A stretch of DNA of 64,000 bases from Lachnospiraceae bacterium (GTDB lineage Bacteria > Bacillota > Clostridia > Lachnospirales > Lachnospiraceae). Below the pieces are notes generated by a model, which was not told the DNA's origin, made no database searches, and saw only the letters and a list, made by a program, of their open reading frames with translations. The stretch is from NCBI GenBank assembly GCA_910575775.1, contig CAJTEY010000006.1, positions 1 to 64,000 on the forward strand, written 5' to 3'. Below are positions 1 through 64,000 of this stretch, one piece after another. How positions within the stretch are numbered: position 1 is the stretch's first letter; every line of letters begins with the position of its first letter. The position numbers were made by a program, and so were the translations under genes.

Positions 1-148
1 GCTTGAAAAGAAGAATAGAATTGTTAAAGGTGGAAAATCGTTTCTTTTGATAAGAAGGTTCAATCCCGCCAGTTGTTTTGATGATTGTGGCGACGAGAAA
101 AGATTTGTGGACATCGACACCACAACAGGTTTGATAAGTAACTCTCAT
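1..148 (-). CDS. IS110-family transposase, N-terminal part (runs off the window)
   Basis: Reading the minus strand from an ATG at 148 gives an open frame to the window edge. It starts MRVTYQTCCGVDVHKSF, and the GVDVHK stretch is the first-aspartate motif of the DEDD (RuvC-like) domain of IS110-family transposases. A good ribosome binding site (GAAAGGAG) lies about 7 bases upstream of the ATG. Only 49 codons are visible, so the serine-containing C-terminal domain cannot be checked, nor whether the copy is intact. The family moves circular DNA intermediates without classical inverted repeats. Confidence 0.85.
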   Translation of the reverse strand, partial: MRVTYQTCCGVDVHKSFLVATIIKTTGGIEPSYQKKRFSTFNNSILLFK

Positions 149-384
149 GAGTCTGACTCCTTTCGTAAAAGATAAGAAGCCATTGACTGAACTGCCACAC
201 AATTAAACTAAGGCGCTTAAACAATTCTTAGTGTACGGACTCGGAGTACCACTTATTTGTGCTTGAAAAGGCAGAACTTACACTGATTTTTATGCTGTCT
301 AAAACGAGAAGGTTTTTACAACTCCTCCTCCCGTGCTTTGTAGTATAGCTTCTTACAAGATATTTTACGGCACAACGTGGAGAG
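149..384 (-). mobile_element. Probable IS110 end and non-coding leader
   Basis: This gap has no gene. It lies upstream of the IS110-type transposase on its coding strand, so part of it should be the non-coding left end of the element. In the IS110 subgroup this end is known to encode the bridge RNA that pairs with target and donor DNA. I cannot fold it reliably by eye, and the exact outer boundary with host DNA (somewhere before about 385) is not visible. Confidence 0.45.
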
Positions 385-1134
385 TTGAAATACTTTCATT
401 GCTATTTGTGCCGCCAGCCAAAGGCGGCGGAATGGAGATTTTTATGTAAAGATCCTGTGATCGTCAGATCCGGCGTGGGGCCGGATGCACGGAAATATTA
501 TAAGGAGCCGATTGCCTGTAATCTGGTCTCCTATGGCAACAACGTGGTTGCATCCGTGCGGGATGAATACCGGGAGATTGTGGAGACGTATGTCAAAAAG
601 TTTCTGTTTTACCACTGCTTTGAGACACCGAATCTCCATTGGCTGAATGAGAGGATGGAGCCGCTTGGGCAGAAAGTATGTTTTATGGCGGAATACTATC
701 TCCCGGATGTGGAGAAACTGCGCGCATTGTTATGTGGCTATGAGATGCGGGTTTTGGAGCAGGCAGACTTTCGGGACTTGTATAAGCCGGAATGGGGCAA
801 TGCTCTGTGTGCGGACAGGAAGGAGCTGGATGTCCTTGGCATCGGCGCATACGATGGCGGAAAGCTGGTGGGGCTGGCCGGATGCTCTGCGGACTGTGAG
901 AGTATGTGGCAGATCGGTGTGGATGTGCTGCCGGAACATAGAAGGCGTGGCGTGGCATCAGCTCTTACGAGCCGTCTGGCGCTGGAAATTTTGGAGAGAG
1001 GAAAGGTTCCCTTTTACTGCTCGGCATGGTCCAATATCCGATCGGTGAGAAACGCGGTGAAGAGCGGATTTATTCCCGCGTGGGTGGAGATGACGGTGAA
1101 ACCAAAAGAGATTGTGAACGAATGCAACGGGTAA
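385..1134 (+). CDS. GNAT-family N-acetyltransferase
   Basis: The C-terminal half carries a GNAT fold. The acetyl-CoA loop reads EHRRRGVASAL around residue 182, followed by the usual helix and a final NIRSVRNAVKSGF segment typical of the domain's end. The substrate is unknown. The first usable start is a TTG at 385 with GGAG only 2 bases away, which is poor. The first dozen residues (Cys-rich) look unlike the rest. Because an IS110-type end lies directly upstream, the original 5' end may have been replaced. It sits 17 bases before the lipoprotein gene. Confidence 0.75.
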   Translation: MKYFHCYLCRQPKAAEWRFLCKDPVIVRSGVGPDARKYYKEPIACNLVSYGNNVVASVRDEYREIVETYVKKFLFYHCFETPNLHWLNERMEPLGQKVCFMAEYYLPDVEKLRALLCGYEMRVLEQADFRDLYKPEWGNALCADRKELDVLGIGAYDGGKLVGLAGCSADCESMWQIGVDVLPEHRRRGVASALTSRLALEILERGKVPFYCSAWSNIRSVRNAVKSGFIPAWVEMTVKPKEIVNECNG

Positions 1135-1151
1135 AGGCAGGAGGAAATTTC

Positions 1152-2429
1152 ATGAAAAGGAAAATAGAGGGAATCGGATGGGTGTCGGCCTGTGCGCTGT
1201 TTTGTGCGGGCGCGGTATTTTTAATCGGCTGTGATGCAGGGGGCAGCACAGGGCAGACTGCAGCGCCGGAAATGCCGGAGCATGATACCGCAGCGCAGCC
1301 GGAACTGTCGGAGAATATGGAGAAACAAACGGCGGTGGCGGATGTGGATTCTGCCCCGGACAGCGGACAGGATGGAAAGACAGATGTAGAGGAACACGCA
1401 GGATCGGAGAGCAAAGATGCGGTTACCTCAGAGAGGGCACAGGCGCAGATCAGACATTATTATGGCGGCGTGCTCTCTCAGATCACCGGGGTCAGAAAGC
1501 TCCCGGACGGAGATTTGGACACCTCTTTTCTGGATGACGGATCCGGGCAGATGCGTGACAACCGATTCGCCGTGGCGGACATCGACGGGGATGGCAGAGA
1601 GGAACTGATTGTCAGTTATTCCACAGCATGTATGGAAAGTATGTTTGAGCGGATATATGATTACGACCCGGTGTCCGAAGAATTGAAGGTGCAATTTACT
1701 GCTTTTCCTGCGCTTACCTATTATGATAACGGTTTTATAAAGGCGGAGTGGTCCCACAACCAGGGCGGCGGGGAGCTGTGGCCTTTTACGCTCTACCGAT
1801 ATGATGCGGAGAACGACTCCTATGTGGAGGCAGGCACTGTGGACACATGGGATAAAGCGATCAGTGAAACATGGTATGAAGAACTGATGGATGGAGCGAA
1901 GGAGATTGTCGTGCCCTATCAGCCGATCGGTTATGAATCCTTTCAGGATTTTACGCCTGTCTATTTAAAGATGTTAGCCGAAGAAGCGGGCAAGGAGCGG
2001 ACGGATACAGAGGCGGATTTGGGTCTGCTGATTTTAGAGGAAGACCGTTTTCTGGATGCAGCGCAGAAATTGCTTTCGGAAAAGTATGGGGTGACAATGG
2101 AACAGCCGGATCCGAATTTCGAGGAGTGGACAGTCGGATTGAGAGACGGTAAGGAGCTGTTTGCCTTTGAGGCGCTGAATGCTGGACATATCAGCTACAT
2201 GGGAGAGAAGTTTAAGGATGTGACTATCTTTGGCATTTATCCCGGAATCAGTGTGGACAGCGCATGGGAAAAACTGAAGGCTTACGGGTTTTATGCCTCC
2301 CCTTACGGGGAAGTGGAGAACTGCCTCATCACAGGGGAAGGGTTCGGAAATATCAGCATCTGCTTCTCTGCGGAGGATCATGTGGTGACAGAAATTACGG
2401 TGGGACCTTACTGTGCGTTTGCGGGGTGA
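1152..2429 (+). CDS. Secreted lipoprotein with acidic linker and EF-hand-like Asp motif
   Basis: The start is the ATG at 1152 behind GGCAGGAGGAAATTTC; a longer frame upstream overlaps the acetyltransferase and is unlikely. The 425-aa product has a type II signal peptide with lipobox LIGC (Cys27), so it should be anchored outside the membrane. Residues about 30-95 are a Pro/Glu/Asp/Ser-rich linker. Around residue 140 the stretch ADIDGDGREELIV resembles calcium-binding VCBS or FG-GAP-like repeats. The rest is not recognised. Likely an extracellular sensing or binding protein; role unknown. Confidence 0.8.
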   Translation: MKRKIEGIGWVSACALFCAGAVFLIGCDAGGSTGQTAAPEMPEHDTAAQPELSENMEKQTAVADVDSAPDSGQDGKTDVEEHAGSESKDAVTSERAQAQIRHYYGGVLSQITGVRKLPDGDLDTSFLDDGSGQMRDNRFAVADIDGDGREELIVSYSTACMESMFERIYDYDPVSEELKVQFTAFPALTYYDNGFIKAEWSHNQGGGELWPFTLYRYDAENDSYVEAGTVDTWDKAISETWYEELMDGAKEIVVPYQPIGYESFQDFTPVYLKMLAEEAGKERTDTEADLGLLILEEDRFLDAAQKLLSEKYGVTMEQPDPNFEEWTVGLRDGKELFAFEALNAGHISYMGEKFKDVTIFGIYPGISVDSAWEKLKAYGFYASPYGEVENCLITGEGFGNISICFSAEDHVVTEITVGPYCAFAG

Positions 2430-2449
2430 GGGAAGGTTGAGAAGGCACA

Positions 2450-2821
2450 TTAAAACAGATTTGTCACAAAATACAGGACAAGGACAATCACTGTGCCAAG
2501 AACTGCCCAGAGAAAGCCGTTTGCCGGGTGTCCGTCATGTACAGGCGTTTCTTCATTCTGCGGCGCGCCATTTGCGGCTTCCGATGATCTGTCGGTATCT
2601 TCCGCAGAGGGGGCTTTGTCCAGCAGGATGGAATCGGTACTTATGCCATAAAGTTTTCCGAGCTGGACGATGTTATGGATATCCGGGCTGGAGCTGCCGG
2701 CCTCCCATTTGGAGACAGCCTGTCTGGAAATATCCAGCTTTTCCGCCAGCTGTTCCTGGGACAGACCGGCGTTTTTGCGAAGCTGTCGCAGACGCTCGCT
2801 TAAATCGGTCTTGTTTTTCAT
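2450..2821 (-). CDS. XRE-family regulator with C-terminal membrane helix
   Basis: The 123-aa protein starts with a lambda-repressor-type helix-turn-helix (residues about 8-60; LSQEQLAEKLDISRQAVSKW is the recognition region). A polar linker follows, then a single hydrophobic helix at the very C terminus (about 100-122). This layout is common in Firmicutes and suggests a membrane-tethered DNA-binding protein. Its ATG is preceded by GAAAGGAAACACATA. It points toward, and ends 20 bases from, the convergent lipoprotein gene; the CPBP protease is upstream on the same strand. Target genes unknown. Confidence 0.9.
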   Translation of the reverse strand: MKNKTDLSERLRQLRKNAGLSQEQLAEKLDISRQAVSKWEAGSSSPDIHNIVQLGKLYGISTDSILLDKAPSAEDTDRSSEAANGAPQNEETPVHDGHPANGFLWAVLGTVIVLVLYFVTNLF

Positions 2822-2923
2822 TATGTGTTTCCTTTCTCACGTGGGTTCTTTCCTGCTTCGCGCAGTTGATAAAAGGAAATTAGGAAAGCGGACAGGAGAG
2901 AACGGCATGTGTGGTTTGGCAGC

Positions 2924-3694
2924 TTAATGTGATTTATGATCCGGGCGGTGTAAATTCAGACAGAGCAGGGCCGAAACAGCGCCTAATATCAAAAAGGTCA
3001 GCATAAACCATGAATTTGCTGTGGCAGCAGGGAGGGTCATAACAAGTGTGTTCTGCCAACTGTGGAAAAGCATACACAGGAGGACACTTTTTGTCAACAG
3101 GTAGATGGCGGTGAGTATGAAGCCGGTTACGATGCCGATCAAGGTGTAGGAAAGGAAATTCTGTCCCGTATGCAGACTTTCTGGAATGATAAAATAGGGC
3201 AGATGCCAGAATACCCAGATTAGGCTGGTTACTGTAGCGGATAGCAGAATATGCCACTTTCTGGCAAAGCAGGGCAGCAGGTAGCCGCGCCAGCCTGCCT
3301 CCTCCAGTCCGCCCCCCAGAAGAAGCTGTCCGGCAAAGATGGAAAGAAAGGCCGGTATCGTGCAGCCCGTTTCCGGCAGGCGGAAACAATAAAAGTTGAA
3401 AAACTGTGCCGCAAATAGAAACAGGACGATCAGATAGAAAGCAGGATGTCCGGCTTTTCCCAAAAGAAAATGAAACAGAGAGGGCATCGGGGAAAGCGGT
3501 TTTTTTAACAGTACAAAGACACAGATCAACGGAGAAGCGTTTTCCAGAAAGTCCAGAACCGTGAAGAGAACGGGGTGGGCGTTGTAATCCGTGATTGTCA
3601 TCAGAATGGCGCAGAGCCATGTGATGGAGAAGACACTGAGTAGGAACGGGATCGGTCGGTAAATGGTTTTGGCAGTTAAATTTGTCTCTTGCAT
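2924..3694 (-). CDS. CPBP-family intramembrane metalloprotease
   Basis: A 256-aa polytopic protein with about eight membrane helices. It has the CPBP (ABI/CAAX protease) motifs: EEAGWR near residue 131, FWHLPYF near 165, and a late HSWQN motif (FHSWQNT) near 220. These place the glutamate and histidine residues for metal binding inside the membrane. In Firmicutes such proteins act in bacteriocin immunity or membrane protein processing. The start has an AAGGAGG site. It is divergent from the MalY gene, with a palindrome between them. The substrate cannot be told. Confidence 0.88.
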   Translation of the reverse strand: MQETNLTAKTIYRPIPFLLSVFSITWLCAILMTITDYNAHPVLFTVLDFLENASPLICVFVLLKKPLSPMPSLFHFLLGKAGHPAFYLIVLFLFAAQFFNFYCFRLPETGCTIPAFLSIFAGQLLLGGGLEEAGWRGYLLPCFARKWHILLSATVTSLIWVFWHLPYFIIPESLHTGQNFLSYTLIGIVTGFILTAIYLLTKSVLLCMLFHSWQNTLVMTLPAATANSWFMLTFLILGAVSALLCLNLHRPDHKSH

Positions 3695-3769
3695 TGGGAT
3701 TGTCCTCCTTGGCTGTTTTAGATTGGTTTTGTGTGTACCAGTCTACCAAAAGCCGATGGTTGTCAGCTA

Positions 3770-3783
3770 CCAACTATAGTTGG
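3770..3783. promoter_or_regulatory. Perfect 14-bp palindrome, candidate operator
   Basis: CCAACTATAGTTGG is a perfect inverted repeat in the divergent intergenic region between the CPBP protease and MalY. A third half-site of the same type (GGTTG) precedes it at 3758, forming GGTTG-N7-CCAAC with the left arm. This spacing of like half-sites suggests a dimeric repressor site. The cognate regulator is not known; the nearby XRE protein is one candidate. Confidence 0.4.
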
Positions 3784-3848
3784 AATTTTGGAAACAGGCA
3801 GTTGCACTGTGGTATTTTATAGATAATGAAAGAGAGAGGGAACAGAAG

Positions 3849-5039
3849 ATGGCGGAAAGAAATCTGGATTTTGACAGGGTAATTGAGCGAAGAAATACCC
3901 GGTCGCTGAAATATGATTTTGCGGCGGACTGGGGGATGCCGAAGGACGTACTGCCGCTGTGGGTGGCGGATATGGATTTCAGGACTTCCTCCTACATAGA
4001 GGATGCGCTGGCGGAGCGCGTGAAACAAGGCGTTTTCGGCTACAGTGATGTGAAAACTCCTTACTTTGAGATTGTGAGAGACTGGATGAAACGGCGGCAT
4101 GACTGGGAACCGCAGGAGGAATGGCTTGTGAAGACACCGGGCGTTGTGACGGCTCTTGCCATGTCGGTGAAAGCCTATACGGAGCCGGGAGATGCGGTTC
4201 TGATCCAGCTTCCCGTGTATTACCCCTTCGCGGAGGTGATTGAGGACAATGGCAGGCGTGTGGTCAGCAGTCCTCTGTTTCGTGGTGAGGATAACCGTTA
4301 TCATATGAATTTTGAGGACTTTGAAGAGAAGATTGTTCAGAACGGGGTAAAACTGTTCCTTCTATGCAATCCGCATAATCCAGTGGGTAGAGTGTGGACA
4401 AAGGAGGAACTGATCCGGCTGGGTGATATCTGCATGAAACATCATGTGATTGTCGTCAGTGATGAAATTCACCAGGATTTTGTGTTTCGGGGGAAACATC
4501 AGGTTTTTGCGGGGCTGAAAAAGGAGTATGAGGATCACTGTATTGTCTGTACGTCCCCCAGCAAAACATTCAATCTGGCAACGATGGTTTTATCGAATAT
4601 TTTTATTCCCAACCGGGAGCTGCGAAAACGATTCCAAAAACAGCTTGATGCTGCGGGGATCAGCCAGCTTGGCGTGATGGGACTGATTGCCTGCGAGACG
4701 GCATACAGCATGGGGGAGGAGTGGTATCTTGCTATGCTTGCGTACGTCCGCAGCAATATTGCGTTTGTAAAAAGTTATGTGGAGGAAAATCTGCCAGGCG
4801 TGACGATGACGGAGCATGAAGGAACCTATCTGGTCTGGCTCGATTTTACAGGGACAGGATTGTCCGAGAAAGAGCTGGAGGAACTGATTGTGCATAAGGC
4901 CAGGCTGTGGCTGGACGGCGGTGGAATGTTCGGGGAGGGCGGAAAAGGTTTCCAGCGGATCAATGTGGCATGTCCGAGAAGTATTTTGGAAGAAGCGATG
5001 AAGAGATTGGAGGAGGCGATTAAGGAAGCATGCGGATAG
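3849..5039 (+). CDS. MalY/PatB-type aminotransferase (cystathionine beta-lyase family)
   Basis: A 396-aa class I/II fold-type I PLP enzyme. Lys239 in SPSKTFNLATM should bind PLP; CNPHNPVGR and VSDEIHQDFVF are the cofactor-contact motifs. The N-terminal ERRNTRSLKYD and LWVADMDF stretches are characteristic of MalY/PatB C-S lyases, which split cystathionine or cysteine to pyruvate, ammonia and a thiol. I chose ATG 3849 because it matches the family N terminus and has GAGAGGG upstream; a TTG start at 3780 is less likely. It stands alone, so pathway context is weak. Confidence 0.9.
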   Translation: MAERNLDFDRVIERRNTRSLKYDFAADWGMPKDVLPLWVADMDFRTSSYIEDALAERVKQGVFGYSDVKTPYFEIVRDWMKRRHDWEPQEEWLVKTPGVVTALAMSVKAYTEPGDAVLIQLPVYYPFAEVIEDNGRRVVSSPLFRGEDNRYHMNFEDFEEKIVQNGVKLFLLCNPHNPVGRVWTKEELIRLGDICMKHHVIVVSDEIHQDFVFRGKHQVFAGLKKEYEDHCIVCTSPSKTFNLATMVLSNIFIPNRELRKRFQKQLDAAGISQLGVMGLIACETAYSMGEEWYLAMLAYVRSNIAFVKSYVEENLPGVTMTEHEGTYLVWLDFTGTGLSEKELEELIVHKARLWLDGGGMFGEGGKGFQRINVACPRSILEEAMKRLEEAIKEACG

Positions 5040-5146
5040 CCGGTTGTGTCAATGATCTGTATTGCGGCGAATATATAAACGATAAAATGTATCACTCGCA
5101 TTGAATCGACTTATCGTATCAGAGTACAACAAAAAAATGAACAGTC

Positions 5147-5176
5147 TTGACAAGAGTTGGTGGAAATTTTTATAAT
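5147..5176 (+). promoter_or_regulatory. Consensus sigma-A promoter before the chemoreceptor gene
   Basis: TTGACA (5147-5152) and TATAAT (5171-5176) are both perfect hexamers with an 18-bp spacer. The expected start near 5183 falls inside the AAGGAGG ribosome binding site (5181-5187) of the chemoreceptor gene, so the leader would be extremely short. Either the start is slightly upstream or the match is partly fortuitous. Confidence 0.5.
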
Positions 5177-5197
5177 TGGGAAGGAGGGGGTATCGAC

Positions 5198-7171
5198 ATG
5201 AAAAGCATACGGACTAAAATCAACCTTTGTCTCATTTTAACTGTTCTGGCAGGTCTGGTAGCATCCGGCACTGCCAGCATAGCTCTCAATTATAACAGTA
5301 CCATGACTACGGTGGAGCAGATGATGAGTCAGACCGCAGTACTGGCGGCAGGACGTGCTCAGCAGGAGCTGGCAGCGTACAAAAATGTTGTCATGGAAGT
5401 AGGGCATATTCCACAGCTTGGCGATTCCAGTGTTTCGGTGGAGGAAAAGCAGGCCATTATGGATGAGCGCGTTTCCATGCATGGTTTCCAGAGAGGAAAT
5501 ATCATAGGCTCGAACGGTATCAGTATATTTGACGGAAAAGACTATTCCGACCGTGAGTATGTACAGCAGGCGCTTCAGGGCAATATTTATGTGTCGGAAC
5601 CGTTAGTCAGTAAGATTACCGGTCAGTTATCCATTATGGTCGCAGCGCCTCTTTATGCGGAGGAAGATTACGGTTCTTCCATTGTCGGCGTAGTTTATTT
5701 TGTGCCGCAGGAGACCTTTTTGAATGATATCGTGTCTGCAATCCAGCTCGGTGCGAACAGCAGGGCTTACATGATTAATAAGACAGGTGACACGATTGCA
5801 GATATTACGCTTGAGACGATCACGGTTCAGAATATTGAAGCGGAAGCCCAGAGCGATCCGTCGCTGCAGGAGCTGGCGGCGATCCACGGAGAGATGCGGC
5901 AGGGCAAAAACGGATTTGGCAGTTACACGAGCGGTGAGGATAAGATGTTTGCCGCCTATGCGCCCGTGCCGGATACAGATGGCTGGAGCATTGCCGTGAC
6001 GGCTCCGCAGATTAATTATCTGGCTTCCACGCGTGACGCGATCGTAGTCAATCTTTTGGTGATTTTAATTTCCATACTGCTCTCAGTTGTTGTGGCGCTG
6101 GCTCTTGCACGCAACATCGGCAGTCCCATGAAGGCATGTGTCAATCGAATGAAGTTGTTGGTGGAGGGTGATCTGGAAACGCCGATGCCCCAAATTACAA
6201 ACAAGGATGAGACGGGCGTGCTCGCCAGATCGACAGAATCACTGGTAGAAGGGTTGAGCATCGTCATTAATGATATCAGCTATCTCTTAAATGAGATGGC
6301 AAATCAGAATCTGGATGTCCATACCACGCATGAGGAGGTGTATGTGGGCAGTTTCCAGAGTATTCTGCATTCCATGCGGAATATGAGAAAAGAGTTGAGC
6401 GGCGCCATGCGTCAGGTCAACCATTCCGCCGGAGAAGTGTCTGACGCCAGCGACCAGTTGTCGGCCAGTGCCCAGACGCTCAGCCAGGGAACTACGGAGC
6501 AGGCAAGTTCCGTGGAGGAACTTGCGGCGCGCATCAGCGTCATCTCTGAGCAGGTGAGAAATACGGCAAGCGGCGCTTTGGAAGTCCGCAGCCAGACACA
6601 TCAGACCGGCGAGGAAGTGCTTTTGTGCAACCAGAAGATGCAGAGTCTGGTGGAAGCTATGGAAAGGATTCAGACAAGCTCCGAGGAGATTGAAAAGATT
6701 CTTAAGACCATTGATGACATTGCCTTCCAGACGAATATACTTGCCTTGAATGCGGCCGTGGAAGCGGCGCGGGCAGGAAGCGCAGGAAAGGGATTTGCCG
6801 TGGTGGCGGAGGAGGTTCGCAATCTGGCAGGGAAATCTGCGCAGGCAGCGCAAAATACTTCGCAGCTGATCGAAAATTCCACTGACGCGGTACATACGGG
6901 TACGCAGATTGCACAGAATACGGCGGATGTCCTGTTAGGTGTTGTGAACAGCATTCAGTCGGTGGTGGAGGCCATTGATGAGATTGCAACAGTATCCAGC
7001 GAGCAGTCGGAGGCAGTGGTGCAGGTTTCGGAGGGCATCAACCAGATTTCTATTGTGGTACAGAACAACAGCGCGACTGCAGAGGAAGGCGCGGCCGCAA
7101 GCGAGGAACTTTCTGCGGAGGCAACGTGCTTAAAAGAACTGGTGGATCAGTTCACACTGGCATCGGAATAA
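5198..7171 (+). CDS. Methyl-accepting chemotaxis protein with extracellular Cache domain
   Basis: The start is ATG 5198 behind AAGGAGGGGG. The 657-aa receptor has membrane helix 1 (about 7-29), an outside dCache-like sensor domain (about 30-280), membrane helix 2 (about 283-305), a HAMP linker (about 306-360) and a cytoplasmic coiled-coil signalling domain. The highly conserved hairpin tip shows [14 protein letters not shown] and [14 protein letters not shown] around residues 513-545. It should pass ligand binding to CheA/CheW. No che genes are near; the ligand is unknown. A clear terminator follows. Confidence 0.95.
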
Positions 7172-7182
7172 ATGGGATGGAG

Positions 7183-7212
7183 AGAGACCGCGTGTACAGC
7201 GGTCTCTTTTTT
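7183..7212 (+). terminator. Intrinsic terminator after the chemoreceptor
   Basis: AGAGACCGC (7183-7191) pairs perfectly with GCGGTCTCT (7199-7207) around a 7-base loop and runs into six T's. It begins 11 bases after the chemoreceptor stop. Confidence 0.92.
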
Positions 7213-7390
7213 ACGGATTACTGTTCTCAGGAAGTATGAATCATGTTTCGTCATATTGGATTCTGGACAGGAAAGGACAATGCACATCCTGGAAAGAACG
7301 CTGTATCTTAAATTAGACGGCAATTGCCGGATGCATGTGGTTTGTCGATTCGGGAGAAGCTGATGAATACAGAACGCGAGGACAGGTAAT

Positions 7391-8173
7391 ATGAATTTAC
7401 ACAAACTCATTTTGACAGAAAATGCATGCTATAAGGCAGGCAGGAAAATCACGGTCAAAGGCATCATGGTTCATTCTACTGGTGTCAATAACCCAGATCT
7501 CAAGTGTTATGTCGGTCCCGATGACGGCCTGCTTGGCAAAAATCAAAACGGCAGTCATTGGAACACCTATCATCCCGGGGGAAGAGAGGTCTGTGCCCAT
7601 GCTTTTATCGGCAGGCTGGCTGACGGCTCCATAGCAGTCTATCAGACACTTCCCTGGAATCACCGTGGATGGCATGCCGGAGGCAGTGCCAACGATACGC
7701 ATATCGGTTTTGAAATCTGCGAGGACGGGCTTACGGATGATACCTACTTCAAAAAGGTGTACCGGGAGGCCGTCCAACTTAGTGCTCTGCTTTGCAAGGA
7801 GTATGGCCTGACGGAACAGAACATCGTCTGCCACAGCGAGGGTTATCAACAGGGAATTGCATCTAACCACGCAGATGTAATGCATTGGTTTCCGAAGCAC
7901 GTCAAGAGTATGGACACCTTCCGTGCGGAGGTCAAAGATCTGCTTACTGCCTACACCGAAGAAGATACCGGGGACATTGCCGGGCCTGCAGTGTCCTATC
8001 CCGAAACGCTGACATCCGATTACTACCGTGTGTGCAAGAACTGGAAGGACAGCGAGTCCCAGGTGGGAGCCTATCGCAGTCTTAGCAATGCAAAAGCGGC
8101 TGCGGATAAGTTCTCCGGCACGTTTGTTTTTGCAAATAATGGCACAGCCATTTATCCGGCAGATGAAACTTAG
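7391..8173 (+). CDS. N-acetylmuramoyl-L-alanine amidase (Amidase_2, endolysin-like)
   Basis: The 260-aa protein is an Amidase_2 zinc hydrolase that cuts between muramic acid and the peptide stem. Zinc-ligand candidates are His28 (GIMVHSTG), the HAFIGR region, and CHSEGYQQGIASNHADVMHW near residues 147-166. The C terminus (about 210-258; YRVCKNWKDSESQVGAYRS) is a SPOR-like cell-wall binding repeat seen in clostridial prophage amidases. No signal peptide is visible, as in phage lysins. No holin or other phage gene is nearby, so this may be a lone prophage relic or domesticated lysin. Confidence 0.9.
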   Translation: MNLHKLILTENACYKAGRKITVKGIMVHSTGVNNPDLKCYVGPDDGLLGKNQNGSHWNTYHPGGREVCAHAFIGRLADGSIAVYQTLPWNHRGWHAGGSANDTHIGFEICEDGLTDDTYFKKVYREAVQLSALLCKEYGLTEQNIVCHSEGYQQGIASNHADVMHWFPKHVKSMDTFRAEVKDLLTAYTEEDTGDIAGPAVSYPETLTSDYYRVCKNWKDSESQVGAYRSLSNAKAAADKFSGTFVFANNGTAIYPADET

Positions 8174-8277
8174 GCGGTTTGCAGGAATTGGAATCACAAA
8201 AGGCAGCTGTCTTTTCTGTGGGGCAGAGATTTTTGTGTTATAATAAATTATGTGTAGCAGCTGTTAAGAAAACGGGA

Positions 8278-8457
8278 ATGTCACAGGGGGAAGTGGATAC
8301 GGCCGCTTACGCGGCGGCGCTTGACAAGCTGCTTGTGGATCTGCAAAAGAAATACGGTTATAATGAACTGGATTCCATCCTTGTACTGAAGAGCTGTATG
8401 GAAGGAGAGGAAAGCGGATGGATAAGTATGTTTTGGAATGTTGTGTGGACAGTGTAG
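8278..8457 (+). CDS. Possible small protein overlapping the cutC start
   Basis: From ATG 8278 a 59-codon frame reads MSQGEVDTAAYAAALDKLL and ends 40 bases inside cutC. The middle part has an amphipathic helical look and vaguely recalls Spo0E-type phosphatases, but there is no strong ribosome binding site and the last part is probably just cutC read in another frame. The true gene, if any, might serve to couple translation into cutC. Confidence 0.3.
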   Translation: MSQGEVDTAAYAAALDKLLVDLQKKYGYNELDSILVLKSCMEGEESGWISMFWNVVWTV

Positions 8458-9203
8458 AATCGGCTCTTGCGGCGGCGGAGGGCGGGGCGGACAGGCTGGA
8501 GCTTTGCTCCGCCCTCGTGATTGGCGGTGTTTCTCCTGGGCTTGCGCTGTTTGAGCAGGTCAGCGCCCGCTGTGACCTGCCGGTCCGGGTGCTGCTCCGA
8601 CCGCGGTTTGGGGACTTTCTGTATACAGATTATGAATTTCAGATTTTGAAAAGGGAGGTGTCGCTCTTTCGGGAAGCGGGAGCCGAAGGTGTGGTGATCG
8701 GCTGTCTTCTCGAGGACGGCGGTCTTCACATGGAGCAGATGCGGGAACTGATTGCGGAAGCAGGGGACATGAAGGTTACACTGCACCGGGCCTTCGATGT
8801 GTGCGCGGATCCCATAAAAACATACAGACAGGCAGGGGAGCTGGGCATTGACACCGTACTGACATCCGGGCAGAAAAAGGAGTGTCTGGAGGGGATGCCG
8901 CTTCTGAAAGAGTTGTGCGGGTTACAGAAGGAGGCGGGAATGCCGCGCATTATGGCGGGGGCAGGCGTGACCCCCGATGTGATACGGCAGTTTTGTGTGC
9001 AGACAGATATTACCAGCTATCATCTGTCTGCCAAGAAGGTGTTGGACAGCGGGATGCGCTACCGCAAGGAGGGGGTTCCTATGGGGCTTCCCGCTATGGA
9101 TGAGTACAGTATTTTCAGAACGGACAGCAATGTTGTGGCACAGGCAAAGAGAGTGATTCAGGAACATATGCCTGCTGAAAGGAGAACGGCAAATGGCGAT
9201 TGA
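8418..9203 (+). CDS. cutC: CutC family protein
   Basis: A 261-aa TIM-barrel protein matching the CutC family along its length. Typical stretches are LECCVDSVESALAAAEGGAD and RLELCSAL at the N terminus, VRVLLRPRFGDFLY, and VTLHRAFDVCADP in the middle, and IMAGAGVTPD near the end. CutC was linked to copper homeostasis, but its biochemical function is unsettled. GGAAAGCGG lies upstream. It overlaps the next gene (YbaK-like) by 11 bases, so the two are probably co-translated; the alpha-galactosidase follows 9 bases later. Confidence 0.93.
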   Translation: MDKYVLECCVDSVESALAAAEGGADRLELCSALVIGGVSPGLALFEQVSARCDLPVRVLLRPRFGDFLYTDYEFQILKREVSLFREAGAEGVVIGCLLEDGGLHMEQMRELIAEAGDMKVTLHRAFDVCADPIKTYRQAGELGIDTVLTSGQKKECLEGMPLLKELCGLQKEAGMPRIMAGAGVTPDVIRQFCVQTDITSYHLSAKKVLDSGMRYRKEGVPMGLPAMDEYSIFRTDSNVVAQAKRVIQEHMPAERRTANGD

Positions 9204-9660
9204 GAGAGTAAAAACCTATTTTAAACAGTACGGAATGGAGGAAAAGATCCGGGAGTTCGATGTGTCCAGCGCAACAGTGGAGCTGGCGGCGGCCGCCCTT
9301 TCCTGTGAGCCTGCAAGGATAGCGAAAACACTGTCATTTATGGTGAATGGCCACGCAATACTGATTGTGGCGGCAGGGGACATGAAGATTGACAATCACA
9401 AGTATAAGGGACAGTTTGGCACGAAAGCGAAGATGCTTACGCCTGAGGAGGCGGAGACGCTGGTGGGACATGCCGTGGGCGGCGTGTGTCCGTTCGCGGT
9501 CAACGAGGGCGTGGAGGTGTACCTGGACGCATCGCTGAAACGGTTTGAAACCGTATTTCCTGCCTGCGGAAGCTCCAACAGTGCGATCGGGCTGACGATT
9601 CCTGAGTTAGAAAAATATGCAGTTCCTGTGCAGTGGGTAGACGTCTGCAAGGGATATTGA
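9193..9660 (+). CDS. YbaK/EbsC-like aminoacyl-tRNA deacylase
   Basis: The 155-aa protein is a stand-alone YbaK-type editing domain, which hydrolyses mischarged aminoacyl-tRNA (often Cys- or Ala-tRNAPro). Recognisable parts are CEPARIAKTLSFMVNG with the key lysine, DNHKYKGQFG, VGGVCPFA and the PACGSSNSAIGL segment near the end. Length is normal for the family. It starts inside the end of cutC (11-base overlap) and is followed by the GH36 gene, so the three form one short operon with no obvious functional theme. Confidence 0.9.
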   Translation: MAIERVKTYFKQYGMEEKIREFDVSSATVELAAAALSCEPARIAKTLSFMVNGHAILIVAAGDMKIDNHKYKGQFGTKAKMLTPEEAETLVGHAVGGVCPFAVNEGVEVYLDASLKRFETVFPACGSSNSAIGLTIPELEKYAVPVQWVDVCKGY

Positions 9661-9669
9661 GGAGGCGCA

Positions 9670-11868
9670 ATGGAATACATAAACATAGTTGAAAACGGGA
9701 TACATATCGTGTTTGGCGTAACGGAAAAAAGGCAGTTGAAACTGCTTCATTTTTCAAAGAATGCGTTTCGGGAGGAGGACTTGTGTAAAGTTGGCCCGGA
9801 GTGCAAGGCGGAGGACCGGGTGAGAAAGGAGCAGTTCATTGACGAGGCGTTTCAGCTTGTGCAGGTCAGCCTTTCCGGCTATAACCGCCCTTATGAAAAG
9901 CATGGCAATAAGCATATCGTGACGGCGCCGGGGTATCTGCTTACCTATGCCGGCATGGAGGACAGTGTCAACGAGACCGGGCGCAGACTCACGATCACGC
10001 AGGAAGACAGGGAAGTGACCCAGGTCCGCGTGGAGACAGTGATGCAGTTTTATAACGGCACTTCCATTGTCCGCATGTGGAACCGGGTGACCAATATGGG
10101 GCAGGAGACACAGTGTCTGGAATATCTGTCCTCCTTCTGCTATACGGGGATTGAGAAGGAGGGAGATCAAAATTCCGATGCCAAGATGAAGCTGCGGGTT
10201 CCCTACAACGGCTGGCAGAAGGAGATGAGCATAAAAGAGTACACTTTCGGGGAGGTGGGATTTGCACAGACACAGCCGGGTGTGTATCAGCGTACTTCGC
10301 AGGTGTTTGAGGTGACTAATACAGGCAACTGGTCCTCCAAGAAATATCTGCCTCTGGGTTATATCGAGAATGCGCAGGCGCATACCAGTCTGTTCTGGCA
10401 GATCGAGCACAACGGTTCATGGCACTATGAGATCGGCGACCAGAACACCCATTTTTATCTGAGTGTCAGCGGCCCCACGGAGGTGCAGTCCCACTGGTTT
10501 AAGAATCTGGCACCCGGAGAGAGCTTTACATCGGTGCCTGTGGCGGTGGGTGTGGCGGAGGACAGTTTCGAAAAGGCGGTGGGTGAGCTGACGAAATATC
10601 GACGCCTGATACGCAGGCCCAACAAGGACAATGAAAATCTGCCGGTGATCTTTAATGATTATATGAACTGCCTGTTCGGTGATCCCACCACGGAGAAAGA
10701 GCTGCCCCTCATAGACGCGGCGGCTCAGTGCGGCTGTGAATATTATGTGATAGATGCAGGCTGGTATGCGCCCGGCGAGTGGTGGGACAGCGTGGGCGAA
10801 TGGCAGGAGTGCAGGGAGCGGTTTCCGGGAGGTATCAGGGAGGTCACGGATTATATCCACGGCAAGGGCATGGTTCCCGGTGTCTGGCTGGAGCTTGAGG
10901 TCATGGGAATCAACTGTGGGAAGGCGAAGAAGGTGCCGGATGACTGGTTCTTTGTGCGTCATGGAAAAAGAGTGTTTGACAGGAGCCGGTACCAGCTTGA
11001 TTTTCGCAATCCGGCGGTAATTGCTCATGTCAACGAGGTCATTGAGCGGGTGGTCAACGAGTACGGCGTGGGATATATTAAAATGGATTATAACATTGAA
11101 CCGGGGATCGGCACGGAAATCGGTGCGGAGAGCGTGGGACAGGGGATGCTTGCGCATGAGCGCGCTTACCTTGTATGGCTGGACGATGTGTTTGCCAGAT
11201 ATCCTGATCTGGTGATCGAGAACTGTTCCAGCGGCGGTCTGCGGATCGACTATGCGCTGCTTTCCCGCTACAGCATCCAGTCCACCTCGGATCAGGAGGA
11301 TTACCGCAACTATGCCACCATTGCGGCCAACGCCGGGGCAGGTGTGACGCCGGAGCAGGCGGCAGTCTGGTCTTATCCCATGCGGCAGGGAGACAAGGAG
11401 GAAGTGATCTATAACATGGTAAACGCCATGCTCGGCCGGGTGCATCAGAGCGGCCATCTGGCGGAGCTGTCAGAGGAACGCACAGAGCTGGTAAAAGAGG
11501 GCATTGCCTGTTATAAAAAGATACGTTCAGATATCAAAAAAGCGGTGCCGTTCTATCCGCTGGATGTGACAGACAACGAAGACATGTGGGCATGCGGCGG
11601 TCTGCAGACGAAAAATAAGGCGTATCTGGCGGTGTGGAAACGGCAGATGGAGGGAAAGAACAATGACAGGCGGCAGAAAGTCGGCACCGTATGTTCGGAG
11701 ACGATGCTGTCTATTCCTCTTGACAGCCTGCCTTTTGCGGGAGACGGGATCAAGGTTTCCTGCCTCTACCCGGAAAAAGAGACGGTCAGCTTTGCGGTGG
11801 AGCGCGGTGTGCTGACGGTTATCTTTGAGAAGCCAGTGATGGCCAGACTGTTTGTGGTGGAAGGGTAG
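9670..11868 (+). CDS. Alpha-galactosidase, GH36
   Basis: The 732-aa enzyme has the GH36 layout: N-terminal beta-sandwich (about 1-310), (beta/alpha)8 barrel, then C-terminal beta domain. The nucleophile is Asp473 in YIKMDYNIE and the acid/base Asp541 in STSDQEDY, spaced as in known GH36 galactosidases; ENCSSGG lies between them. No signal peptide is present, so it should act in the cytoplasm on imported raffinose-family or other alpha-galactosides. A GAGGAGGCGCA site precedes the ATG. No sugar transporter is adjacent. Confident about family, less about exact substrate. Confidence 0.93.
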   Translation: MEYINIVENGIHIVFGVTEKRQLKLLHFSKNAFREEDLCKVGPECKAEDRVRKEQFIDEAFQLVQVSLSGYNRPYEKHGNKHIVTAPGYLLTYAGMEDSVNETGRRLTITQEDREVTQVRVETVMQFYNGTSIVRMWNRVTNMGQETQCLEYLSSFCYTGIEKEGDQNSDAKMKLRVPYNGWQKEMSIKEYTFGEVGFAQTQPGVYQRTSQVFEVTNTGNWSSKKYLPLGYIENAQAHTSLFWQIEHNGSWHYEIGDQNTHFYLSVSGPTEVQSHWFKNLAPGESFTSVPVAVGVAEDSFEKAVGELTKYRRLIRRPNKDNENLPVIFNDYMNCLFGDPTTEKELPLIDAAAQCGCEYYVIDAGWYAPGEWWDSVGEWQECRERFPGGIREVTDYIHGKGMVPGVWLELEVMGINCGKAKKVPDDWFFVRHGKRVFDRSRYQLDFRNPAVIAHVNEVIERVVNEYGVGYIKMDYNIEPGIGTEIGAESVGQGMLAHERAYLVWLDDVFARYPDLVIENCSSGGLRIDYALLSRYSIQSTSDQEDYRNYATIAANAGAGVTPEQAAVWSYPMRQGDKEEVIYNMVNAMLGRVHQSGHLAELSEERTELVKEGIACYKKIRSDIKKAVPFYPLDVTDNEDMWACGGLQTKNKAYLAVWKRQMEGKNNDRRQKVGTVCSETMLSIPLDSLPFAGDGIKVSCLYPEKETVSFAVERGVLTVIFEKPVMARLFVVEG

Positions 11869-11876
11869 CGGACGAA

Positions 11877-12695
11877 TTATCCGAGAATGGGAATCTCGAT
11901 CTGGACGATATAATCTTCGATGCGGTCAATGACGTTTTCGTTGATACCCATTTCATACGAGAATTCATGGAGCGTATAACCGTGTTTTTCGGCATAGGCA
12001 AAGATTTCCGCATAGCGTCCCGGTATATTCTCCCAGCCTCCTTTATGAAAAGCCCGCAGGTATTTGCCGCAGGGCGGCTGGTGAAGTCCCGGCTCATATG
12101 TGAGAAAAGGCATTTCAATAAAAAGTCTGGAATAGTCATCGTAGTTTCCGCTTTTCAGACTGGAAACAGGGATCATGGAGCCGTAGGAGGCTTCGTGCAG
12201 CCGGCCGAGATGGTATTTTTCCGTCTCGGCCGTAATCAGCTCCACCTCCTCTTCAAAGGAGGTGTTTTGGTCGATTTCTACCGTAATCAGACAGCGTTCC
12301 TCCTTTTCTATCACACTGATTTCTGACAGATTCATGGTAAGCAGTGTGTCCAGATTCCGGCAGTGAGCGTGGAGGGAAGTGCGGACTGCCTGCAGATGAG
12401 TAATCTGCAGGTCGAGATTGCTGATTCTTTCTTCTAAAAGATCTCTCATATTTTCGGCGGAACGGTTTTTCATAAAATCCTGTATCTCCGGGATGGATAC
12501 ATCCAGTTCCCGCAGCAGCAGAATGGTTTCCAGAACAGGGCTTTGGTGATAGGTATAGCAGCGGTATCCGTTTTCGGGATTGATGGAGGCGGGCTTAAAC
12601 AGGCCGGTCTCGTCATACCACATCAGCGTTTTTTTGTTGATCCCATGCATGGCCGCGAACTGGCCGATTGTGAGAAGACCGCTTTTCTTATTCAT
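11877..12695 (-). CDS. MerR-family regulator with GyrI-like effector domain
   Basis: The 272-aa protein begins with a MerR winged helix (LTIGQFAAMHGINKKTLMWYDE; NGYRCYTYHQ) and a coiled-coil dimer helix (about 75-115). The last ~150 residues form a BmrR/GyrI-like ligand-binding domain. The start is ATG 12695 behind AATGGAGGAATCT; two upstream Met codons are less well placed. It is divergent from a MATE efflux pump with a MerR-type promoter between them, so it very likely activates that pump when it binds a toxic ligand. It is convergent with the galactosidase, 8 bases apart. Confidence 0.9.
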   Translation of the reverse strand: MNKKSGLLTIGQFAAMHGINKKTLMWYDETGLFKPASINPENGYRCYTYHQSPVLETILLLRELDVSIPEIQDFMKNRSAENMRDLLEERISNLDLQITHLQAVRTSLHAHCRNLDTLLTMNLSEISVIEKEERCLITVEIDQNTSFEEEVELITAETEKYHLGRLHEASYGSMIPVSSLKSGNYDDYSRLFIEMPFLTYEPGLHQPPCGKYLRAFHKGGWENIPGRYAEIFAYAEKHGYTLHEFSYEMGINENVIDRIEDYIVQIEIPILG

Positions 12696-12727
12696 AGATT
12701 CCTCCATTTTCAAATTCTTTTCTGCTC

Positions 12728-12758
12728 TTGACCATACAGCTACTGTACGGTCTATGAT
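12728..12758 (+). promoter_or_regulatory. MerR-type promoter/operator for the MATE pump
   Basis: TTGACC (12728-12733) and TATGAT (12753-12758) are separated by 19 bp instead of 17. The spacer is filled by a near-perfect dyad, GACCATACAG-CTA-CTGTACGGTC (12730-12752; one mismatch). An overlong spacer carrying a dyad is the hallmark of MerR-family activation, in which the regulator untwists the DNA. It faces the MATE gene and sits 33 bases upstream of the MerR start codon. Confidence 0.85.
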
Positions 12759-12809
12759 ACCTTATACAGAGAACAAATACAAGAGCGGATGAGACAGGAG
12801 GAAAAGTTT

Positions 12810-14141
12810 ATGAAAAACACAAATGTTTATGAAAAGCCGGTCACACTAAAAAATATTTTGAAATTTGCCGTTCCAACCATTGCCATGACAGTGTTTATGT
12901 CCTTTTACACAATGGTGGACGGCCTGTTTGTATCGAATCTGATTGGCACAGACGCACTTTCGGCAGTCAATCTGACTGCGCCGGTTATTCAGCTTGTGAC
13001 AGCCGTCTCCACTATGCTGGCCACAGGCGGCAGTGCGGTCATTATGAAAAAGATGGGAGAACAGAAGGTGGAAGAGGCGAGGGAGGACTTTACGTTTCTG
13101 ATTTTAGTGAATGTGATGGTGGGAATCATCATGTGTGCGGCCGGATATCTGGTCATGGATCATATTTTTGCGGGCATGCATCTCTCTGCAGAGGTGGAAG
13201 GGTACTGCACCGCATATTTGAGCCGGTATCTGGTGTTTACCGTGCCGATCCTTCTGATGAACAACTTTACCCTTTACATGATTGCCAGTGAGAAGGCAGC
13301 GCTGTCCCTGATCTGCTCTGTGACAGGCGGCGTCTTAAATATGGGGCTTGACTATGTGCTTATCGCCGTTTTTGACATGGGAATCAGCGGGGCGGCAATC
13401 GCAACGGGGCTTGGCTATTCTGTGACGGCTGTTGTGGGATTTTTTGTTTTTGGACGGAAAAAGAGTCTGCTGCATTTCAAGAAACCGGCATTTCGATGCA
13501 AAGTTCTGACGAACGCGGCGGCAAACGGCTGTTCAGAGATGGCGACAGCTCTTGTCACCGGGATTATTACCATGATGTTTAACTGGACAATGCTGCGTTA
13601 TGTGGGTGAGGACGGTGTGGCGGCGGTTACGATCATCATGTATGTGCTGATGTTTGCAAGCTCCCTGTATACCGGGTATTCTTACGGAGTGGCGCCTATG
13701 ATCAGTTATTACTACGGGGAACAGAATCACGGAAAATTGAAAAAGCTTGTGGCAGCCAGCATGAGAGTGATTGGGGCGATTTCCCTTGTGACCGTTGCGG
13801 CTTCGTTTTTGCTGACAAGACCGCTTGTGTCCGTGTTTGCGCGCCCGGATCATCCGGTGTACGAGCTGGCGGTGACTGGAAACAGAATCTGTACCATCGC
13901 ACTTTTGTTTATCGGCTTTAATATTTTTGCCAGCGGCATGTTTACCGCCCTGTCAAACGGCGTGGTTTCAGCGGTGCTTGCGTTTTCCAGATCCTTTGTT
14001 TTTATGCTGATTACTATGATTGTGCTGCCCCTGCTTTTGGGCGTGAACGGGATCTGGCTGGCCACGCCTGCGGCTGAACTGATGGCTCTTGCCCTGTCCG
14101 CATGCCTGCTTTTGAAGGATAGAAAGAGATATGGGTATTGA
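12810..14141 (+). CDS. MATE-family multidrug efflux transporter
   Basis: A 443-aa membrane protein with about twelve helices in two MATE halves. The first half shows MVDGLFVSNLIGTDALSAVN and ATGGSAVIMKKMGE, the second TGYSYGVAPMISYYYGE. MATE pumps export cationic drugs using sodium or proton gradients. I chose ATG 12810, which lies 8 bases after ACAGGAGG; ATG 12789 has no such site. The divergent MerR regulator and its 19-bp-spacer promoter upstream say that expression is ligand-induced. Confidence 0.93.
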   Translation: MKNTNVYEKPVTLKNILKFAVPTIAMTVFMSFYTMVDGLFVSNLIGTDALSAVNLTAPVIQLVTAVSTMLATGGSAVIMKKMGEQKVEEAREDFTFLILVNVMVGIIMCAAGYLVMDHIFAGMHLSAEVEGYCTAYLSRYLVFTVPILLMNNFTLYMIASEKAALSLICSVTGGVLNMGLDYVLIAVFDMGISGAAIATGLGYSVTAVVGFFVFGRKKSLLHFKKPAFRCKVLTNAAANGCSEMATALVTGIITMMFNWTMLRYVGEDGVAAVTIIMYVLMFASSLYTGYSYGVAPMISYYYGEQNHGKLKKLVAASMRVIGAISLVTVAASFLLTRPLVSVFARPDHPVYELAVTGNRICTIALLFIGFNIFASGMFTALSNGVVSAVLAFSRSFVFMLITMIVLPLLLGVNGIWLATPAAELMALALSACLLLKDRKRYGY

Positions 14142-14222
14142 GAAGTGAAAAGCAAAGACCAGGGCAGGATGGGAGAAGCAGTTTTTCTCTTGTAAATCTG
14201 ACGTCTGGATAGGACTGTAGAA

Positions 14223-14251
14223 TTGCACTTTCCCGTACTATGTGCTACAAT
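14223..14251 (+). promoter_or_regulatory. Promoter before fapA-like gene
   Basis: TTGCAC (14223-14228) and TACAAT (14246-14251) are 17 bp apart, facing the FapA-family gene 70 bases downstream. The MATE gene upstream ends 82 bases before it. Confidence 0.6.
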
Positions 14252-14320
14252 TTTTAGAAATACAGGCGGCGTTATGAACATTGCAAATGTCGGAGTACTG
14301 CGGCGGGAGTGATTGGGCAT

Positions 14321-15925
14321 ATGGGATTTTTGAGACAGACGGAAAAGAAAAAGAAAAAGGAACAGAAAAACCGCGCGGGGGAACCTATGGCGGAGATGGA
14401 ACAGAGGACGCCCGAGAGAAACGGAATGGAAAAAACGATGTTTCTTTCGCCGGAGGAGAGAATGGGCACCCAAAGGAGGGGCGCAAAGCGCAGCTCACAG
14501 GAGAACGGAGAAGATACCGGGTATTCCAGCGCAAAAATTGTCCGTGGCAATCCGATTATTATCAACGGGCCGGATTATCTTCTGCGGATCAGTGAGACGC
14601 GTATGGAAGCTTTTCTCATTTTATACCGCCGTTTTACAGAGAAAGAGATTCGGGATCTGTTACAGGAAAACGGAATTGCTTACGGCATCAAGGAGAAAGC
14701 GTTGGAAGAGCTTGCGCAGGGGAAGCTGAATTACGAGGAAGTTTTCGTGGCGCAGGGGACTGCCAAGAAGGATGGCCGTGACGGCTATTTTGAATACCAT
14801 TTTAATCCTTACCCGGAAACGAGACCGATTATTCTCCCGGACGGTTCCGTGGATTACAACGTGCTGGGGAAAATGGAGCTTGTGACCAAGGGACAGCTTC
14901 TTGCTACTTATCACGCCGTTCTTCCTGCCGTAGTCGGCAGGGACGTTTATGGAAATATCATGGAGGCCTATGAGGGAAAGGAACTGCAGCCTCTTCAGTG
15001 TAAACGATGTGAGCCGGATGAAAGCGGCTGTCAGTATTTTGCCAGTACGGAAGGCAATGTGACGCTGGAAGGGAAATGCCTGACGGTTACGCCGATCTAC
15101 GCGATAGACGGCAATCTGGACGCGGCCACGGGAGACGTGGACTTTCACGGGGATGTGCTGGTGCAGGGAAATGTATTTGCAGGTGTGACACTGAAAACGA
15201 CCGGGACGATCACCGTCAACGGGCATGTGGAGACGGCGCATCTTTTTGCGGGAAAAGATGTGATATTGAAAAACGGTATGCAGGGTTCGGGAAACGGCGT
15301 CATCCGCGCGGGGCGCAATGTGATGGCGCGTTTTTTGGAGCAGACACAGGTTTATGCCGGCAATGAAGTAAATACGGGGGCGATCTTAAATTGTGAAGTG
15401 GAGTCGGGGCAGCGCGTGGTGATAGCCGGGAACCGGGGCACCATCATCGGCGGCAGTGTCACGGCGGTGGAACTGATTACCGCCGCTTCCATCGGCAACC
15501 GCGCCGCAGTGACGACTCAGTTAGTGATCGGTCTGGACTGTGAGTTTAAGGAAAAGATGGGGGAAATCGACCGTCTGACGGAAGAATACGAGCAGAATAT
15601 GAAAGATGCGGAGAACGCCCTCAACCGTATTTCCTATCAGTTGAAGTCTCAGCCTGCTACACCAGAGTTAAACCAGCAGAAAGCGGAGCAGATGCGCCGA
15701 AAGATCAACTATCAGCTGAAACTGAAGGAGGTTTGTGCGAAACGGGAGCAGATGATTGACATTAACAGGCGCTCGGCGGATGGAAAAATTGTGGTAAGCG
15801 GCACCTCAAATGTTGGGTGTGTGATTATCATAAACGGCGTGCGCGAGGTGCTGCATTCGGAATACCGGGATGTGACGTATAAAAAAGGACGGCAGGAAGT
15901 GCGGATTATATCGAATAGGCAGTAA
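14321..15925 (+). CDS. FapA family protein (DUF342)
   Basis: The 534-aa protein matches the FapA/DUF342 family. It has a basic low-complexity N terminus, a FapA N-terminal domain (about 120-250), then a right-handed parallel beta-helix of short hydrophobic repeats (VDFHGDVLVQGNVFAGVTLK and following, about 260-400), and a coiled-coil segment (about 415-490). Such proteins are thought to be polymerising scaffold or polar proteins; the molecular role is unsettled. I prefer ATG 14321, 11 bases after GGCGGGAG, over the GTG at 14309. Confidence 0.85.
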   Translation: MGFLRQTEKKKKKEQKNRAGEPMAEMEQRTPERNGMEKTMFLSPEERMGTQRRGAKRSSQENGEDTGYSSAKIVRGNPIIINGPDYLLRISETRMEAFLILYRRFTEKEIRDLLQENGIAYGIKEKALEELAQGKLNYEEVFVAQGTAKKDGRDGYFEYHFNPYPETRPIILPDGSVDYNVLGKMELVTKGQLLATYHAVLPAVVGRDVYGNIMEAYEGKELQPLQCKRCEPDESGCQYFASTEGNVTLEGKCLTVTPIYAIDGNLDAATGDVDFHGDVLVQGNVFAGVTLKTTGTITVNGHVETAHLFAGKDVILKNGMQGSGNGVIRAGRNVMARFLEQTQVYAGNEVNTGAILNCEVESGQRVVIAGNRGTIIGGSVTAVELITAASIGNRAAVTTQLVIGLDCEFKEKMGEIDRLTEEYEQNMKDAENALNRISYQLKSQPATPELNQQKAEQMRRKINYQLKLKEVCAKREQMIDINRRSADGKIVVSGTSNVGCVIIINGVREVLHSEYRDVTYKKGRQEVRIISNRQ

Positions 15926-15956
15926 TGAAGTTTAGAGACAATTCTATGGTGAGAAG

Positions 15957-16853
15957 GTGAGAATAATAGAAACCTATTATTTAGTCGATTATGAAAATGT
16001 ACATTGTGATGGTCTTAATGGGTGTGAGGAGCTGGGAAAGACAGACCACATCTTTATATTTTTTACTAAAAATGCCAAAAGTATTGATATGAGCGAAATT
16101 TCTGACCACGGCGGTGCGGAACTTAAGATGATAGAAGTGCCGGTAGGAAAACAGTCTGCGGATATGCATATCGTATCTTTTTTAGGGTATTTGGCAGGTA
16201 AAAAAGGGAAAAACTGTAACGCTGTAATAGTCAGTAAGGATACAGATTTTGACAATGTGGTAGCATTTTGGGAAGAAACGACAGGCATTACGGCATCAAG
16301 AGTGCAGCAGATTAGAAAGAAAACAGCAATCAGAAAATCATCGGAAAGCAGGCATTCTGTAATACAGAAAAAACCCAACATTACGGTTGTCGGAACCCAA
16401 AAGACAAAACTCAATTCGGAAACCATGCAGGCAGTAAAACGTGCCGGATTTAGTGCATCTGTAGCGAATACTGCTGCGCAGATTGCATCAAGACTTTACG
16501 GCGATGAACATATGCTTGTCGAAGTCCATAATGCGTTGAGAGATCATTGCCCGAATTATCTTGAGGTGTATCGTGCAATGAAACCGGTTTTGTCAAAATA
16601 TGAGGGAGATATATCCTCACAGAATAAGATGCCAACGGCAGCAGCAAAGGATAGAACAGCGACTAATGTTGCGATTATGAAGCTGCTAAGCAAAGCGGGA
16701 TATTCCAATGATATCGTTGCGTATACGGCATCCACGGCTGTAAAAAATCTTGGAGTTAAGAACGGAAAGCAGCAAATCTATAAAGCGATTGTTGCAAAAT
16801 ACGGACAAAAGAAAGGAAGCGCCATATATAATCAGATTAGAAAAAATATATAA
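15957..16853 (+). CDS. PIN-like (NYN-type) domain protein with C-terminal repeats
   Basis: The first ~120 residues look like a PIN-like RNase fold: YYLVDYENVHCDGLNG carries the first acidic residues, KQSADMHIVSFLGYL the middle ones, and IVSKDTDFDNVV the last Asp cluster. The C-terminal half has two similar alpha-helical repeats (AVKRAGFSASVANTAAQIAS near 165 and LLSKAGYSNDIVAYTASTAV near 243), perhaps RNA-binding. It is probably an RNA-processing or RNA-degrading protein. The GTG start at 15957 has its purine-rich site too close, so the exact start is uncertain. Base composition is lower in GC than neighbours. Confidence 0.7.
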   Translation: MRIIETYYLVDYENVHCDGLNGCEELGKTDHIFIFFTKNAKSIDMSEISDHGGAELKMIEVPVGKQSADMHIVSFLGYLAGKKGKNCNAVIVSKDTDFDNVVAFWEETTGITASRVQQIRKKTAIRKSSESRHSVIQKKPNITVVGTQKTKLNSETMQAVKRAGFSASVANTAAQIASRLYGDEHMLVEVHNALRDHCPNYLEVYRAMKPVLSKYEGDISSQNKMPTAAAKDRTATNVAIMKLLSKAGYSNDIVAYTASTAVKNLGVKNGKQQIYKAIVAKYGQKKGSAIYNQIRKNI

Positions 16854-16946
16854 GTCAAAAAATGGTATGCAAAAATGAAAGAGAGGACTGCTTTTACTTA
16901 CCCCTAAAGAAGTGAGGTAATAACCGCGTAGTAGAGTAAGCATTGT

Positions 16947-17315
16947 ATGAGGAATATTATTTCTTTCTGTACGGAGGATCTGAATGGGCTGAAACTGGTG
17001 AATGACACCATAGGCCATTCTGCCGGGGATAAATTGTTACAGGGATTTGCCCGTCTGCTGGCCGATGCGGCTGGGGATGACGGAAGAGCCTACAGACAGG
17101 GCGGAGATGAATTTGCCGTGCTGTATGAGAAAGATGCAGAGATCTTTGTACAGGATCTGGAAAAGCTGTGCAGGTCTTATAATGAGTCCAGTGCAGTTCC
17201 GATCAGTTATGCCATAGGGTATTGTCCGTTGACGGATGAGGGATTCCGGGATGTGGCGGACCAGATGATGTATGAGGATAAGCGGCAAAAAAAGCAGGCG
17301 TCCTCTGCAGGGTGA
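16947..17315 (+). pseudogene. Truncated GGDEF (diguanylate cyclase) domain
   Basis: The frame begins inside a GGDEF domain: DLNGLKLVNDTIGHSAGDKL is the substrate-binding segment and RQGGDEFAVLY the active-site loop. The first strands of the domain and any sensor region are absent, and the first ten residues (MRNIISFCTE) do not fit. No ribosome binding site precedes it. It looks like the 3' remains of a larger cyclic-di-GMP synthase gene, and is unlikely to be active. Confidence 0.8.
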
Positions 17316-17364
17316 AATACAGAAGAAAGAATGGGTTAAGCGGATCAGAAAGGAGAAAATGAGA

Positions 17365-17589
17365 ATGAAAAAATTGTTTGATTATGCAGCGAAATATTTG
17401 GAGAGAAGTGATTGGAAGGATCTGGCCATGATAAAGCTCTGCCTTTTCTCAATAGGGATTCTGGCCGGGATGAGAATACCGCAAAAGAACAGAAAGCAGG
17501 CAGGGTACGCTGCTGCGGCTGTTTTTGCAGTCACCTATATTCCGCTGATGGCAAAATTTGTTGCGGTCGTTATGGATAAAGAGGAATAG
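17365..17589 (+). CDS. Small two-helix membrane protein
   Basis: A 74-aa protein starting at ATG 17365, 9 bases after AAGGAG. Two hydrophobic helices (about 20-37 and 48-66) flank a short basic loop (RIPQKNRKQ). Small proteins of this shape occur widely in Lachnospiraceae, often annotated loosely as a phosphate ABC permease, but that name has no support here. Function unknown. It sits 65 bases before the response regulator, probably a separate unit. Confidence 0.65.
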   Translation: MKKLFDYAAKYLERSDWKDLAMIKLCLFSIGILAGMRIPQKNRKQAGYAAAAVFAVTYIPLMAKFVAVVMDKEE

Positions 17590-17654
17590 ATCACTGAAAT
17601 ACTACTTGTATCAGCAGAGGAAAAAGGTAGGATTTTGGAGCAGGAGTAAGCGGT

Positions 17655-18344
17655 TTGCGTAAAAAAATATGTTTAGTCGAAGATGATAAGACCATCGCCA
17701 AAAACTTAATACGCCTGCTCCAGTCGGAGGGATTTGCGGTCGGCCACGCTGGCACACAGAGGGAAGCATCCGCTATGCTTGCGGAAAGCAGATTTGACAT
17801 GGCGCTGGTAGATATTTCGCTTCCCGACGGGAATGGCTTTGCTGTATGTACAGAAATCCAGCAGACGCAGAATATCCCGGTTATCTTTTTGACGGCCTCC
17901 GGGGATGAGTCCAGTGTTGTCACGGGGCTGAATATGGGGGCGGACGATTACATTACAAAACCGTTCAGACCGCGGGAGCTGATCGCAAGAATCAGGGCCG
18001 CATTAAGGAAAACGGACTGTCAGCCTGCATGTTTTGACAGAAATGGGATTTTTGTGGATCCAGTCAGCGGCCTTGTCAAAAAGAATGGAAAAGAAATATA
18101 CCTTTCTGCGCTGGAGTACCGCCTGTTGTTGATATTTATCAATAATCCCGGGAATATTCTGACGAGGGACAGACTTTTGGACGAGCTGTGGGACGCCGCA
18201 GGCCAGTTTGTTAATAATAACACGTTAACGGTTTATATTAAGAGGCTGCGGGAAAAAATGGAGGATGATCCGGCCAGCCCACAGATGATACTGACAGTTC
18301 ATGGGATAGGCTATCGGCTGGGAGACGGTTATGTTTCGGAATAA
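17655..18344 (+). CDS. OmpR-family response regulator
   Basis: The 229-aa protein has a receiver domain with phospho-acceptor Asp53 (MALVDISLPDG), switch Thr (FLTASGDE) and Lys (ITKPFRP), then a winged-helix DNA-binding domain (LTRDRLLDELWDAAGQFVNN, NTLTVYIKRLREK). The start is TTG 17655 with GGAGCAGGAG 8 bases upstream. It overlaps the kinase gene by 14 bases. Together with the following ABC transporter it resembles BceRS-BceAB-like modules that sense and resist cell-envelope antibiotics; the actual inducer is unknown. Confidence 0.93.
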   Translation: MRKKICLVEDDKTIAKNLIRLLQSEGFAVGHAGTQREASAMLAESRFDMALVDISLPDGNGFAVCTEIQQTQNIPVIFLTASGDESSVVTGLNMGADDYITKPFRPRELIARIRAALRKTDCQPACFDRNGIFVDPVSGLVKKNGKEIYLSALEYRLLLIFINNPGNILTRDRLLDELWDAAGQFVNNNTLTVYIKRLREKMEDDPASPQMILTVHGIGYRLGDGYVSE

Positions 18345-19335
18345 AGAAATACGGCGGTTTGCAGTTCTGTTTTTGATGATTGTTTTTATTGTGGCAATGG
18401 CGGGATTTAAGGCCGGCATGATGACTGGAACGTTGATACTGATTCAGGCCTGTCTGCTGGGCATCCTATTCTATTTGTTCACGAGGGCACGTTACAGGAA
18501 AATAGAACGGCTGTCTGAGCAGATCGACCTGGTGCTGCACAATTCGGAACATCTGTGTATCAGTGAGGCTGAGGAGGGCGAACTTTCTATCTTACAGAGC
18601 GAGATCGTCAAAATGACGCTGCGCATCCGCGAGCAGAATGAGGCGTTAAAAAGAGAAAAAAAGCATCTTGCAGATTCCCTTGCAGATATTTCACATCAGC
18701 TTCGCACTCCTCTTACATCGGTGCATATTATCCTGACATTATTAGAAAAAGATACGGAGAAAGAAGAGCAAAAAGCATTGCTCAGAGAAACCGGGGAATT
18801 GTTTGGGCAGATGGATTTTTTGCTTTCTTCCCTGTTAAAGTTATCCCGTCTGGATGCAGGAATCGTGAGTTTCGAAAGGGATTGGATCTGTATCAGCAGT
18901 CTGATGGCAGCTTCACTTCGTCCGTTCCTGATTGCAATGGAACTGAAAAAGATTCAGATACAGACCGACATACCAGAGAAGGCCGGGATTTCAGGAGATT
19001 TCAGATGGCTCTCAGAAGCGTTTCAGAATCTGATCAAAAACAGTATGGAGAGCGTGGGCGAAGACGGAAAAATAAAAATTACCTGTGTGGATAATCCGAT
19101 TTTTACAGAGATTACATTTCACGATGATGGAGCAGGGTTTGAAAAGGAAGAGTTACCGCATATATTTGAGCGGTTTTACCGGGGGAAAGATGCGGATGCG
19201 GCGGGATATGGAATCGGCCTCGCTCTTTGCAGGACCATTATCATGCAGCAGGGCGGAACAATTTTGGCCAGGAACGATCCGCAGGGCGGAGCCGTATTTT
19301 CCGTCCGCTTTTTAAAGGGTCAGTATTCTGATTGA
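18331..19335 (+). CDS. Sensor histidine kinase, compact membrane type
   Basis: The 334-aa kinase has two membrane helices near the N terminus (about 9-28 and 30-50) with almost no outside loop, then the HisKA domain with His122 in DISHQLRTPLTS, the N box (NLIKNSME), and G boxes (DDGAGF, GYGIGLALCR). A kinase without an outside sensor often listens to its partner ABC permease, as in BceS. The permease two genes downstream would be that partner. It overlaps the regulator gene. Confidence 0.92.
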   Translation: MFRNKEIRRFAVLFLMIVFIVAMAGFKAGMMTGTLILIQACLLGILFYLFTRARYRKIERLSEQIDLVLHNSEHLCISEAEEGELSILQSEIVKMTLRIREQNEALKREKKHLADSLADISHQLRTPLTSVHIILTLLEKDTEKEEQKALLRETGELFGQMDFLLSSLLKLSRLDAGIVSFERDWICISSLMAASLRPFLIAMELKKIQIQTDIPEKAGISGDFRWLSEAFQNLIKNSMESVGEDGKIKITCVDNPIFTEITFHDDGAGFEKEELPHIFERFYRGKDADAAGYGIGLALCRTIIMQQGGTILARNDPQGGAVFSVRFLKGQYSD

Positions 19336-19338
19336 AAT

Positions 19339-19365
19339 GTGACGGATCAGTCACAAAAAAGTCAC
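19339..19365 (+). promoter_or_regulatory. GTGAC/GTCAC repeats, candidate response-regulator site
   Basis: GTGAC-N6-GTCAC-N6-GTCAC occurs just after the kinase stop and about 95 bases before the ABC ATPase gene. The two GTCAC copies are a direct repeat with an 11-bp period, which is what OmpR-type regulators usually bind; the first pair also forms an inverted repeat. Confidence 0.45.
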
Positions 19366-19457
19366 CGAATAGTAAGTTCAAAATCTTATCATTATGAGTA
19401 GACAGCGGATGCCGGATTGTAACAGTCATCTGTTGGTAAAAGGCAAAGGAGGCTCAT

Positions 19458-20150
19458 ATGAAGGAGTTTTTGAAAATTGAGGACTTGTGTAAAGTCTACG
19501 GTAAGCATGAAAATATGGTCACAGCGCTGGATCATGTTTCCCTGAATATCGAAAAAGGTGATTTTACAGCTATTATTGGCGCTTCGGGTTCGGGGAAATC
19601 GACTCTGCTCCATGCGATTGCAGGGGTGGACGTTCCGACAAGCGGGAAGATTTATCTGGATGGGCAGGATGTATATGCCCAGAGCAGTGAAAAGCTTGCC
19701 ATATTCCGCAGGCGGCAGGTAGGACTGATCTATCAGTTCCACAATCTGATACCTACGCTCAATGTGGTAGAGAATATAACGCTGCCTGTTCTCATGGATA
19801 GAAGAAAGGTCAACCGGGAAAGGCTGGAAGAGCTGCTGGAGCTGTTGGGACTGCAGGACAGAAGGACGCATCTGCCCAATCAGCTTTCGGGTGGACAGCA
19901 GCAGCGTGTCGCCATTGGACGGGCGTTGATGAATGCTCCGCAGGTGTGCCTGGCAGACGAACCCACGGGCAGTCTGGACAGCCGCAATGGCCAGGAAATT
20001 ATCCGGCTCTTAAAAGAGAGCCATCGCAAATACCGCCAATCTTTGGTTATTGTTACCCACGATGAAAACATTGCTTTGCAGGCAGACCGTATTATCGGCA
20101 TTGCGGATGGAAAAGTGGTAAGGGATGAGAGGCAGGTGGCGCGTTTATGA
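19458..20150 (+). CDS. ABC transporter ATP-binding protein (BceA/MacB type)
   Basis: The 230-aa ATPase has Walker A GASGSGKST, signature LSGGQQQRVAIGRAL and Walker B VCLADEPTGSLD. The spacing and the LNVVENITLPV segment are typical of the MacB/LolD/BceA group that pairs with FtsX-type permeases. AAAGGAGG stands before the ATG. It overlaps the permease gene by 4 bases (ATGA), so the two are translationally coupled. It should power a large-domain permease in antibiotic detoxification or lipid or lipoprotein handling. Confidence 0.94.
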   Translation: MKEFLKIEDLCKVYGKHENMVTALDHVSLNIEKGDFTAIIGASGSGKSTLLHAIAGVDVPTSGKIYLDGQDVYAQSSEKLAIFRRRQVGLIYQFHNLIPTLNVVENITLPVLMDRRKVNRERLEELLELLGLQDRRTHLPNQLSGGQQQRVAIGRALMNAPQVCLADEPTGSLDSRNGQEIIRLLKESHRKYRQSLVIVTHDENIALQADRIIGIADGKVVRDERQVARL

Positions 20151-22642
20151 ACATTTTCCATAAGGCCGCCTTACAGGAATTAAAGAAAAATCGCAGCCTT
20201 ACACTTGTGACAGTAATCGGTGTGGCGCTGTCAGCCGCCTTATTTACGGCTGTCGCCACTTTTGGAACGTCTCTCTTACAATATTTGATCAATAGCTCGA
20301 TAGCGAAATGCGGAAACTGGTATTTGAATTTTGTGGATGTGGATGCAGACTTTGTGCAGGAGAGGGCGGCAGATTTTGAGGTCACGGATGCAGTGACATT
20401 TGAAAATATCGGATATGCCATGCTGGACGGGGCAAAAAGCGAAGAAAAACCGTATCTGTTTGTCGCCGGTTTTACGGACGAAACCTTTGCAAAGCTGCCG
20501 GTTACACTGATTTCCGGCAGACTTCCTCAGAATGATACGGAAGTCATCATTCCCAGTCATATTTCCATCAAGGCGGGTGTGAGGATCCCGATAGGGGAGA
20601 TGCTCCGCGCAGCAGTCGGTAATCGGGAAGCCGGCGGGGACAGATTGACACAGCACGATCCATACAGGGGCGGCGAAACTTTAAACGCTGCGGAAGAAAA
20701 GAAGTATACGGTTGTAGGGACTTACGAAAGAGCCAGATTTGAAGAGCATGATGCACCGGGGTATACACTGATCACGAGATCGGATTCTGCGGGGGAGGGA
20801 CGTTTCAGCCTGTTTCTCACTCTGGACAGTCCGCGAAAAGTGACAGCATATGGAAACCGTTTTTCGGGTACCGATCCTTTTGTTATGAACGAAGAGGTAC
20901 TGCGTTTTTATGGGGCATCGGATAACACGTTGTTCAATACGGTTATGTTTGCGGTGGGGGGAATATTAACTGCCATTATTATGATCGCTTCCGTTTTTCT
21001 GATTTACAACTCGTTTTATATTTCCCTAAATGAGCGTGTTCATCAGTTTGGCATTCTTATGTCAGTGGGAGCCACTGCCAGGCAGCTGAAAAGCGCTGTC
21101 CTGTTTGAAGGTCTCTGCATCGGCGCACTCGGTATTTTGCCCGGCGTGGCCGCCGGCATCGGGATCGTTGCCGCGACGCTTCCTGTTGTTGAAAAAAACT
21201 TTGCCACCATTGCCGCCAGCAGTGCGCAGCTGGAATTATCGGTGTCTGTACCGGCGCTTGCGGCAGCAATTGCAGTCAGTCTGATCACCATATTGATTTC
21301 CGCATATATTCCGGCAGGAAAAGCGGCGTCTGTCCCGGTGATGACATGTATCCGCCAGACAGACGAAGTTAAAAGTGAGGCAAAGGATGTTAAGATTTCC
21401 AGATTTTCCAGCCGTGTTTATGGTCTGGAGGGAATGCTTGCGCTCAAAAATCTTCGCAGGAACAGACGGCGTTATCAGAGCGTCATATTATCTCTGACGC
21501 TGAGTGTTGTGCTGTTTGTAACAGGTAATGCCTTTGGCGGCACTTTGAAAGGAATCGCAAAGGAATTAACGGTGGAGGCTGACGGGGATATTTTGTTTGA
21601 GGCAGAAGAGATGCCAAAGGAAGAACTCCTTGCGCTGCATGACAGATTAAAGAAGGTGGATGGGGTCAGCAAGAGCACATGGCAGGCGGACTTCCTCTAT
21701 TCCGGCACAGTGGAAGGGCTTCCCGATGATTTTGCAGGCGGCCGGTTTCAGGCGGACTGTAACATACCAATCTATGTCCAGTTTATTGAAGACGCGGTGT
21801 ATTTTGAATTTATAGAAAGCCTTGGATTTTCTGTGGAAGAATACAGCGGGCAGAATGCAAAGGTTCTGGGGCTTATGGCAGACACGGCAGCGCATCAGAC
21901 TTTTTTCACGGGACAGGAAATGGCGTTTGTTCTTTACGCCTCCACAGGAGAGGGTAAACGAATCAATGCCACTGTGGTGGATCACTATCCCCTGGATATG
22001 CTGACTTACGATACTAAGCCGCAATATTTATTTCTAATGGTTGTCCCGTGGTCCATGAACCGTGCATTTGACGGATTGGAGGGAACATCCAAATCGGGTC
22101 TGACTTTCTGGACGGATGCACCCTCACAGACGATGGTGCGGCTCCAGTCAGAGATCACAGACGCGGGAACTACCTGTGAATATACACTGATCAACTTGTC
22201 TTCGGCAGTTGACTTGTTTCGCAGCGCAACTTTTGTTGTGGATGTATTCACTTACGCATTTGCCGCCATGATTTCGTTGATTGCGGCGGCCAATGTATGC
22301 AATACCATTTCAACGAATATCCGCATCAGGAGACGGGAACTCGCCATGCTGCGTTCCGTTGGGATGTCGGAACGGGGATTTAACCGAATGATGTATTTTG
22401 AATGTTTCTTTTACGGGATGCGTACCCTCATGTTTGGCGTGCCGGCTGCCGGCGTCCTCTCATGGCTGATCTACAAGGGAATGGTGGGGATCGAACAGCT
22501 TGAAGGCTTTGCCTATCAATTTCCGTGGAAGAGTATGAGCGTCAGTATACTTGGCGTATTCTGCATCGTTTTTATTACGGTGCTGTATGCCGCCAATCAA
22601 ATCAGGAAAGAGAATATCATTGACGCGCTCAGGGATATATGA
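20147..22642 (+). CDS. FtsX-like ABC transporter permease
   Basis: The 831-aa protein has two FtsX-type transmembrane units (around residues 260-400 and 700-825) and extra helices at the start and near 430. Sizeable non-membrane segments lie between them: about 55-250 and 460-690. [20 protein letters not shown] and [15 protein letters not shown] are typical FtsX-family stretches. Total length exceeds BceB (about 650 aa) because the second extracellular part is larger too. It works with the preceding ATPase; ligand unknown. Confidence 0.92.
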
Positions 22643-22671
22643 TTTTATTTGAGAAAGGGATTGGTGATCAC

Positions 22672-23199
22672 ATGCGCATAATCAAAACCACACGAGGAGA
22701 CATCACAAAGATCACAGGCGTGCAGGCGGTCGTCAACGCTGCCAACAACTCTCTTCTGGGAGGCGGCGGGGTAGACGGGGCCATTCACCGGGCGGCAGGG
22801 CCAGAGCTTTTGGCAGAGTGCAGGACGCTGCACGGATGTGAAACAGGACAGGCAAAACTCACGAAAGCTTACCGGCTTCCCTGCGAGTATGTCATCCATA
22901 CGGTGGGACCGATCTGGAGAGGAGGCGGAAACCGGGAAGAGGAGTTACTGGAAGCCTGCTATTATCATTCCATGCAGATCGCGCTCGCCCAGGGCATCCG
23001 CACAATCGCTTTCCCGTCCATATCGACAGGGGTATACAGATTCCCGGTGGAGCTGGCGGCAAAGACTGCGGTTCGGACAGTGAATCGTTTTTTGCAGGAA
23101 AAGGAGAGCGGTTTTGACCTTGTAGAATGGGTCTTATTTGATGCCAGGACAGAAGCCGCTTATGAGGCGGAAGTAGAAAAACTGTATGACAAGGACTGA
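22672..23199 (+). CDS. Macro-domain protein (ADP-ribose/O-acetyl-ADP-ribose hydrolase)
   Basis: A 175-aa single macro domain. [20 protein letters not shown] and [15 protein letters not shown] form the ADP-ribose pocket, and [14 protein letters not shown] is the second loop; this matches the YmdB/TARG-like O-acetyl-ADP-ribose deacetylases. I chose ATG 22672 (AAAGGGA 11 bases upstream) because it fits the family N terminus; ATG 22639 would overlap the permease stop. It ends the transporter unit and is followed by a good terminator. It may remove ADP-ribose marks or metabolites. Confidence 0.92.
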
Positions 23200-23203
23200 C
23201 AGA

Positions 23204-23227
23204 AAGGAGCCGAATGGCTCCTTTTTT
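23204..23227 (+). terminator. Intrinsic terminator after the macro-domain gene
   Basis: AAGGAGCC (23204-23211) pairs with GGCTCCTT (23216-23223) around GAAT and continues into T's. Confidence 0.92.
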
Positions 23228-23279
23228 CTGACAGGAAAGTGTGAAAACGTAAAATGTTGACAAAAAAATAAAAAATATA

Positions 23280-23296
23280 TTGCATTTATTATGCAA
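23280..23296. promoter_or_regulatory. Inverted repeat upstream of the ROK regulator
   Basis: TTGCAT-TTATT-ATGCAA is a perfect 6-5-6 dyad, 107 bases before the ROK start codon. It lies in an A/T-rich stretch that also contains a TTGACA (23257-23262). It could be an operator or part of the promoter. Confidence 0.4.
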
Positions 23297-23316
23297 GTAT
23301 GATAATCTCTAGTTAA

Positions 23317-23341
23317 TTAGTAAGGTCACTGGACAAACTAA
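23317..23341. promoter_or_regulatory. xylO-like operator for the ROK/XylR regulator
   Basis: TTAGTAAGGTC-ACT-GGACAAACTAA is an imperfect 25-bp dyad whose right arm, ACAAACTAA, equals the half-site known for Firmicutes XylR operators. Seven of eleven positions match between arms. It lies 62 bases before the regulator's ATG, fitting autoregulation and control of the sugar operon downstream. Confidence 0.5.
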
Positions 23342-23403
23342 TAATGTGTAAAAGAAAAAGGGAAAAGTCTGAAAGTTATTTTTCAGGCGGTTTGGAGGAA
23401 AAC

Positions 23404-24603
23404 ATGGGTGTATACAGTCAGCAAACAATCAAAGCCATAAACAAGAAGAACATCTATATGCTGATTAATGCAGATCCGGGTATTTCGAGGATCCAGCTTG
23501 CAAATGTCACGAATTTGAGCAAAACGACGGTATCGGCGCTGGTCGATGAGTTAATCCACGAAGGGTATGTGACAGACGTAGGCAGCGTGGAGAGCAACAG
23601 GCAGGGCAGAAAGCCAAACAGTCTGGTGGTAAACAGCGATGGGAACTGCTTTTTGGTGATTAACTGGCGGAAAAGAATTTTGGAAACGGCGATTGTGACC
23701 TCTTCCTTTGAGGTGGAGCATGTGAGTGAGACAGAAGTAAGGATCGGCGAAAACTATGCCGTGCAGATTGAAGAACAGATTAAGGAATGTATCGAACACC
23801 GCTGCGGCAGCAAAAAAATACTGGGGATCTGTCTGGTAGTTCCGGGCATGATAGACAGCGAACAGGAAGAAATCATTTCTATGGTGCTTACACTGGATGA
23901 GAAAGAAAAGGTCATTCAGGAGCTGCGGGCAAGAATACAGGATTACCCGCTGGCAGTATTCAATGATACCGCGTGTCTTGCCTATGCGGAAAACGCATTT
24001 GGCGACATGAAAGGGAGAAACTATGTATATCTGAATATGAATGAAGGTGTCGGTGCGGCGCTTGTTTATGAGGGAAACATCTTAAAGGGAGCCACCGGCA
24101 TGGGAACACAGTTCGGACATTTTTCAGTGGATAAGAACGGTGAGAAATGCGTCTGCGGGAACAGGGGCTGTCTGGAAAACCGCATCGGTGAGCTTGCGTT
24201 GGCAAAGATAGCAAAGGAATGTCATGCGGAGGGTGCGTTTCGGGATCTTGCCACAATTCTCTTTAAAGATGTGGGGAATCTGGCGGCAGAGGGAAATCAG
24301 GATGCTTTAAAAATGGTAGAGGTATTGGCGGCAGATTTAAGCTATGCGTTGGGCAATCTGATTGCCATGTTTAATCCGGAAAGTGTTGTCATCGGAGGCA
24401 TGGGAAGAAAGCTGGGGGACATTTTCTTACAGGAATTACAGGAGAATGTAAAGGCAACAGGTTTTCAACAGTTTGTCTCCAAGGTTGACATCCGCTTTAC
24501 CAGGCTGAAGGAAGAAGCTCTTTTGCAGGGCGCGGCCAAGTACTATATGGACATGCATTATAAATTTTTGGAAGATATGACAGACAAATTATTTCTTTAT
24601 TGA
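23404..24603 (+). CDS. ROK-family transcriptional regulator (XylR/NagC type)
   Basis: The 399-aa protein has an N-terminal winged helix (SRIQLANVTNLSKTTVSALV, residues about 25-50) and a ROK sugar-kinase-like domain. The ROK signature region reads GVGAALVYEGNILKGATGMG, followed by FGHFSVD and a zinc-binding cysteine cluster CVCGNRGCLE. Start ATG 23404 follows GGAGGAAAAC; an upstream ATG at 23344 is less likely. It heads the sugar operon 27 bases upstream of the isomerase gene and probably represses it until a sugar or sugar derivative binds. Confidence 0.93.
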   Translation: MGVYSQQTIKAINKKNIYMLINADPGISRIQLANVTNLSKTTVSALVDELIHEGYVTDVGSVESNRQGRKPNSLVVNSDGNCFLVINWRKRILETAIVTSSFEVEHVSETEVRIGENYAVQIEEQIKECIEHRCGSKKILGICLVVPGMIDSEQEEIISMVLTLDEKEKVIQELRARIQDYPLAVFNDTACLAYAENAFGDMKGRNYVYLNMNEGVGAALVYEGNILKGATGMGTQFGHFSVDKNGEKCVCGNRGCLENRIGELALAKIAKECHAEGAFRDLATILFKDVGNLAAEGNQDALKMVEVLAADLSYALGNLIAMFNPESVVIGGMGRKLGDIFLQELQENVKATGFQQFVSKVDIRFTRLKEEALLQGAAKYYMDMHYKFLEDMTDKLFLY

Positions 24604-24630
24604 GAAAAGCGGCGGAGGAGGTAATGCGAA

Positions 24631-25443
24631 ATGAAACGGATAATAGGTGTCAATTCAAACTGTTATCATGGCTATCCGATCGAGGAGGCATTGGAGGGGA
24701 TACATAAAGCGGGCTTTCGATATGTGGAACTTACGGCAACGAAGGGGTGGACTGAGCATGTTTTTCCGACACAGTCTTTTTCGTACTTGACTGGCCTGAA
24801 AAAGAAAATGCAGGAGCTTTCCCTCATTCCCTTTGCGCTGAGCGGGCATTGCAATCTGATGGACCGGGAAAGAAGGAAGGATTTTGTGGAAAATATAGAG
24901 CTGGCCAGGTTTTTCGGCTGTGATTATATCGTTTCTTCCGTGGGAGAAGCCCATCTGGAAGATAAAGAGACAGCTGGCAATGAAATACTGGCGGAAAATA
25001 TCAAATCGGTTATTCCGCTGCTGGAAGATGCGGATATGATGCTTGTGCTGGAAATTCACGGGGAGCACAGTACCGGAAAAATATTAAAGGAAATTGTGGA
25101 TCTGATTGGTTCTTCGCAAGTGCGTATCAATTACGACACGGCAAACGCCATTTTTTACGGCGGGGTAAAGCCGGAAGAGGACATGCAAAACTGCATCCAT
25201 GAAATTGCCTATATGCATCTGAAAGATAAGCGGGGCGAACAGCGGGAGTGGGATTTCCCGGCGCTTGGAAAGGGGACGGTGGATTTTACGAAAATTTTTG
25301 AGAATTTGGAGAACAATAAAAATGGGTGTCCGTTCAGTATAGAGATAGAATTTACGAAAGAAGGGCCAGAAGACATCGGGGAGATTAATCGGGCAGTTGC
25401 CGATTCTTATCAGTACTTAAAGGAAAAAGGATTTGAGATATAA
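24631..25443 (+). CDS. Sugar phosphate isomerase/epimerase, TIM barrel (AP_endonuc_2 fold)
   Basis: The 270-aa protein is a xylose-isomerase-like TIM barrel. Metal-ligand candidates are the Glu in LVLEIHGEHSTG, the Asp in INYDTANAIFYGG, His in AYMHLKDKRG, and Glu in FSIEIEFT near the end. Relatives isomerise or epimerise keto sugars or inositol derivatives. GGAGGAGG is upstream of the ATG. It lies directly after the ROK regulator, and a second, different family member closes the operon, suggesting two sequential steps on an unusual sugar or cyclitol. Confidence 0.9.
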   Translation: MKRIIGVNSNCYHGYPIEEALEGIHKAGFRYVELTATKGWTEHVFPTQSFSYLTGLKKKMQELSLIPFALSGHCNLMDRERRKDFVENIELARFFGCDYIVSSVGEAHLEDKETAGNEILAENIKSVIPLLEDADMMLVLEIHGEHSTGKILKEIVDLIGSSQVRINYDTANAIFYGGVKPEEDMQNCIHEIAYMHLKDKRGEQREWDFPALGKGTVDFTKIFENLENNKNGCPFSIEIEFTKEGPEDIGEINRAVADSYQYLKEKGFEI

Positions 25444-25498
25444 GGGTTCAAAAGACACGAAAGTGTTTTTGAAAATAAAGAATACAGGAGGACAAAAA

Positions 25499-26599
25499 AT
25501 GAAAAAGATGACAGCAGTATTACTCAGCGCAGCAATGGCATGTTCGCTGATGGCATGCGGAGGCGCCAGTGAATCGGCAGCGCCCGCAGAAACCCCGGCA
25601 GTGACGGAGGAGACACCCGTGGCAGAAGCAGAGACCCCGGCGGAGAGCGAGGAGGCGTCTGCAGCAGAGGCGGAAGAGACGCAGGAGGCGGCAAAGGACA
25701 GCTATACCTTCGGATATATCGCTTATGATATGACGGACATCTGGAATGAGTATTCAGCCAGAGCGTTTGAATATGCCGGGACACAGGCAGGGGTAAAAGT
25801 GGAGACGGTTGTGTTAGATTCTAAAAACAGTCTGGAAGAATCTGTGACTGCAATGGAATCTTTAATCCAGCAGGGGGTTGACGGAATTTCCATTTTCCCG
25901 ATTTCTACCGAGCAGGGCGCACAGCTTGTAAAAATGGCGAATGAAGCGGGAATCCCGGTGACCGTAGAGAACTTCAAGATGGATGTGGAGGATCCGGGAG
26001 ACTATATCGCCAGTGTTGCCTGCGAATATGACCAGATCGGATATGAAGCGATCAAATATATTTCAGAAGTACATCCGAATGCAAAAGTATTCTTCTGCGC
26101 AGGACAGCAGGGTGCAGGCGTGTATGAGAAATACCAGGAAGGAGTAGACCGTGCCATAGAAGAGTTTGGTGATCAGGTGGAAATCGTGGCGACACTGCAC
26201 GGCGACTGGTTAACCGACAAGGCATATAACGTGACAACGGATCTGATCGCATCGGGAGAAGAGTTTGATTATATCTTTGCGAACAACGGCATGATGGCTC
26301 AGGGCTGCTATCAGGCATTGCAGGATGCAGGGATGGAGAATATTCCGATCGTATCCACAGGCGGATCGCCGGATGATTACAAAATGCTGCAGGACGGCAT
26401 TGAAGCTGCGAACATGACAGCGCCGGTTTCCATCCAGGGCGTGCAGACATTCCAGAATTTATATGATGTGGTGGTGGAAGGCAAAACGCCGGAACAGTTT
26501 ATCTCACTGCCGATCATTCCGGTATCTGCGGATAAGTTGGATGAATTTATTGCCTGGGATGACTATGAAGCGGCATATGCATTCGTATCAGGAAAATAA
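25499..26599 (+). CDS. Sugar ABC transporter substrate-binding lipoprotein
   Basis: A 366-aa lipoprotein with signal peptide and lipobox LMAC (Cys19), then an Ala/Glu/Pro-rich linker (about 22-65) that tethers it to the membrane. The rest is a type I periplasmic binding fold of the ribose/galactose class (Peripla_BP_4): FGYIAYDMTDIWNEY begins the domain, and GVDGISIFPIS and FANNGMMAQG are ligand-site strands. Start ATG 25499 follows CAGGAGG. It feeds the ATPase and permease that follow. Aromatic and acidic residues suggest a sugar ligand, but the exact one is unknown. Confidence 0.94.
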   Translation: MKKMTAVLLSAAMACSLMACGGASESAAPAETPAVTEETPVAEAETPAESEEASAAEAEETQEAAKDSYTFGYIAYDMTDIWNEYSARAFEYAGTQAGVKVETVVLDSKNSLEESVTAMESLIQQGVDGISIFPISTEQGAQLVKMANEAGIPVTVENFKMDVEDPGDYIASVACEYDQIGYEAIKYISEVHPNAKVFFCAGQQGAGVYEKYQEGVDRAIEEFGDQVEIVATLHGDWLTDKAYNVTTDLIASGEEFDYIFANNGMMAQGCYQALQDAGMENIPIVSTGGSPDDYKMLQDGIEAANMTAPVSIQGVQTFQNLYDVVVEGKTPEQFISLPIIPVSADKLDEFIAWDDYEAAYAFVSGK

Positions 26600-26616
26600 A
26601 CGATGACACAACAAAG

Positions 26617-26646
26617 CTGCCTCAAAGCCAGTCGGCTTTGGGGCAG
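26617..26646 (+). other. mRNA hairpin between binding protein and ABC ATPase genes
   Basis: CTGCCTCAAAGCC (26617-26629) pairs with GGCTTTGGGGCAG (26634-26646), 13 pairs with one G-T. No T run follows, so it is probably not a full terminator. Such hairpins after binding-protein genes stabilise the upstream mRNA and give the binding protein a higher level than the membrane parts. Confidence 0.75.
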
Positions 26647-26681
26647 TTCCTGCTAGGTAGGAACTTGTAACAGGAGGCAGA

Positions 26682-28208
26682 ATGGTGGATATTGATTACA
26701 ACAACAATCCGATTTTAAAAATGAATGAAATCAAGAAAGAGTTTTCTGGTGTCTATGCATTGTCGGGCATTACCTTTGACCTGTACCGGGGAGAAATCCA
26801 TTGCCTGGTGGGCGAAAACGGCGCCGGAAAATCTACGTTGATGAAAGTTCTAAGCGGTGCATACCGGCCGACCTCGGGCAGCATAGAGGTGGAAGGGAAG
26901 TCCTATGAAACGCTCACGCCCAACCTGTCAAAGGAACTGGGGATTAACATTGTTTATCAGGAAAATGATCTGGTTGCGAGCATGAACGTGGTAGAAAACA
27001 TTTATGTGGGAAATGAAAAGGCGAACCGCTTCGGGTTTGTGAAATTCAAAGAAATGCTGGAAGAAACAAAAAGGCAGATCGAAGAGCTGGGGATACAGAT
27101 GAATCCGCTGACTAAGATAGAAAACCTTTCTGTTTCCGATCAGCAGTTTGTAAAAATATTAAAGGCTTTGTCGGTGGAACCAAAGGTTCTGATTATGGAT
27201 GAGCCTACCTCTATGTTTAACGTGGAGGACGCGGCAAAAGTATTGAAATTAACGAAGACAATATCGGAAAAAGGAATCAGCATCATCTATATTTCTCATT
27301 TCCTAAATGAAATACAGCAGATAGCGGACCGGGTGACGGTGATACGCGACGGCGCGGTTGTCAATACTTATCAGAACAAAACCCGTGATATCCCGATAGC
27401 GACGATCACAACGGACATGGTAGGACGCCCGGTCGACACCTTTTATCAGAAGGAAAAGCAGACGATCGGGGAAGTGCTTCTGGAGGTAAAGGATCTCCAG
27501 CTAAAGAAGGACAGTCCTAAGATCAGTTTCCAGGTGAGAGAAGGAGAAATCGTAGGATTTGCAGGAATGGTAGGCGCGGGACGAACGGAGATTGTACGCG
27601 CGCTAACCGGGGCGGACAGCAAATATGGCGGGGAGATCAGGATACACGGCAGGAAGGTGGAGATCAGAAATCCCCGGGACGGCATCCGGGAAGGATTTGC
27701 CCACATCACGGAAGACAGACAGCAGCTGGGGCTGATGCTCCATAATTCCGTGCTTGAGAATGTCACGATCATCGGACTGTGGGATAAAATAAAGGGATTT
27801 TTTATCCAGATTAAGAAATTTCCTCCCTATGTTGAAAAATTAATCGCCGACCTACGCGTAAAAACGCCCTCCCTTTGGACAGAAGCAGTTTATCTGTCCG
27901 GCGGTAACCAGCAGAAAGTGGTTTTGGCAAAATGGCTCTTTATCGAACAGGAAATCTATATTTTTGACGAACCGACACGGGGAATTGACATCAATGCCAA
28001 GGCAGAGTTTTATAAGCAGATGTCAAAACTGACAAAGCAGGGGAAATGCATTATCATGGTAAGTTCTGATATGCCGGAACTGATTTCCATGAGTGACAGA
28101 GTGCTTGTGATCAGGGACGGCGGCATTGACGGAGAACTGGCGGGAGAAGACATCACAGAACAAAATATTATAAAACAGGCGTTGGGAGTGAAAAAATATG
28201 AAAAATAG
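26682..28208 (+). CDS. Sugar ABC transporter ATP-binding protein (RbsA/MglA type)
   Basis: The 508-aa protein has two fused ATPase halves. The first has Walker A GENGAGKST, a degenerate signature SVSDQQFVKILKAL and Walker B VLIMDEPTSMF. The second has the family's altered P-loop GMVGAGRTEIV, signature LSGGNQQKVVLAKW and Walker B IYIFDEPTRGIDI. This is the usual carbohydrate (CUT2) arrangement. CAGGAGG precedes ATG 26682. It overlaps the permease gene by 11 bases. In the first half the Walker B is followed by MFNVEDA where relatives usually read LTEREV, a small variation. Confidence 0.95.
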   Translation: MVDIDYNNNPILKMNEIKKEFSGVYALSGITFDLYRGEIHCLVGENGAGKSTLMKVLSGAYRPTSGSIEVEGKSYETLTPNLSKELGINIVYQENDLVASMNVVENIYVGNEKANRFGFVKFKEMLEETKRQIEELGIQMNPLTKIENLSVSDQQFVKILKALSVEPKVLIMDEPTSMFNVEDAAKVLKLTKTISEKGISIIYISHFLNEIQQIADRVTVIRDGAVVNTYQNKTRDIPIATITTDMVGRPVDTFYQKEKQTIGEVLLEVKDLQLKKDSPKISFQVREGEIVGFAGMVGAGRTEIVRALTGADSKYGGEIRIHGRKVEIRNPRDGIREGFAHITEDRQQLGLMLHNSVLENVTIIGLWDKIKGFFIQIKKFPPYVEKLIADLRVKTPSLWTEAVYLSGGNQQKVVLAKWLFIEQEIYIFDEPTRGIDINAKAEFYKQMSKLTKQGKCIIMVSSDMPELISMSDRVLVIRDGGIDGELAGEDITEQNIIKQALGVKKYEK

Positions 28209-29145
28209 AGTAACCATTTTAAAGGACCAAAGAATCTTGCTCAGCCTTGTGATTGTGGCGATTGTCGCCATTGTGGCGATGATCAATCCAAGATTTATAG
28301 CGGTGAAAAACCTGATCACCATTTTTCAGCAGATATCGGTCATCGGTATTCTGACGATGGCCATGAGCATGCTCCTGATCAGCGGCGGCATTGACCTGTC
28401 CATCGGCAACATTATGGTACTGTCAGGCGTGGTGATGGCACAGATCATCAGTACGAATGGAAATGTGGCGCTGGCGGTGATGGCAGGCATGATAACCGCT
28501 GCTTTGTGCGGCGTTTTAAACGGCGTTGTCATAGCGAAAAGTAAGTGTATTCCACTCATCATTACGCTGGGAACCAGCCAGATGTTTTATGGCCTTGCGC
28601 TTACGATCTCGGGCGGCAGGATTATGAGTTTTGGCGGCGCTTTTAACACCATTGGAAAGACCAAACTCTTTAATGTGTTTCCCGTCATGCTGTTCGTCCT
28701 TATGGCGATGGTACTGGTATCTTATGTGATTATGAACAGGACTAAATTCGGACGCCGTATCGTTGCCCTTGGAGGCAATGAGAAAAATGCCTTTCTGTCG
28801 GGGATTCATGTCGTAAAATATAAAGTAATCATTTATGGAATCGCCGGGTTCTTCTGTTCGGTGGCAGCGATCATTTTTTCGGCAAGAATCGATTCGATCA
28901 CGGCCAATGCCGGAACCGGCTATGAGACGAATGCCCTGACTGCGGCAATTATCGGAGGTGTCACTTTTGACGGTGGAAAGGGGACGATTTCGGGCGCATT
29001 CTTGGGATGTATTTTGATGGGTGTCATCAGCAATGCCATGAATATTTTACAGGTGGAAACATACATCCAGACGATTATTACCGGAGCGATTATCGTATGT
29101 GCGGTAGTGCTCAGCAATTTGAATAATATAAAGAAAAACAAATAA
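28198..29145 (+). CDS. Sugar ABC transporter permease (RbsC type)
   Basis: The 315-aa membrane protein has about eight to ten helices and CUT2 family stretches: LLISGGIDLSIGNIMVLSGV, AALCGVLNGVVIAKSKCIP, and ALTAAIIGGVTFDGGKGTIS, which holds the ATPase contact region. It forms a homodimer channel with the RbsA-type ATPase. It starts within the ATPase gene's last codons. The dehydrogenase gene begins 14 bases after its stop, so the operon continues unbroken. Confidence 0.95.
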   Translation: MKNRVTILKDQRILLSLVIVAIVAIVAMINPRFIAVKNLITIFQQISVIGILTMAMSMLLISGGIDLSIGNIMVLSGVVMAQIISTNGNVALAVMAGMITAALCGVLNGVVIAKSKCIPLIITLGTSQMFYGLALTISGGRIMSFGGAFNTIGKTKLFNVFPVMLFVLMAMVLVSYVIMNRTKFGRRIVALGGNEKNAFLSGIHVVKYKVIIYGIAGFFCSVAAIIFSARIDSITANAGTGYETNALTAAIIGGVTFDGGKGTISGAFLGCILMGVISNAMNILQVETYIQTIITGAIIVCAVVLSNLNNIKKNK

Positions 29146-29159
29146 CAGGAGGGGCGGAC

Positions 29160-30167
29160 GTGATTAAAATAGCAATTATAGGAGCCGGGTTTATGGGCAG
29201 AACCCACGCACAGATTTATGCAAAAGCGCAAAATGCCGAAGTGACCGCATTATGTGATAAAAACAGAGCGCTTGGAGAGAAGTTTGCACAGGAATTTCAG
29301 TGCGCATATTTCGAGGAGATCGAAACTTTGCTGGAGCAGTGCGAGGCGGATGTGATGGATATCTGTGTGCCGACCTTTCTGCATGAGGAGTATGCGCTGA
29401 TCGCGGCAAAACATAAAAAACATGTATTTTGTGAAAAACCGGTCACCTTCTCTGTAAAGCAGCTGGATGGAATGATTCACGCCGTAAAACAGAGCGGCAG
29501 GAAAATGTTTGTGGGTCAGGTCGTGCGTTTCTGGCCGGAGTATGTGGCGGCAAAACAGAAATATGAGAGCGGTGAACTTGGTGATTTGAAAGCAGTCTAC
29601 GCGGCGAGGCTGTCCGAACATCCGGCCTGGAGCGAATGGTATAAGAGGGTGGAAAACAGCGGCGGCGGCTTGCTAGATCTGCATTTACATGATGTGGATT
29701 ATATATGTCACCTGCTCGGAAAAGCAGAATATGCGTACGCAGTGGGACAAAAAAATGAGTACGGCTGCTGGAACCATGTGATGAGTGTTCTGAGCTTTCC
29801 GAATGGAATCAGTGCGTCCGTAGAGGGCATCATCGAAATGGCGAAGGGGTATCCTTTTACCATGCAGCTTCGTCTGGTTGGAGAGAAAAAGGTGTACGAT
29901 TACATAATGAAAGCGGGGGCCAATTTGGAGGATGTGGGAAGCGCAAAGAGGGAGACAAGAGTCTATGAAGACGGCGTCACAACGGTGCTTCCTTTGGATG
30001 AAACAGATGCCTACGAGACGGAACTGCTTCATTTCTTAAACTGTGTGGAACAGAACCGGGAGTCTGAAATCATCTGCATGGAGGATGTCAGGAACGTGCT
30101 CTGCACCATAGAAGCGATACGGACATCCCTGGAGACTGGGGAAAAAGTGAAAATTTCCTATGCGTAG
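29160..30167 (+). CDS. Gfo/Idh/MocA-family NAD(P)-dependent oxidoreductase
   Basis: The 335-aa enzyme begins with a Rossmann fold (IAIIGAGFMGRTHAQIY), has the dinucleotide-site EKPVTF motif (HVFCEKPVTF, about residue 94-98), and a catalytic-region HDVDY (DLHLHDVDYIC). Members oxidise inositol, sugars or sugar acids. The start is GTG 29160 with CAGGAGGGG 6 bases upstream. It sits between the permease and a TIM-barrel isomerase, so it most likely acts on the imported compound. Confidence 0.93.
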   Translation: MIKIAIIGAGFMGRTHAQIYAKAQNAEVTALCDKNRALGEKFAQEFQCAYFEEIETLLEQCEADVMDICVPTFLHEEYALIAAKHKKHVFCEKPVTFSVKQLDGMIHAVKQSGRKMFVGQVVRFWPEYVAAKQKYESGELGDLKAVYAARLSEHPAWSEWYKRVENSGGGLLDLHLHDVDYICHLLGKAEYAYAVGQKNEYGCWNHVMSVLSFPNGISASVEGIIEMAKGYPFTMQLRLVGEKKVYDYIMKAGANLEDVGSAKRETRVYEDGVTTVLPLDETDAYETELLHFLNCVEQNRESEIICMEDVRNVLCTIEAIRTSLETGEKVKISYA

Positions 30168-30206
30168 TGTGAGAAGAGTCAGCAAAACGGAATCAGGGAG
30201 GGCAGG

Positions 30207-31061
30207 ATGAAAACAGGAGTCAGTTTATTTTCTTTTACGGAAGATGCGGATTTAGATGATGTGTTTGGAAAAATAAAAGCGGCGGGATATGACGGGGCGG
30301 AGCCTGTAATGAGTGAAAACGGATATCTGAATCCCGATACAACCATCGCGCAAATCAAAGAAATAAAAAATCTGGCTGACAGCCACGGACTGGAAATACC
30401 AAGCGTGGGTGTATGGGCGCTCTGGGAAAATAATCTGGTTTCCAATGATACCGAAATCGCGAAGAGAGCGCTGGATATTGTGAAAAAGCAGATAGAAGCG
30501 GCTCATCTGCTGGGCGCGGATACGATTCTGGTCGTTCCGGGTTATGTGGGATGCGACTTTGCGTCAAAGCCGGAACGGGTCAGATATGATCTGGCCTATG
30601 ACAGATGCTGCACAGCTCTGCAGACTTTAGCCAGAGAAGCGGAGAAGGCCAAGGTCAATATCGGCATAGAAAATGTGTGGAACCGTTTTTTATTATCTCC
30701 TCTGGAAATGAAGCGGCTGCTCGGGGAAGTGGGTTCCCCTAACGTTGGAGTTTATTTCGATGTGGGGAATATTATGTATATCGGCTATCCCGGTGACTGG
30801 ATAGAAATTTTAGGTGACCATATCAAAAAGATCCATCTGTCCGATTACCGCACTTCCCAGGCGGGAATGGGGGCTTTTGTAGATCTGTTTGCAGGGGATG
30901 TGGACTTCAAGGAGACTGCGCGTGCTCTGCACAAAATAGGATATGACGACTATGTGATATTGGAAATGCTGCCAAACTACAAACAATTTCCCGAAATATC
31001 CATCGTGTCCAACAAGACGGCAGTGGATAAGATTGTCGAATTGACCGCCTCTTTCGGATGA
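30207..31061 (+). CDS. Sugar phosphate isomerase/epimerase, TIM barrel (second in operon)
   Basis: A 284-aa AP_endonuc_2-fold protein. Metal-ligand candidates are Glu in NIGIENVWNRF, Asp in VGVYFDVGNIM, His in KIHLSDYR, and Glu in YVILEMLPNY. The layout resembles hexulose-phosphate 3-epimerases (UlaE-like) and IolE-type enzymes. GGGAGGGCAGG stands upstream of ATG. It is the last gene of the ROK operon and differs clearly from the first TIM-barrel protein, so it is not a recent duplicate. Confidence 0.9.
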   Translation: MKTGVSLFSFTEDADLDDVFGKIKAAGYDGAEPVMSENGYLNPDTTIAQIKEIKNLADSHGLEIPSVGVWALWENNLVSNDTEIAKRALDIVKKQIEAAHLLGADTILVVPGYVGCDFASKPERVRYDLAYDRCCTALQTLAREAEKAKVNIGIENVWNRFLLSPLEMKRLLGEVGSPNVGVYFDVGNIMYIGYPGDWIEILGDHIKKIHLSDYRTSQAGMGAFVDLFAGDVDFKETARALHKIGYDDYVILEMLPNYKQFPEISIVSNKTAVDKIVELTASFG

Positions 31062-31088
31062 TACGATGAAAACAGACAGAGGAAAGAT

Positions 31089-31522
31089 GCGGCTGCGGAC
31101 CATGTATGCGCATAAGGACCAGAAAGATTTCTGCTCATAGTAACTTACTATGTTCCACTGGAACGAATACAGGAACAGGGAGGGATGTACGGCATCCACC
31201 CGCTTCCCGTCCGGCTAAGCGGCGCTTTCTCCTGCCATGCACAAAAGATCTGCAGCTGCGCGGGAAAAATAGTGCTGAAAAACAGCCTTCTTGTGCCGCT
31301 TTCCTTTCCTGTGTAAGTTACATAGGCCATAACTTCCCGTGCTCCGAAGATATTTGTCAGCACACGGCAGTATCTCGTATAATAACTGCCCGCCTTTTCG
31401 GCGGAAAGGGTAAAGTCGCTGTCTGTTGACAGACGGCGGCCATGTTTTGCCGGCCTGTCCTTTTTGCCTGTGGGCAAAGGTGCCGGGTCATATATAACGG
31501 AATCTGCCCTTGCATTGCCGAT
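31089..31522 (-). pseudogene. Decayed DDE-type transposase fragment with frameshift
   Basis: On the minus strand the frame from 31522 reads GNARADSVIYDPAPLPTGKK, then GRRLST and FGAREVMAYVTYTG, to AWQEKAPLSRTGSGWMPYIP. It then goes out of frame; homology continues in another frame from about 31199 as SYYEQKSFWSLCAYMVRSR, ending near 31089. This is the C-terminal catalytic part of an IS4-like transposase common in Lachnospiraceae, from memory of the family. Both ends are missing and the reading frame is broken, so it is dead. Confidence 0.75.
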
Positions 31523-31555
31523 CTACTGCCTTATGTGGATTACCCTAAAATTTTA

Positions 31556-31584
31556 TTGACTTTCAATCCCATATCACCTATACT
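31556..31584 (+). promoter_or_regulatory. Promoter of the thiamine operon
   Basis: TTGACT (31556-31561) and TATACT (31579-31584) with an exact 17-bp spacer. The expected transcription start, about 31591, lies immediately before the first TPP riboswitch. Confidence 0.85.
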
Positions 31585-31593
31585 ATATCCAAG

Positions 31594-31669
31594 CAGGGGG
31601 ACTACAGTGTAGTTGAGAAGGCAGAACCTGACCCTTTGAACCTGTTGGCTAATACCAACGTAGGGAGCG
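31594..31669 (+). ncRNA. TPP riboswitch 1 (THI element)
   Basis: The stretch contains the conserved THI-box pieces in order: GTTGAGAAGGC (the C/UUGAGA core), ACCCTTTGAACCTG, and TAATACCAACGTAGGGA. These build the pyrimidine- and pyrophosphate-sensing arms of the thiamine pyrophosphate aptamer. A terminator hairpin follows 24 bases later, so it should act by premature termination when TPP is high. Confidence 0.95.
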
Positions 31670-31692
31670 AATGATACGATACCGTATTTTTT

Positions 31693-31730
31693 AGGATATT
31701 CCCTGCGCATGGAATGTCCTTTTTGTTTTT
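31693..31730 (+). terminator. Expression-platform terminator of riboswitch 1
   Basis: AGGATATTCC (31693-31702) pairs with GGAATGTCCT (31711-31720), ten pairs with one G-T, then TTTTTGTTTTT. It lies between the two aptamers. Confidence 0.92.
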
Positions 31731-31753
31731 AACTGAATAAGAATGATATGTGT

Positions 31754-31832
31754 TTGCGAGGGAACTGAACAAGTTGAAAAAGGTAAGACCTGACCTCTTG
31801 ACCTGTCGGCTAATACCGGCGTAGGGAAGCAA
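31754..31832 (+). ncRNA. TPP riboswitch 2 (tandem THI element)
   Basis: A second full aptamer: GTTGAAAAAGG, GACCTCTTGACCTG, and TAATACCGGCGTAGGGA. It differs from copy 1 in the core TTGAGA, which here is TTGAAA, so its ligand affinity may differ. It has its own terminator before tenA. Both must escape for transcription to reach the operon, which makes a sharper response to TPP. Confidence 0.92.
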
Positions 31833-31857
31833 TTTCTTACGCCGTATTGCGTCTGAA

Positions 31858-31891
31858 AGAGCTTCTGATGATTTGGAAGCTCTATTTTTTT
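31858..31891 (+). terminator. Expression-platform terminator of riboswitch 2
   Basis: AGAGCTTC (31858-31865) pairs perfectly with GAAGCTCT (31876-31883) around a 10-base loop, then A and seven T's. It ends about 20 bases before the tenA start codon. Confidence 0.92.
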
Positions 31892-31911
31892 ACCACAAGG
31901 AGGAAATGGTA

Positions 31912-32571
31912 ATGTCATTTATGGAAAGTATTTTGGAACAGAATAAGCCTGTCTGGGATAAGTGTATCGCCACTTTGTTTGTGCAGGATATGAAGGACGG
32001 AAAACTCCCCATTGAGGATTTTAAGGAATACATGATACAGGACAGTATCTATTTGAAAAATTATGCCCGCGTGTATGGCAAGGCAATATACCATGCGGAA
32101 ACATTAAGGGAGATCCAACTTTACTATTCTATCCTGAATTTTGTAACAGATACGGAGTCAGTGGTGCGCTTGAATTATTTAAGGCAGTTCGGCATGACGG
32201 ATGATGACATAGAATTTATTGATCCTTTGCCGGAAAACCGGAAGTATATTGATTTTCTGTTTGAAATTGCGGAGCGTGGAAATGGGTGTGAAATACTCAT
32301 GGCGGTACTCCCGTGTATGCTGAGTTACAGCTATATATTCCGGAAACTTGCAGATGAACCGGAAAGCCGGAAATCAAAATATTGGGACTTCATTCAAGAT
32401 TATGCCGATGACCGATATGCTGAAAGCTGCAAGGAATGGTGTGACTTTGCAGATAAGAAATGTGTGAGCCTTTCTGAAGCTGACCGGAAAAAGCTGGGCA
32501 GTATTTTTGAAAAGGCAGGTTATCTGGAGCTTGATTTTTGGAATATGGCTTATAGGAGGAAAAAAGCATGA
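31912..32571 (+). CDS. tenA: TenA-family thiaminase II / aminopyrimidine aminohydrolase
   Basis: The 219-aa helical protein matches TenA: QDSIYLKNYARVYGKAI near the N terminus, the catalytic Cys in MAVLPCMLSYSY, and the late Glu in YLELDFWNMAY. TenA hydrolyses degraded thiamine (formylaminopyrimidine products) to hydroxymethylpyrimidine (HMP) for salvage. I chose ATG 31912, 8 bases after AAGGAGG; ATG 31906 is too close. It is the first gene after two TPP riboswitches and overlaps thiN by 4 bases. Confidence 0.93.
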   Translation: MSFMESILEQNKPVWDKCIATLFVQDMKDGKLPIEDFKEYMIQDSIYLKNYARVYGKAIYHAETLREIQLYYSILNFVTDTESVVRLNYLRQFGMTDDDIEFIDPLPENRKYIDFLFEIAERGNGCEILMAVLPCMLSYSYIFRKLADEPESRKSKYWDFIQDYADDRYAESCKEWCDFADKKCVSLSEADRKKLGSIFEKAGYLELDFWNMAYRRKKA

Positions 32572-33209
32572 AGGATAAAACTTGTTATGTAGTAGGTGCA
32601 GGTGAAAATTATGAACTTGATTTTCAGCCAACCGCAGAGGATTTTGTGATAGCTGCCGATGCGGGGCTTTGCTATCTGGATAAGCAGGGCATCCGGGCTG
32701 ATCTTGTAATCGGAGATTTTGATACCCTCAAATGTATTCCCAAACACTCCAATACCATAGTGTTAAGTGCGGAAAAGGACGATACCGATACACTTGCGGC
32801 TGTCCGTGAGGGCATCAAGGCAGGATATACCAGCTTCCACATTTATTGCGGGACGGGAGGACGCATAGACCACACAATGGCTAACTTACAAGTGCTTGCT
32901 TATTTATCTGCAAACAATATGCGTGGTTTCTTATTCGATGATGGCACCGTCATTACAGCGATTACCAATGACAGGCTTTGTTTTGAGAAAATTCCATGCG
33001 GGTATGTATCCGTATTTTCCTGTTCCACAAAAGCGGAGGGAGTAACATTGTGCGGTTTAAAATATGAACTAAATAACGCAGTATTGACTAATACATTTCC
33101 TATCGGGGTAAGCAACGAATTTATTGACAGGGAAAGCAGTATATCAGTGAATGACGGAACTTTATTTATTGTTTTCCCAAGAGAAGCAAAGGAGAGAATC
33201 ATACAATGA
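32568..33209 (+). CDS. thiN: Thiamine pyrophosphokinase
   Basis: The 213-aa enzyme transfers pyrophosphate from ATP to thiamine to make TPP. Motifs: AADAGLCYLDKQG, LVIGDFDTL with the metal-binding Asp pair, EKDDTDTLAAVREG, and GGRIDHTMANL. The C-terminal beta domain (about 140-213) is the TPK thiamine-binding part. It overlaps tenA and thiD by 4 bases each, so the operon is tightly coupled. Because it works on free thiamine rather than on thiamine phosphate, a phosphatase may be needed after ThiE. Confidence 0.93.
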   Translation: MKDKTCYVVGAGENYELDFQPTAEDFVIAADAGLCYLDKQGIRADLVIGDFDTLKCIPKHSNTIVLSAEKDDTDTLAAVREGIKAGYTSFHIYCGTGGRIDHTMANLQVLAYLSANNMRGFLFDDGTVITAITNDRLCFEKIPCGYVSVFSCSTKAEGVTLCGLKYELNNAVLTNTFPIGVSNEFIDRESSISVNDGTLFIVFPREAKERIIQ

Positions 33210-34021
33210 AAAAAGTATTGAGTATTGCAGGTTCTGACTGTAGCGGCGGTGCGGGCATACAGGCAGATTTAAAAACATTTTCCGCACATGGCGTATTTGG
33301 AATGAGCGTCATTGTATCTGTTGTGGCAGAAAACACAGACAGGGTAATCGGCATTCAGGATGTCAGCCCGGATATGATCGGCAAACAGATGGATGCGGTT
33401 TTTGAAGATATTGAGGTTGATGCAGTGAAAGTCGGTATGCTCTCCACACCGGACTGTATGAATGAAGTTGCCGCAAAACTGAAATATTACCACCCGGCAA
33501 ATATAGTAATTGATCCTGTGATGTATGCAAAGAACGGCTGCCCACTCATGGAACCTGCGGCAATCAAAACGCTGATCGGGACGGTTATCCCGCTTGCTGA
33601 CGTACTGACACCGAATATTCCGGAAGCGGAAAAAATAGCAGGAGGCAGAATCAAATCGCTTGCGGACATGGAAGAAGCTGCAAAAGCAATCCATACAATG
33701 GGATGCCGGGCGGTTGTTGTCAAAGGCGGTCATGCAGCAGGGAATGCGATGGATGTCCTGTTTGACGGGAAAGAAATCTGTCATTTTGACACAGCCCGGA
33801 TTGATACGAAAAATACACATGGGACAGGCTGTACCTTTTCCTCTGCGGTTGCTTCACAGCTTGCAAAAGGCGTGAATTTACGGGAGGCAGTTCAAAAAGC
33901 AAAGGATTATGTAACTATGGCGATTGAGCATTCCCTTGACATTGGGAAAGGCTGTGGACCGACACATCATTTCTGGCGCCTCTACCAATATGGGCTGCAG
34001 GAAGAAAGGAATGGTCGATAA
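33206..34021 (+). CDS. thiD: Hydroxymethylpyrimidine (phosphate) kinase
   Basis: A 271-aa ribokinase-fold enzyme that phosphorylates HMP and HMP-phosphate. SIAGSDCSGGAGIQADLKTF is the family N terminus; VIDPVMYAKNGCPL, LTPNIPEAEKIAG and NTHGTGCTFSSAVA (anion hole with catalytic Cys/Asp region) follow. Normal length. It provides HMP-PP for ThiE, which begins at its last base. Confidence 0.95.
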   Translation: MKKVLSIAGSDCSGGAGIQADLKTFSAHGVFGMSVIVSVVAENTDRVIGIQDVSPDMIGKQMDAVFEDIEVDAVKVGMLSTPDCMNEVAAKLKYYHPANIVIDPVMYAKNGCPLMEPAAIKTLIGTVIPLADVLTPNIPEAEKIAGGRIKSLADMEEAAKAIHTMGCRAVVVKGGHAAGNAMDVLFDGKEICHFDTARIDTKNTHGTGCTFSSAVASQLAKGVNLREAVQKAKDYVTMAIEHSLDIGKGCGPTHHFWRLYQYGLQEERNGR

Positions 34022-34662
34022 TGAAACCTGATTATTCTTTATACCTTGTAACGGACCGTATGCTCATGCGTACCAAAACTTTAGGCGAAGCAGTGGAGCA
34101 GGCGGTCATTGGCGGCTGTACTATAGTGCAGCTCCGGGAAAAAGAGATTTTGTCATTGGATTTTTATGTACTGGCATCGGAAATGAAAAAGATCACTGAC
34201 AGATATGGCATACCGCTTATCATAAATGACCGTATCGACATTGCTATGGCAGTGGGTGCAGCCGGAGTACATATCGGGCAGAAGGATATTCCTGCAGATA
34301 TTGCCCGGAAGGTAATTGGTAAAGATATGCTGCTTGGTGTTTCTGCCGTTTCCGCAGCGGAAGCTGTAAATGCGGCAAAAGCCGGAGCTGATTATCTGGG
34401 CGTGGGCGCTATGTTTCCAACGGGGACAAAACCGGATGCAGGCTTTGTATCTATGGAGGAACTTGAAAGAATCCGTAAGGCAGTTGATATACCGATTGTT
34501 GTGATCGGGGGCATCAGTAAGGAAAATGCAATGCTTTTTCAGCCTATGGGGATTGACGGGCTGGCTGTTGTCTCCGCAGTGATTGCCCAGCCTGATATAA
34601 AAAAATCGGCAGCCGACTTAAAATCACTGTTTTTCGGAAAGGAGGCTGTGAATGAACTTTGA
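34021..34662 (+). CDS. thiE: Thiamine-phosphate synthase
   Basis: The 213-aa TIM barrel joins HMP-PP with hydroxyethylthiazole phosphate to thiamine phosphate. Motifs: TIVQLREKEI, PLIINDRIDIAMAVGAAGVH, IGQKDIP, and GVGAMFPTGTKPDAG. It shares one base with thiD's stop (TAATG) and overlaps the HAD gene by 11. No thiM or thiG is in the window, so the thiazole half must come from elsewhere. Confidence 0.95.
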   Translation: MKPDYSLYLVTDRMLMRTKTLGEAVEQAVIGGCTIVQLREKEILSLDFYVLASEMKKITDRYGIPLIINDRIDIAMAVGAAGVHIGQKDIPADIARKVIGKDMLLGVSAVSAAEAVNAAKAGADYLGVGAMFPTGTKPDAGFVSMEELERIRKAVDIPIVVIGGISKENAMLFQPMGIDGLAVVSAVIAQPDIKKSAADLKSLFFGKEAVNEL

Positions 34663-35302
34663 AGCGGCAATTTTTGATTTGGACGGAACACTTCTCGATT
34701 CAATGAATATATGGGAGTATATAGATATTTCTTTTCTAAAGAAACGGAATTTACCTGTTCCGGGAAATTATGTGACAGAAATATGCGCCCGCAGTTTTGA
34801 GGAGGCGGCACAGTACACGATTGATGTATTCGGGCTGTCTGAAGATACAGAGAATATCGTCAGGGAATGGAACGACATGGCCGTGTATGAATATGCCCAT
34901 AATGTCAGACTGTTGCCTCATGCACTGAATTACCTGCTGCGGCTGAAAGCCACGGGCATTAAGCTTGCGGTTGCTACTGGACTACCCGAAAAGTTATATA
35001 TTCCCTGTCTAAAGAACAATAATGTGCTGGAAGTATTTGATGCTTTATGTTCCACGGATGAAGTCCTGCGTGGTAAAGAGTATTCCGATGTATTTGAACT
35101 GGCAGCATATAAAGTCGGTGTACAGCCGAGGCACTGCATTGTCTTTGATGATGTCCTTCCGGCGATAAAAAGCGCAAAGCGGGCAGGGATGCTTGCCTGC
35201 GGTGTATATGACAAGTATTCCGAATGCCACCGGATTGAAATGGAAGGTCTTGCAGACTGTTATCTGTTTGATTGGAGGTATGCACCTTTGCCGGGATTGT
35301 AA
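34652..35302 (+). CDS. HAD-family hydrolase, candidate thiamine phosphate phosphatase
   Basis: A 216-aa HAD phosphatase: nucleophile motif FDLDGTLLDS, motif II VATGLP, and motif IV FDDVLPAIKSAKRAG; the cap is of the beta-phosphoglucomutase type. It overlaps thiE by 11 bases. Since ThiE makes thiamine phosphate and ThiN needs free thiamine, a phosphatase is missing unless this protein does that step; plant and bacterial TenA-linked HADs are known to act on thiamine phosphate. That role is inferred from position. Confidence 0.85.
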   Translation: MNFEAAIFDLDGTLLDSMNIWEYIDISFLKKRNLPVPGNYVTEICARSFEEAAQYTIDVFGLSEDTENIVREWNDMAVYEYAHNVRLLPHALNYLLRLKATGIKLAVATGLPEKLYIPCLKNNNVLEVFDALCSTDEVLRGKEYSDVFELAAYKVGVQPRHCIVFDDVLPAIKSAKRAGMLACGVYDKYSECHRIEMEGLADCYLFDWRYAPLPGL

Positions 35303-35736
35303 ACAGTCAGGGGCAGTATCTGCTTTCACAGCGCCACCCTCAAAAAACATACCCGTTTTATTGGGAATGTAGAGGCGGCTCTGTTCTTGCAGGGGAAGAC
35401 AGTCTGAATGGCGCAATGTGGGAAGTCAGAGAAGAATTAGGGATAATGCTAAATCCATTCAAGGCTGAAATGCTCTACCATACCAGAAGGGAAGAGGTTC
35501 AGGATTTTTATGATGTATGGCTGCTTCATGCTGATATAGATATATCTGAAATAAAAATGCAGGAAACAGAAGTTGTCGGTGTTCAGTGGGCAAACAGAGA
35601 TGTTTTGTCTGAGAATGATCCTATTGACTTTCGATATTTCGTTTGCCATTATGAAAGCATGTACTTGCATGAGGATATATTGATAAAGACAAATTCGAGG
35701 GGGGACAGAATGTGGATGAAACAAGCCAGAAAATAA
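35272..35736 (+). CDS. Nudix hydrolase, N terminus short
   Basis: The Nudix box GSVLAGEDSLNGAMWEVREE (residues about 36-55) is present, with Trp where most relatives have Arg in REUXEE. It is 154 aa and lacks the usual 30-40 residue N-terminal strand seen in IPP-isomerase-like Nudix enzymes. The only in-frame start is TTG 35272 within the HAD gene, without a ribosome binding site, so it may be translated by coupling or be 5'-truncated. Position in a thiamine operon suggests clean-up of damaged thiamine pyrophosphate, as for some Nudix proteins. Confidence 0.75.
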   Translation: MEVCTFAGIVNSQGQYLLSQRHPQKTYPFYWECRGGSVLAGEDSLNGAMWEVREELGIMLNPFKAEMLYHTRREEVQDFYDVWLLHADIDISEIKMQETEVVGVQWANRDVLSENDPIDFRYFVCHYESMYLHEDILIKTNSRGDRMWMKQARK

Positions 35737-36287
35737 TTGACGCAGCAATGACATTAGTCCGGGACAAAGGATATGTCGCAACAACTACGAAAGAGATTGC
35801 AAGGATAGCTGGTGTAAATGAATGTACTCTGTTCCGCAAGTTTGAGAGTAAAAAAGATATTGTTTTACAAGGGGCAAATCAGACAGGCTGGCGGGCGAAT
35901 GTCACACCGGAGATTTTTGAAAATGTAACATGGGATTTGCGGAAAGATCTGGAAATTTTCATGAGGGCATATATTGACAGGATGACACCGGATTTCGTCA
36001 ATCTGTCAATCGGTCTGAGGGCACCACAGCTCTATGAGGAAACCAGACAGCTCATTATGAAAGTTCCACAGGCTTTTTTAGAGATATTTACCGATTACCT
36101 GAATCAGATGTGTGAGATGGGAAAAATACCGAAGAAAGACTTTAAAACGCTGGCATTGACAGTATTTTCGGCAACATTTGGCTATACATTTCTGAATGCA
36201 TCGTTCGGAAAAGAGCTTACAGATGTTGAAAAAGATGAGTACATTAAGGAAAGTGTGCAGATGTTTATAGAAGGAATCAATCAGTAA
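35712..36287 (+). CDS. TetR-family transcriptional regulator
   Basis: The 191-aa protein has a TetR helix-turn-helix (IIDAAMTLVRDKGYVATTTK, IAGVNECTLFRKFESKK) and an all-helical ligand domain. Start GTG 35712 lies after GAGGGGGGACA. It overlaps the Nudix gene by 25 bases, so it is co-expressed with the thiamine operon, which is unusual for TetR genes. Its target is unknown; the two hairpins after it and the ilvB gene are near. Confidence 0.88.
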   Translation: MDETSQKIIDAAMTLVRDKGYVATTTKEIARIAGVNECTLFRKFESKKDIVLQGANQTGWRANVTPEIFENVTWDLRKDLEIFMRAYIDRMTPDFVNLSIGLRAPQLYEETRQLIMKVPQAFLEIFTDYLNQMCEMGKIPKKDFKTLALTVFSATFGYTFLNASFGKELTDVEKDEYIKESVQMFIEGINQ

Positions 36288-36314
36288 GGTTTTGCGCTGT
36301 CAGATGGTTATACA

Positions 36315-36375
36315 ATAGGAAACGACGGAAGTCGTTTCCTATAAAATCAAATAATATGCGTGCAAGCACACGCAT
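36315..36375. other. Two strong hairpins between tetR and the ilvB fragment
   Basis: ATAGGAAACGAC-GGAA-GTCGTTTCCTAT (36315-36342) has a perfect 12-bp stem; ATGCGTG-CAAGCA-CACGCAT (36356-36375) a perfect 7-bp stem. No long T run follows, so these may be a leader structure of ilvB or a weak terminator of the tetR transcript. Confidence 0.6.
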
Positions 36376-36393
36376 TGGAAAGCAGAGGAAGAT

Positions 36394-36993
36394 ATGAGAC
36401 AGATTATCGGTGCAGAGTTGTTTGTGAAAGCGCTAAAAGAAGAAGCAGTTGACACATTGTTTGCTTATCCGGGGGGACAGGCGATAGATCTGTTTAATGC
36501 ACTATATGGAGAAAAAGAAATAGATGTTATCCTGCCCCGTCATGAGCAGGGCCTAATCCATGCAGCAGACGGTTATGCACGTTCTACGGGAAAAGTTGGT
36601 GTCTATCTTGTGACAAGCGGACCGGGGGCTACGAATCTCGTTACAGGCATTGCTACCGCAAACTATGACAGCGTACCGTTAGTATGTTTTACAGGACAGG
36701 TGCCGACACACCTGATTGGGAATGATACCTTTCAGGAAGTGGACTTTGTGGGCATCACAAGAAGTATCTGTAAATATGCTGTGATGGTACGAAAAAGGGA
36801 AGATTTGGCAGAAACAATTAAAAAAGCATTTTATATTGCAAAGACAGGAAAACCGGGGGTAGTTGTTGTTGATCTACCAAAGGATATTCAGAGGGCTTAT
36901 GGCAGCGATTTTTATCCGAAGGAAATTATGGTCAGAGGTTATAAGCCGAAACTTTTCGTACATATGGGCAGAGGAAAAACCTTGAAAACATAA
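36394..36993 (+). pseudogene. ilvB: Acetolactate synthase large subunit, cut by the mobile element
   Basis: Residues 1-192 match the N-terminal TPP-binding domain of acetohydroxyacid synthase: FAYPGGQAIDLFNALY, catalytic-Glu region PRHEQGLIHAADGYAR, SGPGATNLVTG, FTGQVPTHLIGNDTFQE. The family is about 550-570 aa. After VRGYKPKLFVHMG the sequence leaves homology and ends seven codons later in a foreign tail. The missing middle and C-terminal domains (including TPP-Mg binding) should lie past the right end of the element. As it stands it is inactive. Confidence 0.9.
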
Positions 36994-37510
36994 GGAAAAA
37001 CCAAGATATACCGGGATATAAGGAGATATGGAAACCATGATAAAAATTTTATTTATATGCCACGGCAATATCTGCCATTTTTGCTGAAACCCCGATAAAA
37101 TGGGACTTTTTCATAGGTGGAAAGAAGGTTTACAACCATTTTACAACTTTTAAATTAAGCCCCGATATGGTATGCCATAAGAAAACGGCAGCTTTGCCAT
37201 CATACATAAATTTGTATGATAATGAAGGCGATAGTGCATAAAAAAACGATATATTTTTTGATGCCATCTATATTATATTAAGGTGAGTGATATATTTGAT
37301 TAAATCGAGCGAAACTATTCTCTTATGTCTTTTGCGAACTCCTCTATGGCAACGATGACGGTTTTAGATATATGAAGCAAAAGCATACATTTTCGCTCTG
37401 CATATCATTTTATATTCCTTTCGATCACCTTTCTCCTATTGAAAAAATGTTTGTTTGAAGAAAAAGCAGCCTTGCCTTAGGACTGCTTTTTCTTATGAGC
37501 GGAATATTTT
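36994..37510. other. Non-coding left-end region of the element
   Basis: No gene seen. The region holds two copies of CCCCGATA (37090-37097 and 37160-37167), a hairpin ATCATAC-N8-GTATGAT (37199-37220) and a terminator at its right side. Repeats near the edge may be recombinase-binding sites of the element end. Confidence 0.45.
37460..37492 (-). terminator. Terminator at the end of the minus-strand module
   Basis: GAAAAAGCAG (37460-37469) pairs perfectly with CTGCTTTTTC (37483-37492). On the minus strand the stem runs into GCTTTTTCTT, 18 bases after the stop of the 357-aa gene. The A/T symmetry would let it work both ways. Confidence 0.8.
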
Positions 37511-38584
37511 TTAATGAGATTTTTTCCTGAGTTCTTTTTGTTCCAGCTTTAACCCGCATATTTCGTTGATCAGGTTGTAGTCGATACCTGCATCGATCCA
37601 ACGGCATAAATCCCTGTGTAGGACTGGTCGTGTTATATTGCCATCCTTGATACCGCCAAATCGTGTCATATTGCCTTTAATGGAATATCCGTGCAGATTC
37701 ATAAACTTTTCTATCTCATCAGATGATGGAATGGTCAGGTAAAATGCGAGCTGTAGATAAAACTCAGCTTTAACTGGCAAATCGCCTTTTGTATATCGTT
37801 TCCAGTTCTTCCTGTCTATATCTTTGCCTTGCAGGTAGTTGCTTGCAAGAATTTTTTCAAAACCGTCAAAGGAAAAGCAGTCAGAATGGTTAAATCTGTT
37901 CTTGTTTTTGGCAGGGTCATATATATCATCAAAGGTTTCTGTCAGATACTTGATTTTTTCAGAGGTATCCATGTTTCTCAGTTTTTCGCTGTCGATGATC
38001 TTCATGCCGTTTAGCGGAAGAGAAGTAAAATCATATGTCGCATAGAACTTACTGCGGGCAGCGGCAAGTTCTGTTATTCTATTTATGTAAACCATTTTAT
38101 GCTTTTCGGCATCAGAGACAAGCGGGATTGACCATGTGCCTTTGGAAGAAGGGTCTTTATACAAATCTTTGTATAGTTCTTTATAATGCTGTAAGGCAGC
38201 ATACCTTTTGCCCGCAATCTTACTGTCTGTTTGACTGGTTCCCTGCACTTCTGTATGTCCTACCATATAAGCATAGAAGGGCATCACATCCCTTGCGTGT
38301 ATTTCCTGTATAGATGGACCAGCGACATCCATAACAAGCCTGTCAAGCGGGTTGCGGGAATCTACACTGATCCATGTGCCGTCAAAGGTAAAAGGCATGG
38401 AAGAGTAGCGGTAGGCTTCTCTTGCCGTGGCAAATTCGTCCTGTTCCATGATGCCTGAATCGACAAACTCATTTATTGTGTTTTGAAATGATTCAAAGTC
38501 TCTGTTAATCAGGGAATCAAAAACAGAAGTATTCAGAGTTTCGATTTCGTCATATAGTTGTCTGTATGATAGTTTGTCTTTCAT
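37511..38584 (-). CDS. Hypothetical protein (357 aa)
   Basis: Not recognised. Start ATG 38584 follows GAAAGGAAACCCACA; longer starts upstream lack a site. The protein is soluble, helix-rich and moderately charged, begins MKDKLSYRQLYDEIETLN, and has a C-terminal part (about 280-350) rich in short helices (FYLTIPSSDEIEKFMNLHGY) that could be a helix-turn-helix-like fold. No catalytic motif seen. It is the last gene of the left minus-strand group of the element. Confidence 0.65.
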   Translation of the reverse strand: MKDKLSYRQLYDEIETLNTSVFDSLINRDFESFQNTINEFVDSGIMEQDEFATAREAYRYSSMPFTFDGTWISVDSRNPLDRLVMDVAGPSIQEIHARDVMPFYAYMVGHTEVQGTSQTDSKIAGKRYAALQHYKELYKDLYKDPSSKGTWSIPLVSDAEKHKMVYINRITELAAARSKFYATYDFTSLPLNGMKIIDSEKLRNMDTSEKIKYLTETFDDIYDPAKNKNRFNHSDCFSFDGFEKILASNYLQGKDIDRKNWKRYTKGDLPVKAEFYLQLAFYLTIPSSDEIEKFMNLHGYSIKGNMTRFGGIKDGNITRPVLHRDLCRWIDAGIDYNLINEICGLKLEQKELRKKSH

Positions 38585-38760
38585 TTGTGGGTTTCCTTTC
38601 TGGAATGGGGATGGATTGATATATGATTCTGTAAAGATTATAACAATAATAGAAACATAAAGAAAGCTAAAACAGTTATCGCAATAAATCAAACTGCCTG
38701 CGGAATGCAGACAGTCTGATGAAATGCAAATTTCTGAGGTCATAGATCGGTAACACACGC

Positions 38761-39897
38761 CTATAAATGATACTTTTCTTTTAATGGGTAGTAGATGTAA
38801 TCTACATGGATATCATTCCAGTTCTGTCTTGGAATACGCATATTCTGGAAGAAACTATCTCTTTTAGTGAGTCCTGATCGTTCCTGTTTGGAATAATCGT
38901 AACCCTGCTCATTTTCTTTATCCTGTAAAAAAAGGATTCTATCGGCATCCGACATATACACCTGTAAGGTTATCTGTGGGAAAAAACCAAGATACCTTTC
39001 CAACATGAGATAGATGCAGATGATATTCTCGTAGATTTTCTTGAGATACATATTGTTGCATTTATCGAAGGTGCCAATGGTGATATTTTCCCCTGTTGGT
39101 TTTCCAATGAAGAAGAATCCTGCGGCCGTCATATTGAAAAGAGAATAGTAGTTCCTCTTGTATTCTTTGGGGGAGGAGATCAGATCCCTTTCTCTTTCCA
39201 ATCGCTCTTTTATGTCCAGATAACCAGAATAATCATCGTCAATCTGATATCCAAGAAAATTTCGCTGGTGGTGGTACAGGTCAGCGGTGATCTTATAGTA
39301 ATCATCCATAAAATCAGATACACGGGGAAAACCAGAGGCGATAAGTTCCTTATCTTTGATGGGAAACTTCTCGTAAAGGTTTCCGTATAACTGATAGACT
39401 GACATCTGGTTTTCTGTTGTAAAGACGCAGATACAGTGATCTGTCAGGAAATTCAGCAGATTCTGCAGGGTCAGTTCCATGGAAAGTTGCTCCATCATTG
39501 GAACAGCCTGCCTTATGATGAATTCTGTCCTGTATATATTGTGCCAGATCTTTCTGTTATTCAGCTTGACAGAGCAGGAATCCCTTGTGCTACATTCATG
39601 GTACATGGCAAGGGGAAACTTTGTCATGATGTAAAGGCAGGTCTTTGTGTCAGTAGCCTGTTTTTTGACTAACAGGCCATAGGAGAGCAGGTCAGCGATC
39701 ATATCATTTGCCTTATGCTCATTAATTTGATAGAAAATCCTGACCAGAGTAACCGCCTGCTTTCTCAGCATAAATCCGCCGCCTATGTAGAAAAGTATAT
39801 TCGATATGGGTATATTCCTGTTAAAACATTCTTCCTTTGCCAGTCTGCTTTTCGTTCTGGCAGAGATATTTTCGTTCCTGTACATATGTGATTTCAC
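38761..39897 (-). CDS. Hypothetical protein (about 374-378 aa)
   Basis: Not recognised. Soluble, with many Tyr, Phe and Asn residues. The first ~90 residues (LRKQAVTLVRIFYQINEHKA; DMIADLLSYGLLVKK) look like a winged-helix domain, so it could bind DNA, perhaps as an element maintenance or replication protein. Start uncertain: GTG 39897 is only two bases after AAGGA, ATG 39885 is 12-13 bases after AAGGAG. It is transcribed in the same direction as the next gene, 176 bases before it. Confidence 0.6.
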   Translation of the reverse strand: MKSHMYRNENISARTKSRLAKEECFNRNIPISNILFYIGGGFMLRKQAVTLVRIFYQINEHKANDMIADLLSYGLLVKKQATDTKTCLYIMTKFPLAMYHECSTRDSCSVKLNNRKIWHNIYRTEFIIRQAVPMMEQLSMELTLQNLLNFLTDHCICVFTTENQMSVYQLYGNLYEKFPIKDKELIASGFPRVSDFMDDYYKITADLYHHQRNFLGYQIDDDYSGYLDIKERLERERDLISSPKEYKRNYYSLFNMTAAGFFFIGKPTGENITIGTFDKCNNMYLKKIYENIICIYLMLERYLGFFPQITLQVYMSDADRILFLQDKENEQGYDYSKQERSGLTKRDSFFQNMRIPRQNWNDIHVDYIYYPLKEKYHL

Positions 39898-40027
39898 ACT
39901 CCTTTTTATCTGTCTGTAAGCACTTGAAAGGCTTACCTTACATCATAGATAAAAGGAGTGGATTGATAATCTGGCAGATAGATAGAGGGTTGTGGTGGAA
40001 AATACGATATTTGAAGAAAGATATAGT

Positions 40028-40049
40028 AAAAGCCCCTCGAAAGAGAGGC
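40028..40049 (-). terminator. Terminator after the antitoxin gene
   Basis: On the minus strand GCCTCTC-TTTC-GAGGGGC is followed by TTTT. It begins 20 bases after the antitoxin stop. Confidence 0.75.
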
Positions 40050-40068
40050 GGTGAAGCAAGAGAGGCAA

Positions 40069-40284
40069 TTATTTCATAGCCAGCCTTTCTATTTTTAGCT
40101 CTTCGATGTTTATATCTTTCGGCAGAATGCCAAATAAGGATTTGGCGGTTTCCACTCTGTCATGGTATGGACTGGTCAGTTTTGCCACTACTTCTCCGTT
40201 TCTTGTGATAAAGACATCTTCCGTAGCAGATATCTGTAGATATTTTTCAAGATTGTTTTTAAGTTCTGTTGCTGTAATTGACAT
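40069..40284 (-). CDS. Phd/YefM-family antitoxin, no toxin next to it
   Basis: The 71-aa protein shows the Phd/YefM N-terminal DNA-binding fold: ITATELKNNLEKYLQISATE and VFITRNGEVVAKLTSP. The C-terminal tail (SLFGILPKDINIEELKIERL) is the normal toxin-wrapping segment. A toxin (Doc, YoeB or PIN type) normally overlaps or follows, but a terminator comes 20 bases after the stop and no toxin frame exists. It may be an orphan antitoxin, or neutralise toxins encoded elsewhere. Confidence 0.85.
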   Translation of the reverse strand: MSITATELKNNLEKYLQISATEDVFITRNGEVVAKLTSPYHDRVETAKSLFGILPKDINIEELKIERLAMK

Positions 40285-40416
40285 ATAAAGAAGACTTCCT
40301 TTCTACTACTATTATAATAATTTAAATTTCCCGATTGTAGAAATTGCTTTATTTAAATGATTATGTCATATTTTAAGTAAAGACTGGCGGTTGATTCGAT
40401 GTTATGTGTAATTACA

Positions 40417-40602
40417 TTAAACACTTTCTGCCATTCCTAACTGCAGGCTGTTGTCAGTCGTGTACCAGCCAATTATTCTGTCTCTGCCATCAATCTGCAT
40501 TTCAAGCAGTTCGTCACAGCTTTTATCAGTGTATATAATTACTGCGGACAACAATGTGACTCCATCGTTATCCAGATAAATTGGATTTTTAGCCCAAGCC
40601 AT
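40417..40602 (-). CDS. Small hypothetical protein (61 aa)
   Basis: Not recognised. Soluble and acidic; NPIYLDNDGVTLLSAVIIY and DGRDRIIGWYTT read like a small beta-rich domain. There is no convincing ribosome binding site before ATG 40602. Lies between the Rpn nuclease terminator and the antitoxin gene. It could also be a fragment of a longer gene. Confidence 0.4.
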   Translation of the reverse strand: MAWAKNPIYLDNDGVTLLSAVIIYTDKSCDELLEMQIDGRDRIIGWYTTDNSLQLGMAESV

Positions 40603-40665
40603 TGATCGGGATATTTTAAAGCCATTTCTTCAAAAGTTAATCTTATAAAATCTCCTTTGATTGAT

Positions 40666-40690
40666 AAAAATGCCCCTCGGAGGAGGGGCA
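40666..40690 (-). terminator. Terminator after the Rpn nuclease gene
   Basis: TGCCCCTC (40671-40678) and GAGGGGCA (40683-40690) form a perfect 8-bp stem; on the minus strand TTTTT follows. It starts 11 bases after the Rpn stop. Confidence 0.9.
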
Positions 40691-40701
40691 GTAGAACGTG
40701 A

Positions 40702-41673
40702 TTATTTCCAGAACTTATCCATGTATTCCTGAGCGGTGTCTTCTGATAAGGAGAATTTCACCATTAACTGATTTTGGGTTTTAGTGTATGGAATATCCAT
40801 TTCCTGCAGGCTTTCAATTAATGCCTGAATACCCTTAATTTCTCCTTTTAGAACTCCTTCTTTTTCAACCTCATCAAATAAAGTACACATATTAACATCT
40901 CCTTTCATGGATAACGCATTGTAATCAATCTTGAGTTTAGTGGCTCCTGCCACGGTCATAACTACTGTTTTGTCTACATTATGTTCTAAGGCATATTCTA
41001 TGAATTTTTCCTTAGCCTCATTCTTTGTAATGCTTTTGTCTAAAACTACCTTCAGCATATCAAAAAATGTGATATTTGTCATGTTGTGGAATACCAGATC
41101 ATTCTTCCTTGCTTCCACAAGAAGCATTTTGTAATCGTTGACAAAGGGCTTCATCTTATCAGGAATGTTTAGCATCCCGTGAAGGGTAGTAGCCCCGTCC
41201 CAAGGATGATCGCCGTAATAGACAACAACGGTGATGACAGGAGTAAATTTGTCTGTCCGTTTCATTCTGGAAAGGTATTCATCATCTGTCATTTCATCTT
41301 TTTTCTGGTATTTCTTGGCATTGCGGTCATACTGCTTTTTGTATGTGCCGTAATCATAACCCATAACCCGCATCGGCATGGCATAGTGTATATGCTCCTG
41401 TGATTCTATGCCGAGCATGACTAATTCAACCCCGTAAGCGGTAGATCTTTTATGGATCTTTATGTTGTCTCTGGATGCCTTGATGCTCTCGGCATATTCC
41501 CTGTGTTCAAGGATAGAAGATTCCTCCGTGTCGGCATCTTCCAGCTCATCGGGAGAGATCACCTGTTCACCGTCAAACAGGACTGCGTTAAAGAAATCAG
41601 CAAACTGTCCGTTGTCATTCCAGTAATTCTTTAGTACTGTATCAGGCTTTAGACCCTGTGTTTTCTTTGGCAT
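40702..41673 (-). CDS. Rpn-family (PDDEXK) recombination-promoting nuclease
   Basis: A 323-aa Rpn/YhgA-like protein. LKNYWNDNGQFADFFNAVLF is the family N terminus; the nuclease core includes VISPDELED, YGVELVMLGIE, and ITVVVYYGDHPWDG, with the short C-terminal helical region variable as usual. Rpn proteins are DNA nucleases that increase RecA-independent recombination and have been linked to phage defence. Start ATG 41673 follows AAGAAAGGGG. Has its own terminator downstream. Confidence 0.88.
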   Translation of the reverse strand: MPKKTQGLKPDTVLKNYWNDNGQFADFFNAVLFDGEQVISPDELEDADTEESSILEHREYAESIKASRDNIKIHKRSTAYGVELVMLGIESQEHIHYAMPMRVMGYDYGTYKKQYDRNAKKYQKKDEMTDDEYLSRMKRTDKFTPVITVVVYYGDHPWDGATTLHGMLNIPDKMKPFVNDYKMLLVEARKNDLVFHNMTNITFFDMLKVVLDKSITKNEAKEKFIEYALEHNVDKTVVMTVAGATKLKIDYNALSMKGDVNMCTLFDEVEKEGVLKGEIKGIQALIESLQEMDIPYTKTQNQLMVKFSLSEDTAQEYMDKFWK

Positions 41674-41745
41674 TCTGTAGCCCCTTTCTTCTGTGTAATT
41701 GTAGTATACTATCAAATCATCATGGTTTCAAGCATATCTGTGGGA

Positions 41746-41785
41746 ATACAGGGGGATTCCGTCATATAGATCAATCCCCCTGTAT
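41746..41785. other. Long perfect hairpin between minus-strand genes
   Basis: ATACAGGGGGATT (41746-41758) and AATCCCCCTGTAT (41773-41785) give a perfect 13-bp stem with a 14-base loop. It lies just downstream of the 89-aa gene's stop. No T run, so probably an RNA end-protector or an inefficient terminator. Confidence 0.7.
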
Positions 41786-41787
41786 CA

Positions 41788-42057
41788 TTATGCTCTATAA
41801 AAGAATTCCTCAAAGATATTTTCACATTCCTTAACGGATTTCAGATCGTAGTGACCGTGATTGAGGCTCTGGTTGAGTTCATTCCAGCCAGTCCAAACGG
41901 CATAAGTGCCGTTATCATTTTTTGCTGATACCATAAAGAGATAGCTGTCATCGGGGTGGCTGGATTTTCTCCTGATCTCCAATACTGTGTATTTGGGAAG
42001 ATTCTCTTTAAAGTAGAGTTCTACATGTTCCCTTACTTCGTTTAAATTTATGTTCAT
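41788..42057 (-). CDS. Hypothetical protein (89 aa)
   Basis: Not recognised. Begins MNINLNEVREHVELYFKENL, with a mixed alpha/beta look and no membrane helix. A good CAGGAGGACAA site precedes ATG 42057. It follows the 142-aa gene after 19 bases, so it belongs to the module's operon. Proteins of this kind are common in clostridial mobile elements without known function. Confidence 0.65.
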   Translation of the reverse strand: MNINLNEVREHVELYFKENLPKYTVLEIRRKSSHPDDSYLFMVSAKNDNGTYAVWTGWNELNQSLNHGHYDLKSVKECENIFEEFFYRA

Positions 42058-42076
42058 AAAATTTGTCCTCCTGTTT

Positions 42077-42505
42077 TCAGATTAATGGCAGTTTATAAAA
42101 GGAATCCCCCATGACTTTGAGAAGTGTCTGGCTTTCCCTCTTATTGCAGGTAATCATAAAGTGGTAGAACACAAGCCCTGAAAATGTCTGTTGCAAAGTC
42201 CTGTGGTCCGTTGCCATTATTTTTGCGACTTCTTCCATCTTAAGGTTGCCTGTCATTGCTATCCTTTTCGCAATAAAAGGGATTTCGGCAAGCCGTCTGC
42301 CTGTCTGTGCGGATCTCTCATTCCGCAGGTCAGTCCTGTAGGCGGGGTCTGATAAGATCCTAATCCAGCAAAGGTCCAAATCTTTCATAAGGCGTGAACT
42401 TCTCAGCTCTTCCGCAGTCGCTTTATGGTTGAAGCAGAAGTTGTTTACCTCGTGGGAAAAGTAGGATGCGATCTCCTTTGAACTTGCGTTTTTTAAATCG
42501 ATCAT
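42077..42505 (-). CDS. Hypothetical protein (142 aa)
   Basis: Not recognised. Helix-rich and soluble. The second half holds a likely helix-turn-helix-like stretch (GNLKMEEVAKIMATDHRTLQ), so it may bind DNA. ATG 42505 has AAAGGAG upstream. It lies in a row with the J-domain and RadC-type genes, spaced by 16 bases, which implies joint transcription. Confidence 0.65.
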   Translation of the reverse strand: MIDLKNASSKEIASYFSHEVNNFCFNHKATAEELRSSRLMKDLDLCWIRILSDPAYRTDLRNERSAQTGRRLAEIPFIAKRIAMTGNLKMEEVAKIMATDHRTLQQTFSGLVFYHFMITCNKRESQTLLKVMGDSFYKLPLI

Positions 42506-42521
42506 ATGAGTCTCCTTTCTT

Positions 42522-43037
42522 TTATGTTCTGGTCAGTTTTTCTGTTTCCGTTTCCTGTTTTTTCTGAAACTTGATTTCCACGGAGCCGTACTTTGCCCGT
42601 ATATAAGACATAGAAGCAGGCTTGGAGCTGAACTTGTGGAAGTCATCGAAATGCTTGTACCACATCTGTTTCTGGCTTGCCCAGCGGAACCCAAGTGCCT
42701 TCAGCTCCTTTCTGTATGGGTAACAGTCTGACACCCATATCCAGACGCCGATCACCTCAACGGTAATATCCTTAAATCTGGAAAGCTGCATGATCGCCTC
42801 CCTGATTTGGGCGTCTTTTTGCCAGTCATACTGTTGTTTCTGCTTGTCCGTGGCTTTGCTGTATGTATCCTCATGCTCATAGTCGTATTTTAGTTTCTTG
42901 AACAGGCGGTCATATTCGGCGTTGATTTCTTTGATCACATCCTCGTTACCGCCGTTGTCAGGATGGTGCTTTACGACAAGCCGCCGATATTCTTTGCGCA
43001 GTTCCTTTAATGTTGTGATTCCATTAAACCATTTCAT
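42522..43037 (-). CDS. J-domain protein
   Basis: A 171-aa protein whose N terminus is a J domain: TLKELRKEYRRLVVKHHPDN contains the HPD signature, followed by EDVIKEINAEYDRLFKKL. The C-terminal half (about 80-171) is unrelated to DnaJ and has YRKELKALGFRWASQKQMWY, a short domain also seen in mobile-element proteins. It may recruit host DnaK to element replication or another complex. Start ATG 43037 follows AAGGGAGAACATGGC. It overlaps nothing but lies 14 bases after the JAB gene. Confidence 0.85.
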   Translation of the reverse strand: MKWFNGITTLKELRKEYRRLVVKHHPDNGGNEDVIKEINAEYDRLFKKLKYDYEHEDTYSKATDKQKQQYDWQKDAQIREAIMQLSRFKDITVEVIGVWIWVSDCYPYRKELKALGFRWASQKQMWYKHFDDFHKFSSKPASMSYIRAKYGSVEIKFQKKQETETEKLTRT

Positions 43038-43051
43038 GCCATGTTCTCCCT

Positions 43052-43516
43052 TCACAAAAGTTTTGCTTCTCTGAAACTCAGATAAGAATTATGACCAATG
43101 ATGATATGGTCAGCCAGACAGATATTCAGCAGTTCCCCGCAGTCCTTCAGCCGTTTTGTCAGTTCCATGTCACATTCGCTGGGAACAGGGTTTCCAGATG
43201 GGTGATTGTGGCAGAGGATGATCTGGACGGCACCGATAAGTGCCGCCCGTAAAAAGACTTCCCGTGGGCTGACAAGGCTTGTGCATATGGTTCCTTTGGA
43301 TAGAAAAAACATCCCTAAAACTTTGCACGAATTGTTAAGTGCGATCAGATAGACATGTTCTTCTGCCAGTTCATCCATATGCAGAAGTTTCTTGAGCATA
43401 AGGGAGATTTCTTTTGGGCTGTCCATCTTCTGGCATTCGTAATTGATGCCTTTTTCTTTCACTAAAACAGTCCTGTCATGGTCTGTGATCCTTGCATCAT
43501 AAAAGTCGATCCGCAT
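43052..43516 (-). CDS. RadC-type JAB-domain protein
   Basis: The 154-aa protein keeps the RadC/JAB metal site: SPREVFLRAALIGAVQIILC, then HNHPSGNPVPSECD (the HxH...S...D zinc motif), then LADHIIIGHNSYLSFRE. The N-terminal helix-hairpin part of full RadC is missing, as in plasmid and element-borne versions. Function unknown, often linked to DNA metabolism of mobile elements. Start ATG 43516 has GGAGG 7 bases upstream. Tn554 elements often insert in radC, but this copy is cargo, not target. Confidence 0.9.
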   Translation of the reverse strand: MRIDFYDARITDHDRTVLVKEKGINYECQKMDSPKEISLMLKKLLHMDELAEEHVYLIALNNSCKVLGMFFLSKGTICTSLVSPREVFLRAALIGAVQIILCHNHPSGNPVPSECDMELTKRLKDCGELLNICLADHIIIGHNSYLSFREAKLL

Positions 43517-43533
43517 GGTGTCCTCCATTCTGT

Positions 43534-43566
43534 AAAAAAGGGATGCACATATAAAAGCTGCATCCC
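43534..43566 (-). terminator. Terminator after the DUF262 gene
   Basis: GGGATGCA (43540-43547) pairs perfectly with TGCATCCC (43559-43566); on the minus strand six T's follow. It separates the DUF262 gene from the JAB gene. Confidence 0.9.
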
Positions 43567-43576
43567 TGAAACAAAT

Positions 43577-45028
43577 TTATTCTGTGTCCTGTGTAAGCTC
43601 TTCGGGAGGATCTTCTGCCTCCGTTTTCTCGCTAAATTCTGTCTGCTCAGAGTCAGTAGCAGTATAGGAAGCAGCATCCTCAGCGACAGAAGCGCAGCCA
43701 GCATCTTTGTGGCTGTCAGCATTTTCTTTAACGACTGCATTTTCTGCTTCATCTGCCGTAGGATCACTTTCCACCAGATCAGCATCCGTTGAGGGGTTGC
43801 TGTCATCTGACGGGGCAGGCTCCTCAAGGGAAGAATCCCCTTCTGCTGAAGTAGATTTGTTAGTAGAAACAGCTTCTTCTGTTACCGCAGATTCGTCAGC
43901 AGAAACACCTTCTTCTGCCAGAGCAGATTCATCAGCAGGAGCATCTTCATTTGATAAGGATGGCTCCTGTTCTGCCTTGTCTGCTTCTGCCAGTTCAAAA
44001 TAACCGACAAGGGAGGTTCCCATGATCTCAATTCTCTTTAAGGTCTTCTCCTTCTTGATGCTGCCAGAAGAGCAGTACTGCTTGTACTCTTCGTAGCACT
44101 CTGCAAAGAAATAGGAAAACCATTGTCTGAAATACATGGGTCCTACGCGGTAGAGGTTCTTGACGGGATCATAACTATCTCCCATAGCAGTGTCAGCGGC
44201 GAGCATAGCGATGGGGATATTGATCTTCTTGAGCATTTTGTCCTTTTCAGGGAAAACTTTCTCAAGATAGTCGATGATGTCATAGAGCCTGTTTTTCTGT
44301 TCCTCCGAGTAATTGTTTTTGATGGAGGCAGCATACATCATGATCTCATCCGCAGAGATGGAAGAGAACTTATACCCTTCATACCTGTTGTCGAGAAGCA
44401 TCATAGCCTGCAGTAAGGTACACATGTCATCAGATTTCCTTCTCTGCAGAGCGGAGAACTGGCAGATCTCCGAAAAGAACCTGTCAGACAGGATCGACTT
44501 GATGAACTTTGCGTTTTCAACACCGCATAAAGGCATGGCTTTCTGCGGTTTGGAAAGGGGCGTACTGTTGTTGAGGCGGAAAAAGATTTCCTCTATCAGA
44601 TCGTCATCCGCATCCTCAAAACCATAGATGGTAAATTTGAAGCGGAGAAGCTCCTGCTGGCATTCAGTGTCGAGGTCTGTAAAGTATTTACCGCCTAATT
44701 CATAAACAGTATCATCAATGGTGACGGAAGGTGTCTCTGTATCAAGTGGATACCTGCCGTCAATAAAATCGAAGATGGTGGTCAGCCGCTGCTTCCCGTC
44801 AAGGATCGAATAGGAATAATCCTTTTCGGAAATGGCTTCTTTCAGGCAGTAGACAGGCGGGACAGGATAGTTGGCGAGTATACTGTGGATCAGCAAACTA
44901 CGTTTTAATCTATCATCCAGCCACTGTAAATTTTGACGTTGAATAGGATGATCCATCTGAAGCGTATGCTTCCCGTCATACATGCTCTTTAAATTCTTTA
45001 CTGTCCAGTTCAGTGTTGTTCTGATCAT
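43577..45028 (-). CDS. DUF262 (GmrSD/ParB-like) protein with long acidic tail
   Basis: The first ~330 residues belong to the DUF262 family: DHPIQRQNLQWLDDRLKRSL, YSILDGKQRLTTIFDFIDG (the nucleotide-binding ParB/Srx-like motif with DGKQR), IFFRLNNSTPLSKPQ. GmrSD-type enzymes use this domain to cut modified DNA, but the GmrD-like HNH half is not present. Residues about 352-483 are a low-complexity Ala/Glu/Ser/Asp tail with imprecise repeats (ADESALAEE and alike), unusual in the family and possibly a DNA-mimic or protein-binding tail. Start with AAAGGAGAAACC. Confidence 0.85.
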   Translation of the reverse strand: MIRTTLNWTVKNLKSMYDGKHTLQMDHPIQRQNLQWLDDRLKRSLLIHSILANYPVPPVYCLKEAISEKDYSYSILDGKQRLTTIFDFIDGRYPLDTETPSVTIDDTVYELGGKYFTDLDTECQQELLRFKFTIYGFEDADDDLIEEIFFRLNNSTPLSKPQKAMPLCGVENAKFIKSILSDRFFSEICQFSALQRRKSDDMCTLLQAMMLLDNRYEGYKFSSISADEIMMYAASIKNNYSEEQKNRLYDIIDYLEKVFPEKDKMLKKINIPIAMLAADTAMGDSYDPVKNLYRVGPMYFRQWFSYFFAECYEEYKQYCSSGSIKKEKTLKRIEIMGTSLVGYFELAEADKAEQEPSLSNEDAPADESALAEEGVSADESAVTEEAVSTNKSTSAEGDSSLEEPAPSDDSNPSTDADLVESDPTADEAENAVVKENADSHKDAGCASVAEDAASYTATDSEQTEFSEKTEAEDPPEELTQDTE

Positions 45029-45095
45029 AGTGGTTTCTCCTTTGCAAAATGAAATTTTATGTTTGTAAAATTTACCTGTCCATCAGGACCGCAGA

Positions 45096-45290
45096 TCAGA
45101 CCACGGGAATGCCACATTCGAGGGCAGATTCGTGGATTATATCCATGCAGTCCTGTATGACAGATGCAGAGTCAGCATATAAAAGCCTGAGGGTGACACT
45201 TCCAGATTCTTCCTGAAAAGCAGACAGGTAGGAAAGACGTTTATCCTCCAGTCTGTTTATGGCATTTTTCAGAAGAGCAGAATCTAGTTT
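45096..45290 (-). CDS. Possible small protein between ssb and DUF262
   Basis: On the minus strand an open frame reads LDSALLKNAINRLEDKRLSY and continues to TGA at 45098, about 60-65 codons, with a plausible protein-like composition. No ATG, GTG or TTG start is visible close to its beginning and it overlaps the last codons of ssb, so it may be a broken gene or start at a rare codon. Confidence 0.35.
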   Translation of the reverse strand, partial: KLDSALLKNAINRLEDKRLSYLSAFQEESGSVTLRLLYADSASVIQDCMDIIHESALECGIPVV

Positions 45291-45712
45291 ACAGCATTTG
45301 ACGGTGGCTCCGTTCGCGCAGGCTCCGTTTCTGCCGTGGGTTCCGCAGCAGATGCTTCCTGCGGCTGTGCATCCTGTATCTTGGCCGCCCTTGCTTCAAG
45401 AAATTCCAGTGAATCAATCACAATCTCATTGGAATAGACCTTCTGGCCGTCCTTCTCGTAGTTGTTGTTTTTCAGCCTTCCGCAGAGGAGGAGCTTTGTG
45501 CCCTTACTGCAATGCTTTTCTACGATTTCAGCGAGCTTACCCCAGCAGGTGCATCTAAAAAAGTCTGTGGGGTAGTTGCCCTCGCCATCCTTTTTCATGG
45601 ACATATCAGGGACGGCGAAATTGAATAACGCCCGTGCAACAGGCTCTGCGCCCGCACTGTAAGTTACCTTCGGCTCCTCTGTGAGTCTTCCTGTCAGTGT
45701 GATCTTGTTCAT
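45284..45712 (-). CDS. ssb: Single-stranded DNA-binding protein
   Basis: The 142-aa protein has an OB fold of the SSB family: MNKITLTGRLTEEPKVTY, FFRCTCWGKLAEIVEKHCSK, and LLLCGRLKNNNYEKDGQKVY. The C-terminal tail is Ala/Glu/Pro-rich and ends SNAVN; it lacks the acidic DDDIPF-type tip that recruits host repair proteins. This is typical of phage and element SSBs and suggests a specialised role during element replication or transfer. Confidence 0.93.
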   Translation of the reverse strand: MNKITLTGRLTEEPKVTYSAGAEPVARALFNFAVPDMSMKKDGEGNYPTDFFRCTCWGKLAEIVEKHCSKGTKLLLCGRLKNNNYEKDGQKVYSNEIVIDSLEFLEARAAKIQDAQPQEASAAEPTAETEPARTEPPSNAVN

Positions 45713-45794
45713 GTTCGTACCTGCATACCTGTCAGTATGCTTATCCTTTCTGATTTTTTGTTAAAAATAATGAATGGGATCTTTTGCATAGGGG

Positions 45795-46673
45795 TTATAA
45801 AATAAATCCCCTGCCTTTCTGGTAGAAGTAAGCCTTTGTGCCAAGGATCTCATCTTCTTCTAAAGCCGAAGCATTTACATCCTGATTATGCTTGGTAAGG
45901 ATGTCAATGTCGGAATTATCAGGCGATGACTTGATCAGCACTTCATGTACAGAAGAAAAGATGACATAGAAACTGCCGTGCTTTTCGGCAAAATCTTCCA
46001 GTACATCATCATGCAGTACAGCCGCCGCGCCATAGGTTCTTTTTTGATTGCTCATAAACCACAAACCGCAGTCAGAAGAATGTTCCGCTGGGTAAGCAGG
46101 AAACGTTTCCCTGATGAGCTGTCCTAATGGCATAAGCACTACGTTCTGCATTGCCAGTGTATTCCTGATTGCAAGGGATAAGACAGTCTTACTGTCAGTC
46201 TGCCAGATGTTTAAATGGCTGTTATGTACCATAAAACTTGCATCGCAGTCCTCCGATGTCTCAACGGTGCAGCGGACTATGATGGCAAGATCATCAAGGA
46301 ACATGGTGTGCGGCACATTCTGCAACAGATTTTTATTGAGATGCCTGTTGATCAGTTGGACAAACAGCCTGCTTCTGACATAATCAAAATCATGCAGGGA
46401 TGTAATGTCAAATTGATCCTTATAGGTTCTGGCATTGAAATAAATGTACAGAATCCTGTCAGTGACATCATCAACTGATACGCCATTTTCCAGGGCTTTG
46501 TAAAAAGGTTCCAGATAGATGGTCGGTGTGATGGTTTCACCATCTTTCAAGATTGTAAGTCCATCCAGATCAATGTTTGTTTTCTGCACTTTTTCGAGAG
46601 TGCCGTGGTAGCCGTCTCCTAATTTCTTAGAAAGAGCTTCCAGAATCTGTTGTTTCATTGCTTCTCTGTTCAT
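45795..46673 (-). CDS. DUF5688-family protein
   Basis: The 292-aa protein matches a family of element-borne proteins (DUF5688) with LNIWQTDSKTVLSLAIRNTL and SDCGLWFMSNQKRTYGAAAV; its function is unknown. It is soluble, and the start ATG 46673 follows GAAAGGAG. It is the first gene of the minus-strand module, behind a structured leader and terminator-like hairpin (46702-46790), which may control the whole row. Confidence 0.75.
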   Translation of the reverse strand: MNREAMKQQILEALSKKLGDGYHGTLEKVQKTNIDLDGLTILKDGETITPTIYLEPFYKALENGVSVDDVTDRILYIYFNARTYKDQFDITSLHDFDYVRSRLFVQLINRHLNKNLLQNVPHTMFLDDLAIIVRCTVETSEDCDASFMVHNSHLNIWQTDSKTVLSLAIRNTLAMQNVVLMPLGQLIRETFPAYPAEHSSDCGLWFMSNQKRTYGAAAVLHDDVLEDFAEKHGSFYVIFSSVHEVLIKSSPDNSDIDILTKHNQDVNASALEEDEILGTKAYFYQKGRGFIL

Positions 46674-46701
46674 GTGTTCTCCTTTCGGGGTGAATGTGGA
46701 C

Positions 46702-46790
46702 AAAAAAGCAGACACCTTACGTTTGATGTCTGCCAGTCCAATAGCTTTCAGGCATAGGGATGCCTGTGCTGGTCATATGGCCAGCGGGTT
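46702..46790 (-). ncRNA. Structured leader or small RNA ending in a terminator
   Basis: On the minus strand three hairpins follow one another: GCTGG-CCATATGA-CCAGC, then AGGCAT-CCCT-ATGCCT, then GCAGACA-N12-TGTCTGC with six T's (46702-46707) behind it. The last is a good intrinsic terminator only 30 bases before the DUF5688 start codon. The set may be a small RNA or an attenuator that controls the module. Confidence 0.55.
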
Positions 46791-47347
46791 ACATTTTGTA
46801 TCTTTTATACCTGCTATCCGCCAAAATAGTTATGGTTTATATATTGTAGAAAGATTGGGGGATGAAATAATTGGGAAGGCAGATAGGAATGTTTTAGGGT
46901 GGTTTCCTATATGACTGATCAGTTATTTATTGGAATGGCATTTTTATAATGGTGGTGTATAGAGAAAAGGAAATCATTCGTGATTGTTTGAAAAGGAGCC
47001 TTGATAAAGGCATTCACCCGTAATCTATACTTCTTATCAATATATCAGGGTGCTGTTTAGCAACGTAAAAAAGGAGATGTTTCGACAGTCCATACAGGGT
47101 ACAGGATACATGGTATCTTGCAGACCTGCCTAACGCCAACTTAGTTGACATCAGGATGCTTTGATTATAGAGTAATGTTACGAGGAAGGTGTTTATATAG
47201 GGAAAGTGATAAACAGGAGAAATGATATACAGGGTTCATCTGATATGATGAAGAGCAAAAACAATAGTTTTTGGGTGGGAATGTCTTTTGTGGATGTTCC
47301 CGCTTTTTTATTTACATAGAAATGTTCTGGAATGGGAGGTGAAATAG
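46791..47347. other. Intergenic region between the divergent modules
   Basis: No gene seen. The stretch holds the divergent promoters of the minus-strand module and of the 201-aa plus-strand gene. On the plus strand TTGACA (47145-47150) is followed by TATAGA (47166-47171) with only 15 bp between, so this promoter call is weak. No other recognised repeat. Confidence 0.4.
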
Positions 47348-47953
47348 ATGAAAGAACATATCAAACATTGGTATCCGAAGGATGAGAGGTTTTTCAAAGT
47401 GCTGTCCATAGCAGGGAATGTCAGACAGGAAGATGTGGCTAAGATAGACATATCAGCAAGCAGGCTGAAAAACATGGAGAAAGACAAGCTGATCAAGAAG
47501 GTGACGTATCCATCCAGATATAATAAAAGTCCCAAGAGCAACATAAGCTATGCGCTGACAAAGAAGGGAAAAGATTTCATTGAGAAAAAGTATGGGATAA
47601 GCAGATGCCAGAACGCCCATGCTGCGGAGCATAACTGTAAAGTGGCTGAAATCATATGCAGTCTGGATAAAAAGGAGATTGAGACAGTACAGGCAGAATG
47701 GCAGACAAGGGACCAGATGGAGGAGGCACTGGAGCAGATGAGGCAGGAAGGTGATTATGACCAGTATGATTACTATATGGACCTGTGGAAAGCAGGTCTG
47801 ATCAGTGCCGTGGATGTAGTATACACTTCCGTTAAGACAGGGGAGATGGTGTGTTGTGAGGTTGTGACGAATAGCTATAAAGATTCAGATATACAGGGGA
47901 AGGAATATTGCGGGGAAATTTTGCAGATGGAGGTTGAGTATGTGAGGGTATGA
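47348..47953 (+). CDS. Winged-helix protein with nuclease-like C terminus (replication-relaxation-like?)
   Basis: The 201-aa protein starts with a winged-helix-like domain (VLSIAGNVRQEDVAKIDISA, SYALTKKGKDFIEKKYG). Its C-terminal half, ISAVDVVYTSVKTGEMVCCE and VVTNSY, has the order of acidic residues of restriction-endonuclease-like folds. This resembles replication-relaxation proteins of plasmids and elements, but the match is by feel only. GGGAGGTG precedes ATG 47348. It stands alone between the left module and the defence island. Confidence 0.5.
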   Translation: MKEHIKHWYPKDERFFKVLSIAGNVRQEDVAKIDISASRLKNMEKDKLIKKVTYPSRYNKSPKSNISYALTKKGKDFIEKKYGISRCQNAHAAEHNCKVAEIICSLDKKEIETVQAEWQTRDQMEEALEQMRQEGDYDQYDYYMDLWKAGLISAVDVVYTSVKTGEMVCCEVVTNSYKDSDIQGKEYCGEILQMEVEYVRV

Positions 47954-48072
47954 AGCGACAGGAAGATATGAAAGAATTTTAGGAAAGTATTGACTAAGAT
48001 TATATTATTTGTTTATTATGAATATAAAATAGTTTTACTGTATATAATAGTATTGATTAGAAAATTAAACAG

Positions 48073-48102
48073 TTGACAGCAATAGCCGATTACTGTTATA
48101 AT
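48073..48102 (+). promoter_or_regulatory. Perfect promoter of the Abi-linked small RNA
   Basis: TTGACA (48073-48078) and TATAAT (48097-48102), both perfect, 18 bp apart. The predicted start is about 48109, 86 bases before the abi start codon. Confidence 0.88.
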
Positions 48103-48108
48103 CTAATC

Positions 48109-48178
48109 AATGGATAAGGCTTCAGAAACTTGAGATGCCTGAGGCCGAGGGAGAGCCCTACGGGGTTCTCTTTTTTTT
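48109..48178 (+). ncRNA. Small structured RNA upstream of the Abi_2 gene
   Basis: A roughly 70-nt transcript is predicted between a perfect promoter and a strong terminator. It folds into GGCTTCAG-N13-CTGAGGCC (48118-48146; loop AAACTTGAGATGC) followed by the terminator hairpin. No open frame fits. The abi gene starts 17 bases after the T run. Abi_2/AbiF-type HEPN proteins have been reported with a small RNA partner that neutralises their RNase, and this layout fits that description; the assignment is by layout, not by alignment. Confidence 0.7.
48151..48178 (+). terminator. Terminator of the Abi-linked small RNA
   Basis: GAGAGCCC (48151-48158) pairs with GGGTTCTC (48163-48170), one G-T, around TACG, then eight T's. 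It lies 17 bases before the abi start codon, so only read-through transcripts express the toxin. Confidence 0.92.
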
Positions 48179-48194
48179 GAGAAAGAGGAATACT

Positions 48195-49136
48195 ATGCCA
48201 ATGATAATTGAAACATTTCTAACATATCAACAGTTATTGAATAAACTTGTGAATGATAAAGATTTAATCATTAATGATTTAGTATTTGCGGAAGCAAAAT
48301 TAAAGGAATGTGGATACTTTAATATTATTGGTGGTTACAAAGTACCTTTTACAAATCCCAGTACTAGAAAATATGTGAATAATACAACTTTTGATGATGT
48401 ATTTGCTTTGTATCAATTTGATATTCAGTTAAAAAAACTGTTTTTATCATATCTATGCCAGATAGAGAGAAGAGTAGCTGTTTCTATCGCATATGCATTT
48501 AGTGAGGAACATGGGAATTCGCAATTAGAATATTTGGATAAGGATAATTATAACAATGTCCCAGCCAACACTGATGAAGTTGAAAAATTGGTAAAGATTT
48601 TAGATAGGGTCTTGCATGGTAATAAACATGAATATATAAATCATCATAGGAGTATAAAAGGGAATGTTCCCTTACGAATATTAGTAAATGCATTGACTAT
48701 AGGGAATATTTCCAGCCTATATGCCCTTTCAGAGCATAGTGTAAGAAGTAAAGTGAGTCATAATTTTGTACATGTGAATGAAAAGGAATTGGAGCAATAT
48801 TTAAAAGTGTTGGTAATTTTCAGAAATATGTGTGCCCATAATGAAAGACTGTTTTCGTCTTATGCGCATTCAGAGATACCAAATACGATTATTCATAAGA
48901 AATTAAGAATTCCCCAAATCGGAGAGCAGTATATTTGTGGTAAAAGAGATTTATTTAGCTTGGTGATTGCATTTAGATATTTGCTGCCTAAAGAAGATTT
49001 TCTTGCATTTAAAAAAGTGCTTGTGGATACGATAATTAAATATCTTAAAAACAGCAACAGATTAAGTGAGAATGAATTGCTTAAATATATGGGGTTTCCT
49101 GCAAATTGGAAGAGTATTACTAGATATAAAATATAA
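48195..49136 (+). CDS. Abi_2 (AbiD/AbiF-type) HEPN abortive-infection protein
   Basis: The 313-aa protein belongs to the Abi_2 family. ECGYFNIIGGYKVPF is the family N terminus, FDIQLKKLFLSYLCQIERRV the middle, and RNMCAHNERLF holds the HEPN RNase motif R210-x4-H215. Such proteins arrest infected cells by cutting RNA. Start ATG 48195 follows GAAAGAGGAA; a longer frame from 48135 would run through the RNA terminator. It depends on read-through of the small RNA terminator or on a promoter inside it. AT-rich, unlike the host backbone. Confidence 0.92.
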   Translation: MPMIIETFLTYQQLLNKLVNDKDLIINDLVFAEAKLKECGYFNIIGGYKVPFTNPSTRKYVNNTTFDDVFALYQFDIQLKKLFLSYLCQIERRVAVSIAYAFSEEHGNSQLEYLDKDNYNNVPANTDEVEKLVKILDRVLHGNKHEYINHHRSIKGNVPLRILVNALTIGNISSLYALSEHSVRSKVSHNFVHVNEKELEQYLKVLVIFRNMCAHNERLFSSYAHSEIPNTIIHKKLRIPQIGEQYICGKRDLFSLVIAFRYLLPKEDFLAFKKVLVDTIIKYLKNSNRLSENELLKYMGFPANWKSITRYKI

Positions 49137-49500
49137 ATTATTTTGAAATGGACTGAAGTTTATATAATTAAACTTTAAGTACATAGATACATATTAAAAA
49201 CAAAGGCATTGGAATGCATTATCCAGTGCCTACTTTTGTGCCCAAAAAACTTTTGATCGTACATAAAATCTATTGTAATCGTAAAAAATTGCCTGTATAA
49301 TGAGTAACAATATAATAAAAAAGGCGGATGCGAAAACATCTGCCTATAAAATAAAGTGTGCAATCATTCACCTCACACACTTGATTTCTGTATCATTATA
49401 ACGTAAAAAGACAGAAATACAACAGATTTATTGCATGATAGGCAGTATTTTACATAGACAGAATGATTGCTCCTGAAATATGTATGAAGGGAGTATTTTT
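49137..49500. other. Intergenic region with a minus-strand terminator hairpin
   Basis: No gene seen. AGGCGGATG (49322-49330) pairs with CATCTGCCT (49337-49345), one G-T, around CGAAAA; on the minus strand a T6 run follows (49317-49322), so a leftward transcript would stop here. No leftward gene is seen upstream. A short ORF on the minus strand here is not supported. Confidence 0.5.
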
Positions 49501-49809
49501 ATGGAAGAATATAAATTTGATGGAAGTGCTTATGAGTTTCTTGGAATAATGCGATGGTCTTTGATTGCCAGAGAAATGCAAAAAGAGCACAGAAAGGATC
49601 GCTTTGATGTATTAAAGGATTCAACTAAATTAGAAGAAATTGCAGATGAATATGGTATGGATGATTATGCTCTAATAAAAGAACTGATTCGCCTGACTGA
49701 TGAGTTAAAGAATACAGAATTCTACGAAAGGAAATCCCTTGTTGAAGCCTTACTGCAGTTTGCTCAAGAACTAGAGGAAAAAGAAACAAATGTAGAAAAT
49801 GGCACTTAA
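49501..49809 (+). CDS. Hypothetical protein (102 aa)
   Basis: Not recognised. Acidic, helical and soluble; starts MEEYKFDGSAYEFLGIMRW and ends in a Glu-rich coiled-coil tail (LVEALLQFAQELEEKETN). Start ATG 49501 has AAGGGAG upstream. It stands alone, 365 bases after the Abi gene. No motif suggests a role. Confidence 0.55.
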   Translation: MEEYKFDGSAYEFLGIMRWSLIAREMQKEHRKDRFDVLKDSTKLEEIADEYGMDDYALIKELIRLTDELKNTEFYERKSLVEALLQFAQELEEKETNVENGT

Positions 49810-49977
49810 CCATGTTTGATGCTGAATTACTGCATAATGTTTTCCTACAGAAAAGGAAGCTATGGAGAAGCATTCATTTAATGATAAGGCATATGTTGGG
49901 ATATATGAAGATTTTTCGATAGAAATTCAATAGCGAAGAGGGAGTCCAAACGGATTCCCTCTTAACACTGTAGAGAA

Positions 49978-50820
49978 TTATGCAACGATGTCTACATCAA
50001 AGTAATAGCCAAGAATTTCTAAAGCCTTCTGCCCATAGGACATTTTTAAAACAATATCCTCTGGGAAACAGCACCTCTTTTCCACGATTGGCTCAAAATC
50101 GCCTATCAAGGAAATCTCCTTCAGACAGGTATCTTGAAACCCGTCAGGCGGGAAGTACAGGGAATCTGCATGGGTCCACAAAGACAGGGATTCTAAAGCA
50201 TCTGCACCTGCAAAAGTATATTTTTCCAATTTGTCAAAGTTGCCTTGTATTTCAAGAGATTTAAGGGAATCGCAGCCGTTGAAAAGATGGTTTCCCAATT
50301 CTTTAATTTGATATCCTAAATTCAGAGTTTCCAGACTGCTGCATCCTGTAAATGCCCTGTCTCTGACATTCTTTAAAATATGGAAATGTGCTTCCTTTAG
50401 GCTTTCGCATCCGTTAAAGGCATCATAGGAAATCGTGTTTAAACCACGCTGTGCCCAAATAGATTTCAGGTTTTTACAGTTTGAAAAGGTTCCTTCTTTA
50501 ATGATATGCAGGCTCCTTGGAAGTAGTATATCTTCAAGTTGGCTGCCAGCAAAGCATCTTTTGCCAATCTTTAATCCTCTCGGCAATTTTACATTGTAGA
50601 TATGGGAGTTTTCACATGCTTCGTCTTCCAAATATTCCACACCTTCCTCTATGCAGAGTAGGTTGATCATCAGGTGATCGAAGCAGTGGGGACCAATGCG
50701 ATCAATCTGCATTCCCTTGTATTGATGCGGGATAATAAGGTAATCCAGCCTTTCCCACATCATGCTGTGATTACATTTGACTAATGTGTTAGTTTTTTGG
50801 TCTATAACGAATCTTTCCAT
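49978..50820 (-). CDS. BspA-type leucine-rich repeat protein (LRR_5)
   Basis: The 280-aa protein is built of about eight LRR_5 repeats, each with a pattern like C-x-x-L-x-x-I (examples: FSNCKNLKSI, FNGCESLKEAHF, FTGCSSLETLNL, FNGCDSLKSLEI). There is no signal peptide or anchor, so it should be cytoplasmic, unlike surface BspA proteins. LRR_5 repeats are protein-binding scaffolds. ATG 50820 follows AAAGGAGGAAA. It may be a partner or sensor in the island; function unknown. Confidence 0.85.
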   Translation of the reverse strand: MERFVIDQKTNTLVKCNHSMMWERLDYLIIPHQYKGMQIDRIGPHCFDHLMINLLCIEEGVEYLEDEACENSHIYNVKLPRGLKIGKRCFAGSQLEDILLPRSLHIIKEGTFSNCKNLKSIWAQRGLNTISYDAFNGCESLKEAHFHILKNVRDRAFTGCSSLETLNLGYQIKELGNHLFNGCDSLKSLEIQGNFDKLEKYTFAGADALESLSLWTHADSLYFPPDGFQDTCLKEISLIGDFEPIVEKRCCFPEDIVLKMSYGQKALEILGYYFDVDIVA

Positions 50821-51000
50821 ATAAATTTCCTCCTTTTATGATTTTTCTATTGTTAGTATCTCATACGAAAAATAAATTTTCCAGAGAGAAGGAATTAGAA
50901 ACGTGCTGCTTGGGCACGAAAGTAAAAGTGCGGAAATATCTGTGGTTGTATTGAGGATGTGATGCAATCATTCAGATTGTTCGACATTAGCTGGCAGTAA

Positions 51001-51029
51001 TTGACAGCATATTGCAATAAAGATATAAT
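51001..51029 (+). promoter_or_regulatory. Perfect promoter with no gene directly behind it
   Basis: TTGACA (51001-51006), exactly 17 bp, TATAAT (51024-51029). The predicted start is about 51036. The next plus-strand gene is the metalloprotease candidate over 350 bases away, so the promoter either drives a long leader or an unannotated small RNA. It also reads against the minus-strand membrane gene (51175-51501). The gap 50821-51174 otherwise shows no gene. Confidence 0.75.
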
Positions 51030-51174
51030 GGAGATGACTTATAAATGTAGTCTTTCATCGCTTGAGTTCTAAGGTGATAGATTAGTGAAACAATTTGGAG
51101 ATTGATTAGTCAGCAAATTCTAGCAGAGATCAAACTAGTTGTTTTGTAAAGTTGTGAAACAAAAATTAGAAATA

Positions 51175-51501
51175 TCATGGTGCAAAGAGCATTAATATAA
51201 TGCTTGTAATATATGTTGTCAATGTGATTAGAGTTGCCCACACAGTTTCATAATTACGAACTCTTTCAAGCATAAGGGGGAATTGCCACGTCAGAAATGT
51301 TGTGATTAAAATAAATAGAGCATTGATATTAACATGCTGAAAAACACAGTAATCATATATGCAATAGAGTAGCGGGGGTACGATACAGAAGATGAAGCTC
51401 ATCCATAACAAAAGGCAGGACAGATTGAAGTTTTCACATTCATTCATGCTTTTTCTAAGTGTTGTAAGTATATTGGCAATTTTATTCTGCTTAATATGCA
51501 T
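51175..51501 (-). CDS. Small membrane protein (108 aa), antisense to the next gene's start
   Basis: The frame has a strong AAGGAGATGAAATGC ribosome binding site before ATG 51501, then three hydrophobic helices (about 30-50, 58-76, 88-107) in a protein that looks genuine. It overlaps the plus-strand metalloprotease frame by 110 bases head to head, which is unusual; one of the two starts is probably wrong. Function unknown. Confidence 0.5.
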   Translation of the reverse strand: MHIKQNKIANILTTLRKSMNECENFNLSCLLLWMSFIFCIVPPLLYCIYDYCVFQHVNINALFILITTFLTWQFPLMLERVRNYETVWATLITLTTYITSIILMLFAP

Positions 51502-52123
51502 TGCATTTCATCTCCTTCCTAGTGTGATTTGTGCTATTCTGCCATATGCTATATGTGCAGTATATGGATTGATATTATATTTATTTCTTGTTCCCTTACA
51601 TGAAGCAGGTCATTTTTATACTTCATTATACTATATAAAAAGATACAATATTCCAGCAAAAGTGTATATCAAACGTTCTATGACAACTTCTGCAGAATGG
51701 GAGAAGATTGGTTATGATAAATGTGTTTCTATTCTGAAAAATGGTAGTCGAATCAAGATAGGATACTGTATTATTATGTTCTTCTTGATATTGCTCACAG
51801 GACATATCAAAGGCGGCATAGTATTACTGTTCACAGTGGTTTTTGAATATTCCTTAAACTGCACTCCGATAAGAAATGGAAATGATTATGATTTAATACA
51901 GAATATTGAAAAGTTTTATGAGGAAAAAGACGATGTGAGCAGACACAGGGAATCACTGGAGAGATTCCGTACAATAAGAATTGTTATATGGGGTGTTTTT
52001 TGGCAGATAATTATAATTGCATTATCAGTTGTTGTATTAGATTTATTATATAAGGTTCCGTTTGATGCTATTGATGTTTTGAAGAATTTTATCATGGATT
52101 ACAGTTATGGGAAGCAATGTTAA
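51392..52123 (+). CDS. Membrane protein with HEAGH metalloprotease motif
   Basis: A 243-aa protein. After two hydrophobic helices comes VPLHEAGHFYTSLYY, an HExxH zinc motif at a membrane edge, as in site-2 (M50-like) proteases. Further helices follow at about 123-150 and 195-225. The second half of an M50 site (NPDG) is not obvious; NGNDYD near residue 165 may replace it. The start ATG 51392 lacks a clear ribosome binding site, and downstream Met 51446 is an alternative that would reduce overlap with the antisense gene. May process a signal protein in defence. Confidence 0.65.
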   Translation: MKLIHNKRQDRLKFSHSFMLFLSVVSILAILFCLICIAFHLLPSVICAILPYAICAVYGLILYLFLVPLHEAGHFYTSLYYIKRYNIPAKVYIKRSMTTSAEWEKIGYDKCVSILKNGSRIKIGYCIIMFFLILLTGHIKGGIVLLFTVVFEYSLNCTPIRNGNDYDLIQNIEKFYEEKDDVSRHRESLERFRTIRIVIWGVFWQIIIIALSVVVLDLLYKVPFDAIDVLKNFIMDYSYGKQC

Positions 52124-52153
52124 AAGATAATATACACAATGGAGAACTGGTTT

Positions 52154-52225
52154 ATGAATATACTTGTGATCGGGAATGGGTTTGATCTGGCACATGGGTT
52201 GCCTACGATAAAATTGATTAGATAA
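52154..52225 (+). pseudogene. AbiH remnant, 23 codons
   Basis: ATG 52154 opens the frame MNILVIGNGFDLAHGLPT, the signature start of AbiH-family abortive-infection proteins, and ends at TAA after five more codons. The other several hundred residues of AbiH are gone. A purine-rich GGAGAACTGG precedes the ATG. It is the left-over 5' end of an older defence gene, replaced by what follows. Confidence 0.8.
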
Positions 52226-52339
52226 CCTTAAAAAGACATTTGTGATTCTACATATTTGATAATGTAAAAATTTTAAATGAGTTTACAAGAATTACAGAGT
52301 TTTTTAATAAAATAAATTTGTATAGGGGGACATAGGATT

Positions 52340-52978
52340 ATGGAAAATGTTACAATGGTTATAGCGGCTATCTCAGCAGTAATAGGTGTAACTGCTACTA
52401 TATATAAAATGCTTTTCAGAAGTGATGCCAAAAGAGTCGAGAAATATTATGAAGAAATATTAAAACCCTTTATAATAGATTATCACAAAGATAGGAATAT
52501 GAATGTAATAAATTTTCTTGATAACAAAGCTGAAAGAGACAATGATGTTATTCCTAAATATATTTTTTATTTAATAGATAATGGTAAAGAAAAATCTGAA
52601 GACTTAAAAAAAGTATTACTTTATGATTATATAGATATTTATCCAAATGATAACAATAAAATGCTGAGATTCATGGAAATGATTAGTAAATTTTTAGCCT
52701 TTGTCATGGTTGCTATGTCTTTTTCCTTTTTATTATATGGGGCGGTATGTATTTCATTTAGTTTGATTCTATTTTTACAGTTCATTTCAGAAAATATAAG
52801 ATTAGCTTTTGAACTATTGGGATTGTCGATTATATGTTTAGCATTTTCTGGTGTAAGTATACAAATAACTAGACTAATAAATGAAGATATGTATACTTTA
52901 AAAGAAAAAAGAATGCGGAAGTTGATACAAAGAAAAACTAAATACTATGACAAAAATATTACTAAATATATTTTTTGA
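52340..52978 (+). CDS. Membrane protein paired with the OLD-family ATPase
   Basis: Not recognised by name. The 212-aa protein has a membrane helix at the N terminus (about 5-24), a soluble part (25-110), two long hydrophobic segments (about 117-146 and 152-178), and a basic C-terminal tail (KRMRKLIQRKTKYY). TATAGGGGGACATAGGATT precedes ATG. It lies 73 bases before the OLD gene, same strand and same low-GC composition, so the two could form a unit in which this protein is the membrane effector or anchor. Confidence 0.7.
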   Translation: MENVTMVIAAISAVIGVTATIYKMLFRSDAKRVEKYYEEILKPFIIDYHKDRNMNVINFLDNKAERDNDVIPKYIFYLIDNGKEKSEDLKKVLLYDYIDIYPNDNNKMLRFMEMISKFLAFVMVAMSFSFLLYGAVCISFSLILFLQFISENIRLAFELLGLSIICLAFSGVSIQITRLINEDMYTLKEKRMRKLIQRKTKYYDKNITKYIF

Positions 52979-53051
52979 AAATAAATTAAAGTTGCAAATT
53001 ATATTTAAGATTATGCAGCAAGAAACTTAAGCTGAAAGAAGAGGAAAATTT

Positions 53052-54752
53052 ATGAAACTTGTAGAGTTGCAAATTAAGAATTTTGGCTGTATTGATGAAA
53101 AAGGAGTTACTATTAAAATAGATAATATTGTTGTTTTAATAGGGCCTAATAATGTTGGAAAAACAACGGTGTTAAAGGCATATGAAGCATTTAGAAATTC
53201 TAGCGCAGCACAACCATTGGAAAATTTTTTTCAGCACAGTGAAGAGAATCCTATTGAGATTATAGGTATATTTGGTGAAATAAGCGAAGAGGATAAAACT
53301 CAAATAGGTACAAAGTGGATATATTCAGACGAAGATAATGAAAATGTAATTAAATATAAGTGGGTGTGGGAAAAAAGTGAAGAGAAGGGTAAGAAGTTTT
53401 CTTGGAATAATGAAAGCGCAGAGTGGAATGAAGGCGGGATGGGAGGATGGGATAGTAAAATTGCAAGTTGTATACCGTTGCCATTAAAAGTAAATCCATT
53501 TGATGATTCGGAGCAATTAGAAAAGCAGATTGTTGATTTGCTGACAACCGCAGTAAAAGAAAATATAAAAAATAAACAGTCTGAAGTGTCAAAAATGATT
53601 GAGCAAATAAATGATTTAGCCAAAGATGTAAAGAAAGAAATTAGTGAGGAATTAGAACAGACCACAGGTAAATTACAGGAAAATTTAAATGAGATTTTCC
53701 CAGGCAACATAATTGATATTGAGCCGCAGGCAGGAAAATTTGATGTGGATAAAATATTAGCAACAGGTACGCATTTGCAAATTGCTAGTTATGATGGAAA
53801 ATATTATCCGTTAGCAAATCAAGGGAGTGGTTTGCAAAGGGCATTTTTATGGTCGGCAATTGAGGCGTTAGCAGATTCGGGAAAGATGAAAAGTGGGAGG
53901 AATGCTATAAAAAATGAAGAGCCGAAGATTCTATTGGTAGAAGAACCTGAATCGTTTTTGCATCCACCAGCAATCAGAGCAGCAAGGGAAGCGTTATATA
54001 AAATTGCAGAATTAGAAAATTGGCAAGTTATGATTACAACGCATTCTCCTATTTTTATAGATGTTTCTAAACCGCATACAACAATTATAAGAGTGGAAAA
54101 AAATGAAGGAAATGCAACTAAAACATTTTCAACAGAAGAAGCAGATTTTTCCGAGGATGAAAGAGAAAGATTACAGATGATAAGAAATTGCCACCCTACT
54201 ATTAATGAATTCTTTTTTGCGAATAAAGTTATTTTAATAGAAGGTGATACAGAACAAGCGGCTTTAACGCTGGTTAAGAAAGAGGATGTTTCAGTCTTGA
54301 ACTGTAGAGGAAAAGCTAATATTCCAATGTTTGAAAAAATACTTAATCATTTTGGCATGAGTTATATAGCAATGCATGATCTGGATACTCCTAAAGTTAA
54401 AAGAAAAGATAATTGGATAAAGAATCCAATGTGGTCTATAAATGAAAAAATATATTTAGAGGCACAAAAAGGAAAGAATAATAAAGTAATTGTGAATATT
54501 CCTGACTTTGAAGGACAATTTTTTGGATATTTACAGAAAGGGGATAAGCCGTATAATGCTATTTGTGAATTGCAGAAACCTGAGAAGGAGGATGCTTTAA
54601 CAGAATTGGAAAGTATTGCAAATGGCAATTTGAGTGATCACTATGAACGAGAGGTTTATTCCACAGATGCCTATAGAAATTTTGGCTTGGGCTACTGTGG
54701 GGAAAATAATATAGATACAGTTGATAAGTGGGATTTTAATTTTGAAGAATAG
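53052..54752 (+). CDS. OLD-family ATPase/TOPRIM endonuclease
   Basis: The 566-aa protein has Walker A GPNNVGKTT (31-39), a coiled coil (about 165-215), ABC signature GSGLQRAFLW (about 258), Walker B ILLVEEPESFLHP and H-loop ITTHSPIFID, then a TOPRIM domain with VILIEGDTEQAAL and AMHDLDTP (acidic metal-binding residues). It cuts DNA in an ATP-controlled way; OLD enzymes exclude phages, and GajA of Gabija is a relative. No UvrD-like gajB is near, so this is not classic Gabija. AGAAGAGGAAAA precedes ATG. Confidence 0.9.
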   Translation: MKLVELQIKNFGCIDEKGVTIKIDNIVVLIGPNNVGKTTVLKAYEAFRNSSAAQPLENFFQHSEENPIEIIGIFGEISEEDKTQIGTKWIYSDEDNENVIKYKWVWEKSEEKGKKFSWNNESAEWNEGGMGGWDSKIASCIPLPLKVNPFDDSEQLEKQIVDLLTTAVKENIKNKQSEVSKMIEQINDLAKDVKKEISEELEQTTGKLQENLNEIFPGNIIDIEPQAGKFDVDKILATGTHLQIASYDGKYYPLANQGSGLQRAFLWSAIEALADSGKMKSGRNAIKNEEPKILLVEEPESFLHPPAIRAAREALYKIAELENWQVMITTHSPIFIDVSKPHTTIIRVEKNEGNATKTFSTEEADFSEDERERLQMIRNCHPTINEFFFANKVILIEGDTEQAALTLVKKEDVSVLNCRGKANIPMFEKILNHFGMSYIAMHDLDTPKVKRKDNWIKNPMWSINEKIYLEAQKGKNNKVIVNIPDFEGQFFGYLQKGDKPYNAICELQKPEKEDALTELESIANGNLSDHYEREVYSTDAYRNFGLGYCGENNIDTVDKWDFNFEE

Positions 54753-55381
54753 AAAGAAGATGCGTACAAGGCTTTAGGATTACATCAATTTCAGATGAGT
54801 TTGCGGAGTATGCATTGGATTTAGCTACGACAAATATTGTGTTGTTGGTGGGGATATATAAGAGGGGGAAGGGAGGTGAAAGTTTGGTGTAATAGATAAA
54901 GGAATTGGAACTGTAAAAGTATCGTTATAATTTATAAGGGCGTAAGGAAATATTGGCTGAAATAATGAGACTTCTGCGGTTAAAACGGCAATAAATACCA
55001 AGTTTAAAATGTTTTATTTAATTAATGATTAATTTGGCAATAGTTATTAAGTGAAAAATGGCACGAAAAGATGGAAAACTGAATTACAAAATATTAAAGA
55101 GAATAATATAATAGGCATTTGCGAAATTCAAAATGCTGTTGATGTGGATGATTATTTTGTTTTCTAACGAAGCTATAGGCTTTACGAAAGATAGAATAAG
55201 GATAATTATTGAAAATCAAGTGATTCGGTAAAGTTATATAAATTTCCACATGTATCGGGAAGCGTAGGACACGGGCAATTTTGAGGGGGAGGTTGACTTA
55301 CTACAATCAAAAAGCCAGTATTTTTAACGATTTTAGAGTTCCGCAAACAATTAAATAATTTAATTCTGAAAGGAGATTTAT
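54753..55381 (+). other. Gene-free gap with broken ORF fragments
   Basis: No complete gene. Two short coding-looking stretches remain: one with SDEFAEYALDLATTNIVLLV and then GIYKRGKGGESLV (ends 54893), one ending IIGICEIQNAVDVDDYFVF (ends 55166). They look like 3' remains of lost genes, in keeping with rapid turnover of a defence island. The ribosome binding site of the next gene (GAAAGGAG) is at its right end. Confidence 0.45.
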
Positions 55382-57874
55382 ATGACAACTGTTTTAGATG
55401 AAAACATGGAGGACACAAAGGAAAAATTTGATTCTATTTTGCAAAAGGTAAGTTTAAAAGAGTATTTAAAAGCGGATCCACAACAGGCTGGGGAAAAATC
55501 GGAATTAACACATGCGATGACATATGATTTCTTTCTTAAAAACTTCTGTTGGACAGACGAAAATATCGACAAGTTAATAGAAGATTATAAGTATAAAATC
55601 GAGAATGAAAATAAGAAAAATGTGGTATTACATGGATATGAAGGGTGTGGTAAAACTACATTCATAAATTATTGGATGAATAAAGAAAAGAATCGTCATG
55701 TAGTTCTTGAATTTGATAAGTATATTAGAAGCGGGGACGAACTTTTAGCAACGATTGTTGGAAATATATTTTGTGAATTAAATAAAGATGTATACGAAAA
55801 TCATGCTATAATTATACGTAAAATTTGCGAAATTTTTACTACAGAGGCAAATTTACGATGCATGGCAGAAAATGATATAAAAAATAATTTTATATATATG
55901 TTTGATAAATTTAAATACGTTATACAATTGGTTGATAAAAATGACAGGAAAGAAATTGATCATTATATGCTTTATGATATAAAAAATTTTATGACCGAAA
56001 ATTATCAAATTTCAGAGTTACTGTTATTTATGCTCATTTGGGATATATGTAATAAGCGTATAAATAATTTAAGTAAAGTCTGCTATTTTGTGTTTGAAAA
56101 TTTAGATACTCTTTATGAATCAATTGGATTGCAAAATTTGGTGACAGAAGTTGGCATATTTAGAAATAATGCGGAAACTCTTTTTATGGAAATAAAAGTA
56201 GATAATAATACTATATGTAATCCGACGAAAGAGTATGTCTGTATTTTTGTTATGAGAGATACAACAAAAGCTGTTTTTAATGAGCATATGAATAGTCAAA
56301 AGGTAAGTTTATATATACCCAAAAAATCAATGACTTTTAATTGCCGAATAGATCATGTTATACATAAAAAGGCACAATATCTTGAAAAATTAAGAGATAA
56401 TTATCCTGAAAAATTTAATGAAAATTGTGAAAAACTATTAGAAGGTATACATCGTATAGAAAAAATATTAAACGATGATTATGTGACAGACACGATGTTT
56501 ACTTTGTTTAATAATAATTTTAGAAAGGAATTTGAAATTTTATCAGATATTAATGTTGATAAAGATGAGATTTACGATACATATATAAATTTATGCAATA
56601 TTAACAATAAGTATAAATGGCCTAGATATGCTTCTAGATGTATTTTGTTTAGAAATATTTTTGATTTATTAAATGAGGAGGGCTTTTTTACTACCTTAAA
56701 GCGAACAGATTACGGAAAAGACAAAGGAAACAAAAGATATGCAATAAATTTATCGCGACTTATTCTATTGTATTTGCAAAATTCATATAATAAAGTAACA
56801 GAACAGAAAAGTAGAGAATGGGAATTTATATCTATTGAAATATTAGCTAGGGATATGCTAAAAATTTGTGATGATGAGAACGAAATTGTAAAGGCTTTAT
56901 GGGAAATGTACGAATTCCGAAAGAGAAATAATTGGAATCATTTAATTACTTTTGATTTATTGCATCATGTATCAAAAGAATCTATTTTAAAGCAAATACA
57001 GGCAGTTAAAACAGGACAATACGAAGGAATTGAATTTGGAAAAATAAGAATTACACTAGCAGGTGAAACATATATTGAAAAAGTATTAACACATTTTGAA
57101 TATTTTGTAGCAAGAACTAATATTACTGATATGCCGTCCTTGTTTATTTGGGAAATTACGGATATACTAAATCTTTCTACACTGAATAATTATTTAGATA
57201 TTGGTAAAAGCGAAATTACAGGTTGCTGCAAACGTTTAATGTGTTTTAACGAAGAGGTTCTATCAAATATTTCAGATTATGTAAATGAGAATTTCCTAAA
57301 GAGCAAGTTTGCGCATAGGAAATATTATGAAGATGGAAGTTTTCGAGCGATGTATCATTGTGAAAGAATTGTGCATTCACAGATTAATTATCTCGATGCT
57401 TTTAGGATGTATGTATTCTATAAAATTGATAATAGTTCGTTAAGGAATCTGCATGGAATAAATATTACGAAGTTAGTAGAAAGTAGAGAGAAAGAATCCT
57501 CTTGTTTGTTGCAACAATGTAAAATAGAAGGGGAGAAAAGCTATATAATTATTTCAGATGGTAATATTAATGGAATTAAGTGTATTGGCAAGAGAGATAG
57601 ACAATATGAAACTATAAAACTCCGTGCTGATGAATTAAGAAAATATCTTAAAATTGCGATGAATATAAAAGTGATAAAGGATATTGAAAGCTATATTATG
57701 ATGTTTGGAATAGAAAACATTGAGGAACGCTGTACTGCTATTTCTGATGATACGAAGTTTCTTGTTAATTGCTATGAGGCATGTATTGCTAGCATTAAGA
57801 GATGTAATTATGAAGAATTTGATTTAGAAATAGATCGGACGAATGGAAGAAAAATATTAGGAGATGCATTTTAG
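55382..57874 (+). CDS. Unrecognised large P-loop NTPase (830 aa)
   Basis: Walker A is VLHGYEGCGKTTFINYW (about 82-98) and a Walker B-like strand CYFVFENLDTLYE (about 233-245) follows; IFVMRDTTKAV near 288 could be a sensor strand. This is an AAA/STAND-like core after a short N-terminal region. The remainder (about 330-830) is a long helical part with winged-helix-like stretches and no enzyme motif I can see. The start follows GAAAGGAG. A small membrane-anchored gene begins 15 bases after the stop. In this context a phage-sensing ATPase is likely, but this is inference. Confidence 0.75.
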   Translation: MTTVLDENMEDTKEKFDSILQKVSLKEYLKADPQQAGEKSELTHAMTYDFFLKNFCWTDENIDKLIEDYKYKIENENKKNVVLHGYEGCGKTTFINYWMNKEKNRHVVLEFDKYIRSGDELLATIVGNIFCELNKDVYENHAIIIRKICEIFTTEANLRCMAENDIKNNFIYMFDKFKYVIQLVDKNDRKEIDHYMLYDIKNFMTENYQISELLLFMLIWDICNKRINNLSKVCYFVFENLDTLYESIGLQNLVTEVGIFRNNAETLFMEIKVDNNTICNPTKEYVCIFVMRDTTKAVFNEHMNSQKVSLYIPKKSMTFNCRIDHVIHKKAQYLEKLRDNYPEKFNENCEKLLEGIHRIEKILNDDYVTDTMFTLFNNNFRKEFEILSDINVDKDEIYDTYINLCNINNKYKWPRYASRCILFRNIFDLLNEEGFFTTLKRTDYGKDKGNKRYAINLSRLILLYLQNSYNKVTEQKSREWEFISIEILARDMLKICDDENEIVKALWEMYEFRKRNNWNHLITFDLLHHVSKESILKQIQAVKTGQYEGIEFGKIRITLAGETYIEKVLTHFEYFVARTNITDMPSLFIWEITDILNLSTLNNYLDIGKSEITGCCKRLMCFNEEVLSNISDYVNENFLKSKFAHRKYYEDGSFRAMYHCERIVHSQINYLDAFRMYVFYKIDNSSLRNLHGINITKLVESREKESSCLLQQCKIEGEKSYIIISDGNINGIKCIGKRDRQYETIKLRADELRKYLKIAMNIKVIKDIESYIMMFGIENIEERCTAISDDTKFLVNCYEACIASIKRCNYEEFDLEIDRTNGRKILGDAF

Positions 57875-57889
57875 GGGGAAGTAAAATTA

Positions 57890-58519
57890 ATGGATACTAT
57901 TTTATCTGTTCTTACATCGGGCGGGGTTACAGCGGTTACAATAGTTGCGGCTTGTAAATGGATAACTAAACGAATCATAGACGGAGCAATTTCTTCTTAT
58001 AATGAGCGAAATTTGGCAAATTATAATAGCATATTAGAACGTCAGAATAAAATTATTGAATCTGATTTAAATTTCAAGAGGCATATTTGGGAAAGTCAGT
58101 ATAATACTGAATTTGAGAATTATCTTAATATTTGGGCAGCGTTGCAGGAATACATAGAAGCGACTTTGCATTTGAAAAATTTAGATAATGCTCCAGCTTA
58201 TGACTATGGAAAACAGGAAGAGAAAAATAATTTGCAAAAAGAAAAATGGGAGAAGAGTGAATGTAGTTTTGAAAGTTTATTTATAGGTAAAGCTCCATTT
58301 TATCAAAAGAGACATTATGAAAAATTTGCTGAGTTAGATGTTGCTTGCAAAGAACTATATGAGTATTATAAGGGAAAACGGTTTAATGTGCAAGTAGATG
58401 AAATGGCTGTAAAAAAATATACTGAGAATATTTTAGCGCTTAATGATGAAATTTTGGATGAGCTACGTACATATTTACAGTCTCTCAAAAGTCTTCCGAC
58501 TGAGAAAAGCAATAATTGA
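57890..58519 (+). CDS. Membrane-anchored helical partner protein (209 aa)
   Basis: Not recognised. One N-terminal membrane helix (about 6-27; GGVTAVTIVAACKWITKRII), then a long cytoplasmic helical domain with coiled-coil character (SILERQNKIIESDLNFKRHI; Glu/Lys-rich to the end). TTTTAGGGGGAAGTAAAATTA precedes ATG, 15 bases after the NTPase stop, with a strong terminator behind, so the two form one transcript. It could be the membrane effector or docking part of the pair. Confidence 0.7.
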   Translation: MDTILSVLTSGGVTAVTIVAACKWITKRIIDGAISSYNERNLANYNSILERQNKIIESDLNFKRHIWESQYNTEFENYLNIWAALQEYIEATLHLKNLDNAPAYDYGKQEEKNNLQKEKWEKSECSFESLFIGKAPFYQKRHYEKFAELDVACKELYEYYKGKRFNVQVDEMAVKKYTENILALNDEILDELRTYLQSLKSLPTEKSNN

Positions 58520-58558
58520 ATTCCTTTAAAATTAAATTTCATAATTATTTAGGTAAAA

Positions 58559-58598
58559 GCAAAACCATATAAAAGACTTTTATATGGTTTTGTTTTTT
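58559..58598 (+). terminator. Strong terminator closing the NTPase/membrane protein pair
   Basis: AAAACCATATAAAA (58561-58574) pairs perfectly with TTTTATATGGTTTT (58578-58591) around GAC, extended by two further pairs, then GTTTTTT. It starts 40 bases after the stop codon. Confidence 0.9.
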
Positions 58599-59149
58599 AA
58601 TATGTTACCTTCGAGAATTCGTAAGCATAAAATCTTCTGCCTCGAATTTTAAAGGGGCATGAGAATGGAGCAAATTATACATCAGCTTTGGTTTACGAAC
58701 AGGATGTAAATGTCAAATTGTACGTTTAAGTTATGTTTTCTTTATGTCTTGTTTTAGGGAGTATTAAAAATTCTATATCAAATGTATAGTGCAAAAGTTA
58801 GAAATATATTTCAATGATAAAATCTATATTAATATCAGATGGGATTCCAAATGACATAATTCTATTAAAATCAGAAATGAACAAAGAATTATAAATCATC
58901 TGAATAAAACCATTCAGATGAAGATAATTATGCAGAAAACTAAAAAATCTTTGAACCACTGATAAAATAAGGTTTTCTAAATGTTTAAAATAAATAAAAA
59001 AACAGATAGCATCCGTTATTATGATTCAATAAATAAAATACATATATTTATTTTTCTTATTTGGTTTTAATTGCTATCACTTTATGTATAATTCAATGTT
59101 TTATAACACATTTCAAAGATGCAGTCCAAAAGAAGGGAGGATGAATCGA
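58599..59149. other. AT-rich gap upstream of the recombinase genes
   Basis: No gene seen. TCATCTGAAT-AAAACC-ATTCAGATGA (58896-58921) is a perfect 10-bp hairpin without T run. The right part, with runs of A and T and a split GATAGC/GCTATC pair (about 59015 and 59070), leads into the recombinase operon, and could hold its promoter and regulatory sites. Confidence 0.4.
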
Positions 59150-60322
59150 ATGGATAACATGAAATGGAAAAAGATAATCATAAAAGATAAGTTCCAGACG
59201 GAAAACGGAACAGTACATAATATCCAGAGGATTTATGTAGCGCTCTGCAATACAGAAACAGGGGAATATCTGATCTCCCCATTCTCAGATTTCTTAAATG
59301 AATTTGCAGGCAGGAAGCCAGTCACAGTTTCTCTTGCAGCAGACATCATAACAAGATTTTTAAATTATGCCATTTTTCACAAGAACAGGACCATAGATAC
59401 CCTGACGATCCAGGATGGGATAGATTATTTAAATTCCATCACGGAAACGGCACAAAAGAAGACACAGAGCGAGTATGCCCACTACTTAACGAGGTTTTAT
59501 GCTTTTCTCGATAAAAAAGAAGCACTGAAAGCTGTCCCAAAAGAAGAATTAGAATATTCCACCGATCAAGAGGGACACAGGGTACTGGAAAACCCATTTA
59601 CAGGCAGATTCATTGAAGGGGAGAGAAAGGATGCGGAGCTGATCCACAACATTGAACCAGAATATCTCTACACATTTATAAAGACAGCAATGGATGAAGT
59701 GCCAGACATTGCATTAGGCGTGTTCCTACAGTGCTTTGGGGGACTTCGGAAATCAGAAGTTATTTCCCTTGAATATAAAAATATCTCGATAACGACTGTG
59801 GGAGATAAGAAGTCCATGCAGCTTACCCTAAAAGACAAAGATTTAAGGGAAGATGTATCCACCGCGTTTCTCGCGCACTGCAAGAAGAACAGGATACAGA
59901 CAGTACTGCCAGCTTATGACAGCCTGCTGTGGGAACTGTTTGATAAGCATAAGGAGAGATATAAAAAAGAAGGGTGTTCCGCTGTGTTTGTGGATGCAGA
60001 CGGAAGGGCGATGACAGATGCAGTCTATTATAAGAGGTTTTCCATCCTGAAAGAGAGATTCATAGAAAGACTCAGAAATTCTGACAATTTCGATGCAAAA
60101 AGCTATGCGGTATATCTGAGCACCTATAAATGGTCCACCCACTTATGCAGGGGGATATTCAGCAATCTCATCGCACAGGGGACAGATAATATCATGGAGA
60201 TCGCGGCGTGGAGAGGTGATAAGAACTTATCATCAGCGCTCAGTTATCTTACGGATAGGAAACAGATGGATGAGAATGCCCTCCATATATTGAATGAGCT
60301 TTATAAGGAGGAGATTGGTTGA
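59150..60322 (+). CDS. Tyrosine recombinase 1 (Tn554 TnpA-like)
   Basis: The 390-aa protein has a SAM-like N-terminal arm-binding domain (about 50-140) and a catalytic domain with Arg200 (GGLRKSEVISLEY), His331 and Arg334 (STHLCRGIFSNL), and Tyr366 (SALSYLTDR) as nucleophile. This is the R-HxxR-Y set of phage-integrase-family recombinases. Start ATG 59150 is 9 bases after AAGGGAGG; the ATG at 59141 is too close. The next gene starts 1 base after its stop. Tn554 TnpA (361 aa) is the nearest known layout. Confidence 0.92.
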   Translation: MDNMKWKKIIIKDKFQTENGTVHNIQRIYVALCNTETGEYLISPFSDFLNEFAGRKPVTVSLAADIITRFLNYAIFHKNRTIDTLTIQDGIDYLNSITETAQKKTQSEYAHYLTRFYAFLDKKEALKAVPKEELEYSTDQEGHRVLENPFTGRFIEGERKDAELIHNIEPEYLYTFIKTAMDEVPDIALGVFLQCFGGLRKSEVISLEYKNISITTVGDKKSMQLTLKDKDLREDVSTAFLAHCKKNRIQTVLPAYDSLLWELFDKHKERYKKEGCSAVFVDADGRAMTDAVYYKRFSILKERFIERLRNSDNFDAKSYAVYLSTYKWSTHLCRGIFSNLIAQGTDNIMEIAAWRGDKNLSSALSYLTDRKQMDENALHILNELYKEEIG

Positions 60323-60323
60323 T

Positions 60324-62186
60324 ATGCAGAAGCCGACATTTACGGAGATCAGGCACAGATACAAAGAAAAGTATAAAAAGAGACTGGGTGCAGCAGATGC
60401 TGTGTTAGAAAAGAAACTGGAAGAATACAGGGTCTATCAGGGCGGGCAGGACTGTTTTGGTGAAGGGCAGGATGCACAGGCAGAATGTGAAAAGTTTGTA
60501 GATTTTTTGATGTTGCAGTATAACGCCCTCCATGAAAAACAGGTACAAGAAAAATATGACCTTCTGGTAAAGACACTTCCCAAGGACTATCAGGAAAGAT
60601 TTCCAGATACGATCAGACGGTACGCTGGATATACGAGGTATCTTATCAATAAAAGAAAAAATCTGAAAAGGCATATGGCAAACCATTTTAAGGCTTTAAA
60701 GACAATGCTTTCTTTAATGGATAAGGAGATAGCGGAGTATTCCGATGAAGAACTGGTTGAACTGATCAGGGATAACAGCTTTACTACTGCTGCAAGACAG
60801 TATGCGGTCTGGTTTTTAACATATATCTATAACCAAAAGCCTGAGCAGCTTAAGTTTACTCTGGAGATGAGTATGCTCAGGAGGGAAACGGTAAGAGGGG
60901 AAGCAGACTTTTATACCACCGAAGAATGGGCTTCCTTTGCGGCTGTGTTCTTTGATATTGACAGGCATATAGAAAAAGCCTTTGCAGACTGTTTTTATGC
61001 AAGGTCGTGGCTGTATGCCCTGCTCCATATGTCGCTCGCATGGAGAAAGTCGGATGTGCTGCATATCCCCGCATTGGAAAACCTGATCGATGTTTCTGAA
61101 TATACTTTGGAGTGGTTTGAAGAGAATGCTTTTTCCATAGCAGATGCACAGCAGGTCATAAACCAAGTGAAACTGGCAGCGGAACAGTACCATACACAGA
61201 AGACAGGTGCAAAGAAACATTTCAATATCCCGCAGGCAGCACTTCTTCCAACGGCAATAGCCTTGATTATCTGCGAACAGTGGAGAAGAAAAAAGGGACA
61301 GGCTGTGCTGTTTGAAAGATTCTATGCGGATACCAAGAAAATGACGGAACTGTTTGGACTGGAAACGGACTTCCTAAGTATGAAAGCGAACAGGACACTT
61401 CTCTCCATGTTCAATGAAACAGCGGGTGGGATGGCTGGATTATCTGGAAAAGCAGGAACACTCACTTCCTATATGCGCTCGCATAAGACTTCCAAAATGG
61501 GAAATGCCAATATCACAAAGGTATATCTGCGCTCTACTTACAATGAGAATGAATCTGTATGTATGGGGAAACAGAGCATAGACAGGGGATTTTTCGGATG
61601 GCTGTATGACAGGCTGCTCGACTTGGCTGATAACAAGCAGCGGACATTTAAAGAAAATACAGGGCTGATCGTCCAGATGAAAGAAGCGCTTCCTGCAAGG
61701 AACGTGGAAAGCATTTCAGGGGCATTGTATGGCACCATAAAAGAAAGGGAAATGCTGCTTAACGAGATCTATTCGTGGCAGGAGGATGAGATAAAGGAGA
61801 AAACGGAACTCCTTTTTTCTGGAAAACTGATGAGCAGGACTGAGGATGTCTCCTGCCTGATGAACGGCAGGTGCCCCTATCCAACAGAGGATAAATGTAT
61901 GCTGTGCAAATATTCCATCCCCACAACCTTTTCGCTGGCAATGGCAGGGGATGAACTGAAAAGACTTTTGACAGAGTTTGGGAGAACAAATGCGGAAGAT
62001 GTGATTGACAGAATCAATCTTACCTATCAGATCGGGAAGCTGATCATGGTTTTAAAAGAAGCCATAGACAGATTTGGGTATGAATACATAGAGACTTATA
62101 TTGACTATAAAGAGATAAACGAACTGATCAAGAAAGAGACACCTAACATGATATTTTTGGAGGAGATACAGAATGATAGAAAATAG
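60324..62186 (+). CDS. Recombinase-family protein 2 with C-terminal Cys cluster
   Basis: The 620-aa protein is the size of Tn554 TnpB (630 aa). It has an integrase-like core with HMSLAWRKSDVLHIPALENL for the first arginine, but the later HxxR and Tyr motifs are not evident, so it may be a non-catalytic partner. The C terminus shows CLMNGRCPYPTEDKCMLCKY, a Cys set likely to bind zinc. ATG 60324 follows AAGGAGGAGATTGGTTGAT. It overlaps the next gene by 14 bases; the three move the element together. Confidence 0.85.
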   Translation: MQKPTFTEIRHRYKEKYKKRLGAADAVLEKKLEEYRVYQGGQDCFGEGQDAQAECEKFVDFLMLQYNALHEKQVQEKYDLLVKTLPKDYQERFPDTIRRYAGYTRYLINKRKNLKRHMANHFKALKTMLSLMDKEIAEYSDEELVELIRDNSFTTAARQYAVWFLTYIYNQKPEQLKFTLEMSMLRRETVRGEADFYTTEEWASFAAVFFDIDRHIEKAFADCFYARSWLYALLHMSLAWRKSDVLHIPALENLIDVSEYTLEWFEENAFSIADAQQVINQVKLAAEQYHTQKTGAKKHFNIPQAALLPTAIALIICEQWRRKKGQAVLFERFYADTKKMTELFGLETDFLSMKANRTLLSMFNETAGGMAGLSGKAGTLTSYMRSHKTSKMGNANITKVYLRSTYNENESVCMGKQSIDRGFFGWLYDRLLDLADNKQRTFKENTGLIVQMKEALPARNVESISGALYGTIKEREMLLNEIYSWQEDEIKEKTELLFSGKLMSRTEDVSCLMNGRCPYPTEDKCMLCKYSIPTTFSLAMAGDELKRLLTEFGRTNAEDVIDRINLTYQIGKLIMVLKEAIDRFGYEYIETYIDYKEINELIKKETPNMIFLEEIQNDRK

Positions 62187-63819
62187 AAGCAATGTAAAGA
62201 AACAGGGGATGACTGTGAGGGCGTATGTCGGGGAGAACAGGTCGTCATATCTGGTCATCAAATATAAGATGAACAATGTGGATGAGGAAACCTATATAGA
62301 GATGTTTCATGAACTGAAAAGAACAGGAGCATTTCTCAACGATTCCTATGATGATGACCTCTGGATATGCTTTGAAGATAAAGACAGTCCGACAAGGAGA
62401 CTATCTTTCTCCTTTTTGGAAGCGCATCCTCAGATGGAGAAAGCAGTAAAGAATTATCTGCTGGTAAAGCTGTATGTGCAGAAATGCAGGCTGCTCACTG
62501 TGACAAAAAGGCTGCTGCATATAAAGCACTTTATGGAAGATACAGATTTCGTTAACCCTGATCATGTGAAGGATTATCAGATGCTTATAGGAACATGGAA
62601 TGGAAACAAAAAACGGGAGGCGATTGCAATAAAAGAATTTCTGGAGTTTTCCAATCTTGACCATGCAGGGCTGTATTATGATCTGGTAAAAAATATCAAG
62701 AAAGCAGAGAACAATTACAGGGAGCTTCCAGATTTTCAGGGCGTCCTTATCTTTGACTATATCATAAACGACTATTGGGAGAAGATAAAGGATTCAGAGG
62801 ATAGATACAGACTGTTCCCTGTCATCTTATGGTGGAAACTTACGACAGCCATCCCCACAAGGCCTGTCGAGTTTTACAATTTAAAGAGGGACTGCATTTA
62901 TGAAAGAAATGGAAGGTACTTCTTTAAGATTGAAAGATTAAAGACAGAACTTGGCAAAAAGTTAGCGGTAAGCGATATTGTCACGGATTTTGAGATCAAT
63001 GAGGAACTATACTTCCTGATCCGTGACTATGTGGATTATTGTAACGGGATTGATGACTGCATCTATCTGATCTCGCCGCCGACCTGTGACATGATTTACA
63101 GAAATAAAGTCTTAAATACAAGACAGAAATTCATCACTGAAAAAATGAATATCTATTACCATGCCTTCCAGAAGGAAGTTGTGGAAGGGCAGTACCACTA
63201 TAAAATGGTCAGAAGCCGTATGACTAAAGACAGGGAGCTTCCTTATATCTATTATGGCGATACAAGGCATCTGGCGATCATGAATATGATGCTGCAGGGA
63301 GTAAACCCCATATACATAGCACAGATCGCAGGGCATCACACGCTCGATGCACAGGTGGGATATTATTCACATCTGGAAACAATCACTACGGCAAAGAGTT
63401 ACATCTTAAACCAGTTTATGAAGGGAAATAACCTGTTGAAAAGGCTTTCCAATGATGTCAATATGGGAGAAAAGGTTATCGAGAAGGAACTTTTGGGAGC
63501 TGATTATTTTGCCCTGCCCAAAGTTGCAAAGGGGCAGGGAAGATGCAGTTCCAAGAATATCCCTTATGAATGCAACCATAAATCCTGTCTTTTCTGTAAA
63601 TATTTCTTTCCAGAAAACGTGTCGGAAGACCTGCTTACCTACTATAAAGAAGAAAATGACAGGAATATGGCGTTTGTCAAAAAGTCACTGCAGAGCCTGA
63701 TCGGGCAGATAGACCTAAGAGACGATGCAGAATTACAGCAGAATGCTTTACAGCTTAGTGTTTTATTAAATCAGAAGATAGTGTTAGATTCATACCAATA
63801 TAAGGAGGAAAATAGATGA
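62173..63819 (+). CDS. Tyrosine recombinase 3 with C-terminal Cys cluster
   Basis: The 548-aa protein has Arg230 (AIPTRPVEFYNLKRD), a DTRHLAIMNMML motif with Arg365-His366, GHHTLDAQVGYYSH with His388 and Tyr397/398 as nucleophile candidates. Like the 620-aa protein it ends with a Cys cluster (CNHKSCLFCKYF). TTTTGGAGGAGATACAGA precedes ATG 62173. It overlaps the following TnpC-like gene by 4 bases. Its relation to Tn554 TnpB is likely, given the Cys tail. Confidence 0.9.
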   Translation: MIENRSNVKKQGMTVRAYVGENRSSYLVIKYKMNNVDEETYIEMFHELKRTGAFLNDSYDDDLWICFEDKDSPTRRLSFSFLEAHPQMEKAVKNYLLVKLYVQKCRLLTVTKRLLHIKHFMEDTDFVNPDHVKDYQMLIGTWNGNKKREAIAIKEFLEFSNLDHAGLYYDLVKNIKKAENNYRELPDFQGVLIFDYIINDYWEKIKDSEDRYRLFPVILWWKLTTAIPTRPVEFYNLKRDCIYERNGRYFFKIERLKTELGKKLAVSDIVTDFEINEELYFLIRDYVDYCNGIDDCIYLISPPTCDMIYRNKVLNTRQKFITEKMNIYYHAFQKEVVEGQYHYKMVRSRMTKDRELPYIYYGDTRHLAIMNMMLQGVNPIYIAQIAGHHTLDAQVGYYSHLETITTAKSYILNQFMKGNNLLKRLSNDVNMGEKVIEKELLGADYFALPKVAKGQGRCSSKNIPYECNHKSCLFCKYFFPENVSEDLLTYYKEENDRNMAFVKKSLQSLIGQIDLRDDAELQQNALQLSVLLNQKIVLDSYQYKEENR

Positions 63820-64000
63820 AAAACAATAAAGGCGGCAGGCCCGCAGGCTATACAAAAGAGCAGTTATTGGAGATACTGCTGCAGTACACAAAAGAACATC
63901 CCGACCAGACGATAAGGCTGTTTGAACTGGAGGCAGCCACAGGGATCAAAAGACATGTCTGGACTTACAATATGAAAGAGGAAATAGACAGGATCAACAG
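63816..64000 (+). CDS. Small TnpC-like protein, start only
   Basis: ATG 63816 follows TAAGGAGGAAAATAG and overlaps the recombinase stop (ATGA). The 61 visible codons read MKNNKGGRPAGYTKEQLLEI and then a helix-turn-helix-like stretch (IRLFELEAATGIKRHVW). Position and look match the small TnpC of Tn554-type elements, which helps orient excision and integration. It runs off the window. Confidence 0.7.
   Translation, partial: MKNNKGGRPAGYTKEQLLEILLQYTKEHPDQTIRLFELEAATGIKRHVWTYNMKEEIDRIN

Follow-up and report, generated by a model that had tools for sequence, protein, structure and literature searches.

A predicted structured RNA upstream of an Abi_2 gene in a Lachnospiraceae bacterium is the likely antidote of a putative AbiF-like toxin

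The window analyzed here is a stretch of 64,000 nucleotides from a Lachnospiraceae bacterium (contig CAJTEY010000006.1). It carries the following features of a predicted small RNA gene, which we call R1, and the adjoining Abi_2 gene:

48073..48102, + strand: predicted sigma-A promoter TTGACA-18-TATAAT, read from the sequence (-35 box 48073-48078, -10 box 48097-48102)
48109..48182, + strand: R1 RNA, made up of a conserved 5' tail, the hairpin, and the terminator and predicted to be an antitoxin of ~70 nt; R1 model 65.1 bits, a score that holds by construction, as the window row went into building the model
48119..48145, + strand: conserved 7-bp hairpin, 48119-48125 pairing with 48139-48145 around a 13-nt loop (48126-48138)
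48147..48178, + strand: predicted Rho-independent terminator (12-bp stem, UACG loop, T run), lying between RNA and toxin gene
48184..48189, + strand: SD-like AGAGGA, read from the sequence
48195..49136, + strand: Abi_2 protein, 313 aa, predicted HEPN ribonuclease toxin (Pfam PF07751, 140.3 bits)
48822..48839, + strand: HEPN R-x4-H motif RNMCAH (R210, H215), both ends invariant in 62 sequences

By sequence and prediction, the RNA gene, terminator, and toxin gene constitute one transcription unit. The original prediction had described this layout, and its parts are all legible in the window: a perfect promoter (both boxes and the 18-nt spacer), a structured RNA whose hairpin has a 13-base loop (8 bp and 13 nt at 48118-48146, the pair 48118-48146 extending the conserved 7 bp), a terminator standing between RNA and toxin gene (48147-48178, ahead of the ATG at 48195), and an Abi_2 gene with the R-x4-H HEPN motif. 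The longest open reading frame would start the toxin at 48135, inside the RNA; relatives and the SD-like AGAGGA favor the ATG at 48195, which is most likely the start of the gene. An SD-like site, loosely defined, was present in 29 of the 31 loci examined.

The match of the window protein to PF07751 (140.3 bits) far exceeds the curated cutoff of 25.6, and PADLOC assigned the protein to AbiD (192 bits). R210, N211, A214, and H215 do not vary across 62 aligned sequences, one of them the window's; residues matching R210 and H215 are needed in PbAbiF and AbiFCd, according to PMC12373285. The predicted structure of the window protein has the fold of the solved AbiF and resembles PbAbiF bound to its noncoding RNA (PDB 8vz6), a protein far from it in sequence.

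Several neighbors of the locus are defense-like, namely, a GmrSD_N protein, an Old-family nuclease (PADLOC Old, 291 bits), and a KAP-type NTPase (43577-45028, 53052-54752, and 55382-57874). Three consecutive large open reading frames follow at 59084-63819, the first with a phage-integrase match below cutoff (21.3 bits), and may represent a mobile element adjoining the defense genes. Just upstream of R1, the gene at 47348-47953 has a Replic_Relax match below cutoff (20.1 bits) and is possibly also of mobile-element origin. A TPP riboswitch is located at 31585-31683 (58.3 bits).

The folding proposed by the original prediction for 48100-48180 was carried out on 48106-48179, which reached -30.5 kcal/mol (z -4.0, 0 of 200 shuffles as low), with the terminator supplying part of this stability. 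Relatives of the toxin protein were retrieved from 61 of 250 family genomes, with 3 further loci in genome contigs, and the same block recurs in the DNA before their toxin genes. A seed search yielded 29 places scoring at least 20, compared with 13 for the best shuffled locus, and a covariance model of R1 was built from a 31-sequence alignment. The model finds the RNA in 31 of the 33 Abi_2 loci of the set (L005-L012 left out), 30 of which built it; the two misses are cut at a contig edge (L035) or carry a toxin of another clade (L040).

Covariation was assessed by five measures. In the 31-sequence alignment, the 7-bp hairpin is paired in 217 of 217 cells (80.6% in shuffles, sd 1.5), and both sides have changed in 49 cells (14.5 in shuffles, sd 3.0). 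When the hairpin partner is slid by 1 to 3 columns, pairing falls to 27-46%. Two of the five measures lay within the shuffle range: the number of pairs with any double change (5 versus 3.9, 127/500 shuffles) and that of further pair types (14 versus 12.9, 150/500 shuffles). Thus, upstream of homologous genes we found both conservation and covariation, the absence of which the original prediction had named as evidence against itself. Among 82 model-fitted rows, G-U occupies 75 cells and A-C only 3, which favors transcription of the + strand. The consensus consists of a 5' AGUGAU tail, the 7-bp hairpin, a 13-nt loop reading AnACYUGnGAnGC with invariant letters, and an adjoining terminator. The terminator stem pairs covary among relatives as well (one inner pair fails to form in 10 of the 31 rows), and in many rows the loop is UGCG or UACG, a UNCG tetraloop. 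That the window RNA is structured is close to certain.

In total, R1 was matched 82 times, corresponding to 80 places once two rows repeating listed places are left out. Downstream of these, an intact toxin was present in 33, a broken one in 12, and none in 30, while 5 are at a contig end; many of the places were found via the toxin search, and these shares are therefore not unbiased. Where the toxin is intact (the window included), the promoter score was at least 8 of 12 letters in 33/33 places and at least 10 in 27/33; mononucleotide shuffles reach at least 8 letters in ~20% of cases and 10 in 0.5%. In 32 of these 33 places, 5 to 6 nt separate the end of the -10 box from the start of the model, a spacing that makes the conserved AGUGAU the probable 5' end of R1; we infer the 5' end of the window RNA from the position of its -10 box. 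Upstream of the -35 box, a CATAnnnTA / GCATATACTA motif occurs in 25 of the 80 places (~4.8 expected from simple shuffles), with many copies 25 to 38 bp before the -35 box and a stretch that looks similar by eye at ~48040-48050 of the window. It is possibly a second promoter or a regulator site.

Copy number and position of the RNA vary. Two tandem R1 copies precede one toxin at L024:247-388 (genome G084), similar to type III antitoxin repeats. R1 also occurs just behind toxin genes, as a second copy at L021:2471-2545 and L173:1321-1395 and further at L016:2142-2215, and L133 and L134 show a second match to the Rfam family RF03085 in this position. Some toxins are therefore flanked by RNA on both sides.

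RF03085 comprises small hairpin RNAs that, like R1, lie just upstream of Abi_2 genes, but the loop and stem of R1 are unlike those of RF03085. No Rfam family matched the window RNA above cutoff, in line with the original prediction, which had described this copy as different in sequence and had suggested the Rfam search. RF03085 itself (gathering score, 37 bits) was absent from 47950-48300 and from 17 R1 loci at E ≤ 10 and from L002-L004 at E ≤ 0.05. The same tool detected it before the abiF gene of phage phiC2 (37.6 bits), beside seven distant family Abi_2 genes (L127-L131, L133, and L134; 28.6-42 bits, one >37), and before 3 of 7 alphaproteobacterial Abi_2 genes (29.2-46.3 bits, one above cutoff). 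Conversely, the R1 model retrieved nothing above 17.1 bits from 37 distant Abi_2 loci (that one in L136, E 0.0017) and did not find R1 in the eight RF03085 loci searched with it.

A tree of 68 toxins separates the two groups: R1 lies upstream in 33 of 34 toxins forming one clade (support 96/92) and in 0 of the 34 others. With phage and plasmid rows added, R1 precedes 37 of 38 clade members (94/91). In L016, the exception in the clade, the gene is directly followed by an R1-like RNA that has a terminator and a promoter-like site. Under midpoint rooting, the smallest set holding all 11 RF03085 rows (24 rows, 100/100) contained no R1 row; many of the RF03085 matches on these other branches are below the Rfam cutoff. 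The trees leave out 12 loci without a readable protein of at least 240 aa (L006, L007, L009, L010, L012, L020, L035, L037, L038, L041, L115, and L140) as well as L039, whose protein has 256 aa following a break, and L125, whose reading lacks the HEPN motif; three loci were merged with entries that have the same protein, and L002 and L004 entered from the R1 side. RNA and toxin distances correlate, so R1 and toxin are co-inherited. Judged by these comparisons, R1 is an RNA class not in Rfam, on a toxin branch separate from that of RF03085. An R1-like RNA tied to Abi_2 was not found in literature listings or in the consulted parts of PMC12737573, PMC8040213, PMC11109978, and PMC12373285; the Cell 2025 AbiF/Cas13 paper may describe one. 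In other Abi_2 clades, we noticed by eye short RNA-like blocks of their own before a terminator upstream of the Abi_2 gene (L116, L117, L122, L136, and L139; L040, L108, and L113; L110 and L124; L118 and L119). Besides R1 and RF03085, the Abi_2 superfamily may thus possess several further classes of antidote RNA.

The best-described counterpart is AbiFCd with its RNA RCd22 from a C. difficile prophage, which has the order promoter, RNA, terminator, Abi_2 toxin seen in the window and the HEPN R-x4-H motif. As reported in PMC12373285, experiments place the RNA under a SigA promoter and show that transcription mostly stops at the terminator and that toxin mRNA arises by read-through; the RNA is further reported to act in trans, binding the toxin and silencing it. 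PADLOC gives AbiD for both the window protein and the phiC2 relative, which is 99.88% identical to AbiFCd (same source), ~25% identical to the window protein, and outside the R1 clade. RCd22 differs in having two RF03085 abiF motifs, compared with the one, different hairpin of R1. Because the layout is the same, two-step control of the C. difficile kind may also apply in the window: one predicted promoter would produce mostly an RNA of ~70 nt ending at the predicted terminator, and read-through would provide little mRNA for the Abi_2 protein. R1, presumably made in excess, likely binds and silences the predicted HEPN ribonuclease, neutralizing it by this binding, which, given a hairpin unlike that of RF03085, may involve another protein surface; when free, the protein would cut RNA, and phage infection or loss of the element could free it.

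Taken together, we regard it as highly probable that the locus is an AbiF-type RNA toxin-antitoxin pair resembling type III systems, with R1 as its RNA, and R1 is likely the antidote of the Abi_2 toxin. What the sequences show is the order of the parts, a hairpin maintained by compensatory changes, loop letters that do not vary, and inheritance of the RNA together with a single clade of toxins; the original prediction of an AbiF-type RNA toxin-antitoxin gains support from conservation, covariation, and the C. difficile-like layout. The type III systems ToxIN, CptIN, and TenpIN likewise place an RNA antitoxin, a terminator, and the toxin gene in a single transcription unit, and the window shares with type III the conserved structured RNA linked to a toxin. 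According to PMC12373285, however, their toxin has another structure and tandem antitoxin repeats are a key type III feature; since the window has one R1 unit, we call it type III-like.

An alternative is that R1 is only a cis-acting attenuator or riboswitch-like leader, refolded by a signal so that read-through occurs, and never acts on the protein. The terminator directly after the hairpin and before the gene would suit such a leader, a ligand might bind the conserved loop, and RCd22 also lowers expression in cis in C. difficile (PMC12373285). We nevertheless consider a purely cis-acting role improbable, as R1 occurs without a toxin. In 28 of 75 places, R1 retains its hairpin and in part its promoter with no toxin downstream or just upstream, and the viral contigs L177 and L178 carry R1 without a toxin gene. 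The RNA of L016, behind its toxin with its own promoter-like site, cannot attenuate that toxin, and the predicted toxin fold is that of an ncRNA-bound toxin. Some solitary copies could be relics, and cis control may exist in addition to action on the protein.

Two further readings are very unlikely. A type I-like antitoxin, which would base-pair with the toxin mRNA and block its translation, would fit a small RNA gene adjoining a toxin gene, but this is most improbable for an RNA that lies on the same strand as the toxin rather than antisense and pairs with the toxin start no better than noncognate or shuffled RNAs do. A guide-like role, in which the hairpin aims the HEPN protein at targets in the manner of Cas13, is hardly credible either. 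In comparison with Cas13 effectors, weak structural matches suggest kinship of the HEPN folds; R1 has a conserved loop instead of a guide, the window protein is small, and no repeat array was present in 46500-51500.

Two of the 30 places without a downstream toxin lie just behind one. The 34 rows without a downstream toxin (4 of them at a contig end) have 231 of 238 hairpin cells paired and keep a mean of 10.74 of 12 conserved letters versus 11.79 of 12 in the 33 rows with an intact toxin; a promoter score of at least 10 was reached in only 23 of the 47 places without an intact toxin. The lower count of conserved letters suggests that part of the solitary copies may be decaying, and part of the asymmetry between RNA and toxin may be simple decay, as a large gene is more readily broken than an RNA of 74 nt. 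Searches with R1 patterns hit six viral contigs, and one further pattern found none. The toxin adjoins R1 on L176 and L196; L177-L180, which may be fragments, had no PF07751 match. At L178:5101-5174, R1 has a promoter-like site and a terminator. A tape-measure gene (PHROG, 700 bits) is ~1.3 kb away, and beside the RNA are a ParE-like gene and one resembling Phd, the latter below the Pfam cutoff. The copy at L177:2556-2629 looks like that of L178 by eye, and a bacterial genome carries a very similar promoter and RNA block (L079:601-674); no clear promoter was seen at R1 of L179 and L180. Solitary viral copies could be relics or counter-defense RNAs. Tentatively, and with more doubt than confidence, we suggest that R1 may be a portable antidote whose solitary copies, for example those with a promoter-like site in L178 and L177, would silence Abi_2 toxins in trans, serving phages as counter-defense and chromosomes as protection from addiction.

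At E ≤ 0.001, R1 was detected in 58 of 250 family genomes (some matches weak) and in 26 of 391 class genomes; the two samples overlap, and the weakest matches (22-28 bits) may be due to chance. In a phylum sample of 398 genomes, the sole hit above 26 bits outside the class was L181 (38.6 bits), with no toxin relative in its 3-kb locus. Two contigs of a phage collection carry R1 together with the toxin. AbiF and its RNA have reportedly been proposed by others as the ancestor of Cas13. Finding another RNA class on a toxin branch apart from that of RF03085 would show one toxin fold paired with more than one antidote RNA and would raise the question of how one HEPN protein came to recognize different RNAs. 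The R1 pair is small, testable, and common in Lachnospiraceae, and its solitary copies open RNA counter-defense to testing.
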